33,699 nt of DNA from a virus: the IMG/VR virus record IMGVR_UViG_3300044960_000467, positions 1 to 33,699 of that record; one strand, written 5' to 3'. Of this stretch, positions 1 through 33,699 are shown in pieces. Both the position numbers and the translations under genes were made by a program. The notes below the pieces were generated by a model. That model did no database searches. It was not told the DNA's origin and worked only from the letters and a program-made list of their open reading frames with translations. Each line of letters begins with the position of its first letter. The first letter of the stretch is position 1.

Positions 1-120
1 CGTCCAAACTACCGTGGGGCACACGGGAAGTCACGCTTGGGGAGAGGGTGTAAGACCTGCACATCGTAGGCAGTCCTCGTTGAACCAAGAATCTCACGGA
101 TTTATCCGTGGGAGTGTCAA
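1..120 (+). mobile_element. Right end of an IS200/IS605-family (TnpB-type) element, truncated by the window edge
   Basis: The last ~30 bases before position 121 form the kind of terminal hairpin seen at the right end of IS200/IS605 elements: CACGGAT, a TT loop, ATCCGTG, then GGGAGTGTCAA ending at 120. The plus-strand frame running into it looks like a TnpB C-terminus. The phage gene on the minus strand ends at 125, so the element appears to have inserted about 4 bp beyond that stop codon. The rest of the element (tnpB body and left end) would lie outside the window to the left. The boundary is inferred from family knowledge and not from an empty-site comparison. Confidence 0.6.
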
Positions 121-136
121 TCCACTAGCCAAGCCG
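1..136 (+). ncRNA. Candidate 3' part of an omega RNA with its guide taken from phage DNA
   Basis: In characterised TnpB elements the omega RNA spans the end of tnpB and the right-end hairpin, and the ~16 bases just past the element act as guide. If that holds here, the scaffold ends at TGTCAA (115-120) and the guide begins with TCCACTAGCCAAGCCG at 121. That guide is the 3' edge of the phage tail-fibre gene and the base pairs next to it. This is inferred from the family; no promoter or upstream scaffold is visible in the window. Confidence 0.35.
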
Positions 137-184
137 GACGATGGTCAGTTCATGCGAGTAGACGTCTTCAGTAGCATCGCCTGA
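2..184 (+). CDS. tnpB: C-terminal fragment of a TnpB-like RNA-guided nuclease (5' end outside window)
   Basis: The open frame starting at position 2 encodes VGHTGSHAWGEGVRP followed by SSLNQESHGFIRGS. The VGHTG..A.GE..RP and S(L/V)NQE words are typical of TnpB/OrfB C-termini. The frame passes through the terminal hairpin, where the hairpin encodes SHGFIRGS, and continues about 21 codons into phage DNA, antisense to the tail gene, before a TGA at 182-184. The last residues are therefore supplied by the insertion site. Only the tail is present, so the nuclease active site cannot be assessed. TnpB proteins are RNA-guided DNA endonucleases that help retain these transposons. Confidence 0.5.
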   Translation, partial: VQTTVGHTGSHAWGEGVRPAHRRQSSLNQESHGFIRGSVNPLAKPDDGQFMRVDVFSSIA

Positions 185-685
185 GTCGTGGTACAGTTGA
201 GTCTCAAAGTAATCCCCCGCGCTAAGTTGGAATATATTCACCCCGTGGGGGCGGCGGATTTTGGCCTGAGAGCCCTGCTGGTAATAGATGGGAGCGTTGT
301 TGTTGGTGTTGCCGTTGAAGAATACGCGACAGTAGCGCCCCTCGCTATCGGTTTCCCAATCCGTGTGGGCCAACACCATGTAGTACCCTGTCGCCGGAAT
401 GGTGATGCGAGTGGGCTGTCCTGAGTTCCAGTAGTTATCGGTGTCAAAAGCTTCGGTGTTGTAGGAAACGGTAGTCCAGGTGACGTTGGCGACGGTGAAG
501 TTGTTTCTCCTCACCCTCGCACCACTAAAGCTGCTACCTCCGCCCGAGCTAGGAGCTACCTGGAGCCAGTTGGACCCATTGCTCCAGTACAACGTACCGC
601 CCACCCGCACCAGCGCCCCAGCATTGTCCGAGGCGCTGGGCAGGGAGGAAAGCGAGAGGATTTTGAGCGGGCTCAGTTGCTCCAT
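125..685 (-). CDS. Tail fibre/receptor-binding-type protein with C1q/TNF-like C-terminal domain
   Basis: This 186-residue protein is the last gene of the late operon before the insertion element. Residues ~24-45 contain GTLYWSNGSNWLQV, a linker common in phage tail-fibre proteins. Residues ~57-186 (FTVANVTWTTVSYN ... GYYMVLAHTDWE ... ENIFQLSAGDYFE-like pattern ... LTIVRLG) match the strand pattern of a C1q/TNF jelly roll, a fold often used by phages for trimeric receptor-binding tips. The role would be host-surface recognition. The ATG lies two bases after the TAG of the upstream fibre gene, with only a weak ribosome site, so translational coupling is likely. The natural stop at 125 is intact despite the adjacent insertion. 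Confidence 0.7.
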   Translation of the reverse strand: MEQLSPLKILSLSSLPSASDNAGALVRVGGTLYWSNGSNWLQVAPSSGGGSSFSGARVRRNNFTVANVTWTTVSYNTEAFDTDNYWNSGQPTRITIPATGYYMVLAHTDWETDSEGRYCRVFFNGNTNNNAPIYYQQGSQAKIRRPHGVNIFQLSAGDYFETQLYHDSGDATEDVYSHELTIVRLG

Positions 686-686
686 A

Positions 687-1478
687 CTAGCCGATCACCA
701 CCACGCGGAAGGCGTTGGCGCTGGGAGCGCTGGCGAAGCGGATCGTCACAGAGTTGACCGTGGTGTGCTCGATATCCACTAGCGGTTCGTCGTAGTTGCC
801 GCTGTTGCGGTAGACAGCTACGGTCACGTCGCGGCTGTTCAGGTTGTGGTTGATGGTGAACTGGGTCGCCGAGCCGTCGCCGATGTTCGTGGCGTATTTG
901 CGAATGCGTCCCGCCCAGTTCGCGAGCTTGAGAGGGGTGACGATCCGCGCGTCGTCCGTTCCCGCATCAACCTCGGCCTGAGTAGCAATCTCCGCGATGC
1001 CCGCTGTGCTCTCCGTAGCAGCAGGGGCGCTGTTGCCGAAGTTGGTCCAGTTTACTGGGTCAGTGCCCAGGGTGAAATTCACGCTGGTCTGACGGAAAGT
1101 AGCCCCTGCGCTAGTGCCCTCCTCAACGGTCACGACGGCCTGCTCAAGCTCGGCGGCGGTGTTCGCGTCGAGAGCGCGGGTCATCGCGGTGCTGGCACCA
1201 TTCCAGATGTAGATGCCGTTTTCAGCCGCGTTGGTCTGCGCCCGCACGAGCACGCGGTCCCCGGTCGCCATCGTCACGCCGTCAATGGTTGCGCCGGGAG
1301 AAGAGAGGTTGATGTTGCCCTGAGTGGCGACCCTGACGCTGTCCTTCCACGCAAGCCCCTCGATGGCGCTGTCTACGTAAGCTTTAGTTGCCGCGTCCTG
1401 CCCGTCCGTCGGGTTGGGCAGGTTGACGATTTTCGCGACGCTATTGAAGTCTAAGTTTGTTCCTACGATTCGAGCCAT
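687..1478 (-). CDS. Phage tail fibre protein
   Basis: This 263-residue protein contains the fibre module NLPNPTDGQDAATKAYVD followed by WKDSVRVAT...DGV.MATGDRVLV..QTNAAENGIYIWNG (residues ~20-150), a pattern found in many siphovirus and myovirus side-fibre proteins. The C-terminus (residues ~200-263) carries an INHNL-containing beta domain that recurs in the next protein upstream. The start is an ATG with GGAGGC six bases ahead. It sits between two other adhesion-type genes and should be a structural or adhesion component of the virion. Confidence 0.75.
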   Translation of the reverse strand: MARIVGTNLDFNSVAKIVNLPNPTDGQDAATKAYVDSAIEGLAWKDSVRVATQGNINLSSPGATIDGVTMATGDRVLVRAQTNAAENGIYIWNGASTAMTRALDANTAAELEQAVVTVEEGTSAGATFRQTSVNFTLGTDPVNWTNFGNSAPAATESTAGIAEIATQAEVDAGTDDARIVTPLKLANWAGRIRKYATNIGDGSATQFTINHNLNSRDVTVAVYRNSGNYDEPLVDIEHTTVNSVTIRFASAPSANAFRVVVIG

Positions 1479-1487
1479 GATTGCCTC

Positions 1488-1793
1488 CTACACGCACCTA
1501 GCCCGTCCCGTCATGGGAGCAGCCAGATACACACGGGCCTGATTTGGGCTGACATGTTGAACTTCCGCGATGATCTCCGAGCCGCCTAGGGTGTACACGT
1601 GAATGTCTGGAAAGTAGCCGAGGTTGTGGTTGATGATCCATGTGGCAGCAGCCGAGTTTTGGACGTGCTCGAAAATCGTTCCGCCACCTCCGCCACCTCC
1701 AGCCGGACCAGGTATTCCAACCGTGATGACCCGGTACTGCCGCTCTCCTATCCGCACTACCTTCCGGACACTAGAAACGGTCACCTGACTCAC
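1488..1793 (-). CDS. Short tail fibre-associated protein with Gly-rich hinge and INHNL module
   Basis: About 101 residues. The N-terminal half (QVTVSSVRKVVRIGERQYRVITVGIPGPAG) is followed by a run of seven glycines and then a C-terminal domain beginning TWIINHNLGYFPDIHVY. That domain resembles the C-terminus of the downstream fibre protein. The chosen start is GTG at 1793, because AGAGGTG lies five bases upstream; a second GTG at 1808 overlaps the stop of the preceding gene (GTGA). No enzymatic motif is seen. Position and shared module suggest a fibre or baseplate accessory. Confidence 0.6.
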   Translation of the reverse strand: MSQVTVSSVRKVVRIGERQYRVITVGIPGPAGGGGGGGTIFEHVQNSAAATWIINHNLGYFPDIHVYTLGGSEIIAEVQHVSPNQARVYLAAPMTGRARCV

Positions 1794-1804
1794 GGCTACA
1801 CCTC

Positions 1805-2188
1805 TCACACCGTCTGCTCGGGGCGCACCACAAACGCGCCACGCAGCCAAGTTTGGATAGCCGCTCCTTGCTGAACCTGAAGGTCGTAGATGGCCTCCCG
1901 ACTTACCACGGCGTCCCGTTGGGCTACGGTGGGGGCGAGGTCGATGCGGCTAGAAGGCGGGGTCGGTGCGGGATTATCCGGGGTGGCGGGTGGGAGGTCG
2001 CCGGGAATCACTACCAGCCCGGAGCCTGACTCGAGGGTGGCAAGCACAGCTCCGCCGCTCGAGCGCACCTGCAAACGGACAGTCGCCCCCGTGAGGTCAG
2101 CGGGCAGCCAGATTGAGATGCCCACCGTGTCGCCCTGGTAGAACTCGAGGTCGAGCTCGGCAGGGCCCTGGGCGACGCGCTGCGGCAC
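1805..2188 (-). CDS. Putative baseplate/tail appendage protein (BppU-like N-terminal domain)
   Basis: This 127-residue protein begins with a GTG one base into the stop of the holin-like gene (TAGTG), with GGAGG upstream. The pattern LDLEFYQGDTVGISIWLPADLTGATVRLQVRS and the ending YDLQVQQGAAIQTWLRGAFVV resemble the N-terminal domain of BppU-type proteins, which attach receptor-binding proteins to the tail tip. A Pro-rich loop (residues ~63-85) separates the two halves. The function is inferred from this pattern and from its place beside fibre genes. Confidence 0.5.
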   Translation of the reverse strand: MPQRVAQGPAELDLEFYQGDTVGISIWLPADLTGATVRLQVRSSGGAVLATLESGSGLVVIPGDLPPATPDNPAPTPPSSRIDLAPTVAQRDAVVSREAIYDLQVQQGAAIQTWLRGAFVVRPEQTV

Positions 2189-2466
2189 TAGTTTCCTCCG
2201 TCTCCGCTCAGCCGCTTCTTGAGCTCAGCTAGCAAGACAGACCGCTTGCTCACCTCGTGGGTGGCAACTGAGCCGCTGAAAGCCACGATGAAGCACTGGA
2301 CGATCTGCTCAAGGGAGGGCTGTTGTACGCCCACCACCGGGAAAAGCGCCAGCGCTAGCGCTAGTAACGCGGCGACTACCTTCGGGTAGCGGGCGATGAA
2401 CGGAACGCGTTTGAGGATGTCGATCACGAACGAAATGATGGGGCCGTACACTACACAAGGGTCCAT
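2188..2466 (-). CDS. Holin-like small membrane protein
   Basis: About 92 residues starting MDPCVVYGPIISF. The ATG at 2466 is chosen because GAGAAGGAGG lies upstream in the tail of the preceding small gene. A hydrophobic segment near residues 31-47 (VVAALLALALALFPVVG) and possibly a second one near 63-72 are followed by a charged C-terminus (KRSVLLAELKKRLSG). Size, topology and position immediately after an endolysin gene suggest a holin that permeabilises the inner membrane at lysis. Sequence alone does not prove pore formation. Confidence 0.55.
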   Translation of the reverse strand: MDPCVVYGPIISFVIDILKRVPFIARYPKVVAALLALALALFPVVGVQQPSLEQIVQCFIVAFSGSVATHEVSKRSVLLAELKKRLSGDGGN

Positions 2467-2473
2467 GTTTGCC

Positions 2474-2653
2474 TTACCTCCTTCTCTCGCGGTCCACGGC
2501 CGCACAGAATCCCCGCCACAACGCCCAGGGCCAGAGCACGGCTAGCCCCACGGCCAGCGACGGCGGTAGCCGCTGACCGCTGATTAGCTCCACGCACAAC
2601 GCAACCACGCCCCCGACGGCCAGGTAAAGACAAAGGGCATCAACCAGACTCAC
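2474..2653 (-). CDS. Small two-helix membrane protein of the lysis cassette
   Basis: A 59-residue frame starts with GTG at 2653, overlapping the endolysin TGA as GTGA, and ends at a TAA that forms part of the next gene's ribosome site. It encodes SLVDALCLYLAVGGVVALCVELI and, after a short turn, LPPSLAVGLAVLWPWALW, so two membrane helices are likely. It ends in the basic tail DRERRR. Sandwiched between endolysin and holin-like gene, it may be a second holin, an antiholin or a pinholin-type partner. No family was recognised. It was found by reading the gap between the longer genes. Confidence 0.55.
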   Translation of the reverse strand: MSLVDALCLYLAVGGVVALCVELISGQRLPPSLAVGLAVLWPWALWRGFCAAVDRERRR

Positions 2654-3285
2654 GCCGTCACCCCCAGCGCTCTTTTGGCCCGCTCGAGCCAGCGCCGCCG
2701 GTCCTCGAGCCCGTTGAGCCCACCGTTGACCAGCCGCGTGACGCGCTCGAGGTCGTCGGCGTCGGCGGCGGCGTTGATCCCCCGGCGGTCCCAGTAATCC
2801 GCTGCCGCCAGCGCTCCGTAACATGGCTCGAACAGCAGATCAGGGTGGTTGACGAAATCGACATCCAGCCGGCGAGAGAGTACGGCGTAGTTGCTGCGTC
2901 CCGTGATCTGGATTGGCCCCCGGCCACGGTAGCGCCAGCCGTCTCCACTGGCTTCATTGCCGTTCCCGAGGCGGTTGGCATAGACGCGATTGGCGAGGGC
3001 TTGGGGGTTCCAGGCGTACATCGCCGCGGATGCGACTGTCGGGAAGCGGGCAGGCCAGACCTGGCAAATGCGCTGCGCCGAGTAGTTGAGGTTTTCCTCG
3101 AGCGCTGCCAACCCCATCGACTCGTGGAGGATTTGAGCCAAAAAGTGCGCCTGTCGCTTGGCGGTCGTGATCTTGTAGCGGCGCGTGGCCTCGAGGAGCG
3201 GCCCGTACCAGATGCGCGCCCGCTCCGCCGGTACCAGAGCGGCCAGGTCGTCCGGCTCGAAGCGGTTGGGATCGCGCTTGGACAA
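2650..3285 (-). CDS. Endolysin, glycoside hydrolase family 19 (chitinase/muramidase-like)
   Basis: This 211-residue protein has the GH19 signature: HESMGLAALEENLNYS at residues ~54-69 (likely catalytic Glu55, with a second acidic site at Glu63/64), and GRGPIQITGRSNY at ~121-133. Phage GH19 proteins cut the peptidoglycan glycan strand during lysis. It has no signal peptide, so release should depend on the adjacent holin-like proteins. The likely start is TTG at 3285, with GAGGGGG seven bases upstream. That ribosome site lies in the 3' arm of a conserved hairpin also found before the capsid gene, so expression may be controlled by RNA structure. Confidence 0.85.
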   Translation of the reverse strand: MSKRDPNRFEPDDLAALVPAERARIWYGPLLEATRRYKITTAKRQAHFLAQILHESMGLAALEENLNYSAQRICQVWPARFPTVASAAMYAWNPQALANRVYANRLGNGNEASGDGWRYRGRGPIQITGRSNYAVLSRRLDVDFVNHPDLLFEPCYGALAAADYWDRRGINAAADADDLERVTRLVNGGLNGLEDRRRWLERAKRALGVTA

Positions 3286-3340
3286 AACAAAACCCCCTCA
3301 AGGTGCTCTTACGAGCTTTCCCCAAAGGGGGCGTCTACGG
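3285..3340 (-). promoter_or_regulatory. Structured RNA element, copy 2 (upstream of endolysin)
   Basis: In the minus-strand transcript an outer stem (CCCCCUU with GAGGGGG, positions 331-325 and 299-293 of the 3 kb block) encloses an inner stem GCUC-GUAA-GAGC with a GNRA-type tetraloop (3305-3316). A three-base ACC bulge follows, plus AA/UU pairs. A U-rich run follows, and the TTG start of the endolysin lies just beyond, so the 3' arm is also the Shine-Dalgarno. Copy 1 lies at 16866-16919. The structure could act as an intrinsic terminator or attenuator, an RNA thermometer, or a processing site. Confidence 0.6.
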
Positions 3341-3383
3341 CCATTTTACAACGAAGTTCGCAGAAAGCCCACGACCTTGCTGA

Positions 3384-3968
3384 TCAAACGTTCGCCAATC
3401 GGCAGATCACGATCCCGCCCACCGCCCGTTTGGTGGTGTCGGCGTTCCAGAGTTGGAGCCGGATTTCTCTCCCGGCGGCGACCTCAGGGAATTGAGATGG
3501 CGTAGTGTTGTCCCCCTCCCACAGCAGCGACAATGCGTTGGGGGAAGCAAATCTATCCGGCGCAACCACGGTAACACCGTCGGTGACGTTTTGAAGGCGC
3601 GCTTGTCGGTTCGACGTATCGGTCATCATCGGACGAATCCCGAGCGCGTGTAGCACGATCAGTTTCTTTCCCGTGGGAACCGTGTAGACGGCATTGGTGG
3701 GCGATTTCCAGTTGGCCTGGTTGTGGCTGCTCAGAAAGACAAGCGCCAGGGTATCGCCGGAGGTGAGCAACGCGTCCACGGGGTCAGTGTTGCCCGTGGT
3801 CACGGCGTAGATGGCGTCCCAGATGCCCGTGGTGTTGCCGCGTACCAGCGATACTGGGGCCTTCTTACTCACCCCGCCTTGAACGACTAGTAGCAGGTCG
3901 CTATCGGCCACCGAGGTAGCTTGGGGGCGCTCACTGAGTTTCTGGTAACTGGTAGGGGGGTTTGCCAT
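3384..3968 (-). CDS. Hypothetical phage tail protein
   Basis: 194 residues from an ATG that overlaps the previous stop (TAATG), with AGGAGG upstream. The N-terminus (ANPPTSYQKLSERPQAT.VADSDLLLVVQGG) resembles short N-terminal segments of phage tail or fibre proteins; the remainder is predicted beta-rich with no recognised catalytic motif. It is the last gene before the endolysin cassette and is separated from it by the structured RNA element, consistent with a virion accessory or decoration protein. Function not established. Confidence 0.55.
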   Translation of the reverse strand: MANPPTSYQKLSERPQATSVADSDLLLVVQGGVSKKAPVSLVRGNTTGIWDAIYAVTTGNTDPVDALLTSGDTLALVFLSSHNQANWKSPTNAVYTVPTGKKLIVLHALGIRPMMTDTSNRQARLQNVTDGVTVVAPDRFASPNALSLLWEGDNTTPSQFPEVAAGREIRLQLWNADTTKRAVGGIVICRLANV

Positions 3969-6514
3969 TAGTTGACCTCCTGAAGGATGATGCCTTCGCC
4001 GGACTCGTACACCGCGCCCTCGCCAGACTCCCAAAGGAGCATTACCGCCTCCGCCACTGGCAGCTTGCGCAATCGGACGACTAGCTCGCTCTGCGACCCG
4101 CTGGGCGAGTGGGATTCGCCATACTGCCAGGAGTACAGCTCATAGTTCAGCCCGTCGAGCTCGACCAGCCGCCCCATGTGTTCAGGCCGCACCTGGTAGG
4201 GCGGGACGATGCGCAGCTCAAGCAGCTCCTGAGGGCGGTAGCGATTGACCACAATGGCGCGGGCGGCTTCCACGCAACGTTGAACCCGCTCGAGGAGATC
4301 CCGCCCCAAACTGTAGACCTCAATGCTGCGTTCAGGAGCAGGTCGAACTGCGCGAGCCTGGCTCTCCGCTAGCCCCGGCACCTGCGGAAGATCGGCAACG
4401 GCGAACCCGAAGCGTCCTACTGCTCTCTGGCTGCCTTCTCGCCACGACAACCCCAGCCCGTGTAGCTCGAGTGTGAACGCGCCCCAAGCAGTCTGGAAAC
4501 CGTCGCTACGGAGACGAGTCTCATACGACAGAAGCAGCCGTCGCCCATCCCACTCAGCGTAAAGCCGCATCGAGAAGGTCCCATAAAAGAGGCCTACAAA
4601 CTGGCGGATTTCAGCTACTGCGTATCGTTGACCGTCTGCTGGAACCGGTACCTGCAGCGGCCCTGTCGACCAACTTCCTGGCGTAGGATGAAGCGGGCGG
4701 ATTTCAGCGTTTGCAGAGAAGAAAACCGGAGTAAAACCGTAGAACAGGACGTAATAAGCTTGAGCCGTAATCTCCAGATACATAGTAGAGCTAGGCTCGA
4801 GCAGAGTGTTTGGATTGATCTCCCAGGGAAGGCAAACGTTACTGTAAAAGTCCGGTACGACTACGTCTCCTAGATTGACCACGTTGGACGGCAAAGCTCC
4901 ATCATTGTCATGCCCGTTGCTCCGAGCTAAGTTCGTGTAGCTTTGACCGCGCACCCGCAGTCCAGCTGGCGGAAACACTTCGCTTGGCACCCGCACGCTG
5001 CTGCGACCGGGCGTACCGGCGGGAATCGCGGCGGGAATGGCCTGCACCTGCATCGTGGTGGTGGTGCATTGCGCGGTGAGGGTAACCACCACGTAGCTCC
5101 CATCGACGAGCTGAAACGCGACGGTAGAGCCGGAAGGCAAAGGGTCAGACGGCGCTTGCTGCAAAGTGATACTGGTAGCTCCAGCAGCGGTATCGTTGGC
5201 CGTGACTACCTCCACGGCGTCGCCAAATGTCCACGGCTTGTTCGAGACGGTAGCTCGGTTGTAGATCTCGGTGAACGGTATCACCCGCCCGCCACCACCT
5301 TCTAGCAGGTCATTGGACGTCAAGGTGACAGCAGGAGAAGAGCTAGTAGCCCAGTAGGGAGCTACCAGTTCTAGGGTACCGTTGGGCGTGTCGCGGAAAA
5401 AGTAGCCCTCGAAGGCCCCCAAGAACTCCTCAAGCCACTCTTGCGCCGTCTGGCGTTCGTCGGGGTTGTCGGCGGGGATCAGCGTGACGGCCTCGAGAGT
5501 GGGAGCGATGTTGCCATCGAGGCCCCGGATGTAGATTTCGGGTAGCGGCTCCCAAGTAAGCCAGTTATACCCTTCTTTGCTTCGCCAGTGATTCAGAATG
5601 AGCTCCAGCGCCTGTTTGGCGCTGTAGGGCTGCCCCAGCGGAGCCGCGACGAGAAGCGGTTGCACTGGGTACACCTCCGCCAGACGGGCCAGGGGGGTGT
5701 AGAACGTGTAGGCCACCAGCTCGTCGCTGCGGTTCTCCTCGCGCGGGTAAGCGACGTAGAGCGCGTTGCCGAGCTCGTCGGTAATCGTGTAAGCCGTTTC
5801 GGGATCGAGAGCTTCGGTAGGAGGCAGCGTCATCTGGATGTTGGGGTAGAGCCACAGCCCGGATATGTCCTCGCTAATGCTGAGCGCAATGGGGTCTAGC
5901 GTCGGAATGATGACCGGCACCCAGAAGCTGTAGGCCGCACGTTGTCCTGGCGTTGGGGATGCTGTAGCGGTGTATGAATCTCCGATCTGCCGGGATTCGA
6001 TTATCCCCACCACTACTTCGGCTCTCTCTTCAGGTCGACGAGCGCGGATCAACAGCTCTGGACCGGGAGGTAGTTGAGGAGAAGCTACAGAGGGAGTTTG
6101 ATACACGTTCCAGACGTGGAACTGGATGACTGGGTACGAAGGGGGATCTCCTAAAAATCCAGGAGCGGTCAGACTATTCGAGTTGAAGCTGAGCGCCTCA
6201 ACCGGACCTACGCCGCGTAACAGAATGGCTACTACGCTGACATCAGTGTAGTAGTTGTCAGTGCCGATTGAGTAGTAGCCTCCAGGGGGTTCATTGTTGG
6301 TGACTTCGCGCTCGAGCACGTAGCACTGCATGTCGTTGTAAGCGCCGTTTCCCGCCGGATAGACATTCCACTGTGTAGTGTTAGGCCCATCGTGGTAGAA
6401 AGCAAACTCTTGCCAGCACAGAATGATCCGGTCACCCGGCTGCTGCTCGGCAAAGAAAGGGATCGTCACTACACTTCCAGTAGTGTGGACTTGCTGAACC
6501 GCAACGATGCCCAT
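3968..6514 (-). CDS. Large tail tip/hub protein
   Basis: An 848-residue protein following the tape measure and one small tail gene, where siphoviruses encode the tail hub or tail-associated protein. Residues ~285-420 (PYSAKQALELILNHW ... AQEWLEEFLGAFEGYFFRDTPNGTLELV) look like the insertion-rich hub domains of gp27-type proteins, and ~425-470 include TEIYNRATVSNKP, a pattern common in baseplate hub proteins. The N-terminal ~200 residues form a beta-rich domain of their own. No lytic motif was identified. It starts in a TAATG overlap with the upstream gene. Confidence 0.6.
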   Translation of the reverse strand: MGIVAVQQVHTTGSVVTIPFFAEQQPGDRIILCWQEFAFYHDGPNTTQWNVYPAGNGAYNDMQCYVLEREVTNNEPPGGYYSIGTDNYYTDVSVVAILLRGVGPVEALSFNSNSLTAPGFLGDPPSYPVIQFHVWNVYQTPSVASPQLPPGPELLIRARRPEERAEVVVGIIESRQIGDSYTATASPTPGQRAAYSFWVPVIIPTLDPIALSISEDISGLWLYPNIQMTLPPTEALDPETAYTITDELGNALYVAYPREENRSDELVAYTFYTPLARLAEVYPVQPLLVAAPLGQPYSAKQALELILNHWRSKEGYNWLTWEPLPEIYIRGLDGNIAPTLEAVTLIPADNPDERQTAQEWLEEFLGAFEGYFFRDTPNGTLELVAPYWATSSSPAVTLTSNDLLEGGGGRVIPFTEIYNRATVSNKPWTFGDAVEVVTANDTAAGATSITLQQAPSDPLPSGSTVAFQLVDGSYVVVTLTAQCTTTTMQVQAIPAAIPAGTPGRSSVRVPSEVFPPAGLRVRGQSYTNLARSNGHDNDGALPSNVVNLGDVVVPDFYSNVCLPWEINPNTLLEPSSTMYLEITAQAYYVLFYGFTPVFFSANAEIRPLHPTPGSWSTGPLQVPVPADGQRYAVAEIRQFVGLFYGTFSMRLYAEWDGRRLLLSYETRLRSDGFQTAWGAFTLELHGLGLSWREGSQRAVGRFGFAVADLPQVPGLAESQARAVRPAPERSIEVYSLGRDLLERVQRCVEAARAIVVNRYRPQELLELRIVPPYQVRPEHMGRLVELDGLNYELYSWQYGESHSPSGSQSELVVRLRKLPVAEAVMLLWESGEGAVYESGEGIILQEVN

Positions 6515-6948
6515 TACTGAACCTCTGTCCCCGTCCCGCGCTCGTAGATCACGTCGGCCAGGTACAGGATTAGGGTGAATCCGCTACTTCGGCGCTCGGT
6601 GACCCACTCTGGCAAGATCAGGGCCCCGAACTGCACGTAGGAAAACTGGGAAGCGTCAAAAGGTTCAACACGGCTCCACTCAACCTCTACTTTCACACCG
6701 CCTGCGGCAACCACGATGCCCCGCTGCCCGCCTCGCGTCAACCACGGCTGCCCCGGTTGGCGGCAAAGGAACGGGTCTACCAAATCTTCAAACTGGACGC
6801 CGTTGCCGCCTTGATCAACCGGATCATCAAACGTGAACGTAGTTGACTCCGGCCTCACAGTCACGCGGTCCGGAGAAGGCAGCGTGATCGGCGAGCTTGG
6901 AGGATACGGAGCTATGCGGGTAATGATGAGCGGTGTATAGATCGGCAT
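6514..6948 (-). CDS. Putative distal tail/tail tip protein
   Basis: 144 residues, placed directly between the tape measure and the large hub protein, with AGGAG upstream and a TAATG overlap downstream. Position is that of the distal tail (Dit-like) or minor tail protein of siphoviruses, but at 144 residues it is shorter than classical Dit proteins and no diagnostic motif is visible. Visible features are Pro-rich N-terminal repeats (IAPYPPSSPITLPSPD) and a hydrophobic C-terminal strand region (FTLILYLADVIYE). Confidence 0.45.
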   Translation of the reverse strand: MPIYTPLIITRIAPYPPSSPITLPSPDRVTVRPESTTFTFDDPVDQGGNGVQFEDLVDPFLCRQPGQPWLTRGGQRGIVVAAGGVKVEVEWSRVEPFDASQFSYVQFGALILPEWVTERRSSGFTLILYLADVIYERGTGTEVQ

Positions 6949-6956
6949 GACGGCTC

Positions 6957-9900
6957 CTAAGTGGTCAACCCAGCGCGGCGCATAGCGACTTCGAGCTGGC
7001 GATCGACGATCTGGCCGACCAGCCGCTCAATCGCCGTGCGGGTGGCGGGGTCAGAAAGGGCGCTGGCGATCGTGAAGTCAAACTGACTGGTCACGTTGAC
7101 GTTGAGCGTGCTGACCCCGCTGCGGCTGCTGACGCGCTCGGCGGCCCTCTCATCAGCAGGTTTGGGTCTGGAGAACAGCGCCCCCAGCCCAACGATGCCC
7201 GCCAGCAAGCCCAGCCCGATCAGGGGGTTAGCGGCCAGCAACGGGGCCATGGCGGAGGCTACTGACGCGGCAAGCTGTTGGGCAATCGGCCCCAGGATAG
7301 CGTTTAGCAGCAGGGACTCGAAGTAGCCAGCGACGTCTTCGAAAATCTTCTCAAAAGCTCCCTGAATGTTCCCTTCTTGAATGCCATCGACCAGGGTCTT
7401 TCCCGCGCTCAGCACGGCCTTCTCCAAGTTTTCCTGGATGTCTTTGGTTTTGATCTCGAGCTCTATCTCGCTTCGCACCTGCCGCAGCGCAGCAACCTGG
7501 GCTTGAATCTCAGCCAGCTTCCGGCTGACCTCATCAAGGCGCTCGGTAGAGATGTCCGGCTCCAACTTCTCCTGTTCGAGCCGGGTAATTTGGGCCTCGT
7601 ATTCGGCAATCTGGGCGTTGATCCGTTCGAGCTGCGCCTCGAGGGTTTCCCCTACCTCGAGGCTCACCCCGGCCAAAGCGTTGATCTTGATCAGCCCTTC
7701 GAGCTCTTTTCGCAGCTGAGCGATGCGGATTGCCAACCGTCGGGCTTCTTCAGCGCTGAGCCCTTCTTCAGCGGCCAGGAGCTCGAAGTAGCGAATGGTC
7801 TCCTCGAGGCCGAGAGCGTACTCCTGTTGTGAGGTCAGGCCAACCTCAAACTCCTGGCGCAGCAGGGCAAGCGCGTCGAGGGCGTCGCCTACCCGCTCGT
7901 TGAACCCTCGCAGGCCATCAGCGAATTCGCTCGAGGTCAGCGGTGTCTCGATCAGGGTTAGCTTCTGTAGCTCCTCCTCGAGGGCCGCGATCTGGTTGCG
8001 CAGGTTGAGGGCGGCGGCCGAGTTCTCCTCGAGGTTGTTTGTCTTGCTTTTCAGGAAGACAATGACCTGCTGTAACGAAGCCGCGAACGCCTCCTCGCTG
8101 ACGATCCCCCGCTCAACCCCCTCCCGCTGAGCGTTGAGGTTTTCGATCAGGGCCGCCGTCGCCGCATCGAGCTGCTGGCGGGCCGCCTCGGCCTCCTCAG
8201 GTCGGTCAAAGCCCTGGGCCAGGGCGCTTTGCAAGCGGTCGATCTCAGAGAGGATGTTGCCCAGCGAAAGGGCCCTCAGGGACTCGCGGTACTCGTCAAT
8301 ACCCCGCGCCGCGCCTCTGGCTCCTTCCTGAACCTGGTAGTAGCCCTCGGCCAAGGCGGTTTCCTCCTCGATCTTGGCCGCCAGGGCAGGGTCGCGGAAG
8401 GCCAGCTCAGCGTTGATTTGCTCAAACGCCGCGCTGCCCTCGAGGCCGATCTCCCGCAGCTGGTCACGCAGTTCGACAAGCTCCTGGTCGCTGAGGGCCT
8501 TCAGCTCGTCGAAGGAGAACACCCGATCTAGCTCGAGGCGGCGCTGGTTTTTGACGATATCCGCGAAGGAGGCGCTGAAGCCCCTTCCGGCGGCCTCGCC
8601 CAGCTTAGCTCCCATCTCAGCGAAGCCGGTGGTCTCGGGGTCCACCGTTTTGCTGAGGTTGGCAAAGGTCAGCTCCAGGAAGTTCTCGGGGAAGGCCCGC
8701 GCCGCCAGCTCGCGGGCGGTCTCCTCGTCGAAGCCCTGCGCCAGCAGGCCGTCAATGGCCGTGTTGAAGTCGGTAAAGCTCCTGCGTATGGCAGCGAGCG
8801 CGGCCTGGAAACCATCGCCGTAAACCGCCTTCAACCGCTCGGCGGCGGCCTCGTTGAGACTGATCGCCGCTTCTTCACCTAGCTGAGCGAGAGTAGTCTC
8901 GAGCTTGCGCCGCCCATCGGCGATGTCGGACAGAAGCTTGTCGATTTGTTTTCTGGCGTCGGCGTTGGTGGTCCGCTCCCTCAGGGCCTGGGCTTTTTGC
9001 TCGAGGCTCGCCAACGCCCCGGCGTACTGGTTGACGTTCTTGGTTTCCGCAAACAGCCGGTTCTGGCGCTCGAGCTCCGCGTTCAACGCCTCTAGCCGCG
9101 GCTGAACTCCGGTTTTCTCCAGCGCCTCCAACGCATCTTTGATAGTGCCCAACCCACCCAGAACTGCCTGCTTGCGCTCGGTGGTGGTGGCCTGTTTCTC
9201 CAGTGCCTGTAGCTGGCGCTGCAAGCGCTCGAGTTCGGCGCGGTACTGAGCCGCGTCCACCTGCCCCAGCTTGTAGCGCTGCTGGAGCACCCGAAGCTGC
9301 CCCTCGAGCTCCCGCGCCCGCTTGACGATGGCGTCCTCGGTTTTCCCCTCCCTGTTAATAGTGGGGATGTTCGCGGGAACAGGCTTGCTGTCGCTGACGC
9401 TGGTCGGGGCTTCCGTCGGCTTGCTCGGTGGCTTCGCCCGCAGCTTCTCGAGGTCGGCCTTCAGTCGGGTGATCTCGGCTTCGGTGGTTTTGACCGTTTC
9501 CTGTGCGGCACGCAGTTGTTCCGCTAGCAATGGGCTTACTACTCCCAGCCGCGCCGTCCTCTGTAGGTTCTCAAGTTGCTTTCGTTGCTCAGCAAGCTTC
9601 TTCTCTTCATCGCTGATGCGCGTGAGCAGGATGGAGGCGCGGGCAGGGTCGTTGAAGTCTTTCAGAGGGCCGATCAGGGCGCCGCTGCTAAAGCTCTTGG
9701 GGTCGTTGGAAAACGGGCTGGGGATTTTGCCTCCGGTGGCTCGAGCTACAGCGTCTGCAAGTCCCTGCCATGCTTTGTACAGATCAACGATCTTCTGTAG
9801 TGCGCTGACCAGTTTGGGTGCGATCTCGGTGTAGAACGTTACCAGCACCGGCTGCAAGCCCTCGCCCAGGGCCCGCTTGGCGTTTTGAATCTCGCGCTCG

Positions 9901-10997
9901 AAGTTGATCATCGGCTCGAGGCCCGCGGTGACCCCTTTGCGCAACTCCTCGGCCGCCCCGCCGGCGTTGCGCAGATCGGCGTCGAGGCCCTGGATTTCGC
10001 GCCGAGAGCTGCCTAGTTTGGATACGATCTGCAAGGCAATGGTGTCCATGCCCGAGGCCAGGAATTGCAGGCCCCGCCCTCCGGCAGCGGTGACGCGCTC
10101 GAGGTTGCCGATGACCTCCATGAAATCGCGGGTCTTCCCGTTGGAGTCCACCAGAGAAATCCCCAAGGCGTCAAACTGCTTCTTCACCGTGGCCGGTGGG
10201 TCAATCAGGGCGCTGATGGCCGAGCGCAGTCCGGTGGCGATGGTTTCAGCCTGCTCGCCCTTGTTCGATAGCTCAGCGGCGGCGGCGGTGAGCTGCTCAA
10301 GTGAAATCCCGGCGGTTTTGGCGATCCCCCCTAGCTCAGAGAGGATTTGTGTCAGTTCTGTCGTAGACAGGTTGGAAGTCTGCGCTCCTAGGGCCACCAC
10401 GTCGGTAAGTCGTCCGATTTCGGACAGAGGCAGCCCTAGCGAGCGCAGCACGTTGCCCAACGTTATGCTGGTACCGGTGAGGTCGGCGAATTTGCCGGTG
10501 GCGGTGTCGATGTCAGAAGCAGCAATGTTGACGCTGCCTCGCACCAGCTCAAGCGCTTCGCTCGCCTCAAACCCAGCCTTGATCAGCTCGGCCACGCTCG
10601 AGGCGATGTCGGTTTCGCTGAATAGCCGCGCTTCGTCGCTCACCGCCTTAATCTGCTGCTTGATGGCCTCGAGGTCTTTCACCCCTGCCACCGCGATCTG
10701 GTTGAGGCTGAGCTGATAGCTGCGGAACTCCTGGTTAGACTCCGTCACGAACTGTCGCGTAGCCGCCATCGCCTGGCTGAACGCCAGGGTCAACGCCGTG
10801 CCTAGGGCGCTACCCAGCGCGGTCCCGGCGAACGTGCTGACGAACTGCGAGCGAAAACTCTCTCCGGCCTTTCTACCTTGAGCTCCGGCCTCGTCGTCGG
10901 CTTTGTCCAGGACACGTTCGAGAGCCCGCAAGAAGTCGGCCTCAGATTCAAAGCCGAGGCGGTAAATCAGGTCTCCGAGCTCCAGCCGTTCGGCCAT
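6957..10997 (-). CDS. Tail tape measure protein
   Basis: 1346 residues. Residues ~100-330 match the TP901-type tape measure core (VSDEARLFSETDIASSVAELIKAGF ... LTDVVALGAQTSNLSTTELTQ ... ELSNKGEQAETIATGLRSAI). Residues ~440-1220 are dominated by heptad-rich coiled coil. A hydrophobic stretch near 1230-1275 may enter the host membrane during DNA ejection. The ATG directly follows the stop of the chaperone extension (TAAATG), with GGGGGAG five bases upstream. By the usual scaling of ~0.15 nm per residue the tail would be about 200 nm, far shorter than the giant-tailed Thermus phages P23-45 and P74-26. Confidence 0.93.
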   Translation of the reverse strand: MAERLELGDLIYRLGFESEADFLRALERVLDKADDEAGAQGRKAGESFRSQFVSTFAGTALGSALGTALTLAFSQAMAATRQFVTESNQEFRSYQLSLNQIAVAGVKDLEAIKQQIKAVSDEARLFSETDIASSVAELIKAGFEASEALELVRGSVNIAASDIDTATGKFADLTGTSITLGNVLRSLGLPLSEIGRLTDVVALGAQTSNLSTTELTQILSELGGIAKTAGISLEQLTAAAAELSNKGEQAETIATGLRSAISALIDPPATVKKQFDALGISLVDSNGKTRDFMEVIGNLERVTAAGGRGLQFLASGMDTIALQIVSKLGSSRREIQGLDADLRNAGGAAEELRKGVTAGLEPMINFEREIQNAKRALGEGLQPVLVTFYTEIAPKLVSALQKIVDLYKAWQGLADAVARATGGKIPSPFSNDPKSFSSGALIGPLKDFNDPARASILLTRISDEEKKLAEQRKQLENLQRTARLGVVSPLLAEQLRAAQETVKTTEAEITRLKADLEKLRAKPPSKPTEAPTSVSDSKPVPANIPTINREGKTEDAIVKRARELEGQLRVLQQRYKLGQVDAAQYRAELERLQRQLQALEKQATTTERKQAVLGGLGTIKDALEALEKTGVQPRLEALNAELERQNRLFAETKNVNQYAGALASLEQKAQALRERTTNADARKQIDKLLSDIADGRRKLETTLAQLGEEAAISLNEAAAERLKAVYGDGFQAALAAIRRSFTDFNTAIDGLLAQGFDEETARELAARAFPENFLELTFANLSKTVDPETTGFAEMGAKLGEAAGRGFSASFADIVKNQRRLELDRVFSFDELKALSDQELVELRDQLREIGLEGSAAFEQINAELAFRDPALAAKIEEETALAEGYYQVQEGARGAARGIDEYRESLRALSLGNILSEIDRLQSALAQGFDRPEEAEAARQQLDAATAALIENLNAQREGVERGIVSEEAFAASLQQVIVFLKSKTNNLEENSAAALNLRNQIAALEEELQKLTLIETPLTSSEFADGLRGFNERVGDALDALALLRQEFEVGLTSQQEYALGLEETIRYFELLAAEEGLSAEEARRLAIRIAQLRKELEGLIKINALAGVSLEVGETLEAQLERINAQIAEYEAQITRLEQEKLEPDISTERLDEVSRKLAEIQAQVAALRQVRSEIELEIKTKDIQENLEKAVLSAGKTLVDGIQEGNIQGAFEKIFEDVAGYFESLLLNAILGPIAQQLAASVASAMAPLLAANPLIGLGLLAGIVGLGALFSRPKPADERAAERVSSRSGVSTLNVNVTSQFDFTIASALSDPATRTAIERLVGQIVDRQLEVAMRRAGLTT

Positions 10998-11198
10998 TTA
11001 CTCTCCCCCGAATGCCCGCAGTACACTCAGCCACCAGTACTCGCCCAGCCCGTGCTCGAGCTCCCAGCGCAGCGAGTGATCGGCCAGGGCCAGGTCGAAC
11101 GCCAGCGCGTGGTTGAGGTCAGTTAGCCCCAACATCTGGCTGGGTCGACAGCCGTAGCGACGCGCGGCCTGGTCTAGCAGTCGGCCCGAGTCGCTGGC
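10998..11198 (-). CDS. Frameshift extension of the tail assembly chaperone (gpT-like part)
   Basis: After the chaperone frame, the frame reached by skipping one base is open from 11240 to a TAA at 10998 that abuts the tape measure ATG. It encodes SGRLLDQAARRYGCRPSQML followed by GLTDLNHALAFDLALADHSL. The words ARRYGCRPS.ML resemble the gpT-like half of tail assembly chaperones. It has no credible start of its own. The likely shift site is UUC-UUU-C at 11205-11199, giving a ~205-residue fusion of gpG and gpT parts. The product would help assemble the tail tube around the tape measure and is not part of the mature virion. Confidence 0.6.
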   Translation of the reverse strand, partial: ASDSGRLLDQAARRYGCRPSQMLGLTDLNHALAFDLALADHSLRWELEHGLGEYWWLSVLRAFGGE

Positions 11199-11616
11199 GA
11201 AAGAACTCCGCGAGGTGGGCGTCCAGCCCGTTCTGGCGGCTCACCTCCCTCACGACCTCCTGGGCCTCGGGGATGGTCATCATCGCCACGTCCACCCCCT
11301 CGAGGTCCACCGCGCACGCCACCACCCAACGGCGGGCGGTGTCAAGCAGTTGCTCGAGAAGCTTTTCCTCAGGCTCCTTCCCTCGCGCCTCCTGCACCGC
11401 GTAAGCCAGCAAGAAGGTAGGGATTTCCCGCAGCGCTAACACCCACTGAGCAGGCGAGAGGGGGCGCAGGCGCACCGTACGCCCCCCTACCCGCACCTCG
11501 CCGGGCTGACCTTGCATGGAGCCGGGCAGGGGCTCGAGCGCGGCCAACCGGGCCTTGAGCTCGGCCAGTTCGGCCTCGAGTTCCGCGATGCGCTGCGCCT
11601 GAGTGCGAGATGGCAT
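11119..11616 (-). CDS. Tail assembly chaperone (gpG-like)
   Basis: 165 residues between tail tube and tape measure genes, the invariant position of the lambda gpG-type chaperone. It begins with a short coiled coil (AELEAELAELKARLAALE), continues with a beta segment (GEVRVGGRTVRLRPLSPAQW) and an all-helical core. The start is an ATG overlapping the tail tube stop (TAATG). The zero-frame C-terminus after ~139 residues (RQRLGPTARPGRASLRLSTQ) is basic and low in conservation-like character. This agrees with the biologically relevant longer product being made by frameshifting. Confidence 0.75.
   Translation of the reverse strand: MPSRTQAQRIAELEAELAELKARLAALEPLPGSMQGQPGEVRVGGRTVRLRPLSPAQWVLALREIPTFLLAYAVQEARGKEPEEKLLEQLLDTARRWVVACAVDLEGVDVAMMTIPEAQEVVREVSRQNGLDAHLAEFFRQRLGPTARPGRASLRLSTQPDVGAN
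11196..11208 (-). other. Candidate +1 programmed frameshift site
   Basis: The minus-strand reading is GAG-UUC-UUU-CGC in the chaperone frame. A tRNA-Phe paired to UUU could slip forward one base to UUC, continuing in the extension frame as GCC-AGC. The extension frame is blocked by a stop at 11243-11241 upstream, and the chaperone frame stops at 11119, so any shift must occur between these points; this is the most slippery word there. Most tail chaperones use a -1 shift, so +1 (or -2) would be less usual. Confidence 0.45.
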
Positions 11617-12404
11617 TACTCCTCCAGGTAGATGGAGACGATCTTGTTCTGGGTGGGGTCGTACAGCCCGTCTACCGTTACCGGCACGCTCATTCCGTTC
11701 TCGCCGTCGGTGTTGACGGTGATGTTGCCGTTGATGGACAGCACCGCTCGGTAGAAGATCGCCACCAACTTGCGCCCGTCGGAGTATTCCTCCTCGAGTT
11801 TGATCTTGCGCTCAACCACGGTGTTGCGGCTACCGATGGGGAACTCCACCCGCGCGGTGCGGGTCCAAGTGTAGTCCACCTCGAGAGTAGCGTTGGCAGG
11901 AATGGCCCCACCCGAAAGCCGGTAGATCACGCTGCGGCCGAAGGAGTCGCGGGGAATGAACAGATAGTCCGTGCCCGCGACGTAGGTGGTACTGCCGCCC
12001 ACGTTGGTCACTACTGGGGTGGTGCCGGTCTTAACCGGATGGGCCAGCACCCCGTTGCCGTTCGCATCGAGCACTACTTGCTCGTTGGTCACGTTCACGT
12101 CGCCCCCGGCAAGGGCGGTGAGGTCGCTGTCCTCGAGGCCGAACGCCAGCCGCAGGTTGTCTCGGGTGATCTCGTGCAGCACAGCCTGGATTTGCGCCGA
12201 CTGCTGGTCGATGGCCTGTTTGACCACGACCTTGGGGGCGCGGTCCAACTTCTGCTTGGTGGTCTGGCCGATGTTGAGCGTGGCATCAGCCCCCAGCAGC
12301 CCCAGCGGGCGCAGCGTGGCCTCGCTGGCTCCTACCGGCCCCTCGAACATGCGGGCCCCTGCGGAAAAACCGATCTTGTTGGTGTCTACCGCCGAACGTG
12401 CCAT
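11616..12404 (-). CDS. Major tail (tube) protein
   Basis: 262 residues, starting at ATG after AGGAGGAAAC, one of the strongest ribosome sites in the window, as expected for an abundant structural protein. Order in the operon (after the terminator/completion proteins, before chaperone and tape measure) identifies it as the tail tube subunit. Visible features include an N-terminal helical-linker region (PLGLLGADATLNIGQTTKQK) and beta-rich C-terminal half (ARVEFPIGSRNTVVERKIKL ... VDGLYDPTQNKIVSIYLEE). No extra Ig-like domain is apparent. Confidence 0.75.
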   Translation of the reverse strand: MARSAVDTNKIGFSAGARMFEGPVGASEATLRPLGLLGADATLNIGQTTKQKLDRAPKVVVKQAIDQQSAQIQAVLHEITRDNLRLAFGLEDSDLTALAGGDVNVTNEQVVLDANGNGVLAHPVKTGTTPVVTNVGGSTTYVAGTDYLFIPRDSFGRSVIYRLSGGAIPANATLEVDYTWTRTARVEFPIGSRNTVVERKIKLEEEYSDGRKLVAIFYRAVLSINGNITVNTDGENGMSVPVTVDGLYDPTQNKIVSIYLEE

Positions 12405-12412
12405 GTTTCCTC

Positions 12413-12847
12413 CTATGCGATGCGCAAGCGCACCGTGATCAATACGCTGATGTACTCTTGAGCTTCTTCAAGCTGCATCTGCTGGCTCGAGACCCATTGC
12501 GCTTGGCGTACCGGCCCGGTCTCCCAGCGGGCCAGGGAGCAGAAGTTCTCGATCTCCTCGGCGATCTCGGCGGCCTGGAACACGTCCTCGGCCCAAACCA
12601 GCAAGCTGATCTCCCAGTCTCGCAGGGCCTCGTGGGTGGTCGCCTTCCCTCCCTGGTTGCGCGACCCCAGCCCCAGCACCACGCTCGGGATGGGATGGGG
12701 CCGCAATCGCGCCGCATCTCCCAGGATGGCCGCGCCGTCTTCGAGGCTTCGTGCTCCCACCACGTGGCCGGTGAGTTCCACCAGCGGAGGGTGGGCCTCG
12801 AGGGCTTCGTAGAACTGCCGCAGCGCAGCGGCCTGAACCCTAGCCAC
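12413..12847 (-). CDS. Tail terminator/minor tail protein (gpU-like position)
   Basis: 144 residues; a GTG start overlaps the stop of the preceding gene. The pattern ALRQFYEALEAHPPLVELTGHVVGARSLEDGAAI ... PSVVLGLG ... WEISLLVWAEDVFQAAEIAEEIENFC ... QLEEAQEYISVLITVRLRI is that of small alpha/beta tail terminator proteins such as lambda gpU or DUF3168-type proteins: one long helix packed against a sheet. It should cap the tail tube and join it to the head-tail connector. Assignment rests on gene order and fold-like pattern. Confidence 0.6.
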   Translation of the reverse strand: MARVQAAALRQFYEALEAHPPLVELTGHVVGARSLEDGAAILGDAARLRPHPIPSVVLGLGSRNQGGKATTHEALRDWEISLLVWAEDVFQAAEIAEEIENFCSLARWETGPVRQAQWVSSQQMQLEEAQEYISVLITVRLRIA

Positions 12848-13400
12848 GGCTGTACCCCCGCATGAACGCCACCGGAGCCACCACCCGCAGCCGGGTAGCT
12901 ACCGTGTGCCGCAGGACCGAGTGGCCGACCTTCCCCGGTGCGAGGTAGCGGCTGACCTCGCCGCGGGTACGCCAGCGGCCGAACACGTTCTTGTTACCGA
13001 TTCGGCGGGTGCCGCTGGCTCCGCCGGGCCCGGTGTCGAGCCACGACCCAGGCCCACCCACGTATAGCCCCGCCGCGCGGACGACCCTGCGGCCCAGCCG
13101 CCGCGTTCTCCGTCGCACGCCTACCCCGTGCCGGCGCATCCAAACCTCGATGTAAGCCGCCGGCACCCAGTGAGGGCGAAAGCCAAGCTCAAGCGCGACG
13201 TTCTTGACGTTGCCCGGCAGTCCCCACAGCACCGAGCCGTCGGAGAGCACGGTGTGGGTGATGGAATTGCGCCGCTCGCCGGTGTCCACGTGGCGGGTAG
13301 CCCGCACTTTGGCTTCGTTGGTCAGCGCTAGCGCCACGCCCACCAGTCCCGCCGTCAGCTTCCGGCGCAGTTGGGCGCGTAGTCTCCGATCAAGAGGCAC
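12840..13400 (-). CDS. Neck/tail completion protein, HK97 gp10-like
   Basis: 186 residues. The segment HVDTGERRNSITHTV followed by GSVLWGLPGNVKNVALELG.RPHWVP is the signature-like core of HK97 gp10 family proteins, which complete the tail-proximal side of the neck. The C-terminal half is unusually rich in arginine and glycine, including VRRRTRRLGRRVVRAAG. The start is GTG with GGGAGGT eight bases upstream, overlapping the end of the previous gene. Confidence 0.75.
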   Translation of the reverse strand: MPLDRRLRAQLRRKLTAGLVGVALALTNEAKVRATRHVDTGERRNSITHTVLSDGSVLWGLPGNVKNVALELGFRPHWVPAAYIEVWMRRHGVGVRRRTRRLGRRVVRAAGLYVGGPGSWLDTGPGGASGTRRIGNKNVFGRWRTRGEVSRYLAPGKVGHSVLRHTVATRLRVVAPVAFMRGYSRG

Positions 13401-13716
13401 GACGTACCTCCCTTCCAGCTAGCTCGAAGCGCCATTCGGTCCCGCTGTTGGCGTGACTAACCGCCCGCCACTGCCGCGTCTCACCGGTAGCGGGGTCTTC
13501 GGTGATCACCACATCAGCCTGGCCCAGCGCTGCGGCGCTGTGGACGTAGAGCGTGGCGCTGAACACGCCATCGAGAGCCGCTGCCCGCTCCCAGGGGCGG
13601 GTGGGGCTGGAGAGTTGGGCGGGCTGCTCGAGCAGTAGCGTCCCGGTTTCATCCACCGGGAACCCCGCCTTGAGGCGCTGTTTGGAGTTGTAAACCCTTG
13701 CGAGCACGTTGGTCAC
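13390..13716 (-). CDS. Head closure/stopper-type connector protein
   Basis: 108 residues with GTG start in a GTGA overlap with the adaptor gene, and GGGGAGG upstream. The N-terminal words ARVYNSKQRLKAGFPVDETG and the beta-rich centre (AALDGVFSATLYVHSAAAL...ADVVITEDPATGETRQWRAV) resemble small head-closure proteins of HK97/SPP1-like necks. It lies between the adaptor and gp10-like genes, exactly where stopper proteins are encoded. No catalytic motif is expected for this class. Confidence 0.55.
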   Translation of the reverse strand: MTNVLARVYNSKQRLKAGFPVDETGTLLLEQPAQLSSPTRPWERAAALDGVFSATLYVHSAAALGQADVVITEDPATGETRQWRAVSHANSGTEWRFELAGREVRRAS

Positions 13717-14267
13717 GCCAAACCTCCCCGGATGTGCTGAGCGTAGGGGGCCAGGTAGGTCTCGGCCTCCGGTGCCGGCAACTGGGCGTAGCGCATGGAG
13801 TAGCTGAGGTCACCCCGGCTGGCGTTGGCGAACTGGCTGCGCTGGGCGTCGGAGAGGGCCAGGTAGGCGTTGATCAGCAGGCTGGCCGCTTTGAGCACCC
13901 CTTGGGGGATGGTGATGCTGCCGCGCTGCCCGGCGATGACCCAGACGCCGGGTCCCCAGGCTACCGGCTTGCCTTCCGCGTCGGTGGCTTCGAGCCCTAG
14001 CGGGGTGATTGTCCAGACGATGCCGGTGGCGGGAGGCAAGTCGTTGACGGTGGCCACGCTGGTAGCGTCGGGGGGCAGCGGCAGGGCGTAGGCCCGGCCC
14101 GCCAGGTGAACGCGGTGGGTGAAAGGCTGGCTCGAGCCCCAAATCCGCCCGGTGTGACCATCGATGGCCTGTTCGGCGTATTCGAGAGCCGCAGCGGCCA
14201 GCGGGTGGGTGGCAGGGTAGCCCGCCATGCGCAGCAGAGCGTCGCGGTGGGGATCGAGCCAACCCAC
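13713..14267 (-). CDS. Head-tail adaptor (connector) protein
   Basis: About 184 residues. GTG at 14267 is preferred because GAGGAG lies seven bases upstream; a TTG at 14282 is the alternative. The pattern GWLDPHRDALLRMAGYPATHPLAAAALEYAEQAIDGHTGR...and a late helix LKAASLLINAYLALSDAQRS match helical adaptor proteins (HK97 gp6/SPP1 gp15 class) that bind under the portal ring. It opens the connector gene block that follows the capsid gene. Confidence 0.65.
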   Translation of the reverse strand: MGWLDPHRDALLRMAGYPATHPLAAAALEYAEQAIDGHTGRIWGSSQPFTHRVHLAGRAYALPLPPDATSVATVNDLPPATGIVWTITPLGLEATDAEGKPVAWGPGVWVIAGQRGSITIPQGVLKAASLLINAYLALSDAQRSQFANASRGDLSYSMRYAQLPAPEAETYLAPYAQHIRGGLA

Positions 14268-14271
14268 GGGT

Positions 14272-14496
14272 CTACTCCTCAACGGCCTCGAGGCCGTACT
14301 CCTCCGCCAGGCGCTCGAACTCCTTTGCCGGGATCATGGGCCAACCATGCGGCGGCTTGACCCGCTCGATGACCACCAACCCCACCATTACGCGGCCATA
14401 GGGCGAGTTGGGTTTGAGCCGCACCCGCACCAGCCCGGCGGTAGGGGCCTGGGTCTGGGCCGGCTCGGGGTTCTGGGGTTTGGCAGCTTTAGGCAT
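14272..14496 (-). CDS. Small protein after the capsid gene, unknown function
   Basis: 74 residues, ATG with AAGGAGGG upstream. The N-terminus is Pro/Gln/Ala-rich (PKAAKPQNPEPAQTQAPTAG), followed by a compact beta segment (LVRVRLKPNSPYGRVMVGLVVIE) and a short C-terminal helix (AKEFERLAEEYGLEAVEE). Small proteins in this slot can be packaging accessory (lambda gpFI-like) or head decoration proteins, but no specific family is recognised. Confidence 0.5.
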   Translation of the reverse strand: MPKAAKPQNPEPAQTQAPTAGLVRVRLKPNSPYGRVMVGLVVIERVKPPHGWPMIPAKEFERLAEEYGLEAVEE

Positions 14497-14506
14497 CTAT
14501 CCCTCC

Positions 14507-16090
14507 TTAAGCCTTAGGCCGCACGCCGGAGCGCCGAACGATGGCGTCAGCCCACTGGTAGCCCAGCCCCACGAACTCCTGCAGCTGAAGAACGTCGATG
14601 AAATTTTCCCTGCGGTAGGGCTCGATGCGGATAGACAAGGCGTCACCGATCACGGGAATGTCACGGTGCACCAGGTAGATAGTGGTGCAGTTGTTGCTGG
14701 TGCCCTGAGTTTCGTTGGTAGGCAAGTGCGGCACGCTGTAGATCGGGATACCCCGGTGAACACCGATGGGAGCGGGACCGGGCTGGTTGGCGAAGCGCTG
14801 GAGCCAGCTGTCACCGCCGGGGGTCTGCCGATCGGCCAGGATGTCGCCGTAGTCATCACCGCGAGCTACTGCAACGTAGTAGGCCAGACGGCTAACGTCA
14901 CTGCGGTAGCGTACCGGCATGGCCCGCAGCAGGCTGGTCAGGATGTCCTGGGAGAACGCGTCACCGTTGGCGCTCGAGGCCACCACCGTAACACCGGCCT
15001 TGTTGCGCAACCCGATGATTTTGACCGGGTTGGGGCTCGCCCCATCGGAGAGGAAGAACGCCCGGTCCTCCTCGTACTGAGCGGCACCGCGCATGGCCGG
15101 GAGCAGCACGCTCTGGATGAACGATGGCCCTTGCGCGTTGAACAAGCTGAAGCTGTCGGGTACGACCACCTTCGAGTTGAGCTCGGTGACCTCGATCTCG
15201 AAAGTGCCGAGCGTAGGATCGCTCTCGGTGATGGCGGCGGTGGAGTTGCGACCCCAGGTGTGGCTGATGCCGCCTCGGTCGAAGCGGGGGAAGGTGCGCT
15301 TCATCACGCCGCCCATCGGCACGGTGGTCCAATGGTTGCGAGCGATGATGTCCGGCTCGGGGTGGGTTACGAACTGGCGAGCCAGTTCGTTGTAGATCAC
15401 GGTGCCGTTGGCCTCAACGGTGATCGCACGCAACTCGATCCCGTTGCGACGCAGGATGTTGTCGATCTCTTGCCGCTCGGTAGGGGTAGGCTGACGGCGC
15501 TGAAGCTGGGGAATCACAGAACGTGCGAAGATTTCGGAGAGCAGCTCGTCGCTGGTGGGACGCCGCGAACGTACTGAGACTCCGCCGTCGGTTACCAGCG
15601 CGAGCGGGGGCTCAGGCAGACGGGCCAAAGCCTCGGCCACGGCTTGAGCAGCAGCTCGGGCGGCGCGCTCTTCAACGGTGGGCTCACGACTTGCATCGGC
15701 CAGCCGTTGGGCTAGCTCGGGGTTGGCCTCGAGTTCCTGCCGGGCCTGGGCCATCGCCTGCGCCTGCGGGGTGCCCTCGGCCTCGAGTTGGGCGGAGCGG
15801 GCCTGAAGCCAGCGCTCGGTGGCCGATTGCTGTTGCCGCTGCTCACGCGCGGCGCGTTCAGCCGGGGTTTCGGCCACTCCGGCGGCCCGCTCAGCGGGGG
15901 TACGAAAGTCGAGGTTGATGTTGAGGTCCACCTGCTGAGATGGAGTTGCCTCACTCATCCGCCCCTCAATCGCCGAGCGCTGCTGCGGGGTAAGCGCGGC
16001 CCATTCGGCCTTTGCTTTTGCCTCGGCCTCAGCCTCGCTCATGCCTTCGAGCATGAGCTGCCGGGTACGCATCCTGATCCACTCGTTCAT
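14507..16090 (-). CDS. Internal-start product: scaffold plus major capsid protein alone
   Basis: Inside the fusion gene, AAGGAGG at 16101-16095 stands five bases before an in-frame ATG at 16090. From there a 527-residue protein begins NEWIRMRTRQLMLEGMSEAE. This is as strong as the ribosome sites of the independent structural genes and falls at the boundary between the protease domain and the scaffold-like coiled region. It would let the capsid subunit be made in large excess over the protease, analogous to the nested scaffold gene within lambda's protease gene. The smaller product is predicted, not shown. Confidence 0.6.
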   Translation of the reverse strand: MNEWIRMRTRQLMLEGMSEAEAEAKAKAEWAALTPQQRSAIEGRMSEATPSQQVDLNINLDFRTPAERAAGVAETPAERAAREQRQQQSATERWLQARSAQLEAEGTPQAQAMAQARQELEANPELAQRLADASREPTVEERAARAAAQAVAEALARLPEPPLALVTDGGVSVRSRRPTSDELLSEIFARSVIPQLQRRQPTPTERQEIDNILRRNGIELRAITVEANGTVIYNELARQFVTHPEPDIIARNHWTTVPMGGVMKRTFPRFDRGGISHTWGRNSTAAITESDPTLGTFEIEVTELNSKVVVPDSFSLFNAQGPSFIQSVLLPAMRGAAQYEEDRAFFLSDGASPNPVKIIGLRNKAGVTVVASSANGDAFSQDILTSLLRAMPVRYRSDVSRLAYYVAVARGDDYGDILADRQTPGGDSWLQRFANQPGPAPIGVHRGIPIYSVPHLPTNETQGTSNNCTTIYLVHRDIPVIGDALSIRIEPYRRENFIDVLQLQEFVGLGYQWADAIVRRSGVRPKA

Positions 16091-16870
16091 CTTTCCTCCT
16101 TGTGCGCTCTCGCTCGAGCGCATCCCAATGCCTAGGGCCGTATGCCGACGTAGGTGTTCCAGGGCTCTGCGGGCCACCTCCTCGCGGGAGAGGGTTGCGG
16201 TGGGCGGCACCTCGAAGCGCCCGTGCTCGAGGTCGCTCAAGGCACGGGCCAGCAGGGCCTCGTCCACCGCGTGGGTGCGGGCATCGTGGTGGGGGAACCA
16301 CATCAGATTGGCCATCTCGGCCAGGCTGCGGGCTTGGAATACGGCCGGGTCCACCACGGCGAACTGCCAGGGAGCTAGGATGTCGGTGCGCATCTCGAGC
16401 ACCTCCGCCCCCGGCACCGCCGGAAGGTCGGTCAGGGTCAGCCCCGCGAGCTCGGGCTCGGAGGCCAGGCGGTAGTACACCTCGCTCTCCTGACCTCCCA
16501 CCCGTTGCGTGCGGGCCTCGAGCGGAACGAACTCGAGGCTGGCCCCGGTAATCTTGCCCGCCTCCAGCAAACGCAGCGTTTCAGGGTCGAAAACTTCTAC
16601 TTCAACTTCAAGCTGAGGAGCGAAATCCACACGGGTAGCCCGTCCCACGAAGGGTTTGCCCCGGATGCCGCGCAGCTCGGGCAGGTTGTGTTGCAAGCTA
16701 ATTGTCCGGTGCTGCCAGTAAGCGGGCAGCCAGTCGCGCATCAGGGCCTCGACGGTGATGGTCGTGCCATACTCGTCTACCACGGTGTCGTTGCTGGCCC
16801 GTACCAACACCACGCCCTCGCGCACCTGGCGCAGTTGCAAAGGGATGCGGTGTGTGCCGTGCGAACGCAA
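14507..16870 (-). CDS. Prohead protease/scaffold/major capsid fusion protein
   Basis: One uninterrupted frame of 787 residues. Residues ~1-200 look like an HK97/S78-type prohead protease: RTISLQHN near 52-59 supplies a likely catalytic His, and KITGASLEFVP near 107-117 supplies the likely nucleophilic Ser. Residues ~265-440 are a charged, Ala/Gln/Glu-rich coiled region resembling a delta or scaffolding domain. Residues ~445-787 look like an HK97-fold capsid (VIPQLQRRQPTPTERQEIDN ... WTTVPMGG ... FAVTELNSKVVVPDS-like ... AMRGAAQYEEDRAFFLSDG ... FVGLGYQWADAIVRR). The likely start is TTG at 16870 in the shadow of a conserved RNA hairpin. Protease/capsid fusions are known in other phages. Confidence 0.85.
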   Translation of the reverse strand: MRSHGTHRIPLQLRQVREGVVLVRASNDTVVDEYGTTITVEALMRDWLPAYWQHRTISLQHNLPELRGIRGKPFVGRATRVDFAPQLEVEVEVFDPETLRLLEAGKITGASLEFVPLEARTQRVGGQESEVYYRLASEPELAGLTLTDLPAVPGAEVLEMRTDILAPWQFAVVDPAVFQARSLAEMANLMWFPHHDARTHAVDEALLARALSDLEHGRFEVPPTATLSREEVARRALEHLRRHTALGIGMRSSESAQGGKMNEWIRMRTRQLMLEGMSEAEAEAKAKAEWAALTPQQRSAIEGRMSEATPSQQVDLNINLDFRTPAERAAGVAETPAERAAREQRQQQSATERWLQARSAQLEAEGTPQAQAMAQARQELEANPELAQRLADASREPTVEERAARAAAQAVAEALARLPEPPLALVTDGGVSVRSRRPTSDELLSEIFARSVIPQLQRRQPTPTERQEIDNILRRNGIELRAITVEANGTVIYNELARQFVTHPEPDIIARNHWTTVPMGGVMKRTFPRFDRGGISHTWGRNSTAAITESDPTLGTFEIEVTELNSKVVVPDSFSLFNAQGPSFIQSVLLPAMRGAAQYEEDRAFFLSDGASPNPVKIIGLRNKAGVTVVASSANGDAFSQDILTSLLRAMPVRYRSDVSRLAYYVAVARGDDYGDILADRQTPGGDSWLQRFANQPGPAPIGVHRGIPIYSVPHLPTNETQGTSNNCTTIYLVHRDIPVIGDALSIRIEPYRRENFIDVLQLQEFVGLGYQWADAIVRRSGVRPKA

Positions 16871-16919
16871 AAACCCCTCCGAGATGTGCTCTTACGAGCT
16901 CTCCCCGGAGGGGACGTCT
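16866..16919 (-). promoter_or_regulatory. Structured RNA element, copy 1 (upstream of capsid fusion gene)
   Basis: In the minus-strand transcript an 8-bp outer stem (CCCCUCCG 16913-16906 with CGGAGGGG 16881-16874) encloses AGA/UCU pairs, an ACA bulge and the inner hairpin GCUC-GUAA-GAGC (16899-16888). UUUUU follows, and the TTG start is at 16870. The 3' arm is the only nearby Shine-Dalgarno. Compared with the endolysin copy, the tetraloop hairpin is identical while outer stem pairs differ but remain paired. By form it could terminate transcription between the MuF and capsid genes. Confidence 0.65.
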
Positions 16920-16926
16920 GATTAGA

Positions 16927-17742
16927 CTATAGCACAACCCGGCTCACAGAGGCCACCCCGACAATCGTGCACCGGCAATTCACCACATCTCCCGGCGGAG
17001 CCCCCAAGCTACGATCGCCGGGGTACATCAGCCTCGAGCCCGCCGGGGTTATGAAGGGCTCCTCAAGAGGCACCGTCACTCCATCCATCTGACGGTGATC
17101 AAACTTTGAGCCCTCTCGAGCTACGCGCACCCGGTTGTCCCGCGCCGTCAACCAGCGCTTGTGGGTGTAGCCCGCCGCCCGCAGGGCCTCGAACTGGGCG
17201 CGGTTGGCCCCGGAGTTGTACAGCGTGCGCACCAGCCGCTCGGCGGTGTAGTAGCTCGCGCCATATTCCCGCTGAACTTGACGGATGATCTGGGCGGTGG
17301 ATTTGTTCTCCCCGCGCAGCTCGGCCAATCGTCGGGCCAACGTGCGTGGTTCGGTGAGGGAGCGCCAGTAGGAGAACAAGTCACCCTCGAGGATCGCCCG
17401 AAACTCCCGCTCGAGTACCGCCGTGCGAGGGTCGTTGGGCAAGAAGCCGTGCTGTAAAGCGATTTTGCGTCCTAGCTCAGCCAGGGCGCCGCTGAGGTCG
17501 GGGGTGGGTAGGTCTAGGGCAACTTGCCGGATGAGCTGTTCGAGGAAAACTTCCTCTGGGGAGCGTACCTCGATCATCCGCTCGAGCACAGGGCGCAGCC
17601 GCGCCAGCACGAGGCGCAACCAGCGCAACCGCTCAGCGGCGGCCCGCTGCCACAGCCTGTCGGTATACTCGGCCACCGCCGCCTCGATCAGCGCCATATG
17701 ATGCTCGACGCGGCGGGTAGGGCGGGCACGCCACGCAATCAT
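16927..17742 (-). CDS. Minor head protein, MuF/SPP1 gp7-like
   Basis: 271 residues, ATGA overlap with portal gene. The C-terminal half carries the MuF pattern: EYGASYYTAERLVRT...NRAQFEALRAAGYTHKRWLTARDNRVR, then H..MDG.TVPLEEPFITPAGS.LMYPGD, and the closing VNCRCTI near residues 252-258. In Mu and SPP1 relatives this protein associates with the portal and acts in head morphogenesis or genome delivery. The N-terminal half is helical and highly charged. There is no fused toxin domain. Confidence 0.85.
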   Translation of the reverse strand: MIAWRARPTRRVEHHMALIEAAVAEYTDRLWQRAAAERLRWLRLVLARLRPVLERMIEVRSPEEVFLEQLIRQVALDLPTPDLSGALAELGRKIALQHGFLPNDPRTAVLEREFRAILEGDLFSYWRSLTEPRTLARRLAELRGENKSTAQIIRQVQREYGASYYTAERLVRTLYNSGANRAQFEALRAAGYTHKRWLTARDNRVRVAREGSKFDHRQMDGVTVPLEEPFITPAGSRLMYPGDRSLGAPPGDVVNCRCTIVGVASVSRVVL

Positions 17743-19178
17743 GCCCCTCCACCATCCGGCCCCTCCGGTGCCGTCAGGCCACCCGTCGGCACAAGTCCGG
17801 CAGGCACCAACACCTCATCATCTCCCCGCGGCTCGTAGCCGATCAGTTTGCGGCCTTCGTCGCCGGTCAAGATGGGCCGTCCAACGGCTTTGACGACGGC
17901 CTCGATACGCTGTTGGATGATGTCTACGTCGCGGAAGTCGGCTGTCAACCGGTAGTCGGTTATCCCGAGGCCCGAGGGGGGAGCAGAACGGAGCACACGG
18001 TTGAGCAGGCTCAGGATGGGCGCGGCGAAGGGCTCGAGCACGCTGCGCTCGAAATTGTCCGACTGCTGCTCAGCGGTGGCCCGATAGCCGCCCTCCGGCA
18101 GCCCCAGATTGATTAGGCTGACGTGACGCACTGCCAGGATCTCGTCCCGGGCATTCCTGGCGGTAGAGCCGAACGTGGGGTCTTCGAGCTTGTGGTCCAT
18201 CGAGGTCACCCTGACCGCGATCCCGCCGGGGTAGCTGAGCACCAGGTTGCGCCCGGCCATCTCGCCGGCGTTGGCGTTGAGGTATCCGACGATCAGGGCC
18301 CGCACCTGGTCCACCTGGGCCTGGCTGGGCTGGGGACCGTTCCAATCGGGGTCCTGGGTCACCTCGATCAGCCAGCGGGGCGCGGCGTGAGCGCGGAAAA
18401 ACTGGCGCAGGTAGGCGCGGTGGGCGTTGTCCACCTCGACGCTCTGTCGAGCCTCGATCCAGGGCGGCAAGCCGTAGACGTTGCTCGCGCTGTTGGGCAG
18501 GCGCTGATGCAGAAACTCTCGCTCGCCGTTGCTCCCGGCTTGGCGGGAGCCGAACGGCACAAACCATTGCTGCCCCTGGTAGGGGTCGAGCTGGTAGAGC
18601 ATGGGGCGAGCCACGCCCCCATCGCGCCGGAGCACGTAGCTCACGTATTGCGGCAGCAGGACGGCCAGCCGCAGCGGGGCTCGAGCCATCCGGTCGCGCA
18701 CCACCTCTACGAACACGTTCCCGGTCTGGTCTAGGTGCAGGGCCAGGGTTCGCACCAGCTCGGGTAGACTGTAGAGGCTCAGCCCATCCTGGCCCAGGTC
18801 CTCGCGCTCGAGCCAGGCCATTCCCTGGTCGTACTGGCGCTCGTCGTGGGGGGTCTGCCCTGGCCCACGGCCCAGCCGGGTGCCGTCGGGACGGCGGGAG
18901 ACCGGCTCGAGGTCGTAGCGGGCCGAGGCCAGCGCATCGGCCAGCAGCCGCCCGATGGCTCCCAGCCAGGGGTTGCCGTACCAGGCGTCAATCACCGTGG
19001 CGGGTTCGAGGGGCCAGGGGATGGGGCTTCCCTCAAACGCCGTGAGGCTGCCCAGCGCCTCCTCGATCTGCTGGTTGGTGGAGCCCTCGAGCGCCACCCT
19101 CAGCTCGAGGGCGCTTTCTACAGGGCCCGGGCCCGCCAGAGTCCCCTGAATCTCAAAACGTTCGATCACCTCTTTCAT
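17739..19178 (-). CDS. Portal protein
   Basis: 479 residues following the large terminase with ATGA overlap and AAAGGAG upstream. The ordered motifs are of an HK97/PBSX-type portal: an N-terminal wing with WYGNPWLGAIGRLLADALASA, a central TGNVFVEVVRD, the region GLPPWIEARQSVEVDNAHRAYLRQFF with RWLIEV, and the late helix IINLGLPEGGYRATAEQQSD followed by FERSVLEPFAAPILSLLNRVL. The protein forms the dodecameric ring at one capsid vertex through which DNA is packaged and ejected. Its C-terminus is short and Pro/Gly-rich. Confidence 0.88.
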   Translation of the reverse strand: MKEVIERFEIQGTLAGPGPVESALELRVALEGSTNQQIEEALGSLTAFEGSPIPWPLEPATVIDAWYGNPWLGAIGRLLADALASARYDLEPVSRRPDGTRLGRGPGQTPHDERQYDQGMAWLEREDLGQDGLSLYSLPELVRTLALHLDQTGNVFVEVVRDRMARAPLRLAVLLPQYVSYVLRRDGGVARPMLYQLDPYQGQQWFVPFGSRQAGSNGEREFLHQRLPNSASNVYGLPPWIEARQSVEVDNAHRAYLRQFFRAHAAPRWLIEVTQDPDWNGPQPSQAQVDQVRALIVGYLNANAGEMAGRNLVLSYPGGIAVRVTSMDHKLEDPTFGSTARNARDEILAVRHVSLINLGLPEGGYRATAEQQSDNFERSVLEPFAAPILSLLNRVLRSAPPSGLGITDYRLTADFRDVDIIQQRIEAVVKAVGRPILTGDEGRKLIGYEPRGDDEVLVPAGLVPTGGLTAPEGPDGGGA

Positions 19179-20512
19179 GCCCGTTCTCCTTTCACTTCCC
19201 AGTCACTGCTCAGGCTGAGCCCGTCCCACAGCGCGGCCAGGGCGTCCACCTGGTCGTCGTGGGGATCATCGATGCCGGTGAACGCCATCACCTCGGTCAA
19301 GAACGCCTCGAGCCAGGAAGCACTGGCTGGGATGCGGATGCGCCCCTCGTTCCAGGCGGCGATGGCTCGCTGAGCTCGAACGAACTTATCCCCCGCTTTG
19401 CTAGCGTCGCGGATGATCACGGGCAGGTGGTAGTCCCGGCGAAACAGGTCCACCGCGCCGCGCTCAACCCCGTGGGCGTAGATGTACATGGGGCTATCAT
19501 CCAGTACAGCCCGGCGGGCGAACACGGGGGCCTCGACCTGGGCGCGCCAGCAGTCCTCGAGGTAGAGCACATCCCCGGCATACCGCCCGGAGAGGATCAC
19601 CGAGTAGTCCGCGCTCGAGCGGGCGCTATAAGCCAGATCGAAGCCTCGAGCGCGGCGGTAGCCGTCTTCCGGCAGCCGGTCGTAGTAGGTCGGCTCCCTG
19701 AACAGCGTGCCCCCGCGCGGCCTGGGCTGGCCCATGTACAGCGCCCACCAGTCATATTCCCCGATCTGACGGCGCTGCTCCTGAAGCCACGAAAGGGGGC
19801 GACGAGAGGGCCACAGGGGCTCTCCTGCCTCGTTGATGGCCGGCAGGTTGATCCACTCCCACCCGTCGCGGATCAGCCGTCCGGCCAGGTCGTCGGGGTG
19901 CCAGCGAGTGGCTACCACCACCACCGCAGCCCCTGGGTGCACGCGGGTCATGGCGGTGGAGGTGAACCAAGCCCAAGTGCGCTCGCGGTAGGTGGGAGAC
20001 TCCGCCTCCGAGCGGTTCTTCACGTAGTCGTCCACCACCAGCACCCCGTCTACCGGGTAACCTGTTAAAGGACCGCCGACACCGGTTGCTACTATCCCCC
20101 CGCCCTGCTGGGTGCGCCAGCGGTCGAGGGATTCGCTCTCGAGCTCGAGCCCGGCCAGGCGAGCGATCAGCGTGGCCTGGTACATCTGATCTCGGGCGAA
20201 CTGGGCGGCGTAGGTCACGTAGGCGTGCCGGCGGGTGGGGTCGCGCAGCATCCGCCAAACGAGCGAGTGCAGCACGACGGTAGACTTGCCGTGCTGGGGC
20301 GGAGTAGTGACCACCAGCCGCACCGGCTCACGCTCGGCGTGCTCGAGGGCATCCACAACCGGCTGAAGGTGACGGGGGGCCTCGAGGTGCGGGCTGACGT
20401 GGGGGATGAACTCGAGCAACCCCAGCGGCTCACGCTTGAGCGTGCTGGTGCGTGGGAGCCACCGCTGCAACTTCTGCGTGTTGCGGTCTATCCGTTCCAG
20501 CAAGTCGAGCAT
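19175..20512 (-). CDS. terL: Terminase large subunit
   Basis: 445 residues with the full packaging-motor layout. The ATPase part has Walker A TPPQHGKST at ~70-78, Walker B GVLVVDDY at ~156-163 and the coupling motif ATRWHPDDLAGRL at ~201-213. The nuclease part has GFDLAYSARSSADYSV (first metal-binding Asp) and the terminal DDPHDDQVDALAAL. It cuts concatemeric DNA and drives it into the prohead through the portal. The ATG at 20512 has GGGAGGTGG four bases upstream, giving an unusually long 83-base overlap with the small terminase gene. Confidence 0.95.
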   Translation of the reverse strand: MLDLLERIDRNTQKLQRWLPRTSTLKREPLGLLEFIPHVSPHLEAPRHLQPVVDALEHAEREPVRLVVTTPPQHGKSTVVLHSLVWRMLRDPTRRHAYVTYAAQFARDQMYQATLIARLAGLELESESLDRWRTQQGGGIVATGVGGPLTGYPVDGVLVVDDYVKNRSEAESPTYRERTWAWFTSTAMTRVHPGAAVVVVATRWHPDDLAGRLIRDGWEWINLPAINEAGEPLWPSRRPLSWLQEQRRQIGEYDWWALYMGQPRPRGGTLFREPTYYDRLPEDGYRRARGFDLAYSARSSADYSVILSGRYAGDVLYLEDCWRAQVEAPVFARRAVLDDSPMYIYAHGVERGAVDLFRRDYHLPVIIRDASKAGDKFVRAQRAIAAWNEGRIRIPASASWLEAFLTEVMAFTGIDDPHDDQVDALAALWDGLSLSSDWEVKGERA

Positions 20513-20861
20513 TGACCACCTCCCGAGTTAGCAGAACCTCAGACAAGATTTTGAGCGCACCCGCCACCGCGTGAATCGCGTTGGGGTCAGCGGGATCGGC
20601 TTGAGTAGCGGCTCGTTGAAGGAAGCGAATGGTATCCCGGACGGCCGGGGCTAATTCCTCTGCCCATTCCCGCACAAGGGCCGCTTTTTTAAGTGCGACA
20701 AGTTGCGACAACTTTGAATCGGTTTGTAGCCGTTTGCGGTAGCGTTGAAGCGTTCTGGACGTCAATCCGTGACGCCGCAATACTGTCGCATCATCGGCGA
20801 ACGTTGCTTCGGCCAAAACGGTGGCGGCGCGTTCGTAATTAAAAGTGGACCCCTTAGGCAT
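20430..20861 (-). CDS. terS: Terminase small subunit
   Basis: 143 residues upstream of and overlapping terL. The N-terminus has a helix-turn-helix (ATFADDATVLRRHGLTSRTLQRYRKRLQ, ~18-46) for packaging-site recognition, followed by a helical oligomerisation region (AALVREWAEELAPAVRDTIRFLQRAA) and a disordered, His/Ala-rich tail. The ATG has AAGGAGGAAA directly upstream. It marks the start of the late packaging-structural module. The overlap with the preceding gene suggests read-through from early genes. Confidence 0.75.
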   Translation of the reverse strand: MPKGSTFNYERAATVLAEATFADDATVLRRHGLTSRTLQRYRKRLQTDSKLSQLVALKKAALVREWAEELAPAVRDTIRFLQRAATQADPADPNAIHAVAGALKILSEVLLTREVVNARLAGTDRPQHAEVAAVAPTHQHAQA

Positions 20862-21306
20862 TTTCCTCCTTCACCCGCCAACGCACCCGCACTCCACCAC
20901 AGCGCCAAGCTTCACCGTACTCGGCTTCGAGCTCGCTCGAGCGCCGCACGATGCGGTTAATCGTCATGGCATTTACCTGCCCGCGCCGGAGGAACAGCAA
21001 GCCCGCTAGCACGATCAGCACCGCTTCACCCGCCGCCGTGACACGCGGGATGCGGTGCTCGGCCAGGTCGTTCGCGGTGAAGCGGTCGAGCTCGAGGGAG
21101 TAGTACAGATCAAGGCCCAGCTCGACGAAGCTATGCGAAATCAGCGGCGGGTTGGCGATCTGATCTAGGGTGACGCGCCTGGCGTGTTCGCGCCAGCGCT
21201 CGAACTCGGGGGTGCCAAGCCGGGAATAGACTCTGCCGGGGATAAGGATAGCCGAACCTCCTGTCGTTTCCCCGAAAACGGGGTGCGTGGATTCAGTGTA
21301 GCTCAT
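20854..21306 (-). CDS. Unknown 150-residue phage protein
   Basis: ATG at 21306 with GGAGGTG upstream, overlapping the RusA stop by 14 bases and the terS start by 8. Visible features include an N-terminal SAILIPGRVYSRLGTPEFERWREHARRV, a hydrophobic helix EAVLIVLAGLLFLRRG (~96-111) and a basic C-terminus (RCGGVRVRWRVKEENA). The hydrophobic stretch could be a buried helix or a membrane segment. No family is recognised; position between resolvase and terminase suggests a DNA-maturation or late-switch role, but that is speculation. Confidence 0.5.
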   Translation of the reverse strand: MSYTESTHPVFGETTGGSAILIPGRVYSRLGTPEFERWREHARRVTLDQIANPPLISHSFVELGLDLYYSLELDRFTANDLAEHRIPRVTAAGEAVLIVLAGLLFLRRGQVNAMTINRIVRRSSELEAEYGEAWRCGGVRVRWRVKEENA

Positions 21307-21691
21307 GTTGCAGCACCTCCACTACAACCTGCACCTTGCCGGGCTTCTCAGAAGCCCGACGCTTCATGTGTAGATCAGCTACCTGGTGATCATCGCCTAT
21401 AACCTCCGCTTTCTTCAGCGCATCCAGGAGCGCCTTGAGCAAGTTGTCTAGGTCCCTCTTCTTGCGGTCGGGCGGATAGGCAACGATGCGCACCGCCACT
21501 TCGCTACGAATGGTGGCCCGCCCGTTCCTGGCCTGCTTGAGCAGCCACAGAGCCTCCTCCAGCCATTGGCGAGCTTGGGGGGAGATGTAGCGCCGCTTGC
21601 CGTTGGCCTTCCAGTAGTGGTTGACCGATGGCGGCCAGGGCAGGGTGGCGTGGATGGGTCCGCTCGTCGTTTTGGCCTCCACTCGTATCAC
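21293..21691 (-). CDS. rusA: RusA-type Holliday junction resolvase
   Basis: 132 residues, near the normal length for RusA. N-terminal PWPPSVNHYW (residues 18-27) and RRYISPQA are typical, and the acidic metal-binding set is visible as KRDLDNLLKALLDAL (Asp80, Asp82) and VIGDDHQVADL (Asp100/101). The dimeric enzyme nicks four-way junctions, resolving recombination intermediates so that the terminase receives linear, unbranched DNA. The start is GTG in a GTGA overlap with the upstream gene. It fits functionally with the RecT-like gene upstream. Confidence 0.92.
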   Translation of the reverse strand: MIRVEAKTTSGPIHATLPWPPSVNHYWKANGKRRYISPQARQWLEEALWLLKQARNGRATIRSEVAVRIVAYPPDRKKRDLDNLLKALLDALKKAEVIGDDHQVADLHMKRRASEKPGKVQVVVEVLQHELH

Positions 21692-22098
21692 TCTCCGGGG
21701 TAGTGGGGCGGCAGCTCGTCGGCTATGGTGCCATCGGGTTCAGGGCGGGTTTTTAGGCGCTGCTCAAGCCACTTGCGCTGTTTCTTGCCGCGCTCGAGTA
21801 CCTCGAGCAACCGATCCACCGCTTTCAAAGGATCCTCCGTCAAAGCATGAAGGAGCTCGACTCCGTCCCCGATCAGGCGGTGCTTGGTGGTGTAGTCGAG
21901 CCTAATGCCGGCCTCCTCGAGCTGCCGCGCTGCTGCGTACAGCTCGCCGAGCTTCCGCTCGGCCTCAAGGCCGGGGCTTTTCCCGCCGTCCATCCAAACG
22001 AAAATGGCATAGATAGAAATTCCCAGGATTTCGGATATTTGAATCGGGCTCATGTTGAAGATGTACGCGATGTGCTCGAGCTTCTTTCTAGCGCTCAT
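21688..22098 (-). CDS. Putative HTH DNA-binding protein
   Basis: 136 residues from the ATG at 22098, which overlaps the preceding small membrane gene (ATGA). The N-terminal 55 residues (HIAYIFNMSPIQISEILGISIYAIFVWMDGG followed by SPGLEAERKLGELYAAARQL) read as a helix-turn-helix of the type seen in Xre-like antitoxins and phage regulators. The rest is helical and basic (ERGKKQRKWLEQRLKTR), ending in an acidic or Pro-rich tail. It may regulate late genes since it lies just before the terminase module; direct evidence is absent. Confidence 0.55.
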   Translation of the reverse strand: MSARKKLEHIAYIFNMSPIQISEILGISIYAIFVWMDGGKSPGLEAERKLGELYAAARQLEEAGIRLDYTTKHRLIGDGVELLHALTEDPLKAVDRLLEVLERGKKQRKWLEQRLKTRPEPDGTIADELPPHYPGE

Positions 22099-22259
22099 CT
22101 CAAAAACGCCCACGCCAACACCCCCAGCACCCCGCCCATGAGCATGAGCAGGGCGTACCCCACTACCGCCCCCTCCGGTGCCTGGCGGTTGCGCAGCCGC
22201 CATAGGGCCAGGAGGAGGGCGGCGTAGGCACCGAGAAAGAAAGCTAGAAGCCCGGCCAT
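22095..22259 (-). CDS. Small two-helix membrane protein
   Basis: A 54-residue frame starting at ATG 22259 inside the end of the upstream gene and ending in an ATGA overlap with the HTH gene. It reads AGLLAFFLGAYAALLLALW, a short basic loop (RLRNRQAPEG), then VVGYALLMLMGGVLGVLAWAF. Two transmembrane helices with a positive cytoplasmic loop are likely. GAGGTAGAAGG lies just upstream. Function unknown; candidates are superinfection exclusion or a membrane-anchored accessory. It was found by reading the gap between longer genes. Confidence 0.55.
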   Translation of the reverse strand: MAGLLAFFLGAYAALLLALWRLRNRQAPEGAVVGYALLMLMGGVLGVLAWAFLR

Positions 22260-22522
22260 CCTTCTACCTCAAAACCTGCTTTCTTCAGGCTTCTCGCGTC
22301 TTTCGGATGGGTGTATCCAGGCTTCTCAAACATCCACTCGAGCCAATCTCTAGCGTAGCCTTCGAGCCGCGCTGTCCCTGGCCTTACCGGGAGCGTGAAG
22401 CGACCCCACGGCTTCTCGTAAATATGTCCAATAAACTTCCCTCGCTGGCGGATTTCCCAAAGACCTTTGTGAACGTACTTTACGCAAATGACATCCCACC
22501 TGCTCTTACTTAGCGCTGCCAT
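22244..22522 (-). CDS. Unknown 92-residue phage protein
   Basis: The ATG at 22522 follows GGGAGGAAAC, a clear ribosome site, and overlaps the end of the preceding membrane gene. The product is basic and aromatic (SKSRWDVICVKYVHKGLWEI, GKFIGHIYEKPWGRFTLPV), with a C-terminal helix RLEGYARDWLEWMFEKPGYT. The pattern of alternating charged and aromatic strands suggests a small beta-sheet fold. No family was recognised. Confidence 0.55.
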   Translation of the reverse strand: MAALSKSRWDVICVKYVHKGLWEIRQRGKFIGHIYEKPWGRFTLPVRPGTARLEGYARDWLEWMFEKPGYTHPKDARSLKKAGFEVEGWPGF

Positions 22523-22701
22523 GTTTCCTCCCGAATCCAGCGCCAGAGCACTACCCCAAGCGCCAACAAGGGCGTGACCGGTCCCAGGGCCACCAGGACC
22601 GGCCACCAAGCCCAGTGCAGGGGCTTCTGTTCCTCCCGAGCTACCCTTGCTACTAGGAAGGCCACCCAAATCCCTGTCAACAGCCAGAGTATGATTATCA
22701 T
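22510..22701 (-). CDS. Small membrane protein
   Basis: 63 residues from ATG 22701, in ATGA overlap with the methylase stop, with GGGAGGTGG upstream. It contains two hydrophobic segments (IIILWLLTGIWVAFLVARV and WAWWPVLVALGPVTPLLALGVVLW) joined by a charged loop (AREEQKPLH) and ends REETWQR. The topology predicts an inner-membrane hairpin. It is one of four small membrane proteins in this genome; function not assigned. Confidence 0.55.
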   Translation of the reverse strand: MIIILWLLTGIWVAFLVARVAREEQKPLHWAWWPVLVALGPVTPLLALGVVLWRWIREETWQR

Positions 22702-23579
22702 TCTCCACCTCCCATTTCCAACAGCGGCTGCATTGCCCGCTCGGCCTGTAGCGCTGCCCACGTGCGCGGGCTGATCCACAAGCACTCCGTGCGCGTGGAT
22801 GGCCGCTCGCGGTTGGTGCGGTTCGAGTTAACCCGCACCTGCGTCTCCACCCGCACCCACCCCTCGAGCTCGTACAGCTCGGCGTAGAGCTCCGATGGGT
22901 AGCCGCTGATGACGCAGTACCCCTCGAGGCTCTTCGCTACTTCCGCCAACCGCACGTGGTCATCTTCAGAAAGCTCGTAGGCGTATCGCTGGCCCCCCGA
23001 CCGTGTTTCCATCAGGTAGGGCGGGTCAAGGTAGGTCAGGGTCTGGGGCGTGTCCATGTGCGCCGCGACGTATAGCCCGTCGCGGCACTCGATCTGCACG
23101 CCCATCAGCCGCTCGGCTACCGCCCACAGGTGGTCCATTGTCCAGTCAGCCGCTGGGGATTGATGACGGCCATTCGGCGATTTGATGTAGCGCCAGTTGT
23201 TCCTGGTTTTGCCTTCGCTCCATCCCCCAATGGTCATCCAGCAGCTCACGAAAAAGCGTCGGGCGGCCTCGAGGGGGTCGTCGGTGGGCTCGAGGGCCAG
23301 CTCGAGTTCGGCCCGAGCGTAGGGGGTAAGCTCGAGCCGCCGGATCAATTCCTCCGGGCGGTCGCGCAGCACCCGGAAGAAGTTGACGACCTGCCCATCG
23401 AGGTCGTTGTAGGTCTCAATGGGCGAGCGCGGCTTCTGGAGCAGCACACTAGCCCCGCCCCCAAAGGGCTCGCAGTAGGAGGTGTGTTTGGGGAAGTGCG
23501 AGATGATCCAGGGGGCGAGCAGGCTCTTGCCCCCGAAGTAGCGTAGGGCTGGGCGGCGTAGCAAAGGGTTAGGGGTCAT
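22698..23579 (-). CDS. DNA N6-adenine methyltransferase, Dam/D12 class
   Basis: 293 residues with the canonical motif order of D12-class enzymes: ALRYFGGKSLLAPWI (13-24, target-loop/SAM region), SYCEPFGGGASVLL (34-47, motif I) and TYLDPPYLME (182-191, catalytic motif IV with DPPY). Such enzymes methylate adenine, often GATC, using SAM. In a phage this can shield DNA from restriction or set packaging and replication timing. No partner restriction enzyme is seen nearby, so it appears to be an orphan. The ATG is 15 bases from the ParB-like gene stop. Confidence 0.92.
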   Translation of the reverse strand: MTPNPLLRRPALRYFGGKSLLAPWIISHFPKHTSYCEPFGGGASVLLQKPRSPIETYNDLDGQVVNFFRVLRDRPEELIRRLELTPYARAELELALEPTDDPLEAARRFFVSCWMTIGGWSEGKTRNNWRYIKSPNGRHQSPAADWTMDHLWAVAERLMGVQIECRDGLYVAAHMDTPQTLTYLDPPYLMETRSGGQRYAYELSEDDHVRLAEVAKSLEGYCVISGYPSELYAELYELEGWVRVETQVRVNSNRTNRERPSTRTECLWISPRTWAALQAERAMQPLLEMGGGE

Positions 23580-23594
23580 ACGATCATCTTTTGG

Positions 23595-24302
23595 TTACGC
23601 GCTGACTGTTTGCCCAGTCTCCTCGGGTTTTGCGTGCAGTGGAAGAAGCTCGGCCAGAAGCTGGTAAAGCCTGACAAGGCGCTCGACGAGAACGCCGTTG
23701 CTCCAGTCGATGCCGTTGGACTCCAAAAGGTCAATCAGCGAGCGAGCGTAGTAGCCCGCCTGGTTGCCGTTGAGGTGTCGGTTGGCTAGCTCCTGCTCGG
23801 GCGTGAGCCGGGTGCCCGCCAGGTGGCGCAAGGCTGGTTTCAACACCACCTTCTCAGCGCCGCTGCCTAGCGCCACTCGCTGGGAGGCAAGCTCGGTCAG
23901 CCTTTCAACCCGAATCGCCAGCGCGTCGGCCACCGCCGCGGGTTCAAGCCCTACCCGCTCTGCCAGGATGAACGCCCTCACCTCGTCAGCTGTGGTGAAC
24001 CTCTTCCCGTGCCCCGCGTTGTAGCGCAGAGCGTCTAGGAGCAAGGCTTTCTCGTCCAGGTAGTCCTTCAGAACCACCGGCACCTCGGCATCCTCGCCGA
24101 GCGCCTTCATGTACGCCCTGCGCCGGTGGAAGCCGTCCACGATACGCAGGCTGCCTTTATCCGCCACGATGGGCGGCAGCTCCTGGCCCGCCAGGAGCGT
24201 TTCAGCAAGCCGCGCCGCATGCAAGTCGTCGACCTGAAGCCGGGGGTAAATCGCCGTGTCTTCTACCAGAAAAGCCGCTTTGATGGTCTGAATCTTTGCC
24301 AT
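23595..24302 (-). CDS. ParB-like N-terminal domain protein
   Basis: 235 residues from the ATG at 24302 (GGAGGTAGG upstream). The N-terminal third has the ParB/Srx-fold pattern: YPRLQVDDLHAARLAETLLAG followed by LPPIVADKGSLRIVDGFHRRRAYM, with GFHRRRA as the conserved nucleotide-binding motif. The central part (FTTADEVRAFILAERVGLEPAAVADALAIR) is a helix-turn-helix-like region as in ParB. No ParA partner is present, so plasmid-type partition is not supported. Phage relatives often sit beside methylases, as here. The leader is built of GGNNN repeats. Confidence 0.75.
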   Translation of the reverse strand: MAKIQTIKAAFLVEDTAIYPRLQVDDLHAARLAETLLAGQELPPIVADKGSLRIVDGFHRRRAYMKALGEDAEVPVVLKDYLDEKALLLDALRYNAGHGKRFTTADEVRAFILAERVGLEPAAVADALAIRVERLTELASQRVALGSGAEKVVLKPALRHLAGTRLTPEQELANRHLNGNQAGYYARSLIDLLESNGIDWSNGVLVERLVRLYQLLAELLPLHAKPEETGQTVSA

Positions 24303-24317
24303 ACCTACCTCCGTTTG

Positions 24318-24416
24318 TTTCCTCGTCCTCGCCTTGCCTCGCCTCACCCGACCCGACCCGACCTGACCCTGTCCTCGCCTTGCCCTGCCCCGCCTCGCCA
24401 GGCCCGGTCCCCGCCA
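24318..24416 (-). repeat. GGNNN-periodic G-rich leader, upstream of ParB-like gene
   Basis: Read on the minus strand this ~100-base stretch is a succession of 5-base units beginning with GG (for example GGCGA, GGCGG, GGCAG, GGCAA, GGCGA and GGTCG in tandem). Each GG is separated by three bases, the geometry of two-tetrad G-quadruplexes. It ends just before AAACAAACGGAGGTAGGT and the ATG. A second, longer tract of the same type precedes the next gene upstream. Confidence 0.7.
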
Positions 24417-24472
24417 CGGGCAAAGCCCGCCCCCTGGGGCTTCGTGGGAAGGGAAGGAAAGGGGGCGGGCAT
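24344..24472 (-). CDS. Possible 42-residue leader ORF in the G-rich tract
   Basis: An ATG at 24472 has a near-perfect AGGAGG (24483-24478) five bases upstream. The frame runs APFPSLPTKPQGAGFARGG into Arg/Gly-rich repeats and stops at 24344, 41 bases before the ParB-like gene. The Arg/Gly-rich composition simply reflects the 5-base repeats, so the peptide itself may not matter. Translation across the tract could nonetheless keep the RNA unfolded or couple to the next gene. It may equally be chance. Confidence 0.25.
   Translation of the reverse strand: MPAPFPSLPTKPQGAGFARGGDRAWRGGAGQGEDRVRSGRVG
24425..24470 (-). terminator. Hairpin between the 199-residue gene and the ParB-like gene
   Basis: GCCCGCCCCC (24425-24434) and GGGGGCGGGC (24461-24470) form a perfect 10-bp inverted repeat with a 26-base pyrimidine/purine-biased loop. 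In the minus transcript it is followed by only TTTG, so it is a weak intrinsic terminator at best, or an attenuator ahead of the ParB-like gene. A smaller alternative hairpin (CGGGC-AAA-GCCCG) overlaps its 3' arm, so the two could be mutually exclusive. Confidence 0.45.
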
Positions 24473-24488
24473 TATGGCCTCCTATGGG

Positions 24489-25088
24489 CTACAGGTCCTC
24501 TACCCAGGCTTCTACGATTTCAAACCTACCGAACGGGCCGCCCTTCTCAGGCCGGTAGTCCAACACCCCGATCCGGGTTCCAGCCTCTTGAAGAACCTGC
24601 ACCAGGATGCCGGGGTTCTGGATGATCCCCGCGTCGTACTGGTAGCGGACTTCCGCCTCCCAGGGCGTCTCAATGAGGGGGCGAGCCCGCAAGATGCCCT
24701 GTTTCTGCACCACCGCCCGGCGCACGTCGATCCGGTCATAGGTGGTGAGGGTCTGGCCGTTGCGGGTGATGGGGAAATACTCCTCGAGCACGAACACCGC
24801 AGCCGCCAGGATGGGGCCGAGGGGCTTACGATTGACCCTCAAGCCCTTCGCCGCCCGCTTCATGGCCTCGCGCACGTGGTCAGCCCCAAGGTAGAGCCAA
24901 CCATCAGGGTGGCGGTAGAGGCCGCGCTCAGCCTCCTCCTCAGGGGTGGGAACCTTCTTGCGGCTAGCCTCGTTGCCGCCGCCCATGCTGTGCTGGGGGT
25001 TGTGCATCAGCAAAGGCGTTACTGCCTTCAGCCGTGCCACGAAAATTTTGAACTCGCTGCCAGTTGATTCGATCTTGATCTTTTCCAT
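24489..25088 (-). CDS. Unknown 199-residue protein with faint RAMP-like ends
   Basis: ATG with GGAGGAG upstream. The N-terminus (FKIFVARLKAVTPLLMHNPQ) has the strand-then-PLLMHN pattern seen in many phage proteins of unknown role. The C-terminus (RPEKGGPFGRFEIVEAWVED) has a Gly-rich loop resembling that of RAMP/Cas7-type folds. A conserved-looking middle reads DRIDVRRAVVQKQGILRARP. Sited among recombination genes, it may bind nucleic acid, but the fold suggestion is weak. It appears to have its own promoter and a ~300-base repeat-rich leader, unlike its neighbours. Confidence 0.6.
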   Translation of the reverse strand: MEKIKIESTGSEFKIFVARLKAVTPLLMHNPQHSMGGGNEASRKKVPTPEEEAERGLYRHPDGWLYLGADHVREAMKRAAKGLRVNRKPLGPILAAAVFVLEEYFPITRNGQTLTTYDRIDVRRAVVQKQGILRARPLIETPWEAEVRYQYDAGIIQNPGILVQVLQEAGTRIGVLDYRPEKGGPFGRFEIVEAWVEDL

Positions 25089-25095
25089 TGCTTCT

Positions 25096-25345
25096 CCTCC
25101 TAACTAACCTCGCCTTGCCTTACCCCGCCCTGCCACGCCCCGCCAGGCCTCACCAGGCCATGCCGTGTCCTCGCCTCGCCTTGCCTCACCCTGCCACGCC
25201 CCGCCAGGCCTCACCAGGCCATGCCGTGTCCTCGCCTCGCCTTGCCTCACCCTGCCACGCCCCTCCTTGCCGAGCCGCGCCTCGCCAGACCTAGCCGCGT
25301 CCTCACCTTGCCCTACCTTGGCCAGCCATAGCACGCCCAGCCATA
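25096..25345 (-). repeat. GGNNN-periodic leader with a 61-bp tandem repeat
   Basis: The 333-base gap 25089-25421 has no supported gene. Most of it is a G-rich minus-strand tract with 5-base periodicity (units such as AAGGC, GAGGC, TGGCC). Within it a 61-bp unit is repeated exactly at 25131-25191 and 25192-25252, with a partial third copy to 25262; TGCCACGCCCC begins each copy on the plus strand. The period is not a multiple of three, arguing against a coding repeat. The tract lies between a promoter-like site and the start of the 199-residue gene. Confidence 0.75.
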
Positions 25346-25396
25346 CCTGGCCTCAACCTCAGTCAATCAGATCACGCACATTTACCTCATGTTTGA

Positions 25397-25425
25397 ATGC
25401 TAACCCCACCAGCCCCGAGTGTCAA
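25397..25425 (-). promoter_or_regulatory. Sigma-70-type promoter for the 199-residue gene
   Basis: On the minus strand TTGACA (25425-25420), a 17-base spacer and TAGCAT (25402-25397) form a good housekeeping promoter. The -35 box lies at and just past the end of the upstream gene. The transcript would begin near 25390 and carry a ~300-base leader through the GGNNN repeats before the ATG at 25088. Confidence 0.6.
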
Positions 25426-25955
25426 GCACTGTTGGCTAAACTGCTTTCCCCCTCCAGCCGCATGCACACCCGCGCGATCTCCTCCGTGGGTGCCGTGGCC
25501 GCCCACTCCTCTGCCCGGCGCAAGCGCTCCTCCGAGAAGCCGTGCGCTCTGCTCACCTGAACAAGTCGCCTGGTCCACTCCTCCCTCAGCCGCCGGGCCC
25601 TGGCCTCGGGGTCCACCATTGCTGCGCGGGATTCCGCCGATGAGATGATCTCCTCCCGCTGTTCTGGGTGCTTCTCCAGATGCTCTTCCCACGCCATGAG
25701 GTTCATGGGGCTCCAGCCCAGAATCCAAGCCACGCTCCTAAGCCGGGTCCGCCAGTGGTCTCCCACCGGCTGCGGTTCGGCTGGGGGGGTCTTCTCCAGG
25801 TAGGCCAAGACCTCGGCCTTCTTGGCCTTGATGGCCGCCCTGAGTTCGTGGTGCTCGAGGGTGTTCTGGAAGCCCGTGGCCAGGAGTCGCCCGCCCTTGG
25901 CCTCCAGGATCACCCCGAGCCGCGCCGCCAGCCGAACAAGTTCTTCTGCCGTCAT
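25422..25955 (-). CDS. Protein with TubC_N-like N-terminal domain, function unknown
   Basis: 177 residues, ATG overlapping the helicase stop. Residues 1-55 (TAEELVRLAARLGVILEAKGGRLLATG followed by ELRAAIKAKKAEVLAYLEKT) match the small alpha/beta pattern of the TubC_N docking domain, which is also common at the N-terminus of phage and mobile-element DNA-processing proteins. The rest is helical and charged, with EEHLEKHPEQREEIIS and RLREEWTRRLVQVSRAHGFSEERLRRAEEW. Docking to the helicase or primase encoded next to it is plausible but unproven. Confidence 0.55.
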   Translation of the reverse strand: MTAEELVRLAARLGVILEAKGGRLLATGFQNTLEHHELRAAIKAKKAEVLAYLEKTPPAEPQPVGDHWRTRLRSVAWILGWSPMNLMAWEEHLEKHPEQREEIISSAESRAAMVDPEARARRLREEWTRRLVQVSRAHGFSEERLRRAEEWAATAPTEEIARVCMRLEGESSLANSA

Positions 25956-27550
25956 GCGTCCACCCCCGGCATCGGGTACTCGTACGCCTTGCCCGGGTCG
26001 AGGACGATCAGCTCCTCCCGGGCCCGGGTCACGCCCACGTAGATGAGGCGGTGGAGGTCGTCTGGGGGGGTCATGTGCCAGGCCCTCGAGGTGAACCCTG
26101 GGGCCAAAAACACCGTGTCAGCCTCACCGCCTTTCACCGAGTGAATGGTGCCGATCCACACCGCCTTCCGCCGAGCTTCGGCCAGGTTGGGGATGCGTCG
26201 GGCCACCTGGAGGGCGTTGCGCATCCCCTGGGGGGCCGTGGAGAGAAGGTGCTCCTCGAGGAAGGCCACGTCACGGGCCAAAAGGCGATCCGCCGCTCCA
26301 TCCAGGACGTACCGCCTCAAGTCCTCCGGCCTCACCACCACGTCCTGCGGGAAAGAGGCCAGCTCCTCTCTCGCCCCCCGGTAGCGGAAGAGCCGCACCG
26401 GCAGGAGGTGAGCCCACAGCGCCACGTCCTTCCCGCGCCAGGGGGTTTGCAGGTAGGCGGCCACCCGCTTCCAGCCGGGGATGTTGGCCCCCCCGTCTTC
26501 GTAGAGTAGGTTGAACTCTCTCCTGTGCGGGGCGAATGGGTTGGCATAGGCCGCCCCGGCCTCAAGGAGAGCCTTCCGCACCGGGTCCAGCATGTAGCGG
26601 TGGGGGGCCAGGATCAGGGCTTTCTTCCCGGCCTCCGTTACCGCCATGGCCTCCTCGAGCCACAGCCAGGTCTCCTCTAGGCTCGCGTGCAACCGGTACG
26701 CGCGGCCCTCTTCCTGGCGGGGCCTGTACGCTTTCGGGTGCCGCTGGCTGATCTGGCTTGCTACCCGCTCGGCTACTCTATGCACCGCGCGGGGGATGCG
26801 GTAGGATTGAGAGAGAACGAGGTCTTCTCCCGGGAAATCCAGGAAGGCTTTCCCGTTTGCCCCCATCCACCCATAGATGGCCTGATCGTCGTCGCCGATG
26901 AGTGCCACGTTCTGGGCGAACTCGGCCCAATAGGTGACGAGCTGGTACTGGAGGGGGCTCAGGTCCTGCGCCTCGTCCACCAGGAAGAGGCGGAAGCTCC
27001 CATTCTCCCCCGGCACCACTCGAGCATGTAGCGCCCGCTCGAGCATGGCCGGGAAGTCTACCAGGCCCTGTTCCTCCATCCAGGTGCTCCAAACGATCCA
27101 GAACTCCCGGTGTTCATCCGGCCACTCCTGGATGGGCACCAGCCGATTTCTCAGGAGAACCACCTCGTCGTAGAGCTGGTCTCCGTCCTCCGTGAGGTCC
27201 GCCGCGTCCTCCATCGGGTTCAGGGTGTGGCCGGCACCCTTCACCCTGGGGGTGATGCGCCAACCAAGGCGAGCCTCTTTGTTCCACTCCTTAACCGCCT
27301 CACCGCTGACCGCCAGCGGCGGCGACCCGATAGCCCGATAGGCCAGGCTGTGGACCGTCCCCAGGTTCTCGCGGGGCACGGATTCATCGCCCAGCCTCGA
27401 GGCGAACTCGGCGAACGCCGCCCGGCTGAAAGAGCAGACGAGAATCTCCTCTCCCGCGATGCCGCTACCGATGGCCTTCTCCACCTGGCGCTGGAGCCAA
27501 GTCGTTTTGCCGGTGCCGGGAGGTCCGAAGACTCTATAGCGGAAGCCCAT
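25952..27550 (-). CDS. Superfamily 1 DNA helicase, UvrD/Rep-like
   Basis: 532 residues from the ATG at 27550 (TAATG overlap, GGGAGGAGC upstream). SF1 motifs are in order: GPPGTGKTTW (9-18), VCSFSRAAFAEFASRL (Ia), TVHSLAYRAIG, LVDEAQDLSPLQ (191-202, Walker B DEAQD), ALIGDDDQAIYGWMG (216-230, motif III), TIHSVKGGEADTVFL (~468-482) and YVGVTRARE (~504-512). At 532 residues it lacks the large 1B/2B insertions of full-length UvrD. It should unwind DNA during phage replication or recombination, using ATP. Confidence 0.92.
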   Translation of the reverse strand: MGFRYRVFGPPGTGKTTWLQRQVEKAIGSGIAGEEILVCSFSRAAFAEFASRLGDESVPRENLGTVHSLAYRAIGSPPLAVSGEAVKEWNKEARLGWRITPRVKGAGHTLNPMEDAADLTEDGDQLYDEVVLLRNRLVPIQEWPDEHREFWIVWSTWMEEQGLVDFPAMLERALHARVVPGENGSFRLFLVDEAQDLSPLQYQLVTYWAEFAQNVALIGDDDQAIYGWMGANGKAFLDFPGEDLVLSQSYRIPRAVHRVAERVASQISQRHPKAYRPRQEEGRAYRLHASLEETWLWLEEAMAVTEAGKKALILAPHRYMLDPVRKALLEAGAAYANPFAPHRREFNLLYEDGGANIPGWKRVAAYLQTPWRGKDVALWAHLLPVRLFRYRGAREELASFPQDVVVRPEDLRRYVLDGAADRLLARDVAFLEEHLLSTAPQGMRNALQVARRIPNLAEARRKAVWIGTIHSVKGGEADTVFLAPGFTSRAWHMTPPDDLHRLIYVGVTRAREELIVLDPGKAYEYPMPGVDA

Positions 27551-28482
27551 TACAGCTCCTCCCACCACTGCTCACCTCCCTCATTTTTGGACTTGGTCAA
27601 AGGGGGTGTGTCAAAAAGCCCATCGTTATCGTGATGGTGCGGATGGTGCGGATGTGGTGCGGATTGAGAATCGCTAAAAAGCCCATCGTTATCGTGATGG
27701 TGCGGATGGTGCGGATTTTTCGCATGTCCATTAGGTCTTGCGTGCGCATTATCCGCACCATCCGCACCACCTGCGTTCTGAACGGTGTTTTCTTCATTTT
27801 CCGATGCGCACCTATCCGCACCATCCGCACCACCTGCGTTCTGGACGGTGTTATCCTCACGCAGGAACTCTGGAAGCATGGAATCTGGAAGCTCCCAGTA
27901 CCTCTGCCACCGCCGTTCGTCCCCGGTTCCGCGGTAAATCCTTACCGCCTGAGCCCCGTACCTGCGAAGGAGAAGCGCTACCTGCTTGGTAGTCACCTGG
28001 GCCACCCGGCGCTCCACCACCCACCGGGTCAGGTTGGTGGCGTTGATGAGGACAACTCCATCCCGCTGAATGGGGAGCTCCATCTGAACCGCGCGGGGAT
28101 AGTTCGCTTGATCTTCTTCAGGGATGGGCCGCCGGTCGCCCAGGTAGGCTGCGAGCCAAGAGAGAAGGAGATCGTACTCCTCGGCCTCGGGAGTCTCTAT
28201 GTCCTCCCGGGCTGTCAGGAAAGCGGCGAGCATCTTCCGCCACTTCCCGTCCCGCTGATCTAGGTACTCGGGGATGTAACGGGTCGCGTGAGCCACCGCC
28301 GCACGCACCCGCTGCTGGCTGAACGCCCGCTCAGGGGTTCCCAGCTCCACCCGCGTGCCGTTCACCACCATCCAGTAGGTGGGAGGCGATGAGAGGTAGC
28401 AGATCACCCGCTCTGCCCTGGGAATCCACTGCCGGATGTAAGCAAGGGCTTTCTCGGGGGTGGCGAACTCCGTGCCTACCAT
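27550..28482 (-). CDS. Putative replication initiator/primase-associated protein with iteron-encoded tail
   Basis: 310 residues. Residues ~1-215 form the ordered part; ~147-205 (NATNLTRWVVERRVAQVTTKQVALLLRRYG ... GDERRWQRYWELP) read as a winged-helix like those at the C-terminus of phage and plasmid primase-helicases. From ~217 the sequence changes to two 21-residue repeats (NTVQNAGGADGAD plus spacer), then two more (PHHPHHHDNDGLF plus spacer), so the tail is low-complexity and His/Asp-rich. These repeats are the translation of a DNA iteron array, which suggests an initiator gene containing its own origin, as in lambda O. Lies between the helicase and a primase-like gene. Confidence 0.55.
   Translation of the reverse strand: MVGTEFATPEKALAYIRQWIPRAERVICYLSSPPTYWMVVNGTRVELGTPERAFSQQRVRAAVAHATRYIPEYLDQRDGKWRKMLAAFLTAREDIETPEAEEYDLLLSWLAAYLGDRRPIPEEDQANYPRAVQMELPIQRDGVVLINATNLTRWVVERRVAQVTTKQVALLLRRYGAQAVRIYRGTGDERRWQRYWELPDSMLPEFLREDNTVQNAGGADGADRCASENEENTVQNAGGADGADNAHARPNGHAKNPHHPHHHDNDGLFSDSQSAPHPHHPHHHDNDGLFDTPPLTKSKNEGGEQWWEEL
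27613..27852. repeat. Iteron array, candidate replication origin
   Basis: Nine copies of GGTGCGGAT: plus orientation at 27636, 27645, 27656, 27699 and 27708; minus orientation (ATCCGCACC) at 27751, 27760, 27814 and 27823. They are embedded in two larger direct-repeat pairs, a 41-bp exact pair at 27613 and 27676 and a ~40-bp near-exact pair at 27750 and 27813. Both pairs have a 63-bp period (six helical turns). A/T-rich stretches (AAAAAG, TTTTTCG, TTTTCTTCATTTT) lie between. The arrangement is that of an initiator-binding origin. Confidence 0.65.
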
Positions 28483-29033
28483 GCGGGCCCCCTCTTCCGC
28501 CTAGGCTTCTCAGGTTGTACCGGTGGCTCGAGGGGCCTCTGCTGTCCCGCCTTCAGCCCGCTGTTGATGACCGATCTAGCCTCCTGGTGGCTCAGCCCCA
28601 GGCGCTCGGCGAGGGCCTCGAGCGCACCCCGCACCTGATCCTCGGCAAGAAACTCCAGGAGTCCCCCGGCGGTGAACGCCGCCCGGTAAAGGGCGTTGTT
28701 GCGGTAGCCGGGGGCCCCTTCCACCTCGGCTCGTGCAATGGCCGATTCCAGCACCCGCCGAGCCCAGTAGCCGGGCCAGTCCTGGGAGTCGTAGGCGGCC
28801 TGGCCCATCGGCCGCCCGTTCTCCAAGAACTCAGGCCCGTAGTGGCCGATGAGCCGGGCCTCGCTCGCCGAGATGAGGTAGCCGCCCCGGCGGGGATGCC
28901 ACGCGCAGAGCACCACCCCGTGGGCCAGGAGCTCCAGGGGCGGAGCAGACAGCTGGAAGCCGTGAGCCTCCAGGGCCTCCCGGGCGGCTCTGAGCGTGGC
29001 ACCGTTGATGTAGAACTCCCGGGAAAGGCCCAT
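28476..29033 (-). CDS. Primase-associated helical protein
   Basis: 185 residues; the ATG overlaps the RecT-like gene stop (TGATG). The first ~80 residues are an alpha/beta segment (AAREALEAHGFQLSAPPLELLAHGVVLCAWHP). Residues ~105-165 (RNNALYRAAFTAGGLLEFLAEDQVRGALEALAER followed by GLSHQEARSVINSGLKAG) match the helical linker of phage and mobile-element primase-polymerases, where N.AL.RAAF..G and the GLS..EA...I.SGL.AG word recur. The catalytic primase motifs are absent, so this could be a stand-alone accessory or a split part of a larger primase. Confidence 0.55.
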   Translation of the reverse strand: MGLSREFYINGATLRAAREALEAHGFQLSAPPLELLAHGVVLCAWHPRRGGYLISASEARLIGHYGPEFLENGRPMGQAAYDSQDWPGYWARRVLESAIARAEVEGAPGYRNNALYRAAFTAGGLLEFLAEDQVRGALEALAERLGLSHQEARSVINSGLKAGQQRPLEPPVQPEKPRRKRGPAW

Positions 29034-30034
29034 CAGAGCTCCTCTGCCTCAAGGTTCGTAGGCTCCGGTAAGTCAGCCCGCTCTGTTAGCCAAGCCCGAA
29101 GCCGCTCCCCGGCGTTGATGCCAGCATCGCTCCCGGCCTCCAGGAGGGCCTCGAGGTAGGCAATGAGCTGCTCGGCCTCGTAGTGGTGAAGGCCCCGAAC
29201 GGACTCGAGGGAGCGCTTCGCAAACCGACTGGCCACCTCTCGGGCTTCCTCGCGGGAAAGCCCCAAGCTTTCGATAAGTGCTTTGAGGGCTTCTACCTGC
29301 TCCCCGGTGATGGAGCGCCCCTTCAAGTCCTCCATGACCTGGGTGGCTTCCTGCTCAGAAAGCTCACTCAGGGAGGCCACCTCCCGCCCTAGAAGCTTCC
29401 CGGCTTCCTGGATGGGGTCCACCCCGAGTCTCCCCGCCAAGGTGGTTATGGCCCGAAGCGAGGCATCGGAGACCGGCTCCCCTTGCTCCTGAGGCAGGCG
29501 AGCCGGGGTGGCTTCGGCAACCACGGTAACCTCGGGGGCGGTGAAGTCGGCCACCTCCTCGGGGGTGTACACTCCCACCGCCACGCCGGGGTAGACCGTG
29601 CGCACACCCTCAGAAACCACGCGAGCGCGGAGCATGGCCCTGGGGTATTTCTCCCAGTTGCCCCCGTTTTTGCCTAGAAGCCCGGCTCGCTTAGCGTCCT
29701 CGAGCGTCCAGGCGATTCGGACCGAGCCCCCCTGCGGGTGGGAGAAGGTGGCCTCCGCCCGCTCGTTTGAGAGGGCGTGCCACTCGACCTTGCCACCCGC
29801 CCGGAGAAAGCGGGCCAGCATCGCATCCGCCCGAAGCGCAGGCCGCCCATTGATGATGTGATACTCCTGGACGGCCCGCATGGGGTGAACCCCCTCGGCC
29901 TGCGAAAGAAGCATGAGGCTCACCGCCTCTTCGACCCGCTTTACGCCGAAGAGCCCGCTGCGGGCCACGTACTGCGCGGCCCGCTCGAGCTCCCCAATCC
30001 CCCATGACGATGTTTTGGCAAGTTCTTCTGCCAT
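29033..30034 (-). CDS. recT: RecT-like single-strand annealing protein
   Basis: 333 residues. The core (SLMLLSQAEGVHPMRAVQEYHIINGRP then ALRADAMLARFLRAGGKVEW, and WTLEDAKRAGL followed by NWEKYPRAMLRARVVSEGVRTVYPG and VGVYTPEEVADF) is characteristic of RecT-family proteins, which anneal complementary single strands in phage recombination. The C-terminal third is a helical extension with two similar segments (SEQEATQVMEDLKGRSITGEQ and LSREEAREVASRFAKRSLES). No RecE or Exo partner is recognised nearby. RusA downstream could resolve its products. Confidence 0.85.
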   Translation of the reverse strand: MAEELAKTSSWGIGELERAAQYVARSGLFGVKRVEEAVSLMLLSQAEGVHPMRAVQEYHIINGRPALRADAMLARFLRAGGKVEWHALSNERAEATFSHPQGGSVRIAWTLEDAKRAGLLGKNGGNWEKYPRAMLRARVVSEGVRTVYPGVAVGVYTPEEVADFTAPEVTVVAEATPARLPQEQGEPVSDASLRAITTLAGRLGVDPIQEAGKLLGREVASLSELSEQEATQVMEDLKGRSITGEQVEALKALIESLGLSREEAREVASRFAKRSLESVRGLHHYEAEQLIAYLEALLEAGSDAGINAGERLRAWLTERADLPEPTNLEAEEL

Positions 30035-30035
30035 C

Positions 30036-30248
30036 TCAGACCTCGCGCTGATTGATTATCTCGAGGGCCCTTATCTCGTTCAGCAAAACTTCCGCAGCTT
30101 CGGCCAGGTTGCGCCCGGCGCTTTCCAGGTCGTAGCCATTACCCGCCTCTTCCTCCTCGCGGGCGTGCCAAGCCGTGATTACGCCGTGGTCAGCCAGTAC
30201 GTTTGCCAGGCGAATCAACGCCATAAGCAGCTCTTTGTTGGCGTTCAT
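30036..30248 (-). CDS. Small helical protein, unknown
   Basis: 70 residues from the ATG at 30248 (ATGA overlap with the upstream zinc-binding protein; GGAGG upstream). Nearly all helical: NANKELLMALIRLANVLADH, EEEEAGNGYDLESAGRNLAE and AAEVLLNEIRALEIINQ. Its acidic centre and small size are typical of early phage regulators or accessory factors. It precedes the recT-like gene by one base, so it may be translated with it. No family recognised. Confidence 0.5.
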   Translation of the reverse strand: MNANKELLMALIRLANVLADHGVITAWHAREEEEAGNGYDLESAGRNLAEAAEVLLNEIRALEIINQREV

Positions 30249-30757
30249 TTCGATGCCTCCACTCCCAAATCGCCAGCTAGAGATTGAAGGGCCTCGAGGG
30301 GAGTGATCCCCCACCCGTAGCCCGCCATCCGCCCTCCGTAAACGGCTGTCGCCTCGTAGCGCACTTTTTGCCAGCAGTACGCTACGTGGACCTCGTAGCC
30401 ACGAGCCATGAGGTCCACAGCGAGTTGGGTAGCCTCTCTGCGAAAAGATGGAACCTCCCCAGTCCCCTCGCACCTGCCGCAGGGGATGTCGTCCCCCCAG
30501 CGGCCATACCCGTTGCAAGAAAGGCAAACGTCGGCCTCAACCCGTGGCCACTGGGCCACGTCGTTCGCCAGGCCCCAGTAAGGCCACTCCTGGCCCCTAG
30601 GGGTTTGATTGGCGTAGTAGCGCTCGGTGTAGAGCGCGAGAGTCAAAGCGTGGTCATGCCGCCCTGCCGCGTGCATGTCTACAAGCCGCCCGACGATGCC
30701 GCCAGGGTTGCGCTCGTGCCAGGCGGCCAGTACCTTCTCGAGAGGGATGCGCTTCAT
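30245..30757 (-). CDS. Zinc-ribbon protein with DnaJ-type CxxCxGxG motifs
   Basis: 170 residues from the ATG at 30757, ATGA overlap with the upstream gene, GAGGAGG upstream. Two cysteine knuckles, CLSCNGYG (Cys78/81) and CGRCEGTG (Cys93/96), form a DnaJ-like zinc ribbon. The C-terminal part (AVDLMARGYEVHVAYCWQKVRY...GWGITPLEALQSLAGDLGV) is a separate small domain. Such knuckles bind nucleic acid or partner proteins. It is in the early operon; specific role unknown. Confidence 0.6.
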   Translation of the reverse strand: MKRIPLEKVLAAWHERNPGGIVGRLVDMHAAGRHDHALTLALYTERYYANQTPRGQEWPYWGLANDVAQWPRVEADVCLSCNGYGRWGDDIPCGRCEGTGEVPSFRREATQLAVDLMARGYEVHVAYCWQKVRYEATAVYGGRMAGYGWGITPLEALQSLAGDLGVEASK

Positions 30758-31062
30758 AACCGCACCTCCTCGAGCCAGCCGTCGCACTCGACGTGGCATT
30801 GAAGCCCCCAAGCCGCGACCCACTCGGGGCCGTAAACCTCGCCGCAGGCCTCGCACCGCCAGCGGCGACCAGCCATAGACAAAGCCCGGCGGAGATAGGC
30901 AACCTCCTGCCGGGCTTCCCAAAGGCGTTCAACTGGGCTCGCAGGGGCCCAGGGGTCCTTCGCCTCGGCGGCTTCTTCACGAAGCCGCTCAAGGCGGGCC
31001 AGGGCAGCCTCGAGGCGAGACTTGAGGTCTACCAAATCCCTTTGTGCTGTGATATGATTCAT
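30754..31062 (-). CDS. Small coiled-coil/zinc-finger protein, first gene after the regulator
   Basis: 102 residues from the ATG at 31062, with AGAGGT upstream. A helical N-terminus (AQRDLVDLKSRLEAALARLERLREE) leads to a putative zinc site (CEACGEVYGPEW ... QCHVECDGW: Cys70, Cys73, Cys89/His90, Cys93). It ends in an ATGA overlap with the next gene. It heads the early replication operon and could act in transcription or DNA binding. No family recognised. Confidence 0.55.
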   Translation of the reverse strand: MNHITAQRDLVDLKSRLEAALARLERLREEAAEAKDPWAPASPVERLWEARQEVAYLRRALSMAGRRWRCEACGEVYGPEWVAAWGLQCHVECDGWLEEVRL

Positions 31063-31063
31063 A

Positions 31064-31099
31064 TGTACCTCTCTTTGTACCTCCGTACTTTTGTACCTC
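31064..31099 (-). repeat. Triple GAGGTACA repeat before the early operon
   Basis: TGTACCTC on the plus strand (GAGGTACA on the minus) occurs at 31064, 31076 and 31092. The last copy before the gene is the ribosome site of the first operon gene. The outer two may be decoy ribosome sites or, given the GTAC palindromes between them, binding sites for a regulator. Confidence 0.5.
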
Positions 31100-31108
31100 C
31101 TCCTACCT

Positions 31109-31132
31109 CCCCCGGCGCTCCTACGCCGGGGG
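31109..31132 (-). terminator. Strong GC hairpin between regulator and early operon
   Basis: CCCCCGGCG and CGCCGGGGG form a perfect 9-bp stem with a six-base loop, directly after the XRE gene stop. No T-run follows on the minus strand, so it may be an attenuator or RNA-processing/stability site rather than a complete intrinsic terminator. It is well placed to lower expression of the operon relative to the regulator. Confidence 0.45.
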
Positions 31133-31138
31133 GGCGTT

Positions 31139-31342
31139 CTATCGTGGCTCCTCCCCAAAGAGGACGGCCACGCTAACGCCGAGAGCTTTAGACAGTTTGG
31201 CAAGCGTGCTGTACCGAGGCAACCTCGTGCCCCGCTCAATGTCCCCCAATCCTGTACGGGACAAGCCCGCAAGATCAGCAAGCTGAACCTGGGTAAGCCC
31301 CCGCTGCCTTCTGACTTGCCGTATGCGCTCGCCAAGCTCCAT
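31139..31342 (-). CDS. XRE-family HTH transcription regulator (Cro/repressor-like)
   Basis: 67 residues, essentially a single Cro/C1-type helix-turn-helix: GERIRQVRRQRGLTQVQLADLAGLSRTGLGDIERGTRLPR, then STLAKLSKALGVSVAVLFGEEPR. There is no C-terminal oligomerisation or autocleavage domain, so it looks like Cro or a minimal repressor. The promoter's -10 box ends six bases before the ATG, implying a leaderless mRNA, common in Deinococcota. Its promoter and the two plus-strand promoters share TGTCAA/TTGACA half-sites, which it may bind. It is co-directional with the early operon and could be its first gene. Confidence 0.85.
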   Translation of the reverse strand: MELGERIRQVRRQRGLTQVQLADLAGLSRTGLGDIERGTRLPRYSTLAKLSKALGVSVAVLFGEEPR

Positions 31343-31348
31343 GCCTTT

Positions 31349-31377
31349 AGCATAGGAGGAATAACGTCAAATGTCAA
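31349..31377 (-). promoter_or_regulatory. Leftward promoter of the regulator/early operon, leaderless
   Basis: Minus strand TTGACA (31377-31372), 17-base spacer, TATGCT (31354-31349), then six bases to the ATG at 31342, so transcription should start at or next to the start codon. No Shine-Dalgarno is present. The -35 box is part of AATGTCAA (31370-31377), preceded by AACGTCAA (31363-31370), two tandem half-operators like those at the plus-strand promoters. Confidence 0.7.
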
Positions 31378-31379
31378 CT

Positions 31380-31413
31380 TAGCTAGGCTAGGGATCAACC
31401 CTATCCCAGCTAG
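31380..31413. promoter_or_regulatory. Imperfect inverted repeat in the divergent control region
   Basis: Between the leftward and rightward promoters, arms GCTAGGCTAGGGAT and ATCCCAGCTAGC flank CAACCCT. The arms pair except for a two-base slip, with an inner TAGGG/CCCTA. It is a candidate operator for a second regulator or a cooperative site, distinct from the TGTCAA half-sites on either side. Confidence 0.35.
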
Positions 31414-31414
31414 C

Positions 31415-31457
31415 AATGTCAACAGCTCTTGACATTTACAAGGGGGCGAGATAGTAT
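31415..31457 (+). promoter_or_regulatory. Rightward promoter with palindromic operator (cassette 1)
   Basis: AATGTCAA (31415-31422), six bases, TTGACATT (31429-31436): an 8-bp perfect inverted repeat. Its right arm contains the -35 TTGACA; after 17 bases comes the -10 TAGTAT (31452-31457). A repressor bound to the palindrome would block polymerase. The same site recurs at cassette 2. Confidence 0.75.
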
Positions 31458-31478
31458 GTGGGTGTAAGGAGGTAGATG

Positions 31479-32090
31479 ATGAAACTTTCAGTTGCGTTGA
31501 AAATCGCTCTTGGGTTCCACGCCATCGCCCGCGCGAGTGGGCATCTGTGGGGGCAGCTCCCCCGCTGGAAGGTAGCCGAGGCCGTTGCGGCCCTCGGCCC
31601 GGACGTTACTGCCGAGGCTATAGCCAAGGTCATTCGCGAAATGGCCGAGCAGCTCCCCTGCGGCCCCGTTGGGGGCATCCTCGGCCCCGAGGCGCGTGAC
31701 AACGAGCTGGTACTGGCTATCGGAGGGCAGCGGCAGTTGATGATTTTTGCCCACTGGCGGGGGTTTATGGCCCGCTACTTCGCGCCCACTGGGGCGCAGC
31801 TGACCTACAAGTCTACCTGGCATGAGGGGGTGGACCTGCGAGAGGCCGATATTGGCGAATGGGAGCAGTTTGGTGGGGAGCCCCGCCCCCGCGACTATGC
31901 CCGCATCGTGTGGGCGCTTGAGGTGGCAGACTGGCTGCAAAGCCCAGTTGTACCTCTCCATGGCGCTGAAGCCTGGGAGGAGTACCACGAGTACCGCCGC
32001 CTTGGGCATCGCTACGGGGCAGGCCACATTTTGGCAGCCCCCGAAGGGGGGGCCGAGGAGCCTGACGAGGAAGAAGAGGCCATGGCATAG
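31479..32090 (+). CDS. Unknown protein of operator cassette 1
   Basis: 203 residues, one of only two phage genes on the plus strand. Of two adjacent ATGs the second (31479) is preferred because AAGGAGGT then has a normal five-base spacing. Residues ~1-75 are helical (KLSVALKIALGFHAIARASG, VTAEAIAKVIREMAEQL), the middle is aromatic-rich (LMIFAHWRGFMARYFAPTGA), and the tail is strongly acidic (GGAEEPDEEEEAMA). No family is recognised. A self-contained operator, promoter and terminator suggest an early or moron-type function such as host takeover, exclusion or an anti-defence role. Confidence 0.65.
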   Translation: MKLSVALKIALGFHAIARASGHLWGQLPRWKVAEAVAALGPDVTAEAIAKVIREMAEQLPCGPVGGILGPEARDNELVLAIGGQRQLMIFAHWRGFMARYFAPTGAQLTYKSTWHEGVDLREADIGEWEQFGGEPRPRDYARIVWALEVADWLQSPVVPLHGAEAWEEYHEYRRLGHRYGAGHILAAPEGGAEEPDEEEEAMA

Positions 32091-32105
32091 TTCATGCCAC
32101 CTTTG

Positions 32106-32139
32106 CCCTCGGGAAACCTCATCCCGAGGGTCTTTCTTG
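32106..32139 (+). terminator. Rho-independent terminator of cassette 1
   Basis: CCCTCGGGA, seven-base loop, TCCCGAGGG, then TCTTTCTTG. It lies 16 bases after the stop codon. The stem is almost the same as that of the cassette 2 terminator. Confidence 0.85.
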
Positions 32140-32234
32140 TAGAAAGGGGGCGTGAGGGTTTTCAACCCCCCGCCGTGAGGCACACACAGACGCAAAACGC
32201 TTGGGTAGCTACTGTCAGACCTACGCATATGGTA

Positions 32235-32277
32235 AATGTCAACCCCCCTTGACATTATAAGGGGAGTGTGATATGTT
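32235..32277 (+). promoter_or_regulatory. Rightward promoter with the same palindromic operator (cassette 2)
   Basis: AATGTCAA (32235-32242), six C residues, TTGACATT (32249-32256). The -35 TTGACA is in the right arm; a 17-base spacer leads to TATGTT (32272-32277). Half-sites and spacing are identical to cassette 1 and only the spacer differs. The 205-base gap upstream otherwise contains the cassette 1 terminator and no gene. Confidence 0.75.
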
Positions 32278-32295
32278 GATGGTGGAGGTAAGATT

Positions 32296-32601
32296 ATGTG
32301 GCCGTCAGAAGCAATGGTAAAAGTAATAGGCAAGACCCGTTATCGCGTCAAGGGCTCTACCCTCCTTGCGCACAACCACTACTGGGACGGGCAGAACCAT
32401 ACACGCCACGGGCGCAACACCTTCTTGTACCGCTCGGCGAAAGGTCACTATTTCGTCGTCTACATGAGCCAGTGGCAGGGGGAGCACAACCGCATCGAGC
32501 CCTTGTCTAAAGAGGAAGCCTACGAGCTCTACGAGCACCTGCGCGTCAAGGAGGTTGAGCCAGAAGAGGCGTTCCCTGGCATACAGATCGAAGAAGCCTA
32601 G
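32296..32601 (+). CDS. Conserved-looking unknown protein of operator cassette 2
   Basis: 101 residues; ATG with GGAGGTA five bases upstream. The central pattern TLLAHNHYWDGQNHTRHGRN followed by TFLYRSAKGHYFVVYMSQWQ, then IEPLSKEEAYELYEHL and EEAFPGIQIEEA resembles a family of short uncharacterised phage and bacterial proteins (YW.G.N..R..RN..LY...KG.YF ... EEAFP). Compact alpha/beta, no signal peptide. It shares operator and terminator type with cassette 1, so both should respond to the same regulator. Function unknown. Confidence 0.7.
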   Translation: MWPSEAMVKVIGKTRYRVKGSTLLAHNHYWDGQNHTRHGRNTFLYRSAKGHYFVVYMSQWQGEHNRIEPLSKEEAYELYEHLRVKEVEPEEAFPGIQIEEA

Positions 32602-32614
32602 CGCCTCAACTTTA

Positions 32615-32650
32615 GCCCTCGGGAACCTTCATCCCGAGGGCTTTTTCGTT
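32615..32650 (+). terminator. Rho-independent terminator of cassette 2
   Basis: GCCCTCGGGA, loop ACCTTCA without its last base, TCCCGAGGGC, then TTTTTCGTT. It lies 13 bases after the stop codon. It is nearly identical in stem to the cassette 1 terminator, pointing to cassette duplication or a common origin. Confidence 0.88.
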
Positions 32651-32654
32651 CTCG

Positions 32655-32685
32655 CCCCCTAGCCCGTGAGCTAGGGGGTTTATAC
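32655..32685. terminator. Convergent terminator hairpin
   Basis: CCCCCTAGC, six-base loop CCGTGA, GCTAGGGGG, then TTTATACTT on the plus strand, overlapping the stop codon of the M23 peptidase gene. It can terminate rightward transcripts and its stem would also face leftward transcription from the lysis genes, separating the convergent units. Confidence 0.65.
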
Positions 32686-33288
32686 TTCCCCCTCCTTGGG
32701 TAGCCTGGCGAAGGGTACATCAGGCTTCTGAAGATTGACTATTAGGGCCTCCCAAACATAGCGATGCTCCAGCCCCGTAGCCGCCAAGATGGGGGCTGGG
32801 TCCAGGTAGTTCTCCAGAATGGCTTTCTTGTTCTTCCCAGGCCAATAAAGGGCAGAGAGGGATACACGCCGAAGCTCGAAATGCAGGTGAGCCAGATACC
32901 GATCTCCGCCTCCCTTCCCCACGCTCCCCAGAGCCTGGCCAGGGCCCACCCTCTGGCCTTTCGCTGCAGCCACAAACCGAAGGTGGGCGTACTGGCTCCA
33001 AAGCCCGTCCAGGTCTACGCCCAGGATGCGCCCGACAGCTCGAGCCACAGCCAGATCGTGCCGCACCAGTACCACGTTGCCCCAAACTCCATCTCGAGCC
33101 ACATCCTCAACTACGCCCCAGGACAGGCAGGCCACAGGGTAGCCGAGGTCTCCGTCCCCCGCAGTGCCCACAAGGTTAAGGTCTACCCCTGGGTGCTCAG
33201 CTCCAAACTGGCGAGGGTAATTTGGATCGAGAAAGCCCGCGTCTATGCGGGCCCACTCTTTCTTCCCGAACGGGTGGTAAAGAAGCAC
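32680..33288 (-). CDS. M23-family metallopeptidase (LytM-like), second lysis enzyme
   Basis: 202 residues from a GTG start with AGAGGTGAACC upstream. Zinc-site motifs of M23 peptidases are present: HPGVDLN (H...D, ~32-38), followed by GYPVACLSWGVVEDV, then SQYAHLRFVAAAKGQRVGPGQALGSVGK and LAHLHFELRR near 129-138 (H.H). These enzymes cut peptide cross-links of peptidoglycan. No signal peptide is seen, so it probably depends on the adjacent XhlA-like protein. Together with the GH19 endolysin it gives the phage two different cell-wall activities. Confidence 0.85.
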   Translation of the reverse strand: MLLYHPFGKKEWARIDAGFLDPNYPRQFGAEHPGVDLNLVGTAGDGDLGYPVACLSWGVVEDVARDGVWGNVVLVRHDLAVARAVGRILGVDLDGLWSQYAHLRFVAAAKGQRVGPGQALGSVGKGGGDRYLAHLHFELRRVSLSALYWPGKNKKAILENYLDPAPILAATGLEHRYVWEALIVNLQKPDVPFARLPKEGEV

Positions 33289-33291
33289 GGT

Positions 33292-33555
33292 TCACCTCTT
33301 GAATAGCTCAAAGCCCGCGGCGACAACGCCGCCCAAAACCAGCCAAATGATAGCTTGCAGGATGTTATTTAGCTGCTTGTGGCTTTCGATCTTGGCCTCG
33401 AGCCGCCCAATAGCCTGATTGATCGCGGCCAACGCGGAGGGCAAGCCCTCGAGGGCCTCCAGGCGGCGGGAATGTTCATCCAGCAGGGCGGCGTAGCGTT
33501 CAGATCGGCGCTCGAGGTCTTCGAGGCGTTGGTAGACTCGCTCTTCGGGATTCAT
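33292..33555 (-). CDS. XhlA-like holin/membrane-anchored coiled-coil protein
   Basis: 87 residues from the ATG at 33555 (GAGGT upstream), ending three bases before the peptidase GTG. The N-terminal ~60 residues are coiled coil (ERVYQRLEDLERRSERYAAL ... AINQAIGRLEAKIESHKQLN), followed by one transmembrane helix (ILQAIIWLVLGGVVAAGFELF) and a basic end KR. This is the architecture of XhlA-type haemolysin/holin accessory proteins paired with lytic enzymes. It forms a two-gene lysis cassette with the peptidase. Confidence 0.7.
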   Translation of the reverse strand: MNPEERVYQRLEDLERRSERYAALLDEHSRRLEALEGLPSALAAINQAIGRLEAKIESHKQLNNILQAIIWLVLGGVVAAGFELFKR

Positions 33556-33583
33556 GTTGTTACCTCGCTTCCAGCAAGGGGGT

Positions 33584-33635
33584 GTGGGGGTCTCAAGGCC
33601 CACCGCCTTTAGGGGTGGGATGTAGAAACCCCCAC
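33584..33635. other. Compound inverted repeat upstream of the second lysis cassette
   Basis: GTGGGGGT (33584-33591) pairs with ACCCCCAC (33628-33635) and encloses a second hairpin, CCCACC (33599-33604) with GGTGGG (33614-33619), with inner CC/GG pairs. It could be a leader structure of the lysis mRNA or a terminator between units. The inner hairpin also resembles those at IS200/IS605 ends, but no transposase is visible beside it. Confidence 0.5.
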
Positions 33636-33648
33636 GTGGCCCGGTTTG

Positions 33649-33680
33649 TGCTAGAATTGCACCTGGAAACTGAAGTTTCC
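33649..33680 (+). promoter_or_regulatory. Weak promoter-like site and palindrome at the window edge
   Basis: TGC-TAGAAT (33649-33657) fits an extended -10 element reading rightward, inside a GTGC...GCAC repeat. Just beyond, GGAAACT-GA-AGTTTCC (33665-33680) is a 7-bp perfect hairpin. No -35 box or downstream gene is visible before the window ends. Confidence 0.25.
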
Positions 33681-33699
33681 GGGGTCCTTGAGAGTACGG

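Follow-up and report, generated by a model that had tools for sequence, protein, structure and literature searches.

A mirror-symmetric repeat array at a primase-related winged-helix gene of Thermus and Meiothermus phages as a probable replication origin

The stretch of viral DNA analysed here (33,699 nucleotides, hereafter the window) carries, in the 3' part of a reading frame for a 310-residue protein, an array of short DNA words, and a bidirectional array was found at all 11 homologous Thermus and Meiothermus phage or prophage loci, always between a winged-helix domain and a UvrD-type helicase gene. Across unrelated words, the sites of these arrays mirror one dyad almost to the base pair. 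From comparison of the loci and from a structure model we consider it probable that the array is bound by the winged-helix protein of its own gene and, as such, is most likely a replication origin; it is taken as the initiator's site and likely origin because described systems built on this logic are origins. The original prediction had proposed an origin-like array within a replication gene, and its equivalent place in the 11 loci supports such a layout.

The window contains nine exact copies of GGTGCGGAT, five on the plus and four on the minus strand, within a span of 196 bp (Table 1). They are arranged as four tandem pairs and one single site. Shuffled sequences gave 0.41 copies on average and none of 100 reached nine. 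The nine copies in both orientations of the original prediction are confirmed. A tenth copy, ATGCGCACC, with one mismatch to GGTGCGGAT, completes the mirror image, and a second bidirectional cluster of 8- or 9-mers comparable to this array was not present in the 33,699-base record. Both 63-bp spacings described in the original prediction exist, one between blocks at 27613 and 27676 (41 nt, identical) and the other between blocks at 27750 and 27813 (47 nt, 94% alike). The interpretation attached to them, namely six helical turns with all sites on one face, had to be dropped, because relatives use a spacing of 75 bp (7.1 turns) and the period within pairs is 9, 8 or 6 bp depending on the relative. 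The claim that one word yields GAD or HPHH peptides according to its orientation is correct for four copies translated as GAD and four as HPH; the copy at 27656 is read in the third frame, as SAP.

Table 1. Features of the array, its gene and the neighbouring genes (positions in the window)
Feature	Position	Strand	Basis or remark
Mirror-symmetric array, nine exact GGTGCGGAT and one copy with one mismatch	27636..27831		dyad between 27733 and 27734
Exact copies of GGTGCGGAT	27636, 27645, 27656, 27699, 27708	+	
Exact copies of GGTGCGGAT	27751, 27760, 27814, 27823	-	
Outer pair, one arm, two tandem 9-mers	27636..27653	+	
Single site	27656..27664	+	73.5 bp from dyad
Inner pair, one arm	27699..27716	+	
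Central spacer with short T run	27717..27750		local GC about 48-60% versus 63% in the record, a modest dip
Inner pair, other arm	27751..27768	-	
Single site, one mismatch (ATGCGCACC)	27804..27812	-	74.5 bp from dyad
Outer pair, other arm	27814..27831	-	
310-aa ORF, primase-C-terminal-like winged-helix protein, proposed origin-binding initiator	27550..28482	-	array in 3' part
Folded part conserved among homologues (about 211 aa), including the winged helix at about residues 128-198	27850..28482	-	alignment, AlphaFold2, fold match
Wing hairpin, residues 178-198	27889..27951	-	structure model; loop 185-190 at 27913-27930
SF1 helicase (UvrD/phrog_1967), overlapping the end of the initiator ORF	25952..27568	-	profile matches
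Small upstream protein, possibly PriCT-like	28476..29033	-	motif GxRNNAL
RecT-like ssDNA-annealing protein	29033..30034	-	phrog_561, 6e-26
ParB-like product	23595-24347		phrog_1033

The geometry of the sites is shared to a large extent. Measured from the dyad, site centres are found at +/-21.5, 30.5, 73.5-74.5, 84.5 and 93.5 bp in the window, at +/-20, 28, 73, 95 and 103 bp in Thermus phage Riverbug and at +/-19.5, 25.5, 71.5 and 100.5 bp in Meiothermus phage MMP7, the latter including two TGGCAC sites, which are one base off the word GTGACAGTGACA and are unchanged in all five MMP7-like sequences. A contig from a Meiothermus MAG (L051) agrees with Riverbug except for one single site at 74 bp, and a Thermus prophage locus (L080) agrees apart from a missing outer site. 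Overall, the inner pairs lie at 20-30 bp, the single site at 72-75 bp and the outer sites at 85-103 bp. Inner pairs converge on the dyad in every array measured; the single site near 73 bp has an orientation opposite to its neighbouring sites in Riverbug, L080, L051 and MMP7 and the same orientation in the window. A scan for mirrored complementarity, performed without reference to any word, ranked the array dyad first in all three phage genomes (window, Riverbug, MMP7), with a score of 38 in the window (14 for the best centre outside the array), of 39 in Riverbug (37 for the next, which is a second array discussed below) and of 19 in MMP7, a marginal lead over the next centre with 18.

Homologues of the protein were found in Riverbug, MMP7, Meiothermus phage MMP17, L051, four viral contigs (L052-L055) and two loci in Thermaceae assemblies (L079, L080), and its first 211 residues are conserved across them (43% identity in Riverbug, tblastn). 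The arrays of the 11 loci are built from three unrelated words, GGTGCGGAT, TAGTCANNTAGTCA and GTGACAGTGACA: the last is the word of the MMP7 group, whereas Riverbug, L052 and L079 use TAGTCAGGTAGTCA and L080 and L051 use TAGTCACATAGTCA. The TAGTCA arrays among these are not all independent. Conservation of the 9-bp word itself, as originally proposed, is hence not seen, the homologues carrying other words; the encoded peptide is lost as well, with tails unrelated to GAD/HPHH. The words are read in three to four classes of orientation and frame, and in Riverbug, L080 and L051 the word core is read in two frames per orientation. The array of the Meiothermus phages is situated past the stop of the winged-helix gene; in MMP7 it starts at this stop and runs over a separate 74-aa ORF, i.e. 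outside the gene. Measured against the refuting outcome named in the original prediction, the comparison is mixed: the array layout persists while word and peptide both change. A DNA pattern is thus favoured over the peptide, and the idea that DNA rather than protein is maintained stands; sequence comparison supports the layout of the array, rather than word or peptide, as what is kept. Within the MMP7-like phages, none of 48 columns in the words is variable, compared with 15 of 169 elsewhere (Fisher p 0.046).

In three whole Thermaceae assemblies, TAGTCANNTAGTCNGA is confined to the array, which argues against a host regulator. Pairs of GGTGCGGATGGTGCGGAT occur in 43 other viral stretches, in none of which both orientations are clustered, and ten other viral contigs contain pairs of the Riverbug and L051 words, in no case as an array. 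Plasmids contained no homologue, and among 111 genomes of the group no further relatives were found; one marginal match (G073/L081, E 4e-4) looked unrelated and was discarded.

An exchange of sequence between close relatives is clear in L080. This locus is 95-100% identical to the Riverbug group over most of 3.6 kb and 58-78% identical in one stretch of ~350 bp, which extends from just after the recognition helix to the last word and beyond which identity returns to 93-100%; in comparison with Riverbug itself, the gene body shows 96.6% and wing plus array 70.6% identity. Neither the core TAGTCA nor the recognition helix differs between L080 and the Riverbug group. The flanks of the word changed from GG to TC and from GG to CA and, together with them, the wing changed from QRKGSGANRT to QRWRNSGANRS. 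L051 and L080 share only 69% identity over the gene body, yet L051 carries the word of L080, and a Trp in the wing is common to L051 (QVWKEGRNRT) and L080 and lacking in Riverbug. With one clear exchange and one concordant case, these sequences are suggestive of a wing that contacts bases. Identity also falls elsewhere in the 3.6 kb for certain pairs (e.g. at 298-358 versus L079), so that the locus is mosaic in general; the dip of L080 is seen against all three relatives and coincides with wing plus array.

A winged-helix-like domain had been predicted for the protein, and the AlphaFold2 model (mean pLDDT 82, pTM 0.55) bears this out, residues 128-198 following the order H-beta-H-H-beta-beta of a canonical winged helix. 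The significant fold matches of the model are phage primases and a relative, the BFVD entries of two phage primases reaching 6e-10 and 3e-7; the PDB, searched by sequence and by fold, returned nothing significant. Eight of nine family members match the primase family phrog_21866 (best 5.6e-7), and the relatives align to its C-terminal part (positions 366-513 of the 538 in the profile); profile searches with the protein of the window itself returned no match. Because of the phrog_21866 matches of its relatives and the primase fold matches in BFVD, we call the protein primase-C-terminal-like, and judging from sequence and model it is a protein without a catalytic domain of its own: Pfam detected no primase domain in the 310-aa ORF, which corresponds to the C-terminal region only. 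In Riverbug, homology extends about 80 codons upstream of the annotated start of Riverbug_47 (locus position 3720), to about 3474 (L048:3474-3719), and the deposited start is probably too far downstream.

Regarding the neighbours, the expected helicase is of the UvrD type, and it likewise lies downstream in Riverbug, MMP7 and MMP17. The expected primase-like neighbour received partial support: a PriCT_1 match in Pfam was obtained for the Riverbug homologue of the small upstream protein alone, albeit below the cut-off (E 0.0087). MMP7 has a separate Prim-Pol gene at the equivalent position, upstream of the winged-helix gene. No helicase loader was recognised among the neighbouring genes examined. 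The array is absent at distant UvrD-helicase loci (L056-L074) and in eight phages with a related UvrD-type helicase (L087-L094); these eight belong to very different hosts, and in several an annotated primase lies at or near the helicase gene, so the order of primase and UvrD-type helicase is widespread although the array is not.

P4 alpha and the Pri-Rep proteins of PICIs are multidomain primase-helicases. The present protein resembles them as a primase-type replication protein, but its C-terminal part stands alone, the helicase has a UvrD-type SF1 gene of its own and the array lies in coding sequence. In PICI origins an AT-rich region has an iteron set on either side, and the alleles vary from element to element (PMC6092414); here, two mirrored sets are clear, but their centre is only modestly AT-rich. 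In primase replicons of the pRN1 type, the origin lies just 3' of the replication gene and its structure, not its sequence, is conserved (PMC4234260). Our loci resemble pRN1 and phage BPP-1 in the position of the putative origin directly 3' of a primase-type gene, in a protein ending in a winged helix and in structure kept without sequence, but those systems possess one long stem-loop instead of a symmetric array of repeated words. The RepA_N domain of PLE covaries with its origin, both being exchanged as a module (PMC8263062), and a DNA-binding domain and a presumed origin seem to change together as an exchanged module here too; the protein family is another one, the PLE origin is intergenic, and the exchange in our case comprises the wing and about 300 bp of array.

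In lambda and SPP1 the origin lies inside the initiator gene (PMC6022878; PMC6316719), and the likeness to lambda O/ori-lambda and SPP1 gp38/oriL consists in origin-like repeats within the gene of the presumed origin binder, in the early replication region. The lambda O arrangement invoked in the original prediction thus applies insofar as the array is inside the ORF of the proposed initiator; a literal relationship to lambda O is not supported, and the iterons differ. No lambda O family match was found for the 310-aa protein in Pfam or PHROGs, and the protein is primase-related, with a UvrD-type helicase as its neighbour. Four 18-bp inverted-repeat (palindromic) iterons lie in the middle of the lambda gene, next to a separate high-AT region, whereas one large dyad of 6-9-bp words lies here 3' of the DNA-binding domain, the words of the window being 9 bp long and non-palindromic and the AT dip at the array being modest. 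The array gene would accordingly represent a variant of the initiator-embedded origin, and it falls outside the lambda O family.

As to binding by the winged-helix protein, origin function, partners and bidirectionality, we infer the following course. Copies of the protein would bind the two mirror-image halves, the recognition helix reading the core of the word and the wing its flanking bases; the symmetric complex would then open or bend the central spacer, and the adjacent UvrD-type helicase together with a primase activity might be recruited, so that two forks could start. Several observations count against this reading: the cumulative GC skew does not turn at the array and gives no origin signal, the AT dip is modest, Riverbug has a second array (see below), and the other phages with a related UvrD-type helicase lack an array. 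A more specific reading, towards which we lean slightly less than away from it, is that the C-terminal winged helix of a primase, separated from the polymerase, has turned into a stand-alone origin recogniser, working with an SF1 UvrD-type helicase on a mirror array, almost exact to the base pair, whose geometry is fixed and whose word is exchanged together with the wing. If this is true, an exchange of about 350 bp is enough to rewrite the recognition code.

Other explanations have to be weighed against a replication origin bound by the winged-helix protein. Selection on the peptide, with functional (for example metal-binding) GAD/HPHH tails and the DNA repeat as a by-product of recent 63-bp duplications, is hardly credible: His-rich tails can bind metal and the identity of the 41-nt blocks does indicate that some duplication is recent, but the unrelated tails of the homologues already contradict it, MMP7 is devoid of such a tail, the dyads are near base-pair exact, and the SAP copy in the window as well as the several frames used for one word in homologues do not fit a selected peptide. 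An operator, by which the winged-helix protein would control transcription of the downstream helicase genes while replication starts elsewhere, is unlikely, although it deserves more attention: winged helices are frequently regulators, mirrored sites permit looping and the helicase start follows immediately downstream of the array. An operator would, however, rarely be expected to have as many as ten sites across 200 bp within a reading frame, the protein resembles the C-termini of primases and stands in a replication gene order, and the closest precedent for mirrored sets is an origin (PMC6092414).

The ParB-like product of the window raises the thought that the array serves another phage protein as a partition (parS-like) or packaging site. 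This seems very improbable, as Riverbug and MMP7 have the array but no annotated ParB gene, and in L080 the exchange took in both the array and the wing of the winged-helix protein next to it. Somewhat less remote, but still improbable, is an origin that acts as a hairpin of single-stranded DNA, of the kind proposed for pRN1 and BPP-1, in place of duplex iteron binding. Primase-related replicons with 3' stem-loops exist (PMC4234260), and the single-stranded arrays of the window (z -10.4), Riverbug (z -9.7) and L051 (z -8.6) fold much more strongly than shuffled sequences. Inverted words form hairpins anyway, though, the sites are paired in tandem as duplex binding would predict, and the MMP7 array folds weakly (z -2.0) yet keeps its site geometry, so that site geometry, not the hairpin, is the common property.

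Work on how initiator and origin remain matched during change has usually relied on lambdoid phages and a small number of model plasmids. The natural variants described here separate the layout, which is kept, from the word, which is replaced, the wing, which is replaced with the word, and the peptide, which is free, and they offer a compact system in which the residues that read particular bases can be identified. In the literature searched, no origin array was described for temperate phages of Thermus and Meiothermus, for which the present array suggests origins.

Riverbug contains the second array mentioned above, which consists of seven roughly 19-bp palindromes around TGGTGAAC (L095, PQ109080.1, 23048-23197) and is absent from its close relatives L052, L079 and L080. 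Its type is TGGTGAAC-N-GTTCACCA, it lies inside Riverbug_39 and adjoins an apparent truncated RusA sequence, and in form it is similar to lambda O iterons. It could be the origin of Riverbug instead, and Riverbug may possess two replicons or the remnant of one. Repeats of other kinds were also observed in the window: GC-rich tandem repeats in one orientation (61-bp unit x2.6, GGCAAGGCGAGG blocks) at 25108-25263 and about 24340-24415 flank the gene 24489-25088 (phrog_4652). Finally, the motif CCTCGAG is clustered within 350 bp both in the window (nine copies at 7637-7983, inside the tape-measure gene) and in MMP7 (six copies at 23802-24080); the cluster in the window is probably driven by codon usage.
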